Shown here: one piece after another, positions 1 to 41,855 of the stretch
Numbering within the stretch: position 1 is the stretch's first letter
How the letters are laid out: the number at the start of each line of letters is the position of its first letter
Assembly: GCA_905480605.1 (NCBI GenBank)
Contig: CAJQRD010000074.1
Coordinates: 1-41,855, forward strand
Direction: 5' to 3'
From: an uncultured Saprospiraceae bacterium
Lineage (GTDB): Bacteria > Bacteroidota > Bacteroidia > Chitinophagales > Saprospiraceae
DNA: 41,855 nucleotides
Position numbers and translations under genes: made by a program
The notes under the pieces: generated by a model
Told to the model about the DNA's origin: nothing
Database searches by the model: none
Seen by the model: only the letters and a program-made list of their open reading frames with translations

Positions 1-89
1 GTTTTATTGCGATCTATTGTTTGGGTTTTTAATTCTTTTAATAACTCTTTTTTAGTCTCTTTTATAGTAATATTTAATTGCTTTCCCAT
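1..89 (-). CDS. N-terminal fragment, possible IS630-type transposase (partial)
   Basis: An open frame starts with ATG at 89 on the minus strand and runs off the window edge without a stop, giving 29 residues beginning MGKQLNITIKET. The short beta-strand followed by a Lys/Glu/Leu-rich helix resembles the start of the winged-helix domain of IS630-family transposases in Bacteroidota. Only 29 residues are visible, so the family call is a guess and no terminal repeat can be seen. The frame being open is a direct observation; the transposase identity is inference. Confidence 0.35.
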   Translation of the reverse strand, partial: MGKQLNITIKETKKELLKELKTQTIDRNK

Positions 90-224
90 CTTTAAATATA
101 CATAAAATATATGGCAAATTATTTATTAATTGGTATTAAATGGTGGGGAGGGCAATGTGATCTTAGAGTCTCAAGCAGACTACAATGAAGAAATTTGAAT
201 GATATAAACTGATTAACAATTCAT

Positions 225-256
225 AAAAAATGGCCCAAGATTTTTCTCTTGGGCCA
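225..256 (-). terminator. Rho-independent terminator of htpG
   Basis: A perfect 10-bp stem (231-240 pairs with 247-256, TGGCCCAAGA / TCTTGGGCCA) with a 6-nt loop is followed on the minus strand by a T run (225-230). It lies about 40 bases past the htpG stop. Confidence 0.85.
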
Positions 257-296
257 TCATATATTCTATTTAGCTTGTAACTAAGATGCTTACTCT

Positions 297-2165
297 CTAC
301 TTCAAAAACTCAATACTAGTCTTAATAAATTCATTCAACTCTTCACCCTTCAACATATTCTGATTTAATCTAGCCAAGTTGTATAAGTATTTTGCAAACC
401 TCTCTTTTTTCTCAGGACTCTTCATACTTAAAAGTTTTCCTGCAACCAGTTCGTGATTTGTATTGATTACTACATTGTGAGAATCAGGCATATCTCCCAT
501 ACCCATACCTTGCATTTGTTGCATTTCCTTCATACGTCTCATAAACTCTGGACGTGTAATCAAAACAGGGTGATCTTCTGTAGATAAAGGTCTCAATTCG
601 ATATTACCACCTTTTAATTCTCCTAAAGAATCAACAAACAATGTCTTTACTTTCTCCTCTTCTTTTTCTGACAATGCAGATAGAACTTCCTCGTCCTTCT
701 GTACCAATTTATCAACAGTATCTGAATCAACTCTTACAAATGTGATCTTATCTTTTTTAGATTCCATTTGCTGCATAAAGTGATTATCAATGACATTGTT
801 CATCAATAAAACATCATAACCATTGGCCTTTGCAGATTCAATATAGCTGTGTTGATCTTGATCGTTGTTTGCATACAATAAAACCGTTCTTTCGTGCTTG
901 TCTGTTTGAGTTGGTTTTACTTTTTCAATGTACTCATCAAACAAAGTCATTTCACCATCAGTATTTTTAACCAAGCAAAAGGCACCTGCTTTTCCATAGA
1001 ATTTTTCATCTGAAAGCATTCCGTATTTAACGAAAGTTCCAACATCATCCCATTTAGATTCAAAAGCTTCCTTGTCTTTTTTGTAAAGTTGCTTCAACTT
1101 ATCTGCAACCTTCTTTGTGATGTACGATGTTATTTTTCTAACATTACTGTCACTTTGTAAATATGACCTTGATACATTTAAAGGAATATCTGGAGAATCA
1201 ATCACACCATGTAACAGCAATAAAAATTCAGGAACTATCTCTTTTACGTCGTCTGTAACGTATACCTGATTGCTATATAATTGGATTTTGTTTTTTTGCA
1301 TTTCCAAGTTGTTGTTCAACTTAGGAAAGTACAAAACACCTGTTAACTTGAATGGAAAATCTATATCCAAGTGAATCCAAAATAATGGATCCTGACTCAT
1401 AGGATATAATTCCTTGTAGAATTTTTGGTAATCCTCTTCTTTTAATTTATTCGCTTTCTTTTTCCAAAGAGGATGTGTGTTGTTTACAATGTTGTCTTCT
1501 TCGACTTCTTTAGATGTTCTGTCGTCACCTTCGCCTTCCCACTCAGTAGTCGTTTTGGTTCCAAATCGTATAGGCACTGGTAAAAACTTAGAGTACTTAT
1601 CTAATAGAGATTGTATTCTATTCTTTTCTAAAAACTCAGTGCTGTCATCTGATACATGTAAAATGATATCTGTACCTCTTTCTTTTCTTTCACCTTTTCC
1701 TATTTCATATTCAGGGTTACCGTCACAAATCCACCTAACGGCTTTTCCGGATTTCTTATAAGATCTGGTTATAACCTCTACTTGATCCGCAACCATAAAT
1801 GCAGAGTAAAACCCTAATCCAAAGTGACCTATGATATTCGCATCGTCTTGATATTTTTTAAGGAATGTTTCTGCTGAAGAAAAAGCCACTTGGTTTAAGT
1901 ATTTTTTCACTTCTGCTTCAGTCATTCCAAGACCTCTATCGCGAATAGTCAAAGTCTTAGCCTCTTTGTCTAAGATGATATCAATTGTAGTATCACCAAC
2001 TTCACCTGCAAACTCACCTTTTGACGCTAAAGTTTTGATTTTTGTAGTGGCATCAACTGCGTTTGAGATAAGCTCTCTCAAAAATATTTCTTGATCTGAA
2101 TAAAGAAATTTCTTAATAATTGGAAATATATTTTCCGTCTGTACTGAAATTTGTCCTTTTTCCAT
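297..2165 (-). CDS. htpG: Molecular chaperone HtpG (Hsp90)
   Basis: ATP-dependent cytosolic Hsp90 chaperone, 622 aa, a normal length for bacterial HtpG. The N-terminal GHKL ATPase domain shows ELISNAVDA (Glu/Asn for Mg-ATP), DRGLGM and the lid/N2 segment GHFGLGFYSAF. The middle domain contains the conserved SRSYLQSD-type segment around residues 330-345, and the C-terminal dimerisation domain ends without the eukaryotic MEEVD tail. The ATG at 2165 is the only sensible start and lies 36 bases from a sigma-54-like -24/-12 element on the same strand (2201-2215). The gene appears monocistronic and ends at a strong terminator (225-256). The identification is secure; the mode of regulation is inferred. 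Confidence 0.97.
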   Translation of the reverse strand: MEKGQISVQTENIFPIIKKFLYSDQEIFLRELISNAVDATTKIKTLASKGEFAGEVGDTTIDIILDKEAKTLTIRDRGLGMTEAEVKKYLNQVAFSSAETFLKKYQDDANIIGHFGLGFYSAFMVADQVEVITRSYKKSGKAVRWICDGNPEYEIGKGERKERGTDIILHVSDDSTEFLEKNRIQSLLDKYSKFLPVPIRFGTKTTTEWEGEGDDRTSKEVEEDNIVNNTHPLWKKKANKLKEEDYQKFYKELYPMSQDPLFWIHLDIDFPFKLTGVLYFPKLNNNLEMQKNKIQLYSNQVYVTDDVKEIVPEFLLLLHGVIDSPDIPLNVSRSYLQSDSNVRKITSYITKKVADKLKQLYKKDKEAFESKWDDVGTFVKYGMLSDEKFYGKAGAFCLVKNTDGEMTLFDEYIEKVKPTQTDKHERTVLLYANNDQDQHSYIESAKANGYDVLLMNNVIDNHFMQQMESKKDKITFVRVDSDTVDKLVQKDEEVLSALSEKEEEKVKTLFVDSLGELKGGNIELRPLSTEDHPVLITRPEFMRRMKEMQQMQGMGMGDMPDSHNVVINTNHELVAGKLLSMKSPEKKERFAKYLYNLARLNQNMLKGEELNEFIKTSIEFLK

Positions 2166-2200
2166 CGTTTATTTTAGTTTTTAACAATGTATTAGAAGGG

Positions 2201-2240
2201 GCAAAATGAGTGCCATGGCTGTTTTAGTGACAGAATGACG
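2201..2240 (-). promoter_or_regulatory. Candidate sigma-54 promoter of htpG with upstream TGTCA-like repeats
   Basis: Read on the minus strand, 2215-2201 is TGGCACTCATTTTGC, which fits TGGCAC-N5-TTGC, the -24/-12 pattern of RpoN promoters with exact spacing. Just upstream (2240-2228) is CGTCATTCTGTCA, two TGTCA-like half sites, a possible activator or heat-shock operator. Predicted initiation near 2189 leaves about a 24-nt leader. The match is seen directly; sigma-54 dependence is inferred. Confidence 0.55.
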
Positions 2241-2250
2241 CAATTTTGCG

Positions 2251-2286
2251 ATAATTCATAATTATGAATTCATAATTATGAATTAT
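2251..2286. repeat. Perfect 36-bp palindrome built from a 14-bp tandem palindromic unit
   Basis: The 36 bases are a perfect palindrome centred on GAATTC (2266-2271). They also read as more than two tandem copies of AATTCATAATTATG, so the unit is both repeated and self-complementary. It lies between the stop of the PLP decarboxylase (minus strand) and the htpG promoter. It could act as a transcript-end hairpin for the decarboxylase or as a protein-binding site for htpG. There is no T-tract typical of an intrinsic terminator. Confidence 0.7.
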
Positions 2287-2318
2287 TGTCACACTAATTT
2301 GTCAATAACATGAAATTA

Positions 2319-3677
2319 TTAGCTCAAAGTATCAGCAAATTCCTCAATGATTTTAAACAGATTTAAAATCTCTTTTTCTGAATTGCCTGAATTTACAGTA
2401 ATTAGTCTGATAAAGGTATCACCTTTGAATTTACCATAACCGACCATCAGCTTTCCTTCTTCATATAACCTGTTGCATAACATCTCAGGAGAAATGCCCT
2501 TATAGTTGAAACAAATATTTATGCTATCATCAAAACTGTAAAGTGTATAATCTGAATTGGTTCTAATGTAATCTCTGGCTACATCAGCAAGGTGAAATTC
2601 GTGATCTACGATCTCACCTAGTCCTTTGGTTCCAATGGCTTTCCACATTGTCCAAAATTTTAGAGCATCGTTTCTTCTTCCACATTGCAATGAAATCTTT
2701 CCTGGATTTATATCATCACCATCCGCTTGATACAAATAACTGGCTTCATTTGAAAATGAATCATACAAACATTTTTTATGAGGAGTGACAATTATCGAAC
2801 ACGTTATTGGTGTACCTAACATTTTATGCGCATTGAAGGTAACCGAGTCAGCCAAATGAGAGCCTTCCATAAGATGTCTGTACTTGTCGCTAAACATAAC
2901 TGAAGCGCCATAAGCACCATCAACATGTAACCACATATCATACTTTTTACAAAGTGCTGAAATTTCTCTGATAGGATCAAACGCCCCCATAACGGTTGTA
3001 CCTGCAGTTGCATTTACAAAGAAAGGACGTAAGCCTGCAGCAATATCTTTTTGAATCTGAGTTTCAAGTGCAGAAACAGATATTTTACCATGTTCATCAC
3101 TGTCAATTTTCTTGACATTGTCTCTCCCTATTCCACAAAAAGTAGCATTTTTTGCCACAGAATAATGGCATTCAACAGAGGTATATCCAACAAGTGGTAC
3201 TTGTTTTCCCTTATTTCTGAATTCAGGATCGTATTTGTCACGTGCCATCATCATTCCCATATAATTGGTCATCGACCCACCTGCTGCAATTGTTCCAAGA
3301 GTTTCAGTTTTAAAACCTATCAGTTCGCCGACTTTATTGAGAATGTTTTTCTCCATGGCAATCATAGGACCGCCCACTTTATAGGTATACATACTGTTAT
3401 TAAGAAATACAGCCAATAGTTCTCCAAGTGTAGCCTTACTTTGCCTTCCTCCAAACAATTGATTGAAAAATAGTGTGGTCGCAGTTCTAGGTGTATTCAA
3501 GACTAAGTCAGTCAATGCTTTTTCAAATTGCTCATCATTAATAGCTTCTTCTTCTAGATCTAAATCTAAAAGGGTCTTAAGTGAATCAAATGGAACGGGC
3601 TTAACAACACCTGTCTCTTTTTCTGATTCTAAAAGTTTGTGGGCAATACGATTGAAAAGTTCAAAATCTTTATTCAT
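2319..3677 (-). CDS. PLP-dependent group II decarboxylase (glutamate / cysteine-sulfinate / aspartate decarboxylase family)
   Basis: The fold-type I PLP decarboxylase (PF00282 family) has AAGGSMTNYMG near the phosphate-binding region, WLHVDGAYGAS (the Asp that binds the pyridine nitrogen) and SVTFNAHKML with the Schiff-base Lys. The C-terminal part has SLQCGRRNDALKFWTMWKA, typical of the GAD65/CSAD/GADL1/insect-ADC branch rather than bacterial GadB. Substrates in this branch are glutamate, cysteine sulfinate or aspartate; the sequence alone does not decide. An upstream ATG at 3716 adds 13 residues. I prefer ATG 3677 because a -7 box (TATTTTTG, 3730-3737 on the minus strand) predicts initiation near 3723, which would leave the longer start with only a ~7-nt leader. 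No PanD is intact nearby, so an aspartate 1-decarboxylase role is worth considering. Confidence 0.88.
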   Translation of the reverse strand: MNKDFELFNRIAHKLLESEKETGVVKPVPFDSLKTLLDLDLEEEAINDEQFEKALTDLVLNTPRTATTLFFNQLFGGRQSKATLGELLAVFLNNSMYTYKVGGPMIAMEKNILNKVGELIGFKTETLGTIAAGGSMTNYMGMMMARDKYDPEFRNKGKQVPLVGYTSVECHYSVAKNATFCGIGRDNVKKIDSDEHGKISVSALETQIQKDIAAGLRPFFVNATAGTTVMGAFDPIREISALCKKYDMWLHVDGAYGASVMFSDKYRHLMEGSHLADSVTFNAHKMLGTPITCSIIVTPHKKCLYDSFSNEASYLYQADGDDINPGKISLQCGRRNDALKFWTMWKAIGTKGLGEIVDHEFHLADVARDYIRTNSDYTLYSFDDSINICFNYKGISPEMLCNRLYEEGKLMVGYGKFKGDTFIRLITVNSGNSEKEILNLFKIIEEFADTLS

Positions 3678-3729
3678 AATTTCTGGTCTGTCTATTATTA
3701 ACAAATAATGTGGCATTTTGTTAAGCGGG

Positions 3730-3737
3730 CAAAAATA
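3730..3737 (-). promoter_or_regulatory. -7 promoter element of the PLP decarboxylase
   Basis: On the minus strand this reads TATTTTTG, an exact match to TAnnTTTG. A TTTG lies 16 bases further upstream (slightly short of the usual 17-23). It is the best promoter candidate in the 130-base divergent gap, and its position favours the downstream ATG of the decarboxylase. Confidence 0.5.
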
Positions 3738-3845
3738 AGCCCTTTTCTATCGCCAAATGTTATAAATAGGGTGGAAAGCATAAATTCTATCATGGATTAC
3801 TAAAAATTAAAATAATAAAGGCACTTTTGTGTAGAAGTATTTTTC

Positions 3846-4370
3846 ATGAAACATCTGCATTTAGCACAGTTAATAAGTTTTTTAAGGTGGATTTTTGCGC
3901 CTTTGACTTTAGTGTATTTGACAGATTGGGATCAAAAAGACATGTTTTTGCTCTTAATAGTTGCTTTATCTGGACTGACGGATTTACTAGATGGTTACAT
4001 CGCACGGATGGAAAAGAAAACAAGCTATTTAGGCGCAATTCATGATTTTACTGCAGATAAGTTGTTTATTCTTTCCGCTTTATTGGTTTTTAGTGTTGTA
4101 GGAAAAATTCCAACGTGGGTTACATTTATCTTCCTTTACCGCGAAATAATAGTGATGGGTTTGCGGATCTACACTTCCTATCATCGATATGAAATAAAAG
4201 CGAGCTGGATGGGCAAATTTAAAACGGCAATTTTGTTTGTGGGATTAATGGCAATGCTCATTAATTTTGAATATTTCATGTGGATTATCTATATTTCTTT
4301 AGCATTGGCTGTCGTTTCTTTCTTTGACTATTTCTGGAAATTCAGGAAGGTTGTTTTAAACGAGAAATAA
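3846..4370 (+). CDS. CDP-alcohol phosphatidyltransferase family protein (PgsA-like)
   Basis: Integral membrane enzyme of 174 aa that would transfer a phosphatidyl group from a CDP-lipid to an alcohol, in the manner of phosphatidylglycerophosphate synthase. The family signature is clear: DLLDGYIAR, then LGAIHD and FTADK, fitting D-x2-DG-x2-AR-x8-9-G-x3-D-x3-D whose Asp residues bind metal. Hydrophobic segments fill the remainder, and the C-terminus is basic and cytosolic (FRKVVLNEK). The ATG at 3846 gives a standard N-terminus. It is divergent from the PLP decarboxylase. PgsA is the most common role for this size, but other CDP-alcohol transferases cannot be excluded. Confidence 0.85.
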   Translation: MKHLHLAQLISFLRWIFAPLTLVYLTDWDQKDMFLLLIVALSGLTDLLDGYIARMEKKTSYLGAIHDFTADKLFILSALLVFSVVGKIPTWVTFIFLYREIIVMGLRIYTSYHRYEIKASWMGKFKTAILFVGLMAMLINFEYFMWIIYISLALAVVSFFDYFWKFRKVVLNEK

Positions 4371-4544
4371 AATTCCATTTTAAGGTTAATTTCTTTTGTA
4401 TTGCTCGCCTCAAGGGCATTTAATTTTTGTCTTAACAAAAAAAATGAATCAATTCCGATAGCTATCGTAAGTCAAGGCTGTATCTATTTCTTAACGCTAA
4501 ATTTAATTAAAACTAAATTTATATATTTACAAAAAATTAAAAAC

Positions 4545-4898
4545 ATGAATGCTGGAAATGCAAATTTTTTAAACGCAATCGTATTGGTTGGAATGGGAAT
4601 GTGGGGATATTTGGGATCTTTATCACCATCGCCAACGGCACTGATTCCTGTATTTATTGGAGTTATTCTTTTTGTAATGACAAACTTTATAAGAAATCAT
4701 CATAAGATAGTTTCACACATTGCTGTTGTTTTGACTTTGATGATATTGATAGCTTTGATTAAGCCATTGACAGGAGCGATGGAAAGGTCAGATACTATGG
4801 CTATGATACGTATTGGATTAATGATGTTGACATCTGCAATTGCTTTTGTTGTATTTATCAAGAGTTTTATCGATGTAAGAAAGGCCAGTAAAAAGTAG
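4545..4898 (+). CDS. Small conserved membrane protein, function unknown
   Basis: 117 aa with about four hydrophobic segments and a basic C-terminus (DVRKASKK). The N-terminal part (FLNAIVLVGMGMWGYLG, then SPTALIPVFIGVILF) resembles a small uncharacterised membrane family common in Bacteroidota; I do not know its function. The open frame extends upstream to 4401, but that stretch codes for an unlikely Lys/Phe/Ile-rich leader and crosses the probable promoter region. The ATG at 4545, followed directly by a clean membrane protein, is therefore the better start. Its stop overlaps the GTG start of the next gene by one base (TAGTG), implying translational coupling. Confidence 0.75.
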   Translation: MNAGNANFLNAIVLVGMGMWGYLGSLSPSPTALIPVFIGVILFVMTNFIRNHHKIVSHIAVVLTLMILIALIKPLTGAMERSDTMAMIRIGLMMLTSAIAFVVFIKSFIDVRKASKK

Positions 4899-5263
4899 TG
4901 GCTGATCTAAATGATAAACTGTATGATGCTTTTGGAGAGTTGGTTTATGTATTGGCAATGTCAGATGGTGAACTGCAAACTGAAGAATTAGATACACTCA
5001 AGAAGCTTCTCAATAAACACGAATGGGCGAGTGAAATCCAATGGTCATTTGACTATGAAAAAGGAAAGGCTAGAGATGTTGCAGATGTTTACAACAAAGT
5101 CAAGTTCGCTTGTTTTGATGTCGGTCCACATCCTGAGTACGCTCAAATGTTGAATGTTCTAGAAAAAGTTGCAGAATCAAGTCTAGGAGTAATAAGTGAA
5201 GAGCAAGCTGTAATCGATAGATTCAAGCATGATCTTATCGAAGAATTTATGAAAAGAAGTTAA
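4898..5263 (+). CDS. TerB-like small acidic helical protein
   Basis: 121-aa predicted cytosolic, all-helical protein. The N-terminal half has VYVLAMSDGELQTEELDTLKK, resembling the Asp/Glu-rich motif of TerB-fold proteins (a tellurite-resistance-related, metal-binding fold). The rest is helical without catalytic motifs. The only in-frame start that keeps this N-terminus is GTG at 4898, which overlaps the preceding stop by one base, so it is probably co-translated with the small membrane protein. TerB-fold proteins often work with membrane partners; a membrane-linked stress role is inference. A bidirectional terminator follows. Confidence 0.6.
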   Translation: MADLNDKLYDAFGELVYVLAMSDGELQTEELDTLKKLLNKHEWASEIQWSFDYEKGKARDVADVYNKVKFACFDVGPHPEYAQMLNVLEKVAESSLGVISEEQAVIDRFKHDLIEEFMKRS

Positions 5264-5312
5264 GTGAAAAACAAGTAAGCGATCCTTATTAATTACGTGC
5301 TTTAGAAATACA

Positions 5313-5342
5313 AAAAGACCACTCATTTGAGTGGTCTTTTTT
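5313..5342. terminator. Bidirectional terminator between convergent genes
   Basis: A 13-bp perfect stem (AAAAGACCACTCA 5313-5325 with 5328-5340) with a 2-nt apparent loop has T runs on both strands. It serves the TerB-like gene (+) and the PLAT-like gene (-). Its GACCACTC core recurs in the terminator at 13921-13950. Confidence 0.85.
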
Positions 5343-5370
5343 GATTAGTACATTTATTTAATTTGAACTT

Positions 5371-6468
5371 CTACAGGCTCAGTGTTACATCACCTGCATT
5401 TGTTACTTTAACTCTTGGACAGAATTCTAGATTTGCATTCCCAAAGCTAAAATTCCCCAAATTCATTTTAAGAAGAGATGAATTAAAAATATTTAATATC
5501 GAACTAAGGATTGGAATATCTGCCTTTCCTTTTACAGATTCTGCACTTAAAGACAATTTATTGTTCTCACACTTAATTACAAGGTCAAAATCAACATCCA
5601 CTTCAAAATCAATTCCATAATGAGATTTTAGATCTAGGTCAAACTGAAGTTTGTTTTTAGTTTTCTTTTTGGCTTCTACATGTTTTTTACCGTTTAAATA
5701 ACCGTAGGTTAAATCTTTACTTTTCATATTGGGATCTGAATACATCATATGTCCTACATAAGATTCGACCATGTTTTCTAAAGTCGCTCGTTTGATAATT
5801 GAAGGTGGTAACCATATAGCTTTGTTCCTTTTCGAATGCTTCCATGTTGATGAATTTCTTAATTCAGACCCACTGATATGCAGTCTTGGTCCTGATCCAG
5901 AATTCCCATCGATACATTTGCCATTAGAATATACTTTTTTAAAAATAGGAATTGGCGCACCATTCACAAATAATTCTATTTTTTCAACGCACCATTTATC
6001 GTTTCCTTTGATATTAAATCTCATAAGGTGAATATCATTTATCTTTTTAATATTAGGATCCAGAATTTCATATATATCAGTATAACCTTTTTCACGGTCA
6101 TTTCCTCCGTTGTTTAAGTAATAAATACTGCTTTCACTATCGCGAAATTGAACTTGTAATTTACTGTCAGAATCTGCGCCTTTTATTCTACTTGTTTTTA
6201 CTCGAAGTTGAAGACTCCATACTGCTACGTTTTCAAATTGTGGTCTGTAAGAATCTGGCAAATCATATCTTCCAGGATATTTGTCTGCTGGTCTTGGTCT
6301 TGGTTTTGGTTTTGTTGTATTTGGTCTTGTTGGCACCCTCTGATCTCTTATTACTCTCTGGTCTCTGATTACCTTTGTTGAGTTTCTTTTTGCTTTTTGA
6401 GCTTGGCTGGTATTAGCTATTGTTAGTACTAATAAAAGGAGAGTTGAAATTTGGATAAACTTTTTCAT
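5371..6468 (-). CDS. Secreted PLAT/lipase-like beta-sandwich protein, function unknown
   Basis: 365 aa. The signal peptide MKKFIQISTLLLLVLTIANT ends SQAQ. A low-complexity linker follows (a duplicated VIRDQR unit, then Pro/Arg-rich to about residue 65). Residues ~80-175 have the feel of a PLAT/LH2 beta-sandwich: LQLRVKTSRIKGADSDSK, YYLNNGGNDREKGYTD and WCVEKIELFVNG match the order of strands and the G-T/D-D turn of that fold. The C-terminal ~150 residues look like a beta-rich LEA/BON-like domain (LDLKSHYGIDFEVDVDFDL) that I do not recognise. A TCCCCAT-AA-ATGGGGA inverted repeat sits 135 bases upstream of its start, matching the site upstream of the cupredoxin/kinase operon. It may therefore be a target of that regulator (inference). 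Confidence 0.6.
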   Translation of the reverse strand: MKKFIQISTLLLLVLTIANTSQAQKAKRNSTKVIRDQRVIRDQRVPTRPNTTKPKPRPRPADKYPGRYDLPDSYRPQFENVAVWSLQLRVKTSRIKGADSDSKLQVQFRDSESSIYYLNNGGNDREKGYTDIYEILDPNIKKINDIHLMRFNIKGNDKWCVEKIELFVNGAPIPIFKKVYSNGKCIDGNSGSGPRLHISGSELRNSSTWKHSKRNKAIWLPPSIIKRATLENMVESYVGHMMYSDPNMKSKDLTYGYLNGKKHVEAKKKTKNKLQFDLDLKSHYGIDFEVDVDFDLVIKCENNKLSLSAESVKGKADIPILSSILNIFNSSLLKMNLGNFSFGNANLEFCPRVKVTNAGDVTLSL

Positions 6469-6602
6469 AATAGATATTTTTTATTTTATTAATTGTCGAC
6501 TCTTTTTGGTTTTTCAGAGTCGACCCTTTCGTTCTAAATACAATTCAAAGATGAGAGATAATGGTCCCTTATTCCTCCACCTTTATTAGGATTGGTATTA
6601 AA

Positions 6603-6618
6603 TCCCCATAAATGGGGA
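6603..6618. promoter_or_regulatory. 7-2-7 inverted repeat, candidate NarL-type operator (site A)
   Basis: TCCCCAT-AA-ATGGGGA is perfect in both 7-bp arms with a 2-bp spacer. NarL-family regulators bind 7-2-7 inverted heptamers of consensus TACYYMT; these arms differ only at position 2. The site lies 135 bases upstream of the PLAT-like gene and just past the end of the response-regulator operon. A near-copy is at 12979-12994. Confidence 0.6.
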
Positions 6619-6624
6619 GAAAAC

Positions 6625-6660
6625 AAAAAGGGCTGTTTAGATATCCTAAACAGCCCTTTT
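6625..6660 (-). terminator. Rho-independent terminator of the kinase/regulator operon
   Basis: A 15-bp perfect stem (6626-6640 with 6646-6660, core GGGCTGTTTAG) with a 5-nt loop has T-rich flanks. It is immediately downstream of the response-regulator stop on the minus strand. Confidence 0.85.
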
Positions 6661-6683
6661 CTTAGATCTTAATCAAAAAATAA

Positions 6684-7328
6684 TTATTCGTTTAGCAGCC
6701 CAAACTCGAATGCTTTTTTTACTAGGCCAGCAACATTTTTAGCATTCAACTTTCGCAATAGACTTTTGCGATGTGTAATTACTGTAGAAGGAGAGATGAA
6801 AAGCTGAGCTGCAATTTCGTCAGTCGTCAATTCATCAATAATCAATTTGAGTATTTCTTTTTCTCTTCGAGTTAATTTTTGAATGAAGTCAGATGATTTT
6901 GGCTTTTTGGGCTCATGTATTCCCGCAACAAGTAAATCAGTTACTTCACGACTAAAATACCTATTGCCGCCCATTACAACTTGTATCGCTTTGAGCAATT
7001 CTTCCCTTCCTGTATTTTTCAAAAGATAACCATCTACACCAGACTTAATCATTTTGTTAATATACCCTGCATTACCATGCATGGTTAACGCAATAATTTT
7101 TGGACAGTTCTCATCCTTTTTTAATTCTTGACAAATATCAAAGCCACTTTTATCTGGCAAATTTATATCTAGTAAAACAAGATCAATAGTCTCTGCTTTT
7201 GCAATTTGTATAGTTTGTAATCCATTTTGTGCCTCATACAAATTACCAATACTATCATCTTCCTCCAGCAGACCTCGAAGTCCATCGATAATAATTTGGT
7301 GGTCGTCAACTAACAATATGTTTATCAT
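6684..7328 (-). CDS. NarL/FixJ-type response regulator
   Basis: 214-aa two-component regulator. The receiver domain (1-120) has the acidic pair D8-D9, phospho-acceptor D54 in LVLLDINLP, T82 and K104. The LuxR-type HTH (about 148-205) shows LTRREKEILKLI and LFISPSTVITHRKSLLRKL. The ATG overlaps the kinase stop by 4 bases (ATGA), so the pair is co-translated. Both domains are complete. LuxR/NarL output domains bind inverted heptamers as dimers, and 7-2-7 sites occur upstream of the operon and of the secreted PLAT-like gene. The regulatory link is inference. Confidence 0.95.
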   Translation of the reverse strand: MINILLVDDHQIIIDGLRGLLEEDDSIGNLYEAQNGLQTIQIAKAETIDLVLLDINLPDKSGFDICQELKKDENCPKIIALTMHGNAGYINKMIKSGVDGYLLKNTGREELLKAIQVVMGGNRYFSREVTDLLVAGIHEPKKPKSSDFIQKLTRREKEILKLIIDELTTDEIAAQLFISPSTVITHRKSLLRKLNAKNVAGLVKKAFEFGLLNE

Positions 7329-9616
7329 AACTTGCCTTTTATGTTATTCTGAATAGGGAGAAGAATTGTAAATGTACTACCTTTGCCTGGAGTAGATTCA
7401 ATTTCCAACTTTCCGTTAATATAATTTGTGCGTGACTGGATGTTCTGCAAACCTATCCCTTTGTGTTGCTTTGAAATATCAAACCCTATTCCATCATCTT
7501 CTACAATCAATATTATTTCATCATCTTCTATTGTCAATTGAACGATGACTTCATTTGCTTCAGCATGTTTGATTATATTCTTTAGTAATTCTTGTGTAAT
7601 CCTAAAAATGGTTGTTTTAATTTCGTGTGTCAAGTTTTGTTCTTGACCAAAATAATTGAACTCAAATGGTATACCATGTTGATTAGAGAATGTTTGACAT
7701 AAATCCTCTAATGCAAATTCAAGTCCTTCTTGTTCCAAAACTTGTGGCATTAAATTATGCGAAATCTCCCGAACGGTTCGACAGGCATCATCAATGAGTG
7801 ATTCAGCTTTTTGATAGGATTCCATGGAATGAACCTGAGGGAATTTATACTGAATACCACCTATCTGCATTTTTACAGTTGCTAGAACCGCTCCCAATCC
7901 ATCATGAAGTTCTCTGGCTATACGCTTACGTTCTTTTTCTTCACCATCAATAAATGATTTTAGACCTTGGGTTTCTTGTTCTTTCTTCAGGACCTCAATT
8001 TTCTGTTTATTGAGTTGCTTGTTTTTTCGATTGATGAAAATTAAGAATGTTGCAAATAACCCGATCAGGGCCACGCCACCGCCTAACATTAGAAGTTGGT
8101 TGTTCCTACGTTGAATATCAACTTTTTGTTTTTCTATTTCTACTTTTTGTTGTGCTATTTCTTTATCCTTCTTTTCTGTTGAATAGAGTAAGTCGAATTT
8201 TTTAATGGCTTTGGTCCGATCTATAGAAGTCAAACTATCATTTATTTCGCTGTAGTTAAGATGTAAGTTATAAGCTCTTTTGAAATCACCAATTTTTGCA
8301 TAAGCATTTGATAACAATGTATACACATTTCTTAGGCCCTCATTGTCATCCATGGTTATGTAAGAAGGCAAGCACTCTTCTGCATAGGCAATCCCCTTGT
8401 AAGGAAAGCCTTGCTTTAATTCAATCTCAGCCAGTGCCATCTTTATAGACAACATACTTAGCATATCTTGTGATTTGCTTCTGGCTTCCAATGCTTCTGT
8501 CAGAAGTTTTTTTGCTTTCACAAATTGATTTCCTTCTTTATAAATGTGACTTAAACTTAAGATAACATCTGCCTCATTTATTTTATTATTTAGCTGACTA
8601 TAAATTTTTAATGCTGCTTCATAACTTTCTATAGCTTCATTATCTTTCTTTTGCTGTTGAAAAACAAAGCCTAATTTTTTATTACAGCCTGCTTCCGCAA
8701 ATCGGCTTTTTTTCAATCTCGCTAAAATCAATGCTTTATTATAATATTCTTCTGCAATATTCCAAACATTTTGTGCCGTATAAATATCTCCAAGTTCAGA
8801 ATAAATAGTGGTTATTGAAAAGGTATCACTTTCAGTTTCTGCTATTTTCAAAGCCTCAATCAAATGTTGCTGGGCTTCTTCATAATCACCACGCTCACGA
8901 TACAAGTTGCCCAATGCAATAAAATCACTAACCAAGCCTTCTGAATCATTTAACTCTTCTTTTAAGCGAAGCCCTTTCTGAAAATAATGTATGGCAGAAT
9001 CTAACTGTCCTATTGAATGATATGTTGTGGAAATTCGATTTAATATATCTTTGTTTTGTTGTTTGTTTTTTTCTAAACTTGCTGAATAAAGTGCATTTTT
9101 CAAAAAATCAATAGAAGATTCTGGTTCTTGATTAAAAGAGGAAATAGCTGCTTTTTTTTCATACCCGTCTATAATTATTTGATGTAGATTTAGTTTGTTG
9201 GCATAGCTAATTGATAGATTATAATGGGCATTAGCATTTAGGAAATCGTTTTGAAAAAAGTAAAAATCAGCTAACTTGCAATAAGCCATTGCTAGCCCCT
9301 TTTCGAATTTAGTAGTTTCGAAAATATTGATGGCATCTTGGTAGTAGATCTCGAATTGTGGATTTTTTTGTAATAGTTCTTCAGCTTGTCCTTTGTAGAA
9401 AATGGCTACTCCTTTAATATCTTCATCAACATCATTGCGAAGAATTCTATTGCATAAAATAAATGCCGAATCAATTTCGCCATTATTAAATTGGTTTTCT
9501 ACTTCTGTAAAAACAGAAGGGAACTCACCGATAATATAAGTCGAAGATTGACTATGCAAATGTCCAAAAAGGAGGAGTTGAAAAAGTAATAGATATATAA
9601 TAATATTATTCTGCAA
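7325..9616 (-). CDS. TPR-repeat sensor histidine kinase (HisKA_3/NarX-type)
   Basis: 763 aa. An N-terminal signal or membrane segment (IIIYLLLFQLLLFGHLHSQS) is followed by a long array of TPR-like helical repeats (~25-480). Next come a coiled-coil stretch rich in Lys/Gln/Glu, one transmembrane helix (LLMLGGGVALIGLFATFLIF), a second coiled coil and the kinase core. The phospho-acceptor is H571 in RIARELHDGLGAVL, a HisKA_3 dimerisation motif. The GHKL ATPase has TQELLKNIIKHA (N box), EDDGIGF, KGIGLQNI and GKGSTFTI. The TPR part is expected to face the periplasm and sense a protein partner. The upstream genes encode an outer-membrane barrel and a cupredoxin, which are plausible inputs (inference). 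It starts 33 bases after the barrel gene. Confidence 0.93.
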   Translation of the reverse strand: MQNNIIIYLLLFQLLLFGHLHSQSSTYIIGEFPSVFTEVENQFNNGEIDSAFILCNRILRNDVDEDIKGVAIFYKGQAEELLQKNPQFEIYYQDAINIFETTKFEKGLAMAYCKLADFYFFQNDFLNANAHYNLSISYANKLNLHQIIIDGYEKKAAISSFNQEPESSIDFLKNALYSASLEKNKQQNKDILNRISTTYHSIGQLDSAIHYFQKGLRLKEELNDSEGLVSDFIALGNLYRERGDYEEAQQHLIEALKIAETESDTFSITTIYSELGDIYTAQNVWNIAEEYYNKALILARLKKSRFAEAGCNKKLGFVFQQQKKDNEAIESYEAALKIYSQLNNKINEADVILSLSHIYKEGNQFVKAKKLLTEALEARSKSQDMLSMLSIKMALAEIELKQGFPYKGIAYAEECLPSYITMDDNEGLRNVYTLLSNAYAKIGDFKRAYNLHLNYSEINDSLTSIDRTKAIKKFDLLYSTEKKDKEIAQQKVEIEKQKVDIQRRNNQLLMLGGGVALIGLFATFLIFINRKNKQLNKQKIEVLKKEQETQGLKSFIDGEEKERKRIARELHDGLGAVLATVKMQIGGIQYKFPQVHSMESYQKAESLIDDACRTVREISHNLMPQVLEQEGLEFALEDLCQTFSNQHGIPFEFNYFGQEQNLTHEIKTTIFRITQELLKNIIKHAEANEVIVQLTIEDDEIILIVEDDGIGFDISKQHKGIGLQNIQSRTNYINGKLEIESTPGKGSTFTILLPIQNNIKGKL

Positions 9617-9649
9617 TTTTTTGGTTTAAATCTTCATTAAAAATTAAAT

Positions 9650-10894
9650 TTAAAAATGAGCAGTAGCTACCAATCTAAAAGTACCTAGTTTGCCATTCCA
9701 TTCTTTGTTGTCAATTTTTTGAGTGGAAACAGTTGCTCTCATTAATATGTATTGATTGATATGATAACCAATAGCAAATGAGTGACGGAGCACGTTATTA
9801 TCCCAATTTTGTGTATTGCTGTTTTCCAAATTGCTGAAACGCAAATGGTCAATACGATAGGCAATATAACTTCCTTGAATAACTGGAAGTTCATATTTAA
9901 TATCAAGGTTTACTGCTAAGTTACTTAAGTTGAGAGGAGACTTGATAGTATTTGCGTCAAATGACAATTCATCTCCATTGAATTGTGGTACTTTATAAAA
10001 GCTTCCAATTACTTCTCCTGAAAATTCAAAATATCCTTTACCAATTTTAAAATCCATACCAATCGTCGACTGTGTAAATTTCGGTTTCTCACTTAATAGG
10101 TCACCAACCTCTGATGATTGGTAAAAATTACCATGACTCACAGAAAAACCCTGTTCCCAAAAATAGGTAGGTTGAATTTTTAATCTTGAAATCACACCAA
10201 AGTGCAGTGGATCTGAAAATTGTTTTTGAAGATTTGAAGCGCCACTCACAAGAGCTATTTTCCAATTGACTTTCGATCGTTTAATATTCCAACTAAACAT
10301 AGCTCCAGTAGTATACTCTCCATAATACAGATTAGTGCTTCCCCATTGCACCTCATTGTCAATAGGAATTTTGGCTACATCTCCTAAGTCTTTTACAAAT
10401 CCAATTTTATCAGATATGTTATTGAAATAACTATAGGCCAGTGGAAGTCCAATGAAATTCCTTTTCGTTGATAATTGTTTTTGGTTAAAAGACCCAAATG
10501 GATTTGTAAAACTCCCAACTGTAATCCCTACCTTTCGTTTTTTCGAGACCCATTGAACATTGAGTTGAGGAACTGCAAACTTATTGAGCTTGACACCTTT
10601 ATCTTTTTCTAATAAAAATCTAGCATTGAAAATCAAATGCTTGTTAATATTTAATCGCCCCATAATGTTTAATTGGGCAATACCAAAATGGCCGTCTATT
10701 GCATCTTTGTCAATTTCGTTATAATAGTAATGTGACTTGCTGCCAGCCTTAGCATATTCGAAATCGGTTAATCCACTGAATGCAAAACCAGACTGAGCCA
10801 TTAAATTACTTTGTAAAAGCAAGAACAATGTAACACAACAAAAAATATACTTTGTTTTGTTGAATGCACTTAATAACCTAATACTTATGTCCAT
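9650..10894 (-). CDS. Outer-membrane beta-barrel (porin-like) protein
   Basis: 414 aa with an N-terminal export signal (CCVTLFLLLQSNLMAQS), then alternating amphipathic strands with many aromatic residues and a terminal Phe (LVATAHF), the usual features of an outer-membrane barrel. Segments such as VGITVGSFTNPFGSF resemble FrpO/porin-like barrels, but I cannot assign a substrate. It lies 2 bases after the cupredoxin stop and 33 bases before the kinase, so it is almost certainly in the same transcript. A role as the surface partner of the cupredoxin or a metal/redox conduit is speculation based on context. Confidence 0.75.
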   Translation of the reverse strand: MDISIRLLSAFNKTKYIFCCVTLFLLLQSNLMAQSGFAFSGLTDFEYAKAGSKSHYYYNEIDKDAIDGHFGIAQLNIMGRLNINKHLIFNARFLLEKDKGVKLNKFAVPQLNVQWVSKKRKVGITVGSFTNPFGSFNQKQLSTKRNFIGLPLAYSYFNNISDKIGFVKDLGDVAKIPIDNEVQWGSTNLYYGEYTTGAMFSWNIKRSKVNWKIALVSGASNLQKQFSDPLHFGVISRLKIQPTYFWEQGFSVSHGNFYQSSEVGDLLSEKPKFTQSTIGMDFKIGKGYFEFSGEVIGSFYKVPQFNGDELSFDANTIKSPLNLSNLAVNLDIKYELPVIQGSYIAYRIDHLRFSNLENSNTQNWDNNVLRHSFAIGYHINQYILMRATVSTQKIDNKEWNGKLGTFRLVATAHF

Positions 10895-10896
10895 CC

Positions 10897-11583
10897 TTAA
10901 GGTTTTTTTGGCTTAACAAAACTAAAGTCAAAGTCAAACAATTGACCACCTGTAAGTTCTACTTCTTTTTTTATTTCACTACAATTTGGATGAAATAACT
11001 CAACTCGATATCTGCCATCTGGTACATCCTTTATTGAATAGTTTCCTTCATTGTCTATACGGCAAAAATACGGTGTATCAAAAGAAAGAATCTTAGCATT
11101 CATGTGTGCATGAATCTCGCAGTTTAGTTCTATTACACCTACTTTTTTGATTTTCACACTGTAAGAAATACCTGGTGCCCGTCTTCCAATACTAAATTTA
11201 GATTTTCGTGTATATGATTTTACATTATGAAAAAATTCATCTTCATTCAAAAAATGAACTTTTGATCCGACGACAACAGGCAATACATTAGGAATGAAAG
11301 TTTGTTCGGATTGTGAGATGTAAGCATCTTTTGTAGGTGTTAATTTTGGTTTGAAGTCCAATGGATGTAAACTAACAATCACATTCATATCTGGCTTTGC
11401 TAAAGGATCATCAGAGTGCATGACCTCTGTCCCATCGCTATTATAATCTAAGCCCAGAGATATAGACTTCGGACAATCAGCTAGAGTAATTTTACCTTTT
11501 ATCTCATTGAGTGTTTTTCCATTAGGAATTACATCGTTGGCAGATATGAATAATAAACAGGAAAAAAATATTAAGTATTTCAT
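10897..11583 (-). CDS. Periplasmic cupredoxin (methylamine-utilisation/plastocyanin-like)
   Basis: 228 aa from ATG 11583. A TTG at 11607 extends the frame by 8 basic residues, but the ATG directly precedes a compact signal peptide (MKYLIFFSCLLFISA), so I use it. The cupredoxin core (about 90-170) has all type-1 copper ligands: H119 (FFHNVK) and C155-x2-H158-x2-M161 in ELNCEIHAHM, the C-x2-H-x2-M spacing of the so-called methylamine utilisation cupredoxins. The last ~55 residues form a carboxypeptidase-regulatory-like beta sandwich (SIKDVPDGRYRVELFHP). It probably binds copper and transfers electrons or senses redox/copper in the periplasm. It sits between the enolase-superfamily gene and the barrel gene in a regulator-linked operon. 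Confidence 0.8.
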   Translation of the reverse strand: MKYLIFFSCLLFISANDVIPNGKTLNEIKGKITLADCPKSISLGLDYNSDGTEVMHSDDPLAKPDMNVIVSLHPLDFKPKLTPTKDAYISQSEQTFIPNVLPVVVGSKVHFLNEDEFFHNVKSYTRKSKFSIGRRAPGISYSVKIKKVGVIELNCEIHAHMNAKILSFDTPYFCRIDNEGNYSIKDVPDGRYRVELFHPNCSEIKKEVELTGGQLFDFDFSFVKPKKP

Positions 11584-11707
11584 TTTCTTTATTTGTTTTC
11601 TTTTCAACTCTAAGAAAGGTTCATGAAATTTAAAATGCTTTTAATCTAATCCCAAATTAACTTTTTTATTTATAATAATATTGACTTTTTGTAATGGATG
11701 TATATTG

Positions 11708-12862
11708 TTAATGATTAGAGTTGAGTCCCCATCCATGATTCCAGGTTTCAGTAGAATATGTTTTAATCCCTGTCTTTGTCTGAATAATATAATTTTTAGT
11801 CAAATCTAGTTGGCCTTTTGCTCCAAACATTAAGCTGGGTGTCACAGGTTCATTTTCCAATAAAATCAAACCGAAACCTCCTTCATGCGCAATAAGATTC
11901 TCATTTGCAGCTTGTGCTAGACACATTCCTGCTCTTGTCATTATTGAAGTCTCTCCTACATGTGCACCAATAATGATTCGCCAATTTCGCTTCTTGAGTG
12001 CTGTTACCATTTTCAAACCTCTTAAGACGCCTCCGATTCTTGAAACTTTGATATTGGCAATAAACGCTCCTTGAAGTCCATCATAGGATTTTAAATCTGA
12101 TAGACTACACAGACTTTCATCTAAAATCACAGATGTATTGAGGGCTGTACTAATTTTTTGGAGCGCCAATGGATTCTTTGGTTCAACAGGTTCTTCAATT
12201 CCTAAAAAAGGGATAGATAGCTGACTAAGATGATTAATAGCTGCACTGGTGTTTCCCGACCAAAGATTATTGGCATCCAATCTGATTTGAAAATTCTCGG
12301 TCTTTTCTTTTTTAAAATAATCTTGAAGAACTTCTAATTTTTGTTTGTCAAGTTGTAAGTCTCCATTTAACTTTATCTTAAAATCCGCAAAACCCCATTT
12401 CAAATATTGGGCAAGTAATTGTTCGAACTGGCTTCGTTTACTATCGCCTAGAATAGCAGAATATTGGTATAACGCCATGGGCGGATTTAGACCAAGCAAT
12501 TGCTCTACACTTATTTGTTGTTCTTTGGCAAAAAGATCAAGTAATGCAGTTTCAATCCCACACCATGCAGCTGGATTTTGATCAATTTCTTTTTCATTCG
12601 ATTCTTGATATTTTATTAAAGCTAAAAAGTCTACACATTCTTTTTCAAGCATGGTCTTTTTGGAATCTGCCCACTTTAAACATGACTCAATATTTTCACC
12701 TGTTACATAATCTCTTGGACAACCTTCACCAAGCCCAGTCATATTTCCTCTGGTTGCTGAAACCCAAACACTTTCTCCGTGATTTCTAATTGAAGACGCT
12801 TGCTTAAAGCTTGTTTTAAGCGGCAAACGAAGCGAAAATATGTTGATTTTAATTTGGGTCAA
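11708..12862 (-). CDS. Enolase-superfamily (MR/MLE) enzyme, probable dipeptide epimerase or related racemase
   Basis: 384 aa with the N-terminal capping domain (SLRLPLKTSFKQAS) and the C-terminal barrel. Catalytic elements appear in order: FKIKLNGD (KxK), IRLDANNLW, GIEEPVEP and VILDESL (metal ligands Asp, Glu, Asp), then NIKVSRIGG (second Lys) and IIGAHVGETSIMTRAG. This arrangement fits L-Ala-D/L-Glu epimerase-like or other dipeptide epimerases and cycloisomerases; the specific substrate cannot be fixed. No ATG lies near the family's usual N-terminus, so a TTG at 12862 is used as start. The cupredoxin start is 124 bases downstream, so it may be first in the operon or only weakly coupled. A murein-peptide recycling role is possible. 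Confidence 0.8.
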   Translation of the reverse strand: MTQIKINIFSLRLPLKTSFKQASSIRNHGESVWVSATRGNMTGLGEGCPRDYVTGENIESCLKWADSKKTMLEKECVDFLALIKYQESNEKEIDQNPAAWCGIETALLDLFAKEQQISVEQLLGLNPPMALYQYSAILGDSKRSQFEQLLAQYLKWGFADFKIKLNGDLQLDKQKLEVLQDYFKKEKTENFQIRLDANNLWSGNTSAAINHLSQLSIPFLGIEEPVEPKNPLALQKISTALNTSVILDESLCSLSDLKSYDGLQGAFIANIKVSRIGGVLRGLKMVTALKKRNWRIIIGAHVGETSIMTRAGMCLAQAANENLIAHEGGFGLILLENEPVTPSLMFGAKGQLDLTKNYIIQTKTGIKTYSTETWNHGWGLNSNH

Positions 12863-12921
12863 AATAGTTTTTCTTTTGATTTAAAATCTGAATGGCCTTC
12901 AACTACTGATGTAATGTAATT

Positions 12922-12938
12922 ATTCTATTTGATAGAAT
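12922..12938. repeat. 17-bp inverted repeat upstream of the epimerase-led operon
   Basis: ATTCTAT-TTG-ATAGAAT is perfect in both 7-bp arms. It lies 60 bases upstream of the TTG start at 12862 and 41 bases from operator-like site B. It could be a second regulator-binding site. No hairpin-plus-T-run terminator features are present. Confidence 0.5.
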
Positions 12939-12978
12939 TTAATATAGTCAAAGGTGATTTATTTAGGGTCATATTTTC

Positions 12979-12994
12979 TCCCTATAAATGGGGA
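12979..12994. promoter_or_regulatory. 7-2-7 inverted repeat, candidate NarL-type operator (site B)
   Basis: TCCCTAT-AA-ATGGGGA differs from site A (6603-6618) by a single base. The match continues into flanking GAGAAAA in the opposite orientation. It is 117 bases upstream of the operon that encodes a NarL-type regulator and 114 bases upstream of the divergent GNAT-like gene, so either or both could be controlled. Confidence 0.55.
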
Positions 12995-13107
12995 TATTTC
13001 ATTAACCCTCAGAATGGTGGATGTTTAAGGCTTCGTCTAAGAGCACCTTTGTAATGTATTTAGAATGAAACTTTATTCAATTTAGGAACACCATTAAATA
13101 GTAAATA

Positions 13108-13893
13108 ATGAAAATTTCAATTAAAATAAAAGCGAACAATTTCACAACTGATACTAAAGAAGAAATGTGGAATATATACAAATCTTATTACAACTCTAAT
13201 AAGGTTGATTTTATGAAAAGAATAGAAACGAATAATCAATTTGCTATTTATGAATACGATGGAAATATCGTTGGATTCACAGGAATGAAAATAAACCGAA
13301 CAAAATTTGATGGGAAAAGAAAAATGCTAATCTATTTTGGTCAAACAGTTATAGAAAAGAAATTTAGAGGTAATGCTTTACTCACAATGACTGGATTAAA
13401 AGTTTGCTTCAAATATTTCAAAGAACTTATCTTCTCTGATATCTATTTTTGGTATGATGCATTGACTTACAAGTCATACTTGGTTTGTGCTAAACCAGCA
13501 GAGGAATGCTACCCATCACACAAGCAACAAACTCCCACCTCAATTAAAAAACTAATTAATTATATTGGTCAAAAGCATTATGAAGGATCATTTTGTGAAG
13601 AATTAGGGACAGTAATTAAATCAAAGATATTTGTAAGCGACCCTTCTGTTAACATTGAAGTTAATGATGTAAAGGACAAGGATATCCAATTTTTTATGAA
13701 AGCAAACCCAAACCACGATAAAGGACATGGACTGATTACTCTTACTCCAATGAATAAGAAAAATGTTCTTGTTTTAGTTAAAAGATTTGGAGTTAAGTTT
13801 TCAAAAAACATTGCAGTACATGTAAGCATATTAAATCAAGCTTTGCAGTTTCATTTAATTAAGTTCAATAAACGACTTTCTCCTACTGTATAA
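13108..13893 (+). CDS. GNAT-like acetyltransferase-fold protein, function unknown
   Basis: 261 aa, very Lys/Phe/Asn-rich. Residues ~40-110 have a GNAT-like order: a strand AIYEYDGNIVGFTG, then LIYFGQTVIEKKFRGNALL, where the basic/Gly segment would sit at the acetyl-CoA loop, followed by helix LTMTGLKVCFKYF. The C-terminal ~120 residues (ending KRLSPTV) look helical and unfamiliar. There is no signal peptide. The AT-rich composition and many Asn/Lys codons hint at possible transfer, but neighbours are also AT-rich. It is divergent from the epimerase-led operon and ends at a strong bidirectional terminator. Confidence 0.5.
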   Translation: MKISIKIKANNFTTDTKEEMWNIYKSYYNSNKVDFMKRIETNNQFAIYEYDGNIVGFTGMKINRTKFDGKRKMLIYFGQTVIEKKFRGNALLTMTGLKVCFKYFKELIFSDIYFWYDALTYKSYLVCAKPAEECYPSHKQQTPTSIKKLINYIGQKHYEGSFCEELGTVIKSKIFVSDPSVNIEVNDVKDKDIQFFMKANPNHDKGHGLITLTPMNKKNVLVLVKRFGVKFSKNIAVHVSILNQALQFHLIKFNKRLSPTV

Positions 13894-13920
13894 ATTTATA
13901 TTTTGTAGTTTTTAAACAAA

Positions 13921-13950
13921 AAAAGACCACTCATTCGAGTGGTCTTTTTT
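13921..13950. terminator. Bidirectional terminator of GNAT-like gene and tRNA-like RNA
   Basis: A 12-bp stem (AAAAGACCACTC 13921-13932 with 13937-13948) with a 4-nt loop and T runs on both strands. It ends the GNAT-like gene (+), and its minus-strand reading begins 3 nt after the encoded CCA of the tRNA-like RNA. Confidence 0.85.
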
Positions 13951-13952
13951 AT

Positions 13953-14099
13953 TGGCTGTGAGAGAAGGAGTCGAACCTTCACGAGGAATTTAGCCATAGA
14001 ACAAATATCAAGTTTGTGGTCAATCCTTATTCTACGTTTATCATTTTATCCTCACCCTCGAGACAAGAGGGCATGGCTGCCTGGTTTCATCACCTCACA
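13953..14099 (-). ncRNA. tRNA-like RNA with 74-nt variable region (GUC anticodon loop, encoded CCA)
   Basis: On the minus strand the RNA has a 7-bp acceptor stem (TGTGAGG with TCTCACA, one G-U) and a class-II style D arm (ATG / CAT, loop with GG). The anticodon arm CCCTC-TTGTCTC-GAGGG places GTC at 14064-14062. The T arm is canonical: GAAGG-TTCGACT-CCTTC fits GTTCRANNC. It ends G73-CCA, encoded. Between anticodon and T arms lie 74 nt that can fold as nested stems (GAGGA/TCCTC, CGTAGA/TCTATG, ACAAA/TTTGT), against ~10-24 nt in normal class II tRNAs. G73, GUC and C38 are AspRS identity features, but the loop has U at position 37, which is unusual for a decoding tRNA. It has its own promoter and terminator. 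It is not tmRNA: too short, no tag frame, and an anticodon arm is present. Confidence 0.65.
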
Positions 14100-14127
14100 G
14101 TATCGTTAAACTTCGTTAAGTACAATA

Positions 14128-14160
14128 CAAATATAGGATTATTTTCGGATAGGATACAAA
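14128..14160 (-). promoter_or_regulatory. Promoter of the tRNA-like RNA
   Basis: On the minus strand TTTG (14160-14157), a 21-nt spacer and TATATTTG (14135-14128) form an exact -7 TAnnTTTG box with a -33 TTTG. The mature RNA 5' end at 14099 is 28 nt past the -7 box, leaving a short leader for RNase P processing. Confidence 0.7.
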
Positions 14161-14237
14161 TTTTCTAATAATTATATATATTATTTAGAAATAATTTAAC
14201 ATTATGATTATTTTATTAGATTTTATATAATTGGTAA

Positions 14238-14245
14238 TACTTTTG
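14238..14245 (+). promoter_or_regulatory. -7 promoter element for the GH113-like/panC operon
   Basis: TACTTTTG matches TAnnTTTG and lies 62 bases upstream of the ATG at 14308. No clean TTG was found at -33, so this is a moderate prediction. Confidence 0.4.
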
Positions 14246-14307
14246 GGTACTTGATATTGAAAATCATTTAACTATGGAATCACTTTGTTAATTTTACTAC
14301 ATAGAAA

Positions 14308-15327
14308 ATGAATAAAATCTATAATAAATATACGTTTACTGCACTTTTGAACTTGTGTCTCTGTATAATATCATACAGTCAAGAACTACCTATTAAGATA
14401 AATGGCATTTCAATTGTTAGTCCGCCAGATTCGATAATCCAAAATCCATTTGAGGAAATAAAATCGCTTGGCGCAAATTGGACCTGTATCATTCCCTATA
14501 GAGAATGTAAAGCGCCAAATTTTCATATTGCAACAGAGGATGTTTTTAGTTGGTGGGGTTTATCAATTACAGGAATTGAAACAAGTATTCAAATGGCAAA
14601 AAAATCTGGTTTGAAAATTTTGTTGAAACCACAATTATATTTACAAAATTCTTGGCCAGGTGTGATTAATTTTAAGACTGAAAGAGAGTGGAACGAATGG
14701 GAAGTAGAGTACACTCAATTTATTTTGACCTTTTTAGGCCTTGCCATTAAGCACGACGTAGAAATATTTTGCATTGGAACTGAAATAAAGAACAGTATTG
14801 CGGAGCGTCAAGATTACTGGGTTGAGCTAATCGAAAGTATGAGACATATTTACAAAGGGAAAATAGTTTATTCTGCAAATTGGGATGCTTATGAAAATGT
14901 AAAATTTTGGAATAAATTAGATTATATTGGCGTTAGTTCTTATTTCCCATTGTCTGAGGATAAAAATGCAGATGTGCAAATTTTGAAAGAGAGTTGGATG
15001 CAAATAGTAAGAAAATTAAAGCGATTTTCCTACAGAAAAGGAATGAAAGTACTCTTTACAGAATACGGATACCTGTCTGTTGATCACACAGCTTATCGCC
15101 ATTGGGAGCATGAAGACAATATCTACAATTTGGCAATAAATGAATCAGCTCAAGCCAATGCGTTAGATGCGTTTTACAGCACATGGATGAAGGAAAGTAT
15201 TTGGGCAGGTGGGTTTTTATGGAAGTGGTATCCAGATAGAAAAGGACACCAAGGATATTTTGAAAAAGATTATACACCTCAAGGCAAAAAAGCTGAAGAG
15301 GTCATTAAAAAATGGTTTGCTAAATGA
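14308..15327 (+). CDS. Secreted glycoside hydrolase, GH113-like TIM barrel
   Basis: 339 aa with an N-terminal export signal (LLNLCLCIISYSQ). The barrel has features of GH113 (beta-mannanase-type) proteins: GISIVSPPDSI at strand 1, SLGANWTCIIPY, LKILLKPQLYL, then FCIGTEIKNS, whose Glu would be the acid/base. LFTEYGYLS carries the Glu expected as nucleophile, and a C-terminal GGFLWKWYPD strand follows. It probably hydrolyses a mannose- or related hexose-containing glycan in periplasm or outside. Its stop overlaps the panC start by 4 bases (ATGA), so the two are translationally coupled although functionally unrelated. Substrate is not established. Confidence 0.8.
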   Translation: MNKIYNKYTFTALLNLCLCIISYSQELPIKINGISIVSPPDSIIQNPFEEIKSLGANWTCIIPYRECKAPNFHIATEDVFSWWGLSITGIETSIQMAKKSGLKILLKPQLYLQNSWPGVINFKTEREWNEWEVEYTQFILTFLGLAIKHDVEIFCIGTEIKNSIAERQDYWVELIESMRHIYKGKIVYSANWDAYENVKFWNKLDYIGVSSYFPLSEDKNADVQILKESWMQIVRKLKRFSYRKGMKVLFTEYGYLSVDHTAYRHWEHEDNIYNLAINESAQANALDAFYSTWMKESIWAGGFLWKWYPDRKGHQGYFEKDYTPQGKKAEEVIKKWFAK

Positions 15328-16178
15328 AAATTTTAAAAAGTGTTTCAGGAATTCGAAAAGCTTTGGCTGAGGAAATCAAAGCTGGAAAGACGATTGGTTT
15401 TATTCCAACAATGGGAGCTTTGCATATGGGGCACATGTCACTTATTCAAAAGTCAGTAAAGGAAAATGATATTACGGTAACGAGTGTGTTCGTCAATCCA
15501 ACACAGTTTAATCAAAAAGAAGATTTGGATAAGTATCCAAGAAACCTTAAAGCAGATGCTAAACTATTAAAGCAGTTTGGTTGTGATTATATATTTGCTC
15601 CTGGTGTTGCTCAGATTTATCCGAAAAAAATTGACACTACTGTTAAGTTGGATATTGACCACTTGACACAGAGTATGGAAGGGCCAAATCGACCTGGGCA
15701 TTTTGTTGGTGTCGTACAAGTGGTTAAACGATTGTTGGATATATTGGAGCCCAACAAGTTGTATATGGGGCAAAAAGATTTTCAGCAATTTAGTATCATC
15801 GATTATATGCTGAAGAAACTAAAAATGAAGACGAAACTCCGTGTTTGTCCTATCATAAGAGAAGAAGATGGCCTGGCTATGAGTTCTCGAAATGTCAGAT
15901 TGGCTAAAAAACACAGACCATTGTGTACTGTAATATATAAGACACTGATATTTACAAAGGAAAACCTAGGTAAAAAAACCACAAAATATCTTGAGAAAAA
16001 GGCCATGGAAAGATTGGCAGAAAGACCATTCAACCCAGAATATTTTGAAATAGTTGATGGTAAAACGATGGAAAAAATCAAAAATCCTGACAACCATAAG
16101 CTGATTGTGGCTTGTACCGCTGTCTGGGCAGGAAAAGTCAGGTTGATCGATAATATGATTCTTAAAGGAAAAGTGTAG
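15324..16178 (+). CDS. panC: Pantoate--beta-alanine ligase
   Basis: PanC joins pantoate and beta-alanine with ATP to make pantothenate for coenzyme A. At 284 aa it has normal length. The nucleotidyl-transferase motifs are present: IPTMGALHMGHMSL (HIGH-type), FVNPTQF, GQKDFQQF and AMSSRNVRL (KMSKS-like). The start ATG overlaps the GH113-like stop by 4 bases. In many Bacteroidota panC is followed by panD and a YbhN-type gene. Here the YbhN-type gene is present, but panD is reduced to a 41-codon remnant at 16221-16346. The beta-alanine supply must therefore come from elsewhere. Confidence 0.96.
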   Translation: MKILKSVSGIRKALAEEIKAGKTIGFIPTMGALHMGHMSLIQKSVKENDITVTSVFVNPTQFNQKEDLDKYPRNLKADAKLLKQFGCDYIFAPGVAQIYPKKIDTTVKLDIDHLTQSMEGPNRPGHFVGVVQVVKRLLDILEPNKLYMGQKDFQQFSIIDYMLKKLKMKTKLRVCPIIREEDGLAMSSRNVRLAKKHRPLCTVIYKTLIFTKENLGKKTTKYLEKKAMERLAERPFNPEYFEIVDGKTMEKIKNPDNHKLIVACTAVWAGKVRLIDNMILKGKV

Positions 16179-16183
16179 TATTA

Positions 16184-16215
16184 ATTGAATTTGTAGTGCC
16201 ACTTATCTAAATTTG
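16184..16215 (+). promoter_or_regulatory. Promoter ahead of the panD remnant and YbhN-like gene
   Basis: ATTG (16184-16187), a 20-nt spacer and TAAATTTG (16208-16215) form a good -33/-7 pair. Initiation would fall near 16221, on the first codon of the panD remnant. The transcript would thus mainly provide a ~125-nt leader for the YbhN-like gene. Confidence 0.5.
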
Positions 16216-16220
16216 CGACC

Positions 16221-16346
16221 ATGTTTTTAAAAACACACAATTCAAAAATTTATATAGTTTGTATAACACAAGCTAATTTGACTGCAGAGGTGAAAGACTT
16301 TGAGTTAATGCATGATTTTTTTGTGGAAATCAATCAACTAGATTAA
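16221..16346 (+). pseudogene. panD: Decayed aspartate 1-decarboxylase (panD) remnant
   Basis: A 41-codon frame lies exactly where panD is expected, between panC and the YbhN-type gene. It reads FLKTHNSKIYIVCITQANL, resembling PanD's N-terminus (K.SKIHRV.IT.ANLNY), and then VKDFELMHDFF, resembling the following ID.DLM.AA segment. The Gly-Ser pair that self-cleaves to form the pyruvoyl group is absent, about 3 residues shorter than expected there. The frame stops after 41 codons versus ~115-130 in intact PanD. The protein could not be a working pyruvoyl decarboxylase. The homology is by eye and moderately certain; the position supports it. Confidence 0.6.
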
Positions 16347-16347
16347 C

Positions 16348-17388
16348 TTGAACGAAAACCTCAAATCCTTCTTAAAGTTTTTACTTTTCCTGTCTATCGG
16401 GTTGGGAATATTGTATTTGCTATTTGACAATATGAATGATACGCATCTTGCAGAATGTGCCGAAAATGGCATTCCAGAAAGTGAGTGTTCTCTAGTTGAT
16501 AAACTGATTGAAAACTTTAAGTCAGTTAAAGTATTTTGGATAATTGTGATTTGTGTTATTTTTATGATTAGCAATATTTTAAGAGCACTAAGGTGGAATC
16601 AACTTTTAGAACCACTTGGCTACAAGCCAAAATTATTTAATGGAGTTGGTAGTATCATGCTAGGATATTTAACTAACATGGCTATTCCAAGAATAGGAGA
16701 GATTGTACGAGCAGGAAGCTTGGCCAAATATGAAAATATTCCTACAGAAAAAATATTCGGAACCATCGTGGTAGACCGAATTCTAGACGTCATTTCTTTG
16801 TTATTAATTATTGGATTGGCATTTCTTTTTTCATATGAGCATGTTGGTGGTTATATTTCTGAAAACGCTAACATTTCTGGATATACGTTACTTATTGGAT
16901 TTGTAGTATTGGTGGTTTTAGGATTGGTTTCATTATGGTTAGTCAAAAAATTGATATTAGATTCAACAAGTGAAAAACCATTTGTACAAAAAATAAAAAA
17001 ATTAATATTAGGATTTAGGGATGGTTTGTTAGCTGCCTTAAAAGTTAAAAATTTAACGTTGTTGATTTTTAATTCAATTGGAATTTGGTTGATGTACTAT
17101 TTGATGATGTACCTTTGCTTTTTTGCCTATGAACCCACTAGTCATCTTGGCCCTGTAGCCGCTTTGGTTGCTTTCGTTTTTGGTAGCCTAGGAATGGTAA
17201 TTCCGTCTCCTGGGGGTATGGGAAGTTATCAATACTTGGTTGGTGGGGCTTTGGAAATTTATAATATAAGTAAGATTGATGCCTTTTCATTTGCAAATAT
17301 TATTTTCTTTACTATTCAGATATTCTGCAACATTGCATTTGGTATTTTCTTCTACTTGGCGATGCCTTTCTATAATAAGAAGAGATAG
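16348..17388 (+). CDS. YbhN/UPF0104-type flippase-like integral membrane protein
   Basis: 346-aa polytopic membrane protein of the lysylphosphatidylglycerol synthetase TM region family (PF03706). Hydrophobic helices occur throughout. The family motifs are present: NILRALRWNQLLEPLGY after the second helix, MAIPRIGEIVRAGSLAKYE, GTIVVDRILDVISL and IPSPGGMGSYQYLVGGAL. It is probably involved in lipid or polyprenyl-glycolipid handling. The start is TTG at 16348, one base after the stop of the panD remnant; the next ATG would remove the first helix. It ends at an intrinsic terminator. The family is clear, the substrate unknown. Confidence 0.85.
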   Translation: MNENLKSFLKFLLFLSIGLGILYLLFDNMNDTHLAECAENGIPESECSLVDKLIENFKSVKVFWIIVICVIFMISNILRALRWNQLLEPLGYKPKLFNGVGSIMLGYLTNMAIPRIGEIVRAGSLAKYENIPTEKIFGTIVVDRILDVISLLLIIGLAFLFSYEHVGGYISENANISGYTLLIGFVVLVVLGLVSLWLVKKLILDSTSEKPFVQKIKKLILGFRDGLLAALKVKNLTLLIFNSIGIWLMYYLMMYLCFFAYEPTSHLGPVAALVAFVFGSLGMVIPSPGGMGSYQYLVGGALEIYNISKIDAFSFANIIFFTIQIFCNIAFGIFFYLAMPFYNKKR

Positions 17389-17391
17389 TGA

Positions 17392-17414
17392 CTTGACAAC
17401 AATGTCAAGTTTTT
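17392..17414 (+). terminator. Intrinsic terminator after the YbhN-like gene
   Basis: A 7-bp perfect stem CTTGACA/TGTCAAG (17392-17398 with 17403-17409) with a 4-nt loop is followed by TTTTT, 4 bases past the stop codon. Confidence 0.7.
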
Positions 17415-17527
17415 AGTCGAAAGGTGAAAGACACATGCGAAGGAATTGTTTGGTCATTGCCATTTGCATGGTTTTCAACTTAACGCAATTTATATTAAGT
17501 CATTATGTATGGTATTGTTTCATTATT

Positions 17528-17559
17528 GTCATTAGGTCATTAGGTCATTAAGTCATTGT
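17528..17559. repeat. Four tandem copies of an 8-bp GTCATTAG-like unit
   Basis: Units at 17528, 17536, 17544 and 17552 read GTCATTAG, GTCATTAG, GTCATTAA and GTCATTGT. The surrounding 200 bases are rich in related words, including two TTGACATTG copies separated by AATAA. There is no coding potential. It may be a simple-sequence patch or a set of binding sites. Confidence 0.75.
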
Positions 17560-17666
17560 TGACATTGAATAATTGACATTGCAATACCGAATTCATTCAA
17601 AAAATTTGAAACATTGACTTCATTGGTATATATTCGACTCTCAAACTATCAAGTCAAAATAATAAC

Positions 17667-18719
17667 ATGAAAACAATCAAAGGACCTGCAATATTTTTAG
17701 CACAATTTATGGGCGATGAGGCACCATTCAATAGTTTAGATAATATTTGTAAATGGGTGTCGGACTTAGGATACAAAGGCATTCAAATTCCAACTTGGGA
17801 GACTAGGTTAATTGACTTAAGCAAAGCTGCAGAAAGCAAAACATATTGCGATGAACTGAAAGGTAAGATTGCATCTTATGGATTGGAAATAACAGAGTTG
17901 TCTACACATCTTCAAGGACAATTGGTGGCTGTCAATCCAGCTTATGATGAAATGTTTGATGCATTTGCTCCCGACGAAGTAAAGGGCAATCCTCATCAAA
18001 GGAAAATTTGGGCAACCAATCAATTAATGATGGCGGCAAAAACTTCGAAAAATTTAGGCTTAAAATCTCATGCGACTTTCTCAGGTGCGTTGGCCTGGCC
18101 TTATGTTTATCCATGGCCACAAAGACCTGACGGTTTGATAGAAACAGCCTTCCAAGAGTTGGCAAACCGATGGAAGCCTATTCTTGACGAGTTTGATGAA
18201 AATGGAGTAGATCTTTGTTATGAAATCCATCCAGGTGAAGACCTTCATGATGGTGTTAGTTATGAAATGTTTTTAGATAAAGTAAACAATCATAAACGGG
18301 CCTGTCTATTGTATGATCCAAGTCATTTTGTATTGCAACAATTGGATTATATTCAGTTTATAGATTTTTATCACGAACGCATTAAAGCATTCCATGTTAA
18401 AGATGCAGAATTTAATCCAACAGGCAAGCAAGGTGTATATGGTGGATATCAATCATGGGCAAACCGTGCAGGAAGGTTTAGATCGTTGGGTGATGGTGAA
18501 ATTGATTTCCAAACTATCTTTACTAAGTTATCAGAATATGGTTTTGACGGATGGGCAGTGATGGAATGGGAATGTTGTGTAAAGTCACCTCAACAAGGCG
18601 CTGAAGAAGGTGCTCCTTTTATTGCAGATCATATCATTCAAGTTACGGATAAAGCCTTCGATGATTTTGCAGGCGGGGAGATTGACAGATCATTAATCAA
18701 CAGATCTTTAGGAATTTAA
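17667..18719 (+). CDS. Cytosolic sugar phosphate isomerase/epimerase-like TIM barrel
   Basis: 350 aa, xylose-isomerase-like AP endonuclease-2 fold. Metal-site residues can be seen at the usual strand ends: CYEIHPGE (Glu), LLYDPSHF (Asp, His), IKAFHVKDAEF (His, Asp) and AVMEWECC (Glu). There is no signal peptide, unlike the second isomerase at 22.1 kb. The next gene, a TonB receptor, starts one base after the stop codon. The cluster therefore probably takes up and rearranges a carbohydrate or sugar-acid derivative. The exact substrate is unknown. The ATG at 17667 matches the family N-terminus. Confidence 0.85.
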   Translation: MKTIKGPAIFLAQFMGDEAPFNSLDNICKWVSDLGYKGIQIPTWETRLIDLSKAAESKTYCDELKGKIASYGLEITELSTHLQGQLVAVNPAYDEMFDAFAPDEVKGNPHQRKIWATNQLMMAAKTSKNLGLKSHATFSGALAWPYVYPWPQRPDGLIETAFQELANRWKPILDEFDENGVDLCYEIHPGEDLHDGVSYEMFLDKVNNHKRACLLYDPSHFVLQQLDYIQFIDFYHERIKAFHVKDAEFNPTGKQGVYGGYQSWANRAGRFRSLGDGEIDFQTIFTKLSEYGFDGWAVMEWECCVKSPQQGAEEGAPFIADHIIQVTDKAFDDFAGGEIDRSLINRSLGI

Positions 18720-18720
18720 T

Positions 18721-20709
18721 ATGAATATAACCAAAAGTCTTGTTTGGTTGGTTTTTCTTTTTTCTTTTGTAAATGTATCAGCTCAAGAAAATGCGGAATT
18801 AGATTCTATTGTTGAAGCTTTTGAAATAAAAGTCGAACCTATAGAATTGATCCATCATCCTATTCAAAAACACTTTTCATTTAGTCAAAACAAACTGGAA
18901 ATTAATCAGTCAAGTAGAGAGTTGGCTGCTACGTTTGATGATCCTTCAAGAGTCTTGTATAGACATACAGGAATCTCAATAGCGAATGATCAAAACAACA
19001 GTATTGTTTATCGTGGCTTGCCTTCTGAATTTGTAAAATGGTCAATTGATGGCGCAGAAATTATCAACCCCAATCACTTGAGTAATGCCGGGCGCTTATC
19101 CGATCAAAGTAGTCCAAGTGCTGGTGGTGTTTTGGCGATCCCCTTTGAAGTGGTTAACAAATTCAGTTTTTATGGAAATGCTTATGGCCCTGAACAAATA
19201 AACTCAGTGTCTGCTGTTTCGGATTTTAACTTTGATATTGATGGGAATAATTTTTTTAAAGTTGGATTATTGGGAATGGAGGCAGGCTTTCAAACAAAAG
19301 GTAAGGTTAAAGTAAAAGGCAATTTTCGATATTCAACAGTAGGTTTATTGTCTGATTTTGGAGTTAATTTCGATGGGGAATCTATCAAATTTTATGATGG
19401 ATTTGTAAAGGCAGATATTACTGATAAAATATCATTTGTAGGTGTAGCAGGTAACAGTACAAATTTTCATGAATCACTGACCAATATTGAAGATGCTACA
19501 CAATTAAAAGACTTGCAAGAGATAGATTTTGAATCTAAGTTTTTTATCGCTGGGATAAAATACAAAGGTGAAAAGTATAATCACTCTTTTTTTGTATCAC
19601 AGCGAAACAGCAACAGAACATCACGACTTGATGAATCCTTATTCCAATCTCCTGAAATTTCATCGTTCGAATCATTTTCAAGAAATATTGAAAAGTATTC
19701 TTACAATGGATATCGAAAATTAAAAATGGGTGAAGGAGATCTAAATGTTGGTATGCAGTTTTTATTGTTTTATTCTGAGCTTGCTTCGGAAAATTTTGAA
19801 AGTTTAAATGAGAATAATGGAAATGTCAAAGTATATGCAAATTATAAGTACTTAACCAACTTAGGCGATGTAAACTTTAAAATTGAACCAGGTCTTGCGA
19901 TTGTTCATATTGATAACTTTAATTTCAATCCTTCATTGTTTGCTCAAATATCATACGATAAATTTTTGCTTGATTTTAATTATGCATGTAAGAATGTCCA
20001 AAAGGAATTTAATCAAATTGGTGGGATTTCACGTGACTCAGATTTAGTAGAATCTTATTCTATCTCATTGAAGTATCAATTGCCAAAGCAAAAATTTTCT
20101 ATAAATACAAGAATGTTTTACTTGAAAACACAAACACTCAATTACCTTTTACAATCAATATTGAATGGTACAAATAAGTTGGGTGAAGGTTATGATTTTA
20201 ACGATTTATCATTAAGAGATGAATCTCAAATTGATTCTAAAGGTATTGAGTTAATGATAGATAAATCATGGAGTGGTGGATGGTATGCACATGCAAATGC
20301 AACTTTTTTTGATGCACAGTATTCAAATCTAACCTTCAGCAATATTGAGGTTAACACCAATGAGAACTTTAAAAGCATCTATAACTTTGTGTTCACAAAA
20401 GAATTTTATTCCAAGCGTAATAATAAATGGGTTGTAAATCTTGCTTATCACCAGCGTGGTGGTGCATATCAAAATACATATGATTGGATAGAAGGAACTT
20501 TTGTGGAAAGAAGGCTGTCTGCGTATTATCGTATTGACGCAAGATTTCAATACAATTGGAATAGCAAAAATACATTGACCTTAGACATCCAAAACCTGAC
20601 AAATAATCTGAATGATGCGTATTACTTTTATGATGCTTATTTAAATAAAGAAGTTCTTCAAAAACAATTGGGTACGATACCTATTTTGAGTTATAAACGC
20701 GTCTTTTAA
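18721..20709 (+). CDS. TonB-dependent outer-membrane receptor
   Basis: 662 aa with a signal peptide (LVWLVFLFSFVNVSAQ). A plug domain follows at about residues 60-160, with DPSRVLYRHTGISIANDQNN and IVYRGLPSEFVKWSIDGAEI in the order seen in TonB plugs. A ~450-residue beta-barrel ends in YKRVF with the usual terminal aromatic. It lacks the carboxypeptidase-like N-terminal extension of SusC proteins, and no SusD gene is adjacent, so it is not a SusCD unit. It is packed between an isomerase (1-base gap) and a TPR-esterase (1-base gap). Together they suggest uptake and hydrolysis of an ester-linked compound or siderophore. Confidence 0.82.
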   Translation: MNITKSLVWLVFLFSFVNVSAQENAELDSIVEAFEIKVEPIELIHHPIQKHFSFSQNKLEINQSSRELAATFDDPSRVLYRHTGISIANDQNNSIVYRGLPSEFVKWSIDGAEIINPNHLSNAGRLSDQSSPSAGGVLAIPFEVVNKFSFYGNAYGPEQINSVSAVSDFNFDIDGNNFFKVGLLGMEAGFQTKGKVKVKGNFRYSTVGLLSDFGVNFDGESIKFYDGFVKADITDKISFVGVAGNSTNFHESLTNIEDATQLKDLQEIDFESKFFIAGIKYKGEKYNHSFFVSQRNSNRTSRLDESLFQSPEISSFESFSRNIEKYSYNGYRKLKMGEGDLNVGMQFLLFYSELASENFESLNENNGNVKVYANYKYLTNLGDVNFKIEPGLAIVHIDNFNFNPSLFAQISYDKFLLDFNYACKNVQKEFNQIGGISRDSDLVESYSISLKYQLPKQKFSINTRMFYLKTQTLNYLLQSILNGTNKLGEGYDFNDLSLRDESQIDSKGIELMIDKSWSGGWYAHANATFFDAQYSNLTFSNIEVNTNENFKSIYNFVFTKEFYSKRNNKWVVNLAYHQRGGAYQNTYDWIEGTFVERRLSAYYRIDARFQYNWNSKNTLTLDIQNLTNNLNDAYYFYDAYLNKEVLQKQLGTIPILSYKRVF

Positions 20710-20710
20710 A

Positions 20711-21958
20711 ATGATAATTGCTATGATTAAATACTTACAACTTACGGTTATATTAGCAATGTGTTTGTGTCAAATTAAAAGTGCTGCTCAATCAACATAC
20801 TTGACAGAGATAGGCAAGCATGACAGTTTGTATTCAAATGTATTAAATGAAAACAAAGATTTCTGGGTGCAATATCCTGAGTTTTTCAATCCTGAACTCA
20901 AATATCCCGTAGTTTTTATTTTGGATGGAGGGAGAGATCTGCCCACAGTTGTGAATACGCACAAGTATTATAGCGGCGGTTTTTTTCCTGAGATGATAAT
21001 GATTGGTATCTCAAATGCTGAGAACCGAACTAGAGATTTAACAACGTCAAAAGTTACGAATCGGAGAGGCAGACCTTTTCGCGGCGAAAGCGGTGGAGCA
21101 GAGGCTTTTATGGAATTTTTAAAGTCGGAATTGATTCCATATGTTGAACAAAATTTCCCCGTAACAAATTACAGAACACTGATAGGCCATTCTTATGGGG
21201 GACAATTTGCAATCAACGCATTGTTAAATCATACAGAAGTCTTTCATAATTACTTGGCAATTGATCCAAGTTTGGATTGGGACAATCAAAAGTTGTTAAA
21301 AAAAGCCAAGCAAATATTAGCAGAAAAACGATTTGATGGACGTTCTCTGTTTATGTCTTTGGGTGGGCAGTTACATATGCAAAACAATCAAATTACAATT
21401 GAAAATGTAATGCAAGATACTTCTGAGTATACATTGTTTTCTCGCTCAAATATTGAGTTGTCTCAACTTATCGAAAGCAACAATTCAAATGGACTAAAAT
21501 CAACTTGGCGATTTTATAAAGATGATTTACATGGCACAGTTTCATTGCCATCCATAATTGATGGTCTTAAATATTTCTTTACCTGGTATCCCATCGAAGG
21601 AACAGACAAGTTTAATGATCCAGCAACACCGATTCAAGTTTTGGTGGACTTGGTAAAATCGCGTGCCAGGAAATTAGAAAGTAACTTTGGCTATGTGACA
21701 CCACCTTTTGATGAATCACTTTTTAATATGTTGGGTTTTATGAATATGGACATGGGAAACCCAGAGAAGTCATTGACATTTTTCAATATGGCGATTAAAT
21801 ACTACCCTAATAGTGCTAGTGCATATGATTCAGTCGCGGATTATTATATAGCTGAAAAAAATTATCAAGAGGCTTTGAAAAATGTCAAAAAAGCATATCA
21901 AATAAGTGGATCTGAGTTTCATCAAAAGCGCATTGATATAGTTAAAGCTATGAAGTAG
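20711..21958 (+). CDS. Exported alpha/beta-hydrolase esterase (Fes/IroE/feruloyl-esterase-like) with C-terminal TPR
   Basis: 415 aa with a signal peptide (LQLTVILAMCLCQIKSAAQ). The PF00756-type esterase domain has nucleophile motif IGHSYGGQ, a likely acid in AIDPSLDWDN and a catalytic His in DDLHGTVSLP. About 330-415 form two TPR-like helical repeats (LFNMLGFMNMDMGNPEKSL, then SVADYYIAEKNYQEALK). ATG 20711 is one base from the TonB receptor stop; ATG 20723 is an alternative that gives a tighter signal peptide. The family contains enterobactin-type siderophore esterases and acyl-sugar esterases, and both fit a neighbouring TonB receptor. Confidence 0.8.
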   Translation: MIIAMIKYLQLTVILAMCLCQIKSAAQSTYLTEIGKHDSLYSNVLNENKDFWVQYPEFFNPELKYPVVFILDGGRDLPTVVNTHKYYSGGFFPEMIMIGISNAENRTRDLTTSKVTNRRGRPFRGESGGAEAFMEFLKSELIPYVEQNFPVTNYRTLIGHSYGGQFAINALLNHTEVFHNYLAIDPSLDWDNQKLLKKAKQILAEKRFDGRSLFMSLGGQLHMQNNQITIENVMQDTSEYTLFSRSNIELSQLIESNNSNGLKSTWRFYKDDLHGTVSLPSIIDGLKYFFTWYPIEGTDKFNDPATPIQVLVDLVKSRARKLESNFGYVTPPFDESLFNMLGFMNMDMGNPEKSLTFFNMAIKYYPNSASAYDSVADYYIAEKNYQEALKNVKKAYQISGSEFHQKRIDIVKAMK

Positions 21959-22096
21959 AGATATGTAATAAGATGATGATTAAACTTAAACTTCATACTT
22001 AGATTTGAACTTGATGATTAAATTTGAAGCTTAAACTTGAACTTCATAGTATTGATTCCACACATTTTATTAAATTTAGGGAAATAAACGACTAAC

Positions 22097-23011
22097 ATGA
22101 AGCGCAGGGAATTTGTTAACTCTACTGTCCTGGCAACAGGATCTCTTTTTTTATTAAAGTGTAAAGCCGAAAATGCTGCGAAAGCTGCTGCAGAAATTGG
22201 AGGTAAAACAGGACAAACATTGGGAAAGATTGGTATACAATTATGGTCAGTACGTAATGCAATGGAAGAAAACCCAATTGAAACATTAAAGACTTTGGCT
22301 GCAATAGGTTTTACAGATATTGAGTGTACAGGATATAATGAAGGTAAAATGTACAACATGTTGCCTTCTGAGTTTAAAAAGGTATTGGTAGATCTTGGAT
22401 TGACAATGCAAAGTTGCCATGTCAAAACGGGAACCGAAAATCCGAAACAGTCACGTACTATGACAAATGATTGGGAAGGGTTTTGCAATGACAATGTCGA
22501 AGTAGGTGCTAAATCAGTCGTTTGTGGATATTTTCATGAAGGTGAACGTAAAACAATAGATGATTATAAAAAACACGCTGAGTTGTTTAACAAATGTGGG
22601 GAAGTTGCTAAGGAATATGGGTTAACTTTTGCTCACCATAACCATGATTTTGAATTTTTCGAACTAGAAGGGCAAGTGCCTTATGACATACTATTAAACG
22701 AAACAGATCCTAGTGTTGTAAGTTTTGAATTGGATCATTACTGGACCACTAAAGCTGGCGTGAGTTCTTTGGATTATATCAATAAGCACCCAGGACGTTT
22801 TCCTATTTGGCACATCAAAGACATGGATGATACAAAAGAGCAGTTTTTTACAGAGGTTGGTTCTGGTATTATTGATTATGCTGCAATCTTCAATGCACAA
22901 AAAAAATCAGGACTTAAGTACTTCTATGTTGAGCAAGATGAATTCAAAAATTACGAGCCACTGGAAAGTGTGAAAGTAAGTTATGATTACTTGAAGAAGA
23001 TGATGTATTAA
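22097..23011 (+). CDS. Exported sugar phosphate isomerase/epimerase-like TIM barrel
   Basis: 304 aa. The N-terminus begins MKRREFVNST, with twin arginines and a hydrophobic stretch ending LLKC, so it may be a Tat substrate and/or a lipoprotein. The xylose-isomerase-like barrel shows GIQLWSVRNAM at strand 1, FAHHNHDFEF, VSFELDHYW (Glu, Asp), PIWHIKDMDD (His, Asp) and YFYVEQDEF (Glu). Such exported members are common in Bacteroidota glycan-degradation loci. It follows the TPR-esterase on the same strand after a 138-base repetitive spacer (21959-22096, several near-copies of CTTAAACTT / AACTTCATA). It may belong to the same functional cluster. Confidence 0.85.
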   Translation: MKRREFVNSTVLATGSLFLLKCKAENAAKAAAEIGGKTGQTLGKIGIQLWSVRNAMEENPIETLKTLAAIGFTDIECTGYNEGKMYNMLPSEFKKVLVDLGLTMQSCHVKTGTENPKQSRTMTNDWEGFCNDNVEVGAKSVVCGYFHEGERKTIDDYKKHAELFNKCGEVAKEYGLTFAHHNHDFEFFELEGQVPYDILLNETDPSVVSFELDHYWTTKAGVSSLDYINKHPGRFPIWHIKDMDDTKEQFFTEVGSGIIDYAAIFNAQKKSGLKYFYVEQDEFKNYEPLESVKVSYDYLKKMMY

Positions 23012-23171
23012 TTTTTTACGCTTATTTATTTTCATATTAGTTGCACTCGATTAATTGATTGCAATTGTTGTTGATTTAGAGATAAATTTTAATGATCTTA
23101 TAAATAGTATTATTACAACTTTTCAAAGTCAATTATGAGAATATCATCTTTAATCTAATCATACAAACTTT

Positions 23172-25685
23172 CTACTGTTCTAAATCAAATTCCTTATATA
23201 TCAAACTTCCATTATCGGTGACACCTTCTAATATTACTTTATATTTACTTGTTGGGTCGTCTGTAGTATAGAATTGAATTTCTACTTTTTCATCTTGAGT
23301 CAAGAATAGGTTTGGATTCCAATAGAGTGTTGACCTATAATCAGGTTTTGCATTTTCAGCAAGATCTTTTGAATAATCAGGTGAATAAAACTCTGCTGCT
23401 TTGTAGAAACCATTAAATTGGAAATCAATAATTCCTGGAGAATCTTTTTTTACTTGGGTATTGGTGTTTCCTGTATAAATGGCTATCACACCACTGGATC
23501 CACGTGACCCAAAAATTGATGCTTGTGCTCCCTTTAGAACATCAATAAATAAAATGTCAAATGTAGAGACTGAGGCAATGAAATCAATATCAACTAATGC
23601 TCCATTGTATAAAAAAATAGGTGGAACATTGTTAAGAAATGATGATGCTCCTCCAATAGAAACATTTACATTAGGGTAAGCACCAGATACTCTTACGCCA
23701 GGTACCTTTCTGATTAAATCAAAAATAGATAGAGATACTGCTCTATCTATTTCCGAAGGGATTAGACGGTTGCTTGGTTCTCTATAAATGGATTGACGCC
23801 GACTAATTTTATCTATTTCTTTTTCCTTTTCTAAACTTTTAGCAGTAATTACATACTCTTCCAACTCAACGGCCATCATGTTTTCTTGATCATAAATATT
23901 TTCTGAGTAAATGGCTTGCTCTAAATATTTTGATTGATCGATTTTAGAGTTTTCATATTTGATATAAAAATTGTTTTTATGTTTAACCGATACATAGTGT
24001 TGAGTACTGAATAATTTAATATTTAATGCTTTTTTACCAGCTAATTTATCATCCTTTCTTCTTTCACTATATTTCCTGTATTGAATAATCGCATTAATTG
24101 GTTCAAGAGAAATTAAAGGTCCGATTTCAAAAATTCCATTCTCATCTGTGACAACATTTTCCTCTGTAAATTGGTTGTTAAAGAATACCAAGTTGACCTT
24201 GGACTTCACTCCTTTTTTCTTTTTTAACGTTTTTGTTGTTTGCCCTTTTATAAATAGTCCTTTTTGTCTTTCAGTATTATTTGAATGTGTGTAAGTTGGT
24301 ACCTTTAGCACTTCCCAGTCAAATCTACGCCAACCATGAGTCAATAATACTATGTCAAGAATATAATCCCGTTTGGTAATATTTTTTTCAGTAAAAAAAT
24401 AGGAAGCATCTTCTATTTTGCCACGTAAATCTGAATTTAATAACATCCATGATTTGATATTGGTTTGTGATGGCAAAAGATCATTTGCAGTATTTTCGAC
24501 CACCGCTAAAGATAATTTTCCTTGAAGATTTTGAATAGAATCTATTAAACCCTTTAACTCTAAACTTAAGTTGACTTCTGATCTTGATTTATTGTTATCA
24601 GCGACTTTAGCAGAGTGTTGAATATCGAATTCCTTAATATCGTTTTCAACAAATGACAAACGTTCACAAATTGGATTTGATTGTTGATCAAACAATGTAA
24701 ATTGAATAACACCATCAGGAAAAGAAGACTTGGGTATTTGAAGATTTAAATCTTTTGTTAAATCATAATCCTTTAAATCTTTTACCAAAAGTACATTGCC
24801 TCTAACATGAGAAACCAAATTTAAGTTTGATCTATTGATGTCTTCTGATGACTTAATTTGAACAATATAATTATCATGATTATTTATAATATTCAAATTT
24901 ATTCCAGAGGATCTTATTGGAGGCAGTGTGTAATCAAAATTTTGACCATTTAATGTTAGCTTAACTGTATAGGTTTGATTTTTATCTGGGGTTATTTCGA
25001 ATAAACCATAGCCATAATGATAGGTTTTAAATTGCGATATGAGGTTGTTGTTATTGTCGTAAATTTTGCCGTGAATTGATTCAGTTGGATCTGAATTTAA
25101 TTTAACACCCACTCTTGTTTTAACATTATGAATGAGGTCACCTCCTTCAGGGTAAAAGTCGACTTTAGGCTTCGAGACATTAATTGAATTATCTGAATTC
25201 TGTAATACTGTATATGTTGTATAGATACTATCAAGTTTTTCAGCTGAACTAATGTTTATTGTCTTTTGAAACAAGTACTCTTTATCATCACCTAACATAT
25301 AGTTAGTATATGCCAAAATTGAATATTGACCTTCTTGCCAATTGTCCTCGATTTTGAAATTTCCGTTAGCAAACCCCTCCGGAGCGTATAGCTCTTGTAA
25401 GATCAATGTCTCTCCGTTCTTATTTCGCAACTCGACATTGATAACATCGCTTTCAGTCCCTGAAGTATGTAAAATGCCATCAAGCAAATATGCTGCATAC
25501 CAAATCATTTCATGTTTTCCATAAAGATTTTTATCTGTATGTATATAAACTTTATCAGGTGAGTGGTTTTTATTGTAATCAGAAAGGTTTTTTATTGTTT
25601 TATCAACGGGATTTTCAATAGATTGGGAGGAAAGGGTACTAAATAGAAAAGAACAAATGGAAGTCAATAATAAGAATGATCTCAT
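23172..25685 (-). CDS. Large exported protein with MG2-like domain and TonB plug domain but no barrel
   Basis: 837 aa with a signal peptide (LLLTSICSFLFSTLSSQS). N-terminal macroglobulin-like domains begin with PDKVYIHTDKNLYGKHEMIW, the MG2-type opening found in many Bacteroidota proteins. Beta-sandwich domains (including a carboxypeptidase-regulatory-like one at ~500-540) follow. At ~640-740 there is a TonB plug-like region: IFDLIRKVPGVRVSG, then FLYNGALVDIDFI, DILFIDVLKG and SRGSSGVIAIYTG. Only ~95 residues follow, so no 22-strand barrel exists. It probably docks at the outer membrane, perhaps with a separate partner. The gene stands alone and convergent to the isomerase; function is unknown. 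Confidence 0.75.
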   Translation of the reverse strand: MRSFLLLTSICSFLFSTLSSQSIENPVDKTIKNLSDYNKNHSPDKVYIHTDKNLYGKHEMIWYAAYLLDGILHTSGTESDVINVELRNKNGETLILQELYAPEGFANGNFKIEDNWQEGQYSILAYTNYMLGDDKEYLFQKTINISSAEKLDSIYTTYTVLQNSDNSINVSKPKVDFYPEGGDLIHNVKTRVGVKLNSDPTESIHGKIYDNNNNLISQFKTYHYGYGLFEITPDKNQTYTVKLTLNGQNFDYTLPPIRSSGINLNIINNHDNYIVQIKSSEDINRSNLNLVSHVRGNVLLVKDLKDYDLTKDLNLQIPKSSFPDGVIQFTLFDQQSNPICERLSFVENDIKEFDIQHSAKVADNNKSRSEVNLSLELKGLIDSIQNLQGKLSLAVVENTANDLLPSQTNIKSWMLLNSDLRGKIEDASYFFTEKNITKRDYILDIVLLTHGWRRFDWEVLKVPTYTHSNNTERQKGLFIKGQTTKTLKKKKGVKSKVNLVFFNNQFTEENVVTDENGIFEIGPLISLEPINAIIQYRKYSERRKDDKLAGKKALNIKLFSTQHYVSVKHKNNFYIKYENSKIDQSKYLEQAIYSENIYDQENMMAVELEEYVITAKSLEKEKEIDKISRRQSIYREPSNRLIPSEIDRAVSLSIFDLIRKVPGVRVSGAYPNVNVSIGGASSFLNNVPPIFLYNGALVDIDFIASVSTFDILFIDVLKGAQASIFGSRGSSGVIAIYTGNTNTQVKKDSPGIIDFQFNGFYKAAEFYSPDYSKDLAENAKPDYRSTLYWNPNLFLTQDEKVEIQFYTTDDPTSKYKVILEGVTDNGSLIYKEFDLEQ

Positions 25686-26402
25686 AAATTTTTAGTTGTA
25701 GTCACAAAATACGTAGACCTATATGATTTATCTTTTAAATAAAAATTATGGTGAGTTAACTGTTCCATAAATATCTATAGTCAACGAGGACATAAAATTA
25801 AAAAAAAGATGTAGGTGTTCTAAATTTGAGATGGCCTATAATTTGCTACTTAGATTAAGTATTATTCATTGTTATCTCATAGCAAAAAGAGAAGTTTCTT
25901 GTGATGAAAACCAAATAGGGTGTTCTGATGAATTGAGAAAAACTTGAATTTATATTTTTTCTGGTTACTTATGTAAATATGTTTCTGATATTGAAATCAA
26001 TGAGTTTCAAATTGATATGCCTGGAATTAATTTTATTAATATGCCAATTCAATGAAATTGGCTCCATAGAAAACCATAAGTGCTTTTTTATAAATGTGGT
26101 TTTAGAGATGAAGAAAGAGATTTAATTTTTGCCCAAGTTCAATATTCAAGCATAATGTTGAAAACATTCTCTCAATTTTATTGACTTATTCAATTTATGT
26201 TGATAAATTCGTCATTAATATGTCGACATATTCAACATTTTAATAAAACTCTTTGGTTTCTGTACTCTAAACCCTTGATTTCGATTGAGCGGTAAGGTCG
26301 TTGTGTTAGACAGATTCTAATTTAAGCCAAAGCGAAAACAAAAGCTCAAAATGAAAATTATTAACCTAGTGTACCTGGTACACCTAAGATTGTATTGGCA
26401 TA
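25686..26402. other. 717-bp intergenic region rich in short palindromes, no gene recognised
   Basis: No convincing coding frame was found; a 48-codon frame near 25979 is rejected. It holds a perfect 16-bp palindrome AATATGTCGACATATT (26217-26232) flanked by inverted ATGTTGA / TCAACAT copies. A further AATGTT-GAA-AACATT repeat lies near 26157, and a GTGTACC-T-GGTACAC repeat sits next to the dnaE-like start. It carries the outward promoters of both neighbours. Confidence 0.6.
26369..26383. promoter_or_regulatory. GTGTACC-T-GGTACAC inverted repeat, candidate operator (LexA-like?) of the dnaE2-like gene
   Basis: A perfect 7-1-7 inverted repeat ends 19 bases upstream of the ATG at 26403. DnaE2/ImuC genes are usually SOS-controlled, so this is the natural LexA-site candidate. 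I do not know the LexA motif of this lineage, so the identity of the binder is inference. Confidence 0.45.
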
Positions 26403-29390
26403 ATGCATCTTAATTGCCATACATATTATTCGTTAAAATACGGAACGCTATCGCCTGAGCAATTGGCTGATGCTGCACAGGCCTATGGTTTGACATCATT
26501 GGTCCTCAGCGATATTAACAACACATCATGTGCGTATCAATTTATCAAAGCATGTGAAAGGAGAAATATAAAAGCACTTTTGGGTATTGAATTTAGGCGG
26601 AGTCAAAAAGAAACTTCTATCAATGATGATGTCAACGTATTCAGTATCAAGGATTCAAAATTTGTATACCTCGGTATTGCGCGCAACAATGAAGGTTGGC
26701 GGGAACTGAATGCACACTTGACAAAATATTCGTTGGAGAATAAGCCATTGCCAGAGATCGCACCTGCTTTTGAAAATGCATATATCATCTACCGGAAATT
26801 GCCCAAGCCCATAGATCAGTTGTACACCAATGAATTTATAGGTGTGCGGCCAGGTGAGGTCAATCATCTTTTTTCGTCATACTTAAAGAATCATCAAAGC
26901 AAGCTTGTGGTTTTTGCACCTGTTACTTTTTTGGATAATGATGGTTATAAGACACACAAACTATTAAGGTGCATTGATCTTAATATTGTTATTGGCAAGT
27001 TGGATACTTCTCATTGTGCCAAAGGATCTGAATGCATATATACTGTGGATCAATTGGAAAAAATATTTTCCCAATATCCAATAATTCTTAAAAATACAGC
27101 GCGGCTAATCAATAATTGTGAGGTATCTCTACATGATACAAGTCTTAACAACAGGCAGACATTCACAGGTTCTGGGGCGGGTGATATGAAATTGTTGACC
27201 AAGCTTGCACTCAATGGTTGTGTACGTCGTTATGGAGAGCGAAACATCCATGCTCTACAGCGTACTAAGAAAGAACTCAAAGTTATTGATAAATTGGGAT
27301 TTGCACCATACTTTTTAATTACGTGGGATATAGTGCGTTATGCCCAATCGGTGGGCTACCACCATGTAGGGCGGGGTAGTGGTGCCAACTCTATCGTGGC
27401 TTTTAATCTGTTTATTACAGATGTCGACCCTATGGATTTGGATTTATACTTTGAACGGTTTATCAATCCGCATAGGAGTTCACCCCCTGACTTTGATATT
27501 GATTTTTCTTGGGATGAGCGCGATGATGTTACAGACTATATTTTTAAAAGGTATGGCAAAGATCATACGGCATTGCTCGCAACCTATAGCACGTTTAAGG
27601 GAAAGTCAATAATTAGAGAGTTAGGCAAAGTCTTGGGTTTACCCAAAGCCGATATTGACATTATTGTTAACGAACCTATGTCCACCGAAAAGCACCATCC
27701 ATTTGCCAAACATATTTTTAAATATGGAAAATTTATAGAAGGTTTTCCCAATCATTTATCGATACATGCAGGTGGTATTTTAATCAGTGAAGAACCACTT
27801 AATTATCATACTGCATTGCAAATGATGCCCAAGGGATTTGCCATCACACACTTTGATATGTATGGTGCGGAAGATCTTCATTTTCACAAATATGATATCT
27901 TAAGCCAAAGGGGTTTGGGGCATATAAAGGACGCTGTTAATCTCGTGGCCACCAATCAAGGCAAGGCTGTTGATATTCATAATATCGAAATGATAAAGGA
28001 GGATTACAAAGTAAAAAAGAAACTTAGATCAGGACAATGTATCGGTTGCTTTTATATTGAATCCCCCGCCATGCGTGGTTTGTTGACCAAACTTATGTGT
28101 GATAATTATATACACTTGGTCGCCGCCAGTTCAATCATTCGACCTGGTGTCGCAAAGTCAGGTATGATGCGGGAGTACATAAGTCGTTTCCATCATCCAG
28201 AATCATTTACGTATATCCACCCTGTGTTTGAAGAACATTTAGGAGAGACATATGGTGTGATGGTTTACCAAGAAGATGTGATGAAGATTGTGCATCACTT
28301 CTCAGGCCTGGGTCTAGATGAGTCTGATGTTTTGCGCCGTATTATGACGGGTAAGAAAAAAAGCTCTGATACTTTTGAGAAGTTAAAACGCAAGTACTTT
28401 GACAATTGTAAGGAGAGGGGATATCCTGATGATCTTTCAATGGAAGTATGGCGGCAAATTGAGAGTTTTAGTGGCTACTCTTTTTGCAAGGCCCACTCTG
28501 CAAGTTTTGCTGTAGAGTCATTTCAAAGCTTATATTTAAAAACATACTTCCCTAAGGAATTTATGGTGGCTGTTATTAATAATTTTGGTGGCTTTTACAG
28601 CACTGAACTGTATGTTCATGAAGCAAGAATGTGCGGTGCGAACATTGAAGCACCTTGTATCAACAACAGCAGTTACCTTACGAATATTCAAGGCGATGAT
28701 GTATTCATTGGATTTGTACATGTTGGATCTTTGGAAAAGCGTGTCGCTGTCAAAATACTAAATGAACGTATTGATAATGGTGCGTATCAAGATCTCGATA
28801 ATTTTGTAAGTCGTTTGGATATTAGTAAAGATCAACTTGAATTGTTGATTCGCGTGGGCGCCTTCCGTTTTACAGGTCTCAATAAGTATGAGTTGATGTG
28901 GGAGAAAAACGCCGTGTATAATCCTGAGGTAAAGTACAATGGCAGCGGACACTTGTTTGGTGTTGAGTCGGAAGATTACGCCTTGCCCGTCATGGAGGAA
29001 GCACGTCACGAACAAGCTTTCGATGAAATTGAGCTGCTTGGCTTCCCACTGTGCTCTCCATTTGATCTTCTCGAAACAAAATATAGGGGTGATATTTTAA
29101 CAAAGGATATGGCACAGTCAATTGGTAAAATTGTACGTGTGGTGGGCTATTTTGTAACCCGTAAAAACGTCACAACAGTTAACCGAAAATTGATGAATTT
29201 TGGTACTTGGATAGATAATGATGGACAGTTTTTTGATACGACCCATTTCCCACCTTGCTTGGCACGATACCCTTTTAAAGGCAAAGGTTGTTATATTATA
29301 ACGGGTAGAATTGTAGAAGATTTTGGTTTCCCAAGTATCGATGTGGAAAAAATGGAAAAATTACCCTTTGTGAAGGATGAGAGGTATTGA
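26403..29390 (+). CDS. dnaE2: DnaE2/ImuC-like error-prone DNA polymerase III alpha subunit
   Basis: 995 aa, clearly shorter than a replicative DnaE (about 1150-1400) and like ImuC/DnaE2. The PHP domain opens HLNCHTYYSLKYGT, where the first His of the usual HxH metal pair is Asn, so PHP metal chemistry is probably lost. The polymerase core has HVGRGSGANS and the catalytic PPDFDIDFSW, followed by the fingers and a helix-hairpin region (YSFCKAHSASFA). A C-terminal OB fold (GKIVRVVGYFVTRKNV) ends the protein with no tau-binding tail. No imuA or imuB is adjacent, unlike the common cassette. Base composition is visibly more GC/CGN-rich than neighbours, hinting at transfer. Role: probably translesion synthesis. 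Confidence 0.85.
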   Translation: MHLNCHTYYSLKYGTLSPEQLADAAQAYGLTSLVLSDINNTSCAYQFIKACERRNIKALLGIEFRRSQKETSINDDVNVFSIKDSKFVYLGIARNNEGWRELNAHLTKYSLENKPLPEIAPAFENAYIIYRKLPKPIDQLYTNEFIGVRPGEVNHLFSSYLKNHQSKLVVFAPVTFLDNDGYKTHKLLRCIDLNIVIGKLDTSHCAKGSECIYTVDQLEKIFSQYPIILKNTARLINNCEVSLHDTSLNNRQTFTGSGAGDMKLLTKLALNGCVRRYGERNIHALQRTKKELKVIDKLGFAPYFLITWDIVRYAQSVGYHHVGRGSGANSIVAFNLFITDVDPMDLDLYFERFINPHRSSPPDFDIDFSWDERDDVTDYIFKRYGKDHTALLATYSTFKGKSIIRELGKVLGLPKADIDIIVNEPMSTEKHHPFAKHIFKYGKFIEGFPNHLSIHAGGILISEEPLNYHTALQMMPKGFAITHFDMYGAEDLHFHKYDILSQRGLGHIKDAVNLVATNQGKAVDIHNIEMIKEDYKVKKKLRSGQCIGCFYIESPAMRGLLTKLMCDNYIHLVAASSIIRPGVAKSGMMREYISRFHHPESFTYIHPVFEEHLGETYGVMVYQEDVMKIVHHFSGLGLDESDVLRRIMTGKKKSSDTFEKLKRKYFDNCKERGYPDDLSMEVWRQIESFSGYSFCKAHSASFAVESFQSLYLKTYFPKEFMVAVINNFGGFYSTELYVHEARMCGANIEAPCINNSSYLTNIQGDDVFIGFVHVGSLEKRVAVKILNERIDNGAYQDLDNFVSRLDISKDQLELLIRVGAFRFTGLNKYELMWEKNAVYNPEVKYNGSGHLFGVESEDYALPVMEEARHEQAFDEIELLGFPLCSPFDLLETKYRGDILTKDMAQSIGKIVRVVGYFVTRKNVTTVNRKLMNFGTWIDNDGQFFDTTHFPPCLARYPFKGKGCYIITGRIVEDFGFPSIDVEKMEKLPFVKDERY

Positions 29391-29783
29391 GGCATCAATA
29401 GGTTTAGTGGCAAATATTTTAGATATAAGAGCAAATTTGCCTTAAACTTGATGCAAAACAATCGAAAGACTGGCATAATAATTCAAGAAGGAATCAACCG
29501 ATACACTACAACCATTTAGACTTGATAAGAATAAACCGAAAGTGCAGCATAATAAGTCAATAGAGGTCAATCAGTCCACTACCTACATTTACACTTAAAC
29601 TTTGTCTTAAACTTATGCTTAGTTTAGACTTATTCCTGGACTTATCAAAATTCCTTTTTACACAAAGCCTAAAAAAATTATAATTCTAAAAATATAATAC
29701 TTAACTTAATGAATTCATTGATTTAAAAAGACATAATCGTTGTTATTATCAACGTTTATAAATGTCAACTAAAATAATTTTTC
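29391..29783. other. 393-bp intergenic region with a degenerate 74-bp tandem duplication
   Basis: Two related units start with CGAAAG at 29463 and 29537 and share CATAATAA, TCAA, CACTAC and CATTTA in order, at roughly 70% identity by eye. Beyond them the DNA is an AT-rich spacer with TTAAACTT-type words and the 16-mer ATTCCTTTTTACACAA (from 29650), which recurs at about 31061 upstream of the DRTGG gene. No gene is seen. Confidence 0.6.
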
Positions 29784-31013
29784 ATGTCGGGTGATGGTAA
29801 GAAGTTTAGCTTTTCAGATTTTTTTACAGAAGGACAGTATCAAACACAAGCTGAAGTCCTGGCGGTGGGCAATCATAAGAAAAGTATTACAATTGGTATT
29901 CCAAGAGAAGAATTGAATGATGAAAACCGTATAGCTCTTGTTCCCAATTCAATAAGATCCGTGATAGGGTATGGGCATAAAGTGAAAGTCGAGACAAATG
30001 CAGGAGTAAGATCTAACTACACAGATCATGACTATTCAGAGGCAGGCGCAATAATTGAATATTCGAAAGAATCTTTGTATAAGTCAGATATTATTGTTAA
30101 AGTTTCACCACCCACTTTAGAAGAAATTGAATTGTTCCAACCTGATCAAGTGCTGATTTCTCCAATTTTATTGCCTACAATGACGGAAGAGTATCTATTG
30201 GCACTTAAAAGAAAGCGCGTCATTGCAATTGCCATGGAATACTTAAAGTCTGAAGATGGAAGTTTTCCTTTGGTTCGGATAATGAGTGAAATAGCAGGAA
30301 TGGCGTCTATTTTTACCGCGGCAGAATTATTGAGTTACAATAAAGGTGGACGTGGTGTGTTACTTGGAGGTGTCTCAGGAGTTCCGCCAGCTAAAGTTGT
30401 GATTTTAGGTGCAGGCGTGGTAGGTGAATTTGCGACCAAAACTGCATTAGGGCTTGGTGCATCAGTTCGTATTTTTGACAACAGCATATCTAAGTTAATG
30501 CGTATCCAAAATTTAATAGGAAGGCACCTACATACCTCCACATTCAATCCTGTGTATCTCGGATATCAACTTATCAGTGCTGATGTGGTTGTAGGTGCGG
30601 TACATTCGAAAACAGGCAGATCTCCAATATTGGTAACTGAAGAAATGGTTTCGAAAATGAAGCCAGGAGCCGTTATAGTTGATGTGAGTATTGATCAAGG
30701 GGGATGTATTGAAACCACTGAGGTAACTTCACACTCTAAGCCGACTGTAATTAAGCATGATGTCGTCCATTACGGTGTTCCCAATATAGCATCCAAAGTT
30801 CCACGAACAGCAAGTGTTGCCGTTAGTAATATTATTACGCCCTTGTTGATAAAGGCTGGTAACCAGGGGTCTGTGGAAGCTTTGCTTTATGATGGAACTG
30901 GCGTGCGAAATGGCGTCTACACTTATAAAGGAGCTTTGACCAACGAGTATTTAAGCAAGCGTTTTAATATGAAGTATCAGAATATTAATTTATTAATTAC
31001 GTCTAGATTTTAA
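29784..31013 (+). CDS. ald: Alanine dehydrogenase
   Basis: Converts L-alanine and NAD+ to pyruvate, ammonia and NADH. 409 aa, with a ~35-residue N-terminal extension before the canonical start at ITIGIPREEL, typical for Bacteroidota members. Family features: NENRIALVP-like DENRIALVPN, substrate/catalytic Lys in GHKVKVET, and the His/Asp region. The Rossmann motif is VVILGAGVVGEFA with an acidic end of strand 2 in VRIFDNS, then VVGAVHSKTGRSP and a C-terminal VDVSIDQGGC, all diagnostic for Ald/PNT N-terminal enzymes. There is no membrane segment, so it is not transhydrogenase. The gene appears to have its own promoter. Confidence 0.93.
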   Translation: MSGDGKKFSFSDFFTEGQYQTQAEVLAVGNHKKSITIGIPREELNDENRIALVPNSIRSVIGYGHKVKVETNAGVRSNYTDHDYSEAGAIIEYSKESLYKSDIIVKVSPPTLEEIELFQPDQVLISPILLPTMTEEYLLALKRKRVIAIAMEYLKSEDGSFPLVRIMSEIAGMASIFTAAELLSYNKGGRGVLLGGVSGVPPAKVVILGAGVVGEFATKTALGLGASVRIFDNSISKLMRIQNLIGRHLHTSTFNPVYLGYQLISADVVVGAVHSKTGRSPILVTEEMVSKMKPGAVIVDVSIDQGGCIETTEVTSHSKPTVIKHDVVHYGVPNIASKVPRTASVAVSNIITPLLIKAGNQGSVEALLYDGTGVRNGVYTYKGALTNEYLSKRFNMKYQNINLLITSRF

Positions 31014-31113
31014 TCTTCATGCTTAAATTATAATCACAAGATTATTCAAGAGGTGACATATTCCTTTTTACACAACCATTATTAATATTTGAATAATATT
31101 CTAAAATTTATAA

Positions 31114-32205
31114 ATGAAACTTAAAAATTTATATGTAGCGGCTACAAGTCAGCATGTGGGTAAAACCACATCTACACTTGGCTTGGCAGCCAGTTTTTTA
31201 AAGGCTGGATACAATACAGGTTATTGTAAACCTGTAGGGCAGAAACATTTAGAAATTAAAGGAAGTGTTGTTGATAAAGATGCAGTACTGTTTGCTGATT
31301 TACTCAAACTTGATATAGATCCCGCAAGTCATAGTCCCGTTATATTGGGTAAAGGTGAAACATCTAAATATTTAGACCATCCAGTTGATTTGTCCTCAAA
31401 AGTTATATATGCTGCCGAGACATTGACTGCACAGCATGATGCAGTTATTTATGAAGGAACTGGACATCCAGGAGTAGGCTCTGTAGCCGATATTTCCAAC
31501 GCAAGAGTTGCCAAGTTACTAGATGCGCAAGTTGTAATGGTTGTTGAGGGAGGTATAGGAAGTACAATCGATAAGTTGAACATGTCGATGGGTTTATTTC
31601 GTGAACAGAATGTGCCAATCTTAGGTGTAATTGTAAATAAAGTTATTCCTGAAAAAAAGGATATGGTAGAATACTATGTGGGGAAATGGCTGAAGAAAAA
31701 CAATCTAAAACTCTTAGGAGTGGTCCCTTATGACAACACATTGGCTTATCCATTGATTTGGACAATATCAAAAGCAATAAATGGAAATTTTGAATTTTTT
31801 AAAGAAAAAGGATTCAATAAGGTTGAAAATATTTTAGCAGGCTCCTTGGTTGATAGAGAAAAACTGTCCAAGTCTAATGATAATCTTTTAGTTGTAAGTT
31901 CAAGAGTTCTGGATGAATCTATCGCTACAGTAAAAGAATTACATCGAGAAGATAGTCCGGATTCTCCCCTAAGTGGCATAATTGTTACGGGTGAAGGGGA
32001 AGTAAACGAAGCTTCTCAAAAGTACATTCAAGATTATAAAGTGCCTTTGGTTAGAACAGATTTGGACACTTATGGAGTGGTCATAAAAATCAGTAAACTT
32101 GAAGTAAAAATAAATAGGCAAACGCCATGGAAAATAGCAAAGGCTATTGAGCTAATTCAACAAAATGTAAATATTGACGAGATGATTCGCAGCCTACATG
32201 CTTAA
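31114..32205 (+). CDS. P-loop (BioD-like) and DRTGG-domain protein, phosphotransacetylase N-terminal-like
   Basis: 363 aa. The N-terminal dethiobiotin-synthetase-like P-loop domain has AATSQHVGKTTSTLG as Walker A and VIYEGTGHPGVGSVADI near Walker B. The C-terminal part (~215-330) resembles the DRTGG domain that regulates some Pta enzymes, with NLLVVSSRVLDESIA and GIIVTGEGEVNE. The catalytic PTA_PTB domain of full-length Pta is absent, so it is a stand-alone regulator-like protein. Its gene follows alanine dehydrogenase after 100 bases; the shared 16-mer ATTCCTTTTTACACAA upstream of both suggests common control. Function in acetyl-CoA/pyruvate metabolism is speculative. Confidence 0.72.
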   Translation: MKLKNLYVAATSQHVGKTTSTLGLAASFLKAGYNTGYCKPVGQKHLEIKGSVVDKDAVLFADLLKLDIDPASHSPVILGKGETSKYLDHPVDLSSKVIYAAETLTAQHDAVIYEGTGHPGVGSVADISNARVAKLLDAQVVMVVEGGIGSTIDKLNMSMGLFREQNVPILGVIVNKVIPEKKDMVEYYVGKWLKKNNLKLLGVVPYDNTLAYPLIWTISKAINGNFEFFKEKGFNKVENILAGSLVDREKLSKSNDNLLVVSSRVLDESIATVKELHREDSPDSPLSGIIVTGEGEVNEASQKYIQDYKVPLVRTDLDTYGVVIKISKLEVKINRQTPWKIAKAIELIQQNVNIDEMIRSLHA

Positions 32206-32376
32206 AGCACCATTTAAAACTTAGCTGATAATTGTTAATTTATTTTTCTTTTGTAAGACTAATGGAAGTTGTTCTATATGATTGGCTGGTGCCGGGCTGT
32301 TTTTTAAAAATTTAATGTTATTTTTTTACAAAACTCCTATCTAAATAAACCCGGCGTTAGATTTTTAACTAAAAAC

Positions 32377-32853
32377 CTATAAGACGATTACACCATCTGC
32401 CATAAATTTCAGCTCCTCTGCTGGTTCAGTAATCTTTGCAATTTCTTCAGCACTTTTTCCTTCGTCTTCAGCATAATGTTTTAGCTCTTCTACTGTTGTA
32501 ACTTCCTTATATGCTCTACCTTCAATAATTACTTCCTTTCCAGCAATATCCATTGGCATAAAAAAGCCATAATCTTTAAATTTAACAAAGACTTCTGAGT
32601 TGTCCGTTGGGTCATCACTGACCAAAGTCATCCAACATCCTTTAGCTTGACAAACTGCTTTTACTTTAGCTTTTACTTTAGTATTTACAGACTCAGACTT
32701 ACCCATCTCTGACATTAACTCCGCAAATCCAATAGCATTATCTGCTGTTATTTCTTTGCCAAATTTTTCTCCTTTGACAGATTCTTTCTGTTGCCCTTTG
32801 CATGATGATATGACAAGTGCAAACAAGAAAAGTGTTTTGAATAGTATTTTCAT
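32377..32853 (-). CDS. DUF4920 lipoprotein
   Basis: 158 aa lipoprotein. The signal peptide MKILFKTLFLFALVISSC ends with a lipobox Cys. The mature domain has KAVCQAKGCWMTLVSD, the Cys-x4-Cys-Trp-Met motif typical of DUF4920, then FVKFKDYGFFMPMDIAGKEVIIEG, a beta-rich OB-like segment. The Cys and Met residues could bind metal. The family is uncharacterised; a metal/redox role is inference. It converges on the DRTGG-protein gene across 171 bases that hold a long-range GCCGGG/CCCGGC inverted repeat (32291-32296 and 32350-32355). Confidence 0.8.
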   Translation of the reverse strand: MKILFKTLFLFALVISSCKGQQKESVKGEKFGKEITADNAIGFAELMSEMGKSESVNTKVKAKVKAVCQAKGCWMTLVSDDPTDNSEVFVKFKDYGFFMPMDIAGKEVIIEGRAYKEVTTVEELKHYAEDEGKSAEEIAKITEPAEELKFMADGVIVL

Positions 32854-33230
32854 TATTTAAAATTTTCAACAAAAATAACATTTATCAGCCTCTGCGCCAA
32901 TAAAATGTCCTAATGCCTTGATGGAAACAATGAATCAATGCCAATAATGCATTCAATGAAATTAATCTCTGAGTAACTCTGTGTCTACTTTTGTGATTTC
33001 TGTGGTTAAACTATTAGTCATTATCTGGGAATCCATGATTTTTAACCCTAAAATGAAGCATAAAAAGTAAAAACCTATACCCAAATGTGCAAAACACATA
33101 CTGAATTACATATCCTTATATATTACAACAATTATATATGAATGTTTTCAAACCAGAACTCCTTGCTTAAAAAGTATTATTAACCTATATTTGCACCCTT
33201 TTTGAAAAAGAACATTAATTAAAATTTTTA
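32854..33230. other. 377-bp intergenic region with rpsF promoter and a CTCTGTG-type repeat fragment
   Basis: It contains the rpsF promoter (33162-33193). From 32967 to 33010 there is a CTCTGAGTAACTCTGTGTCT...GTGGTTAAA stretch that resembles a dispersed CTCTGTG-type repeat seen in other environmental genomes. No gene is visible. Confidence 0.4.
33162..33193 (+). promoter_or_regulatory. Promoter of rpsF-rpsR-rplI
   Basis: CTTG (33162-33165), a 20-nt spacer and TATATTTG (33186-33193, exact TAnnTTTG) lie 37 bases upstream of the rpsF ATG. It is one of the clearest promoters in the window. Confidence 0.75.
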
Positions 33231-33893
33231 ATGAAACAATACGAGATAACATTCATCATCGATCCCGTGCTGCCAGGTGATGAAATACAAACGGCAGGAA
33301 AAGCTTACGAAAAGCTTATTGCAAACGAAGGTTGTACTATCGTCAATGTAGACGAAATGGGACTTCAACAACTTGCATATCCTATCAACAAAAGAAATTC
33401 TGGGGTTTATAAGTGCATAGAATTTCAAACAGAATCAGGTTCTGTTATTTCTAAAATAGAATTGGCTTTAAGAAGAGACGAAAGAATCATGCGTTTCCTT
33501 TCTGTTAAGCTTGATCGTTACGGTGTTAAATACAATGACGACAAGAGAAGCGGTAGAATTGGGAAAAAAGCAAAGTCTTCTGAAAAACAAGAGGAAGGTA
33601 AACAAGGTGGTTACGTTAAACGAGACGACCTTACTTTACTGGAAGGTGTTGGTCCTAAGATTGCGAATCTTTTGGTTGTAGCTGGATTGAAATCTTACGG
33701 AGATGTTGCGAAAGCATCGTTGGAAGATATGAAATCTATCTTATCTAAAGGAGGTTCTAACTATATTGGACATGATCCTTCTACATGGCCGCAACAAGCT
33801 AAATTGGCTTCTGAAGGCAAGTGGGCTGAGTTGAATAAACTTAAAGACAAATTAATCCGAGGCGTTAACAAATCTTCTCAAGAAGAAGAATAA
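33231..33893 (+). CDS. rpsF: 30S ribosomal protein S6 with C-terminal HhH-type domain
   Basis: 220 aa against ~95-135 for usual S6. Residues 1-100 are a standard S6 (YEITFIIDP start, LAYPINKRNSGVY, RRDERIMRFL). Residues ~101-130 are a charged linker. Residues 132-212 form an extra domain, DDLTLLEGVGPKIANLLVVAG...HDPSTWPQQAKLASEGKW, containing a helix-hairpin-helix motif. The same domain ends S1 (36711-39098; residues 718-799 when numbered from 36699), with roughly 40% identity by eye. It is the first gene of the rpsF-rpsR-rplI operon, with its own promoter. The fusion is conserved in reading frame with no frameshift. The extra domain may contact rRNA or another translation factor (inference). 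Confidence 0.92.
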   Translation: MKQYEITFIIDPVLPGDEIQTAGKAYEKLIANEGCTIVNVDEMGLQQLAYPINKRNSGVYKCIEFQTESGSVISKIELALRRDERIMRFLSVKLDRYGVKYNDDKRSGRIGKKAKSSEKQEEGKQGGYVKRDDLTLLEGVGPKIANLLVVAGLKSYGDVAKASLEDMKSILSKGGSNYIGHDPSTWPQQAKLASEGKWAELNKLKDKLIRGVNKSSQEEE

Positions 33894-33904
33894 AAACTTA
33901 AACT

Positions 33905-34171
33905 ATGGCTTCTAGAGATGATATAAAATTCTTAAGCAATCCTAATATAGGAAAAGACAATAAAAAGTACTGTAGATTTAGAAAATTTGGAATCAGACAC
34001 ATCGATTATAAAGATGCTGACTTCTTACTACAGTTTGTAAATGAGCAAGGTAAATTACTTCCAAGAAGAATTACTGGTAACTCATTAAAATATCAAAAGA
34101 AAGTGGCTATCGCTGTAAAAAGAGCTAGACACTTAGCATTTATGCCTTACGTAACAGATTTACTTAAATAA
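33905..34171 (+). CDS. rpsR: 30S ribosomal protein S18
   Basis: 88 aa small-subunit protein S18, the partner of S6 on the platform. It has IDYKDADFLLQFVNEQGKLLPRRITG and the C-terminal RARHLAFMPYV, which are conserved in S18. It sits 11 bases after rpsF in the usual order. The Cys in KYCRFRKFG is present but a full zinc-binding set is not. Confidence 0.97.
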   Translation: MASRDDIKFLSNPNIGKDNKKYCRFRKFGIRHIDYKDADFLLQFVNEQGKLLPRRITGNSLKYQKKVAIAVKRARHLAFMPYVTDLLK

Positions 34172-34185
34172 GAAAGCGAAACACT

Positions 34186-34632
34186 ATGGATATTATATTA
34201 CTACAAAACGTATCGAATCTTGGTGATAAGCATGATGTTGTATCTGTTAAACCAGGATATGGAAGAAATTACCTTATTCCACAAGGATTTGGCGTAATTG
34301 CTAACGCAACTAACAAAAAGAAGTTAGAAACTATTATTGAAGAATACAAAGCGGCGGAAAATCAGCGTACTGATGAATACAAAGCAATGGCTGAAAAAAT
34401 TGCTGGTAAAACAGTAAAAATCGGAGTTAAATCTGGTACATCAGGTAAAATATTTGGAAAAGTAACTAACGTTCAAGTCGTGAATGCCCTTAAAGAACAT
34501 TTCGAAATTGAAATCGAAAGAAGAAAGGTGGTTATTCCTGAAGAACCAAAAGAAATTGGTACTTACACTGCAATCATCAATTTTCATGATGAGGTAAGTG
34601 AGGAATTAAAATTCGAATTGATCAAGGAGTAA
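34186..34632 (+). CDS. rplI: 50S ribosomal protein L9
   Basis: 148 aa with the classic N-terminal MDIILLQNVSNLGDKHDVVSVKPGYGRNYLIPQG, a central helix and the C-terminal domain ending DEVSEELKFELIKE. It lies 14 bases after rpsR. It is the last gene of the operon before a strong terminator. Confidence 0.97.
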   Translation: MDIILLQNVSNLGDKHDVVSVKPGYGRNYLIPQGFGVIANATNKKKLETIIEEYKAAENQRTDEYKAMAEKIAGKTVKIGVKSGTSGKIFGKVTNVQVVNALKEHFEIEIERRKVVIPEEPKEIGTYTAIINFHDEVSEELKFELIKE

Positions 34633-34651
34633 TTACTCTGATAAACAATAT

Positions 34652-34687
34652 AAAAAGGCGCTATCAATAATTTGATAAGCGCCTTTT
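34652..34687. terminator. Bidirectional terminator between rplI and fadD
   Basis: Stem GGCGCTATCAA / TTGATAAGCGCC with one bulged A is flanked by A and T runs on both sides. It lies 20 bases past rplI and also faces the fadD-like gene. Confidence 0.8.
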
Positions 34688-34748
34688 TTTGTATATTTTA
34701 TTCATTTGGCTCTTTGTCTTTAATATTAGGCCACAATGTTTATTTTCA

Positions 34749-36416
34749 TTATTCCTTTAATTTCCTCCTCAATATCTTACCAACATTTGATTTTGGCAAT
34801 TCATCTCTAAATTCTACTTCCTTTGGAACTTTGTAACCTGTTAAGTTTTCTCTACAATGTGTTATGATTTCATCTTTGGTGAGTGATTGGTCTTTTTTGA
34901 CAATAAATACTTTAACGCATTCTCCCGATCTATCACTTGGAATCCCAATGGCTGCTGATTCTAAAACTTTCTCATTAAGACACAACACATCTTCAATTTC
35001 ATTAGGATAAACATTGAATCCACTAACCAGAATCATATCTTTTTTACGGTCTACAATTTTAAGGTACCCCTCATCATCAATATAACCAATATCACCTGAA
35101 TTTAACCAACCATCAGCAGTGATTGTCTTGGCTGTTTCTTCTGGCCTATTGTAGTAGCCCTTCATTACTTGTGGTCCTTTTATCTGAATTTCACCAGTCT
35201 CTCCCAATGGTAAAACATTGCCAACTTCATCAATGATTTGAATGTCCGTTGAAGGTACAGGGATTCCAACTGAACCTAATTTTACTTTTTTATATGGACT
35301 TGAAGTTACAACTGGTGAGGCTTCTGTCATACCGTATCCTTCTGAAATATCCTGTCCTGTCAATTTCTTCCATTCTTCTGCAACGCTTTTTTGCAAAGCA
35401 GTACCTCCTGCAGCGATAAATTGTAATTTCTTCCAGTTTGTATTTCTGAACGGCTCATGATTAAGAAGTGCATTGTATAAGGTGTTTACACCAGTCATTC
35501 CCGTAATTTCATATCTCTCAAACTCCTTGATAACAGACTTTAAATCTCTTGGGTTTGCCACCAATATTGAAAGAGCTCCAAGATCCATTGTCGCTAAGCA
35601 GTTTATGGTGAAAGCAAAAATATGATACAACGGAAGCGGTGCTAATATTACTTGATTGGAACTGTCACCGCCCATGTATGGAAGAATGAATGTTTTGATT
35701 TGCATCATATTGGCCACAAGATTCCTGTTGGTCAACATAGCGCCTTTACTAACCCCAGTAGTTCCTCCTGTATACTGTAGCGCTATGACACTCTCTGGTT
35801 CATTTTTAAAGTCGCTATTTAATTCAAACTTCTTTCCTTGCTTAAGTGCTTCTTTCATGGTCACGATATTAGACATACCATGTTTGGGTACCATACGTTT
35901 TACATTTCTAATCGCAAAATTTACAAGTGAACCTTTGACAGAGCCTAACATGCCACCTATTGAGGTGCTAATCACAACTTTAACATCTGTTTCCTTTATA
36001 ACTTTCTCTAGGTTATAAATGAAATTTTCCAATATAATTATACCCTTAGCGCCACTGTCCTTAAACTGGTGTTCCATTTCCCGTGGAGTATATAACGGAT
36101 TGGTATTAACGACTATTAGTCCCGCTTTCAAAATACCAAATAATGCTACTGGATATTGTAATAGATTAGGCATCATGATTGCAACTTTGTCTCCTGGTTC
36201 TAAGCCACGGCTTTGTAAGTAAGCTCCTAAAGCATTACTTTTTTGAACCAAATCACCATATGTCATCTCTTTTCCCATAAATGAAAAAGCAGGTTTCTTA
36301 GCATACTTTGTACAGGTTTCATCTAGGTACTCTAGAATAGTTGGATATTGAGAAGGATCAATATTTGCTGGTATACCACTTGGGTATGAGGCTATCCACG
36401 GTCTTGCGTTATTCAT
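34749..36416 (-). CDS. fadD: Long-chain-fatty-acid--CoA ligase
   Basis: Adenylate-forming enzyme of 555 aa that activates fatty acids with ATP and CoA. It shows the AMP-binding signature ALQYTGGTTGVSKGAMLT, the QDISEGYGMTEASPV motif, GWLNSGDIGYIDDEGYL and the C-terminal catalytic Lys in PKSNVGKILRRKL. The N-terminus MNNARPWIASYPSGIP is typical of FadD-type ligases. It is monocistronic and convergent with rplI. Chain-length specificity is not evident. Confidence 0.93.
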   Translation of the reverse strand: MNNARPWIASYPSGIPANIDPSQYPTILEYLDETCTKYAKKPAFSFMGKEMTYGDLVQKSNALGAYLQSRGLEPGDKVAIMMPNLLQYPVALFGILKAGLIVVNTNPLYTPREMEHQFKDSGAKGIIILENFIYNLEKVIKETDVKVVISTSIGGMLGSVKGSLVNFAIRNVKRMVPKHGMSNIVTMKEALKQGKKFELNSDFKNEPESVIALQYTGGTTGVSKGAMLTNRNLVANMMQIKTFILPYMGGDSSNQVILAPLPLYHIFAFTINCLATMDLGALSILVANPRDLKSVIKEFERYEITGMTGVNTLYNALLNHEPFRNTNWKKLQFIAAGGTALQKSVAEEWKKLTGQDISEGYGMTEASPVVTSSPYKKVKLGSVGIPVPSTDIQIIDEVGNVLPLGETGEIQIKGPQVMKGYYNRPEETAKTITADGWLNSGDIGYIDDEGYLKIVDRKKDMILVSGFNVYPNEIEDVLCLNEKVLESAAIGIPSDRSGECVKVFIVKKDQSLTKDEIITHCRENLTGYKVPKEVEFRDELPKSNVGKILRRKLKE

Positions 36417-36641
36417 ATCTTAAATTAAATTATGGGTACTAATATAACATTATGATTTATGATCTTAAAGAATCAGATGGGTAATAAATAAAGAAAGCAA
36501 TATTTAGTTTTATAAAATATAAAAAAAGTGGGTTTTTCTTTTGCAAATAAGCTTTTGAGCCAACAATTGTTCATTTCCATTTTTTTATGAGTTTTTGCAG
36601 TATAAATGCAACATTTTCAAGCATTTATATTTAAAAAATAA

Positions 36642-36649
36642 TACTTTTG
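36642..36649 (+). promoter_or_regulatory. -7 promoter element of rpsA
   Basis: TACTTTTG matches TAnnTTTG, 61 bases upstream of the second ATG (36711). The leader that follows holds the hairpin GTTTTGC-AAAGC-GCAAAAC (36674-36692), a possible S1 autoregulatory structure. Confidence 0.6.
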
Positions 36650-36673
36650 CACTCAAATTTTTTATTAACCTCT

Positions 36674-36692
36674 GTTTTGCAAAGCGCAAAAC
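36674..36692 (+). promoter_or_regulatory. Leader hairpin in rpsA 5' UTR
   Basis: A 7-bp perfect inverted repeat with a 5-nt loop lies 18 bases upstream of ATG 36711 (6 bases before ATG 36699). It could affect translation initiation; no T-tract follows, so it is not a terminator. Regulation is inference. Confidence 0.4.
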
Positions 36693-36710
36693 ATACAAAT
36701 GATTTTCAAA

Positions 36711-39098
36711 ATGTCTGAAGAAAATAAATTAGACAATGAAAAACCAGCTGAAGAAAAGGTAACTCCTGAAACTCCAGTTGCTGCTGAAGCTCCAGTAGTT
36801 CCAGCTGTAGAAAATGCTTCTGATGATTCAACGCCTGAAAATGTTGAAATCGAGACAGAAGACATTAACACAATTCTAAAGGATACACCTCACGATGACT
36901 TTGATTGGTCAATAGGTAACAAACACACACTTAACTACACAGATAACGAAATTGAAGATTACTTAAAGGACTATGAGCAGTCTTTGAACAGTATCTCAGA
37001 ATTCGAATTGGTAGACGGTGTTGTTTCTTCTATAAATGACGGTAGTGTTTTATTGGATATCAATTACAAATCTGATGGTCTTGTCTCTTTAACAGAATTT
37101 AGAGATACACCAGATATGAAAGTTGGTGATACTGTAATAGTATATATCGAAGCAAAAGAAGATGCTAGAGGGCAACTTCAATTGTCAAGAAGAAAAGCAA
37201 AATTAATTAAGGCTTGGGATAATATTGTCGATTCTTACGAGAATGGAACAATTATCAAAGGTACTGTTGTGAGTAAAACTAAAGGTGGTTTGATTGCCGA
37301 TGTAGGTGGATTGGAAACATTCCTACCAGGTTCTCAAATTGATATTAAGCCGATCATTGATTATGATTCTTATGTTGGTAAAACAATGGAATTCAAAGTT
37401 GTAAAAATCAATGAAGTAATTAAAAACGCAGTTGTTTCTCACAAAGCTCTTATCGAATCTGATTTGGCTGAGCAAAGAGAATCAATTATTGCAGGTCTTG
37501 AAAAGGGTCAGGTACTTGAAGGTATTGTTAAAAACATTACTGACTTCGGTGCATTTATGGACCTTGGTGGTGTTGATGGTTTACTTTATATCACAGATAT
37601 TTCTTGGGGTAGAATTAATCACCCACAAGAAGTGCTTGAATTAAACCAAAAATTAAATGTTGTTGTATTAGATTTTGATGAAGACAAAAAACGTATTTCA
37701 TTAGGACTTAAGCAATTGCAACCACATCCTTGGGAAGTTCTTCCTGCTGATGTTGTTGAAGGATCTACTGTTAAAGGTAAGATTGTTAATATCGAAGACT
37801 ATGGAGCTTTCTTAGAAATTATTCCAGGTGTTGAAGGTTTGATTCACGTTTCAGAAGTTTCTTGGAGCAATCAACCTGTAAACGCAAGAGAATATTTCTT
37901 CTTGGGTCAAGATTTTGAAGCTAAAGTTGTAACAATTGATAGAGAAGAACGTAAAATGTCTCTAAGTATTAAGCAATTATTAGACGATCCTTGGGCTAAA
38001 GTAATCGAAAACTACCCAGTTGAGTCAAGACACACTGGTCAAGTTAAAAATTTAACACCATATGGTGTTTTCGTTGAATTGAAAGAAGGTGTAGGTGGTA
38101 TGGTTCATATCTCTGATCTTTCTTGGACTAAACGTTATTCTCACCCTTCTGAATTTACAAAAGTAGGTTCTGATATTGATATCGTTATTTTAGAAGTTGA
38201 CGAGGCTAACAGAAAACTATCTTTAGGTCACAAGCAGCTAGAGGAAAATCCATGGGATACTTTCGAAAATGTATTCCCTGTCGGATCTTACCATGAAGCG
38301 ACTGTTATCAAAAAAGAAGAAAGAGGTTCAATCGTTCAGTTACCATACGGTTTAGAAGCTTTTGCTCCTACTAAGCATATTAAGAAAGAGGATAACTCTA
38401 CAGCTGAAGTTGATGAAACATTGACTGTAAAGGTTATTGAATTCAATAGAGACGATAAGAGAATTATTGTTTCACACTTAAGATACTTAGAAGATATCAA
38501 GAGAGAAGCTGAAGGCGAAGTGAGAAAGGAAAAGAGTGAAGAAAGAAAGCAAACTAAAACTCAAATAAAGAAAACAAACTCTAAAGTAGAGGGTGCAACT
38601 TTAGGTGATTTGAATGTTTTCTCTGAATTGAAAGATGCTTTTACTGCACCGGCTCCAACGCCTCCGCCATTAAAAAAGGCAGCACCAAAAGTGAAAGCAG
38701 TTAAAGCAGTTAAAGCAGAAAAAGCTCCTGTTGCAGAGGCACCAGCGGTAGAAGAAACTCCAACAGTAGAGTCAGCACCAGTTGTTGAAGCTGTGGTTGA
38801 AGAGACTCCTGCAGTTGTTGAAACACCAGCAGAGGCGCCAGCATCTTCAGATGATCTTAAGAAAATCGAAGGCATTGGTCCAAAGATTTCTGAGAAATTA
38901 AATGCTGCAGGTATTCATACTTTTGCTCAATTGGCAGCTACGGATGTTGAAAAACTAAAAGAAATTTTAGAAGCAGCAGGCTCTAGATACAGAATGCATG
39001 ATCCAACTACATGGCCAGAGCAATCTGGTATAGCTGCAACTGGAGAATGGGACAAGTTGAAAGCTTGGCAAGATGAGTTAGACGGAGGAAGAAAATAA
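36711..39098 (+). CDS. rpsA: 30S ribosomal protein S1 with C-terminal HhH-type domain
   Basis: 795 aa from ATG 36711 (an ATG at 36699 adds MIFK and abuts the hairpin; MSEENK is the more usual S1-type start). An acidic N-terminal extension is followed by six S1-type OB repeats, e.g. GIVKNITDFGAFMDLGG, GKIVNIEDYGAFLEIIPG and GQVKNLTPYGVFVELKEG. Next is a basic segment, an Ala/Pro/Glu/Val-rich linker (~650-715) and the extra domain DDLKKIEGIGPKISEKLNAAG...HDPTTWPEQSG. E. coli S1 is 557 aa, so the N-terminal extension, linker and end domain are additions. The end domain is shared with S6 in this window. It ends at a strong terminator. Confidence 0.95.
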   Translation: MSEENKLDNEKPAEEKVTPETPVAAEAPVVPAVENASDDSTPENVEIETEDINTILKDTPHDDFDWSIGNKHTLNYTDNEIEDYLKDYEQSLNSISEFELVDGVVSSINDGSVLLDINYKSDGLVSLTEFRDTPDMKVGDTVIVYIEAKEDARGQLQLSRRKAKLIKAWDNIVDSYENGTIIKGTVVSKTKGGLIADVGGLETFLPGSQIDIKPIIDYDSYVGKTMEFKVVKINEVIKNAVVSHKALIESDLAEQRESIIAGLEKGQVLEGIVKNITDFGAFMDLGGVDGLLYITDISWGRINHPQEVLELNQKLNVVVLDFDEDKKRISLGLKQLQPHPWEVLPADVVEGSTVKGKIVNIEDYGAFLEIIPGVEGLIHVSEVSWSNQPVNAREYFFLGQDFEAKVVTIDREERKMSLSIKQLLDDPWAKVIENYPVESRHTGQVKNLTPYGVFVELKEGVGGMVHISDLSWTKRYSHPSEFTKVGSDIDIVILEVDEANRKLSLGHKQLEENPWDTFENVFPVGSYHEATVIKKEERGSIVQLPYGLEAFAPTKHIKKEDNSTAEVDETLTVKVIEFNRDDKRIIVSHLRYLEDIKREAEGEVRKEKSEERKQTKTQIKKTNSKVEGATLGDLNVFSELKDAFTAPAPTPPPLKKAAPKVKAVKAVKAEKAPVAEAPAVEETPTVESAPVVEAVVEETPAVVETPAEAPASSDDLKKIEGIGPKISEKLNAAGIHTFAQLAATDVEKLKEILEAAGSRYRMHDPTTWPEQSGIAATGEWDKLKAWQDELDGGRK

Positions 39099-39118
39099 TC
39101 TTCTCTCTTTAGAAATAG

Positions 39119-39154
39119 AATGCCCGGATGATTTTTTATTCGGGCATTTTTTTT
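39119..39154 (+). terminator. Intrinsic terminator of rpsA
   Basis: AATGCCCG (39119-39126) pairs with CGGGCATT (39141-39148), loop 14 nt, followed by TTTTTT. It is 21 bases past the stop. Confidence 0.8.
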
Positions 39155-39329
39155 GTTTGGTATTGAAATTTTAACCACTTTTAAAATCTTTGAAGTGCAA
39201 AATGCAATCTGAAAATGACCCAAAACACTGTTTTTTATTTGAACACTTTGGTTATTTTATTGTTTAATTCCGATTGTTGATATGAAAAGTAAGCTCAACA
39301 TGTTAATTTAGCCATATAATAATTACCAT

Positions 39330-40805
39330 TTGAAAAAAGTCATAGTTATAGGATCTGGAATTGCTGGAATGAGTGCAGCTGCTGATTTGGCCTCAAAAGG
39401 TTACGATGTGACTGTGCTTGAAAAAAATGATAAACCAGGTGGAAGGATCAATTACTTTGATGCTGAGGGTTTTAGATTTGAGATGGGCCCAAGTTGGTAT
39501 TGGATGCCTGAAGTTTTTGAAGACTTCTATAAAAAACACGGGAGAACAACCTCAGATTTCTACAACCTTGAAAGGTTAGACCCATCTTACAAAGTTGTTT
39601 TTTCTGGTTCTGAATCTATTGATATACCTGCGGATTTTAACGGTCTGGTTGATTTATTTGAATCTATAGAAAAAGGAAGTGGTGAAAAGCTAAGAAAATT
39701 CATGGATCATGCAGCTATTAAGTATGAGGTGGGTATGAATGAATTTGTATGGAAACCTGGAGAATCTATAAAAGAATTTGTTTCGATTAAAGTTTTGCAA
39801 AATGCAATGAAGCTGCAATTGCTAAAATCGATTTCACATGAAGTGCAACAGGTCGTAAAAGATGATCGATTAAGGCAAATATTAGAGTTTCCTGTCTTGT
39901 TTTTAGGGGCAACTCCACAAGATACACCAGCTTTGTACAGCTTGATGAATCATGCGGATTTGAAGTTAGGGACATGGTATCCGCAAGGGGGAATGTATAA
40001 AATTGCTGAGGCATTTTATACAATTGCTAAGGAACAAGGTGCCAAATTTATTTTTAACTCTGAAGTCAAGGGTTTTGATATAGCTTCTAAGTCCATAAGT
40101 TTGGTTAAAACAGATAGCCTTGTATACCAAGCTGATGTCGTAATTGCGAATGCTGACTACCACCATGTTGATCAAAACATTCTACCTCGAAAAAATGCCA
40201 ATTATTCTAAAGAATATTGGGATAATCGAAAAATGGCCCCTTCTAGTCTTCTTGTTTTTGTAGGAATTGATAAAAAAATTGAAGCCCTAGATCATCATAA
40301 TTTATTTTTTGACGCGGACTTTGACAAGCATGCCGTGGAAATTTATAAAGAGCCACAATGGCCGTCAGATCCATTATTTTATGTATGTCGACCTAGTAAA
40401 ACTGATTCAACCGTGGCGCCTATAGGACATGACAATTTGTTTCTTTTAATGCCTATTGCTCCAGACTTAGATGATTCTAATTCGGCTGTTATGGATGAAT
40501 ATTTTGAACTAATGATAAAGAGGATAGAATCTTATACAAAAACAACTTTTAAAGATAATATAGTGTTTAAAAAGTTCTTCAGCGTTAAAGATTTTAAATC
40601 GCTATATAATTCATACAAAGGAAATGCTTATGGTTTGGCAAATACACTAATGCAGACGGCAGTATTCAAACCTGGAATGAGGTCTAGAAAAATTAGTAAT
40701 TTGTATTATACCGGTCAGTTGACAGTTCCTGGACCTGGCTTACCACCTTCAATTATTTCCGGTCAACTTGCTGCTCAAGCAGTATCTAAATCATTTAAAT
40801 TATGA
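39330..40805 (+). CDS. crtI: Phytoene desaturase (CrtI family)
   Basis: 491 aa FAD enzyme that introduces double bonds into phytoene. The dinucleotide-binding motif is VIVIGSGIAGMSAAADLASKGYDVTVLEK, then PGGRINYF, FEMGPSWYWMPE and the C-terminal NLYYTGQLTVPGPGLPPSIISG, the CrtI signature. The start is TTG at 39330 because the FAD motif begins at once and no upstream ATG exists in frame. The stop overlaps the crtB start by 4 bases. It carries no signal or membrane helices beyond the usual. Confidence 0.95.
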   Translation: MKKVIVIGSGIAGMSAAADLASKGYDVTVLEKNDKPGGRINYFDAEGFRFEMGPSWYWMPEVFEDFYKKHGRTTSDFYNLERLDPSYKVVFSGSESIDIPADFNGLVDLFESIEKGSGEKLRKFMDHAAIKYEVGMNEFVWKPGESIKEFVSIKVLQNAMKLQLLKSISHEVQQVVKDDRLRQILEFPVLFLGATPQDTPALYSLMNHADLKLGTWYPQGGMYKIAEAFYTIAKEQGAKFIFNSEVKGFDIASKSISLVKTDSLVYQADVVIANADYHHVDQNILPRKNANYSKEYWDNRKMAPSSLLVFVGIDKKIEALDHHNLFFDADFDKHAVEIYKEPQWPSDPLFYVCRPSKTDSTVAPIGHDNLFLLMPIAPDLDDSNSAVMDEYFELMIKRIESYTKTTFKDNIVFKKFFSVKDFKSLYNSYKGNAYGLANTLMQTAVFKPGMRSRKISNLYYTGQLTVPGPGLPPSIISGQLAAQAVSKSFKL

Positions 40806-41638
40806 TGTCGCTATATTCAGATGTTTGTACAGAATGCAGCAAGTTAATTACCAATAGGTACAGTACTTCATTTTCTTTGGGGATAAGGTTGTTTGCAAAA
40901 AAGTTTAGATCGCCAATTTATTCGATTTATGGATTTGTTCGTTTTGCTGATGAAATAGTAGACACCTTTCATAACTACGATAAAAAACAGTTGTTAAAAG
41001 AGTTTCGTCAGGAAACTAAAAAAGCAATTGACCAAAAGTTGAGTTTAAACCCTGTGTTACAATCTTTTCAAGAGGTTGTAAATGAGTATGATATAGATAT
41101 GGAATTAATTGATGCTTTTTTGGATTCAATGGCTATGGATCTCGAAGATCATCATTATGATTGGGCATTGTATAAAAAATATATTTATGGATCGGCAGAA
41201 GTGGTTGGTTTAATGTGTTTAAAAGTATTCCTGAAAAACAACAGTGATGAGTACCAAGAGCTAAAACCATATGCAATGGCATTGGGAAGTGCATTTCAAA
41301 AGATAAATTTCCTCAGAGATATAAAAGACGATTATTATGAAAAAGGGAGAAGCTATTTTCCTGACTTGGATTTGAAAAAATTTAATGATCAAGATAAGAA
41401 AAACATCGAAGAAGACATCTCTATAGATTTTCAAAAAGGACTTGCTGGAATTTTAAAATTGCCTAAAGGAGCAAAATTTGGAGTTTACATTGCTTACATT
41501 TTTTACTATCATTTATTTAAAAAGATAGAGAAACTTAGTTTTGATAAAATATTAGCAGAAAGAGTCAGAATAAAGAATCGTAAAAAGGCATATTTACTTG
41601 CTAAGTATTCTCTAAAAAACAGCTTAAACCTTATTTAA
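40802..41638 (+). CDS. crtB: Phytoene synthase (CrtB family)
   Basis: 278 aa squalene/phytoene synthase that condenses two geranylgeranyl-PP. The two Asp-rich motifs are DEIVDTF and LRDIKDD, with conserved YGFVRFADE and LGSAFQKINFLRD. The start ATG overlaps crtI by 4 bases (a second in-frame ATG at 40805 is possible). Later carotenoid genes (crtY/crtZ) are not in this window; the rRNA operon follows instead. No terminator is evident between crtB and the rRNA promoter. Confidence 0.95.
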   Translation: MMSLYSDVCTECSKLITNRYSTSFSLGIRLFAKKFRSPIYSIYGFVRFADEIVDTFHNYDKKQLLKEFRQETKKAIDQKLSLNPVLQSFQEVVNEYDIDMELIDAFLDSMAMDLEDHHYDWALYKKYIYGSAEVVGLMCLKVFLKNNSDEYQELKPYAMALGSAFQKINFLRDIKDDYYEKGRSYFPDLDLKKFNDQDKKNIEEDISIDFQKGLAGILKLPKGAKFGVYIAYIFYYHLFKKIEKLSFDKILAERVRIKNRKKAYLLAKYSLKNSLNLI

Positions 41639-41665
41639 AATTTTTGAAAAAAAGATTGTGAAATA

Positions 41666-41698
41666 CTTGCACAGATGTATTCTTTTCTGCTATCTTTG
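41666..41698 (+). promoter_or_regulatory. rRNA operon promoter
   Basis: CTTG (41666-41669), a 21-nt spacer and TATCTTTG (41691-41698, exact TAnnTTTG) lie ~118 bases before the 16S 5' end, so the rRNA leader is about 110 nt. It resembles the rpsF promoter (CTTG-N20-TATATTTG). Confidence 0.8.
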
Positions 41699-41815
41699 CA
41701 CTCCCTTTAGAAATAGGGGAAAAAGTTAATTGACATGTTGGGTAAATAGGAAGATAATTTACGAATACTTTTTAAGAATAAATTTAAGTTAGGATCAAGA
41801 CAAACTAAGACATAT

Positions 41816-41855
<40 letters not shown>

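Follow-up and report, generated by a model that had tools for sequence, protein, structure and literature searches.

A conserved family of tRNA-like RNAs in Bacteroidota with a probable role in tRNA-dependent asparagine synthesis

The tRNA-like RNA gene and its surroundings

The window, a stretch of 41,855 nucleotides from an uncultured Saprospiraceae bacterium, carries on its minus strand a gene for a tRNA-like RNA (Table 1). A sequence-only reading of this DNA had described acceptor, D, anticodon (GUC) and T arms, G73 and a 74-nt variable region, and we found each of these as described. The same reading had the gene bracketed by a promoter and a terminator. Both can be read directly in the sequence, the upstream site being one that we take to match the Bacteroidota promoter consensus, and TAnnTTTG occurs 10-60 nt upstream of 48/138 family copies compared with 11/138 in a control stretch. 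In contrast, a consensus scanner run on the window returned no terminator, and its sigma-70 sites were at background (4 found, 2.6 expected). Thus the promoter-like and terminator-like elements rest on direct reading.

The divergent neighbour encodes a glycoside hydrolase family 113 (GH113) protein and is probably outside the RNA's system; it sits where an AsnC-type gene stands in 63/100 other loci. It is followed by panC, for pantoate-beta-alanine ligase (15324-16178), and members of its own protein family lie near the RNA in six further genomes of the window's family. Gene neighbours were tried as a guide to function in the window's family and set aside: the commonest neighbour family, that of the GH113 gene, is found in only 7 of 21 neighbourhoods, and since the neighbours vary no functional link was drawn.

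Table 1. Features of the RNA gene and its flanks, in window coordinates
Feature	Position	Strand	Basis or remark
tRNA-like RNA gene	13953..14099	-	sequence, homologues, covariation
Mature RNA	5' U1 at 14099; 3' G73-C74 at 13956-13955	-
Acceptor stem, 5' strand TGTGAGG	14093..14099	-	pairs with 13957-13963
Acceptor stem, 3' strand TCTCACA	13957..13963	-	covariation
Discriminator G73 and C74	13955..13956	-	GC in 140/140 full-length copies
D arm (stem ATG/CAT), without U20a	14073..14090	-	resembles the genome's own tRNA-Leu(UAG)
Anticodon arm CCCTC-TTGTCTC-GAGGG	14055..14071	-
Anticodon loop UUGUCUC	14060-14066; GUC 14062-14064	-
Variable region, 74 nt	13981..14054	-	between anticodon and T arms
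Variable region, stem V1, then 4-nt bulge	14050-14053 with 13983-13986	-
Variable region, stem V2	14043-14045 with 13987-13989	-
Variable region, internal loop GAUAAA/CUAA	14037-14042 and 13990-13993	-	conserved
Variable region, inner stem module	13994-14036	-
T arm GAAGG-TTCGACT-CCTTC	13964..13980	-	sequence, covariation
Promoter-like site, Bacteroidota type, TTTG-N21-TATATTTG	14128..14160	-	read by eye
Terminator-like hairpin GACCACTC-GAAT-GAGTGGTC, 8 bp, then seven T	13944-13918	-	read by eye
Divergent neighbour, GH113 protein	14308..15327	+	Pfam GH113, 1.3e-36

Conservation and structure of the RNA in Bacteroidota

Folded as a single sequence the window RNA is unremarkable (z -1.6), and since the fold alone is unexceptional the case for the RNA must rest on its conservation. 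Two kinds of check had been proposed from the sequence alone, a search for known RNA families and a search for homologues with covariation. In the first, the window and 10 loci gave no Rfam match at the gathering score, the window and 44 loci gave no tRNA call by ARAGORN, and neither ARAGORN nor Rfam gave a tmRNA match in the window. The nearest tRNA model at loose thresholds in the window was tRNA-Sec (RF01852), with 18.5 bits where 47 are required. In the second, blastn matched the RNA in 23 of the 60 genomes searched, its own genome counted, several of them with two or three copies.

We parsed 27 copies into an alignment, A1, from which the inner variable arm was trimmed and which leaves out the copies at L019, L023 and L030 because they could not be parsed, and tested a cloverleaf with a three-stem variable arm against it. 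We found that 18/30 pairs are altered on both sides and that 97.9% of cells are paired, values that 0/500 shuffles matched on any measure, while structures slid along the alignment pair only 45-60% of cells. The covariation lies in the acceptor stem (pairs 4-7), the T arm and the variable arm. The 74-nt insert had been read as able to form nested stems, and these are borne out by changes on both sides at 3/4 pairs of V1 and 3/3 pairs of V2.

A model made from the 27 copies found 142 copies in 100 loci, of which two are clipped by contig ends, leaving 140 full-length. This set is not wholly independent of the model, as some contigs are shared (for example L177, L213 and L221), and the counts from L160-L239 are skewed toward a GUCUC loop because the GUCUC pattern was what found these copies. 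Among 31 copies from model-hit loci the anticodon is GUC in 28, U33 is kept in 23, and C38 and U1-A72 are present in all 31. The 80 loci listed, which are not a census, include Chitinophaga, Niabella, Segetibacter, Flavihumibacter, Neolewinella, Lewinella, Phaeodactylibacter, Cyclobacterium, Belliella, Algoriphagus, Marinoscillum and uncultured Bacteroidota; one further carrier family, f68, belongs to another class of the same phylum. In a listing over the phylum, counted by eye with the window's own genome included, model matches of at least 66 bits occur in at least 41/392 genomes, a lower bound since no more than 9 candidates were scored in each genome. Tallies at E <= 0.001 (286/298 and 390/392) were rejected as a measure of presence, their matches of about 55-61 bits and 85 nt being read as ordinary tRNA-Leu. 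These data confirm that the tRNA-like RNA is real and that it is a conserved family in Bacteroidota.

Some copies stand in tandem arrays of four or five, 150-320 bp apart (L197:312-1053, L224:6960-7858 and L157:6203-7195, from Phaeodactylibacter, Lewinella and genome G207). By eye, some spacers of these arrays contain no promoter-like site, and their copies may be transcribed together and then processed.

In the 140 full-length copies the variable region spans 38-131 nt (median 81.5). Its arm begins with a stem of 4 bp, followed by a bulge, in most copies 4 nt long, a stem of 3 bp, an internal loop GAYAAA/CUAA and an inner part; the loop is conserved and the inner hairpin or larger module varies between copies. 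Many long variable arms contain GGUUGACCAC or a near form of it, for which no consistent pairing with other parts of the RNA was seen by eye. A recurrent UUGACC segment gave rise to the idea of a Y RNA, the partner of Ro60/Rsr, which was dropped after TROVE was found in 1/60 genomes, that one not the window's.

The D arm of the window RNA scores best, among ten tRNAs of its own genome, with tRNA-Leu(UAG) and poorly with tRNA-Asp, and the D arm of the copy in G016 differs at one position from the tRNA-Leu(UAG) of that genome. From this likeness the body of the RNA looks derived from tRNA-Leu. At the 3' end, the encoded CCA had been taken as a tRNA-like sign, and here the reading does not hold: G73-C74 is invariant (140/140) but the letters after it vary across the family, so that CCA is not a family feature. 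Since the family keeps C74 alone, the CCA letters in the window appear accidental. In the window genome 32/32 ordinary tRNA genes found encode C74, the full CCA being present only in tRNA-Gly(GCC); the tRNA-Asp gene of this genome reaches the end of its contig. In the window genome a single C behind the discriminator therefore helps to recognise a 3' end processed as in tRNAs (L053-L079).

The RNA matched no described family among those that we compared. tmRNA is likewise a tRNA-like RNA with a long insertion, but it has no anticodon arm and carries a tag reading frame, whereas the complete anticodon arm is conserved in the present RNA. Allo-tRNA and tRNA-Sec resemble the RNA in having a class II body with unusual arms. 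GUC anticodons do occur among 8/4 allo-tRNAs (PMC7609411). Unlike allo-tRNAs, with their 8/4 or 9/3 acceptor/T arms, all 27 copies of A1 have 7/5 arms, and the variable region is far larger.

Identity bases, GatB and AsnC

Since the anticodon is that of aspartate we compared the family with the bacterial aspartate identity set, whose strong determinants are G73, G34, U35, C36 and C38 with G2-C71 as a minor one, as given in the part of PMC9976931 that deals with it. The RNA family holds the full set. G2-C71 is found in 140/140 full-length copies, the anticodon GUC in 139/142 copies (27/27 within A1) and C38 in 142/142 (26/27 within A1); U3-A70 (140/140) and U8-G9 (142/142) are equally constant. 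The sequence-only reading had named GUC, C38 and G73 as features recognised by AspRS, and they are both conserved over the family and on that list. By its identity bases the RNA is a putative substrate of AspRS.

The family departs from tRNA-Asp at one place, the first pair of the acceptor stem, which is U1-A72 in 139/140 full-length copies where bacterial tRNA-Asp conserves G1-C72. The same part of PMC9976931 states that U1-A72 confers amidation of Asp-tRNA-Asn by GatCAB, and that G1-C72 and U20a block it in tRNA-Asp. In all of the 20 commonest D-loop types GGCAG follows the variable part, and the RNA thus combines U1-A72 with a D loop without U20a. With this 1-72 pair GatCAB should accept the RNA, and the charged RNA would be a substrate for amidation.

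Three copies carry the Glu-like anticodons CUC or UUC (L147:6071-6186, L148:6031-6146 and L153:6050-6160) and otherwise keep G73, C38 and U1-A72. It is possible that the amino acid carried has been switched in these. One of the genomes concerned, G479, has AsnA and lacks GlnRS, and there the carrier could have shifted toward glutamine; another, G625, has neither AsnA nor AsnB above cut-off. These copies count against the simplest form of a carrier that turns aspartate into asparagine.

Elongator tRNAs keep U33 and a purine at position 37 of the anticodon loop. The 27 copies of A1 have the cloverleaf of such a tRNA, with a 7-bp acceptor stem and D, anticodon and T arms, and a divergent tRNA that works on the ribosome, either a class II tRNA-Asp or a suppressor-like tRNA, would also account for G73, the GUC anticodon and the tRNA-type 3' end. 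We regard this as very improbable. The RNA breaks the rule for the loop, as U37 is present in 139/142 copies and U33 in only 113/142 (lost in 29/142); its variable region lies outside the usual range of about 4-24 nt; and in the window and the loci tried it goes unrecognised by ARAGORN and, at gathering score, by Rfam. Moreover an ordinary tRNA-Asp(GUC) is also present in the window genome, and an amidated form of the RNA would put asparagine at aspartate codons. U37 had been raised as an argument against ordinary decoding, and together with the frequent loss of U33 and the large variable arm it argues against decoding. Proteins would be corrupted if asparagine were inserted by way of a GUC anticodon, so that the altered loop and large arm would be sensible barriers to decoding.

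We then examined 80 hand-picked genomes, of which 40 had a strong model match (E at most 1e-13) and 40 lacked one, for GatCAB, judged by GatB, and for related enzymes. These genomes were chosen before the searches for AsnA, AsnB, GatB, GlnRS and AsnRS and after the AsnC-type neighbour had been sighted. A pattern search, which recovered all five known carriers used as controls, moved six of the 40 genomes without the RNA to the carriers before the final counts, giving 46 RNA-positive and 34 RNA-negative genomes. AsnRS is above cut-off in 80/80 and GlnRS in 70/80. We found GatB in 46/46 RNA-positive and 5/34 RNA-negative genomes, and these five are exactly the RNA-negative genomes without GlnRS above cut-off, which therefore depend on GatCAB to make their tRNA-Gln usable. 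When the count is confined to the 70 genomes with GlnRS, GatB is present in 41/41 carriers of the RNA and 0/29 of the other genomes (Fisher 2.5e-20), and within the window's family in 21/21 and 0/18. Since both AsnRS and GlnRS are present in these carriers, GatCAB is left without its textbook job.

The same pattern is seen in independent pairs taken on starred branches of a quick AsnRS tree, in which 18/77 inner branches are starred and one row, that of G479, is very long. GatB follows the RNA in 6/6 pairs of the GlnRS-containing set (p 0.03) and in 5/6 pairs over all 80 genomes (p 0.06). In one such comparison the window genome, which has GatB, AsnC, AsnRS and GlnRS, stands against its congener G002, which has neither the RNA nor GatB.

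The 2014 survey in PMC4206432 proposes tRNA-Asn as the GatCAB substrate in genera with AsnRS, GlnRS and GatCAB, and reports a U1-A72 tRNA-Asn in all 67 genera so tabulated. We inspected tRNA-Asn in three places. The single tRNA-Asn found in the window genome has G1-C72, as does that of the Saprospiraceae locus L214, and for this reason GatCAB should reject the tRNA-Asn of the window genome. The RNA-positive genome G498 has a U1-A72 tRNA-Asn, on which its GatCAB could act, and this too weighs against the simplest form of the carrier. The present RNA makes a better candidate substrate of GatCAB than tRNA-Asn in part of the Bacteroidota, and the two can coexist. The type of AspRS was also considered. 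A particular histidine, which we take to mark a non-discriminating AspRS, is absent in 16 AspRS sequences from RNA-positive genomes; the position is loosely aligned and was given zero weight.

In the 80 genomes AsnA is found in 2/46 with the RNA and 6/34 without (Fisher 0.066), which is not significant, and the RNA as a replacement of AsnA alone was rejected. A TIGR01536 protein is above cut-off in 33/46 and 30/34. Among the matches listed, sorted by eye, a short AsnB form occurs in 15/34 RNA-negative and 0/46 RNA-positive genomes; it matches profile positions 1 to about 385 in frames of 474-578 aa, presumably the length of E. coli AsnB. Neither AsnA nor TIGR01536 is above cut-off in 13/46 RNA-positive genomes, the window genome included, and in two RNA-negative ones (G070 and G286). 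In the window genome AsnA is absent and the best AsnB match has 171.6 bits where 267.1 are needed. The asparagine synthetase-like proteins in 33/46 carriers again count against the simplest form of an aspartate-to-asparagine carrier.

An AsnC-type gene is the commonest neighbour of the RNA, present in 67 loci of the neighbourhood set where the next family reaches 22. A gene of this cluster stands head-to-head with the RNA in 63/100 loci (62/93 of those with at least 700 nt upstream), at a distance of 120-293 bp (median 153), in Chitinophagaceae, families of Cytophagales and f68. Compared with solved structures, one such protein matched best 2CG4, 'regulatory protein AsnC', at 117 bits as opposed to 41 for Lrp; 2CG4 we take to be E. 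coli AsnC. With an orthologue cut of 211 bits, set after the gap to the next score of 178 had been seen, AsnC is present in 46/46 RNA-positive and 9/34 RNA-negative genomes of the 80 (Fisher 1.4e-13), while in independent tree pairs it follows the RNA in only 2.5/6 (p 0.25). The two genes are not always adjacent. In most loci of the window's family and in 7/8 Cyclobacteriaceae loci the RNA is not beside AsnC; the two are apart in G000, G019, G029, G207 and G395, the window genome having its AsnC gene elsewhere (G000:C35:75968-76435). At L146, L153, L154 and L306, whether or not the RNA is present, the AsnC gene adjoins genes which by sequence we take to be SUF iron-sulfur cluster genes (SufB, SufC, SufS); in Chitinophagaceae other genes surround AsnC.

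In E. coli asnC and asnA are arranged head-to-head. The present arrangement is alike in placing an AsnC-type regulator head-to-head with a putative means of making asparagine, and differs in that the gene divergent from AsnC is an RNA and not an enzyme. Three RNA-negative genomes (G190:C18, G265:C70 and G318:C10) have short-form asnB head-to-head with a related Lrp/AsnC gene (143-155 bits), with 80-85 bp between the matched stretches. From this it seems that one layout can hold either the RNA or an asparagine synthetase at the equivalent place. E. coli AsnC activates asnA, for asparagine synthetase A, and asparagine abolishes this activation, according to the passage on asnA in PMC4482635.

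The divergent AsnC-type gene, the presence of AsnC in every carrier even where unlinked, and the variable inner module with GGUUGACCAC in many copies would also suit a riboregulator, in which the variable arm or AsnC would sense the charging state (aspartate, asparagine or none) and so control asparagine metabolism, GatCAB being only the sensor's modifier. We think this decidedly unlikely, because GatB is absent in all 29 RNA-negative genomes with GlnRS and no asparagine synthetase is above cut-off in 13/46 carriers, including the window genome, so that GatCAB would have no metabolic reason to persist. It is scarcely credible that the RNA is charged with serine, SerRS being attracted by G73 and the long variable arm, or is an uncharged structural RNA merely stabilised by its tRNA fold; either would leave GUC, C38, U1-A72, GatB and AsnC unexplained.

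A proposed carrier for asparagine synthesis

The sequence-only reading had suggested an aminoacylatable RNA with a non-ribosomal job. Our data support this, as the identity bases are kept, U1-A72 is added and the RNA tracks GatB and AsnC; the link to GatCAB and asparagine was absent from that reading and arises from the present analysis. Taken together, the AspRS identity bases with U1-A72, the split in GatB, the AsnC neighbour and the window genome's lack of AsnA, and of AsnB above cut-off, are best explained if the RNA is a dedicated, non-decoding tRNA-like RNA for tRNA-dependent asparagine synthesis, which we consider probable.

In the scheme that we propose, the RNA would mature as a tRNA does and have its CCA end completed, and AspRS would load it with aspartate through G73, GUC, C38 and G2-C71. 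GatCAB, accepting U1-A72, would amidate Asp-RNA to Asn-RNA and would reject tRNA-Asp by its G1-C72 and U20a. Asn-RNA would be barred from the ribosome by its reshaped anticodon loop and large variable arm. Asparagine, freed by spontaneous or enzymatic deacylation, would then be available to AsnRS and to the cell at large. This release is the step of the scheme with the least support. AsnC might switch the RNA gene by asparagine supply, as E. coli AsnC does with asnA.

Staphylococci have a non-proteinogenic tRNA-Gly, a dedicated carrier for cell-wall synthesis that is kept out of translation. It serves peptide cross-bridges and has a near-normal tRNA shape, while the present RNA is proposed to act in amino acid synthesis. 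Non-ribosomal use of aminoacyl-tRNA is established for other tRNAs, and a charged and amidated RNA might donate asparagine (or aspartate) to a non-ribosomal transfer onto lipid, cell wall or peptide, the conserved GAYAAA/CUAA loop providing a dock for the transferase. We hold this to be unlikely, since no transferase gene recurs as a neighbour in the way that the AsnC-type gene does and control by AsnC points to the supply of asparagine itself.

The proposed carrier for asparagine synthesis is closer to the route of Deinococcus, Thermus and Bdellovibrio, in which, as described in the part of PMC4206432 concerned with it, a non-discriminating AspRS places aspartate on a U1-A72 RNA, tRNA-Asn, and GatCAB amidates it, with AsnRS and GlnRS also present. 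That route employs the tRNA-Asn used in decoding and requires a non-discriminating AspRS. In contrast, the present RNA has a gene of its own and an aspartate anticodon, and is apparently non-decoding, so that a non-discriminating AspRS would be unnecessary and an ordinary discriminating one would do. tRNA-dependent asparagine synthesis is already known; a separate family of non-decoding RNA genes for that job is apparently new. We found no earlier description of such an RNA family in the open-access literature that we searched.

We lean slightly toward a broader reading, that many Bacteroidota obtain asparagine mainly through this AsnC-controlled RNA family, cycling through AspRS, GatCAB and release in place of AsnA and AsnB. 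The variable arm would then be a functional module, for exclusion from the ribosome and EF-Tu or for docking of GatCAB or a dedicated deacylase, and the few lineages with Glu-type anticodons would possibly have turned toward glutamine.

The work adds an RNA family that was missed by the tools tried, and a clean system for studying how Asp-RNA and Asn-RNA would be kept off the ribosome. If the proposed role is true, it would explain why GatB is kept in the 41 examined genomes that have both AsnRS and GlnRS, and how asparagine is supplied in genomes without a recognised asparagine synthetase. Primary metabolism would then make repeated use of a carrier RNA that the ribosome does not read, and living cells would provide an example of an RNA 'coenzyme handle' for amino acids.
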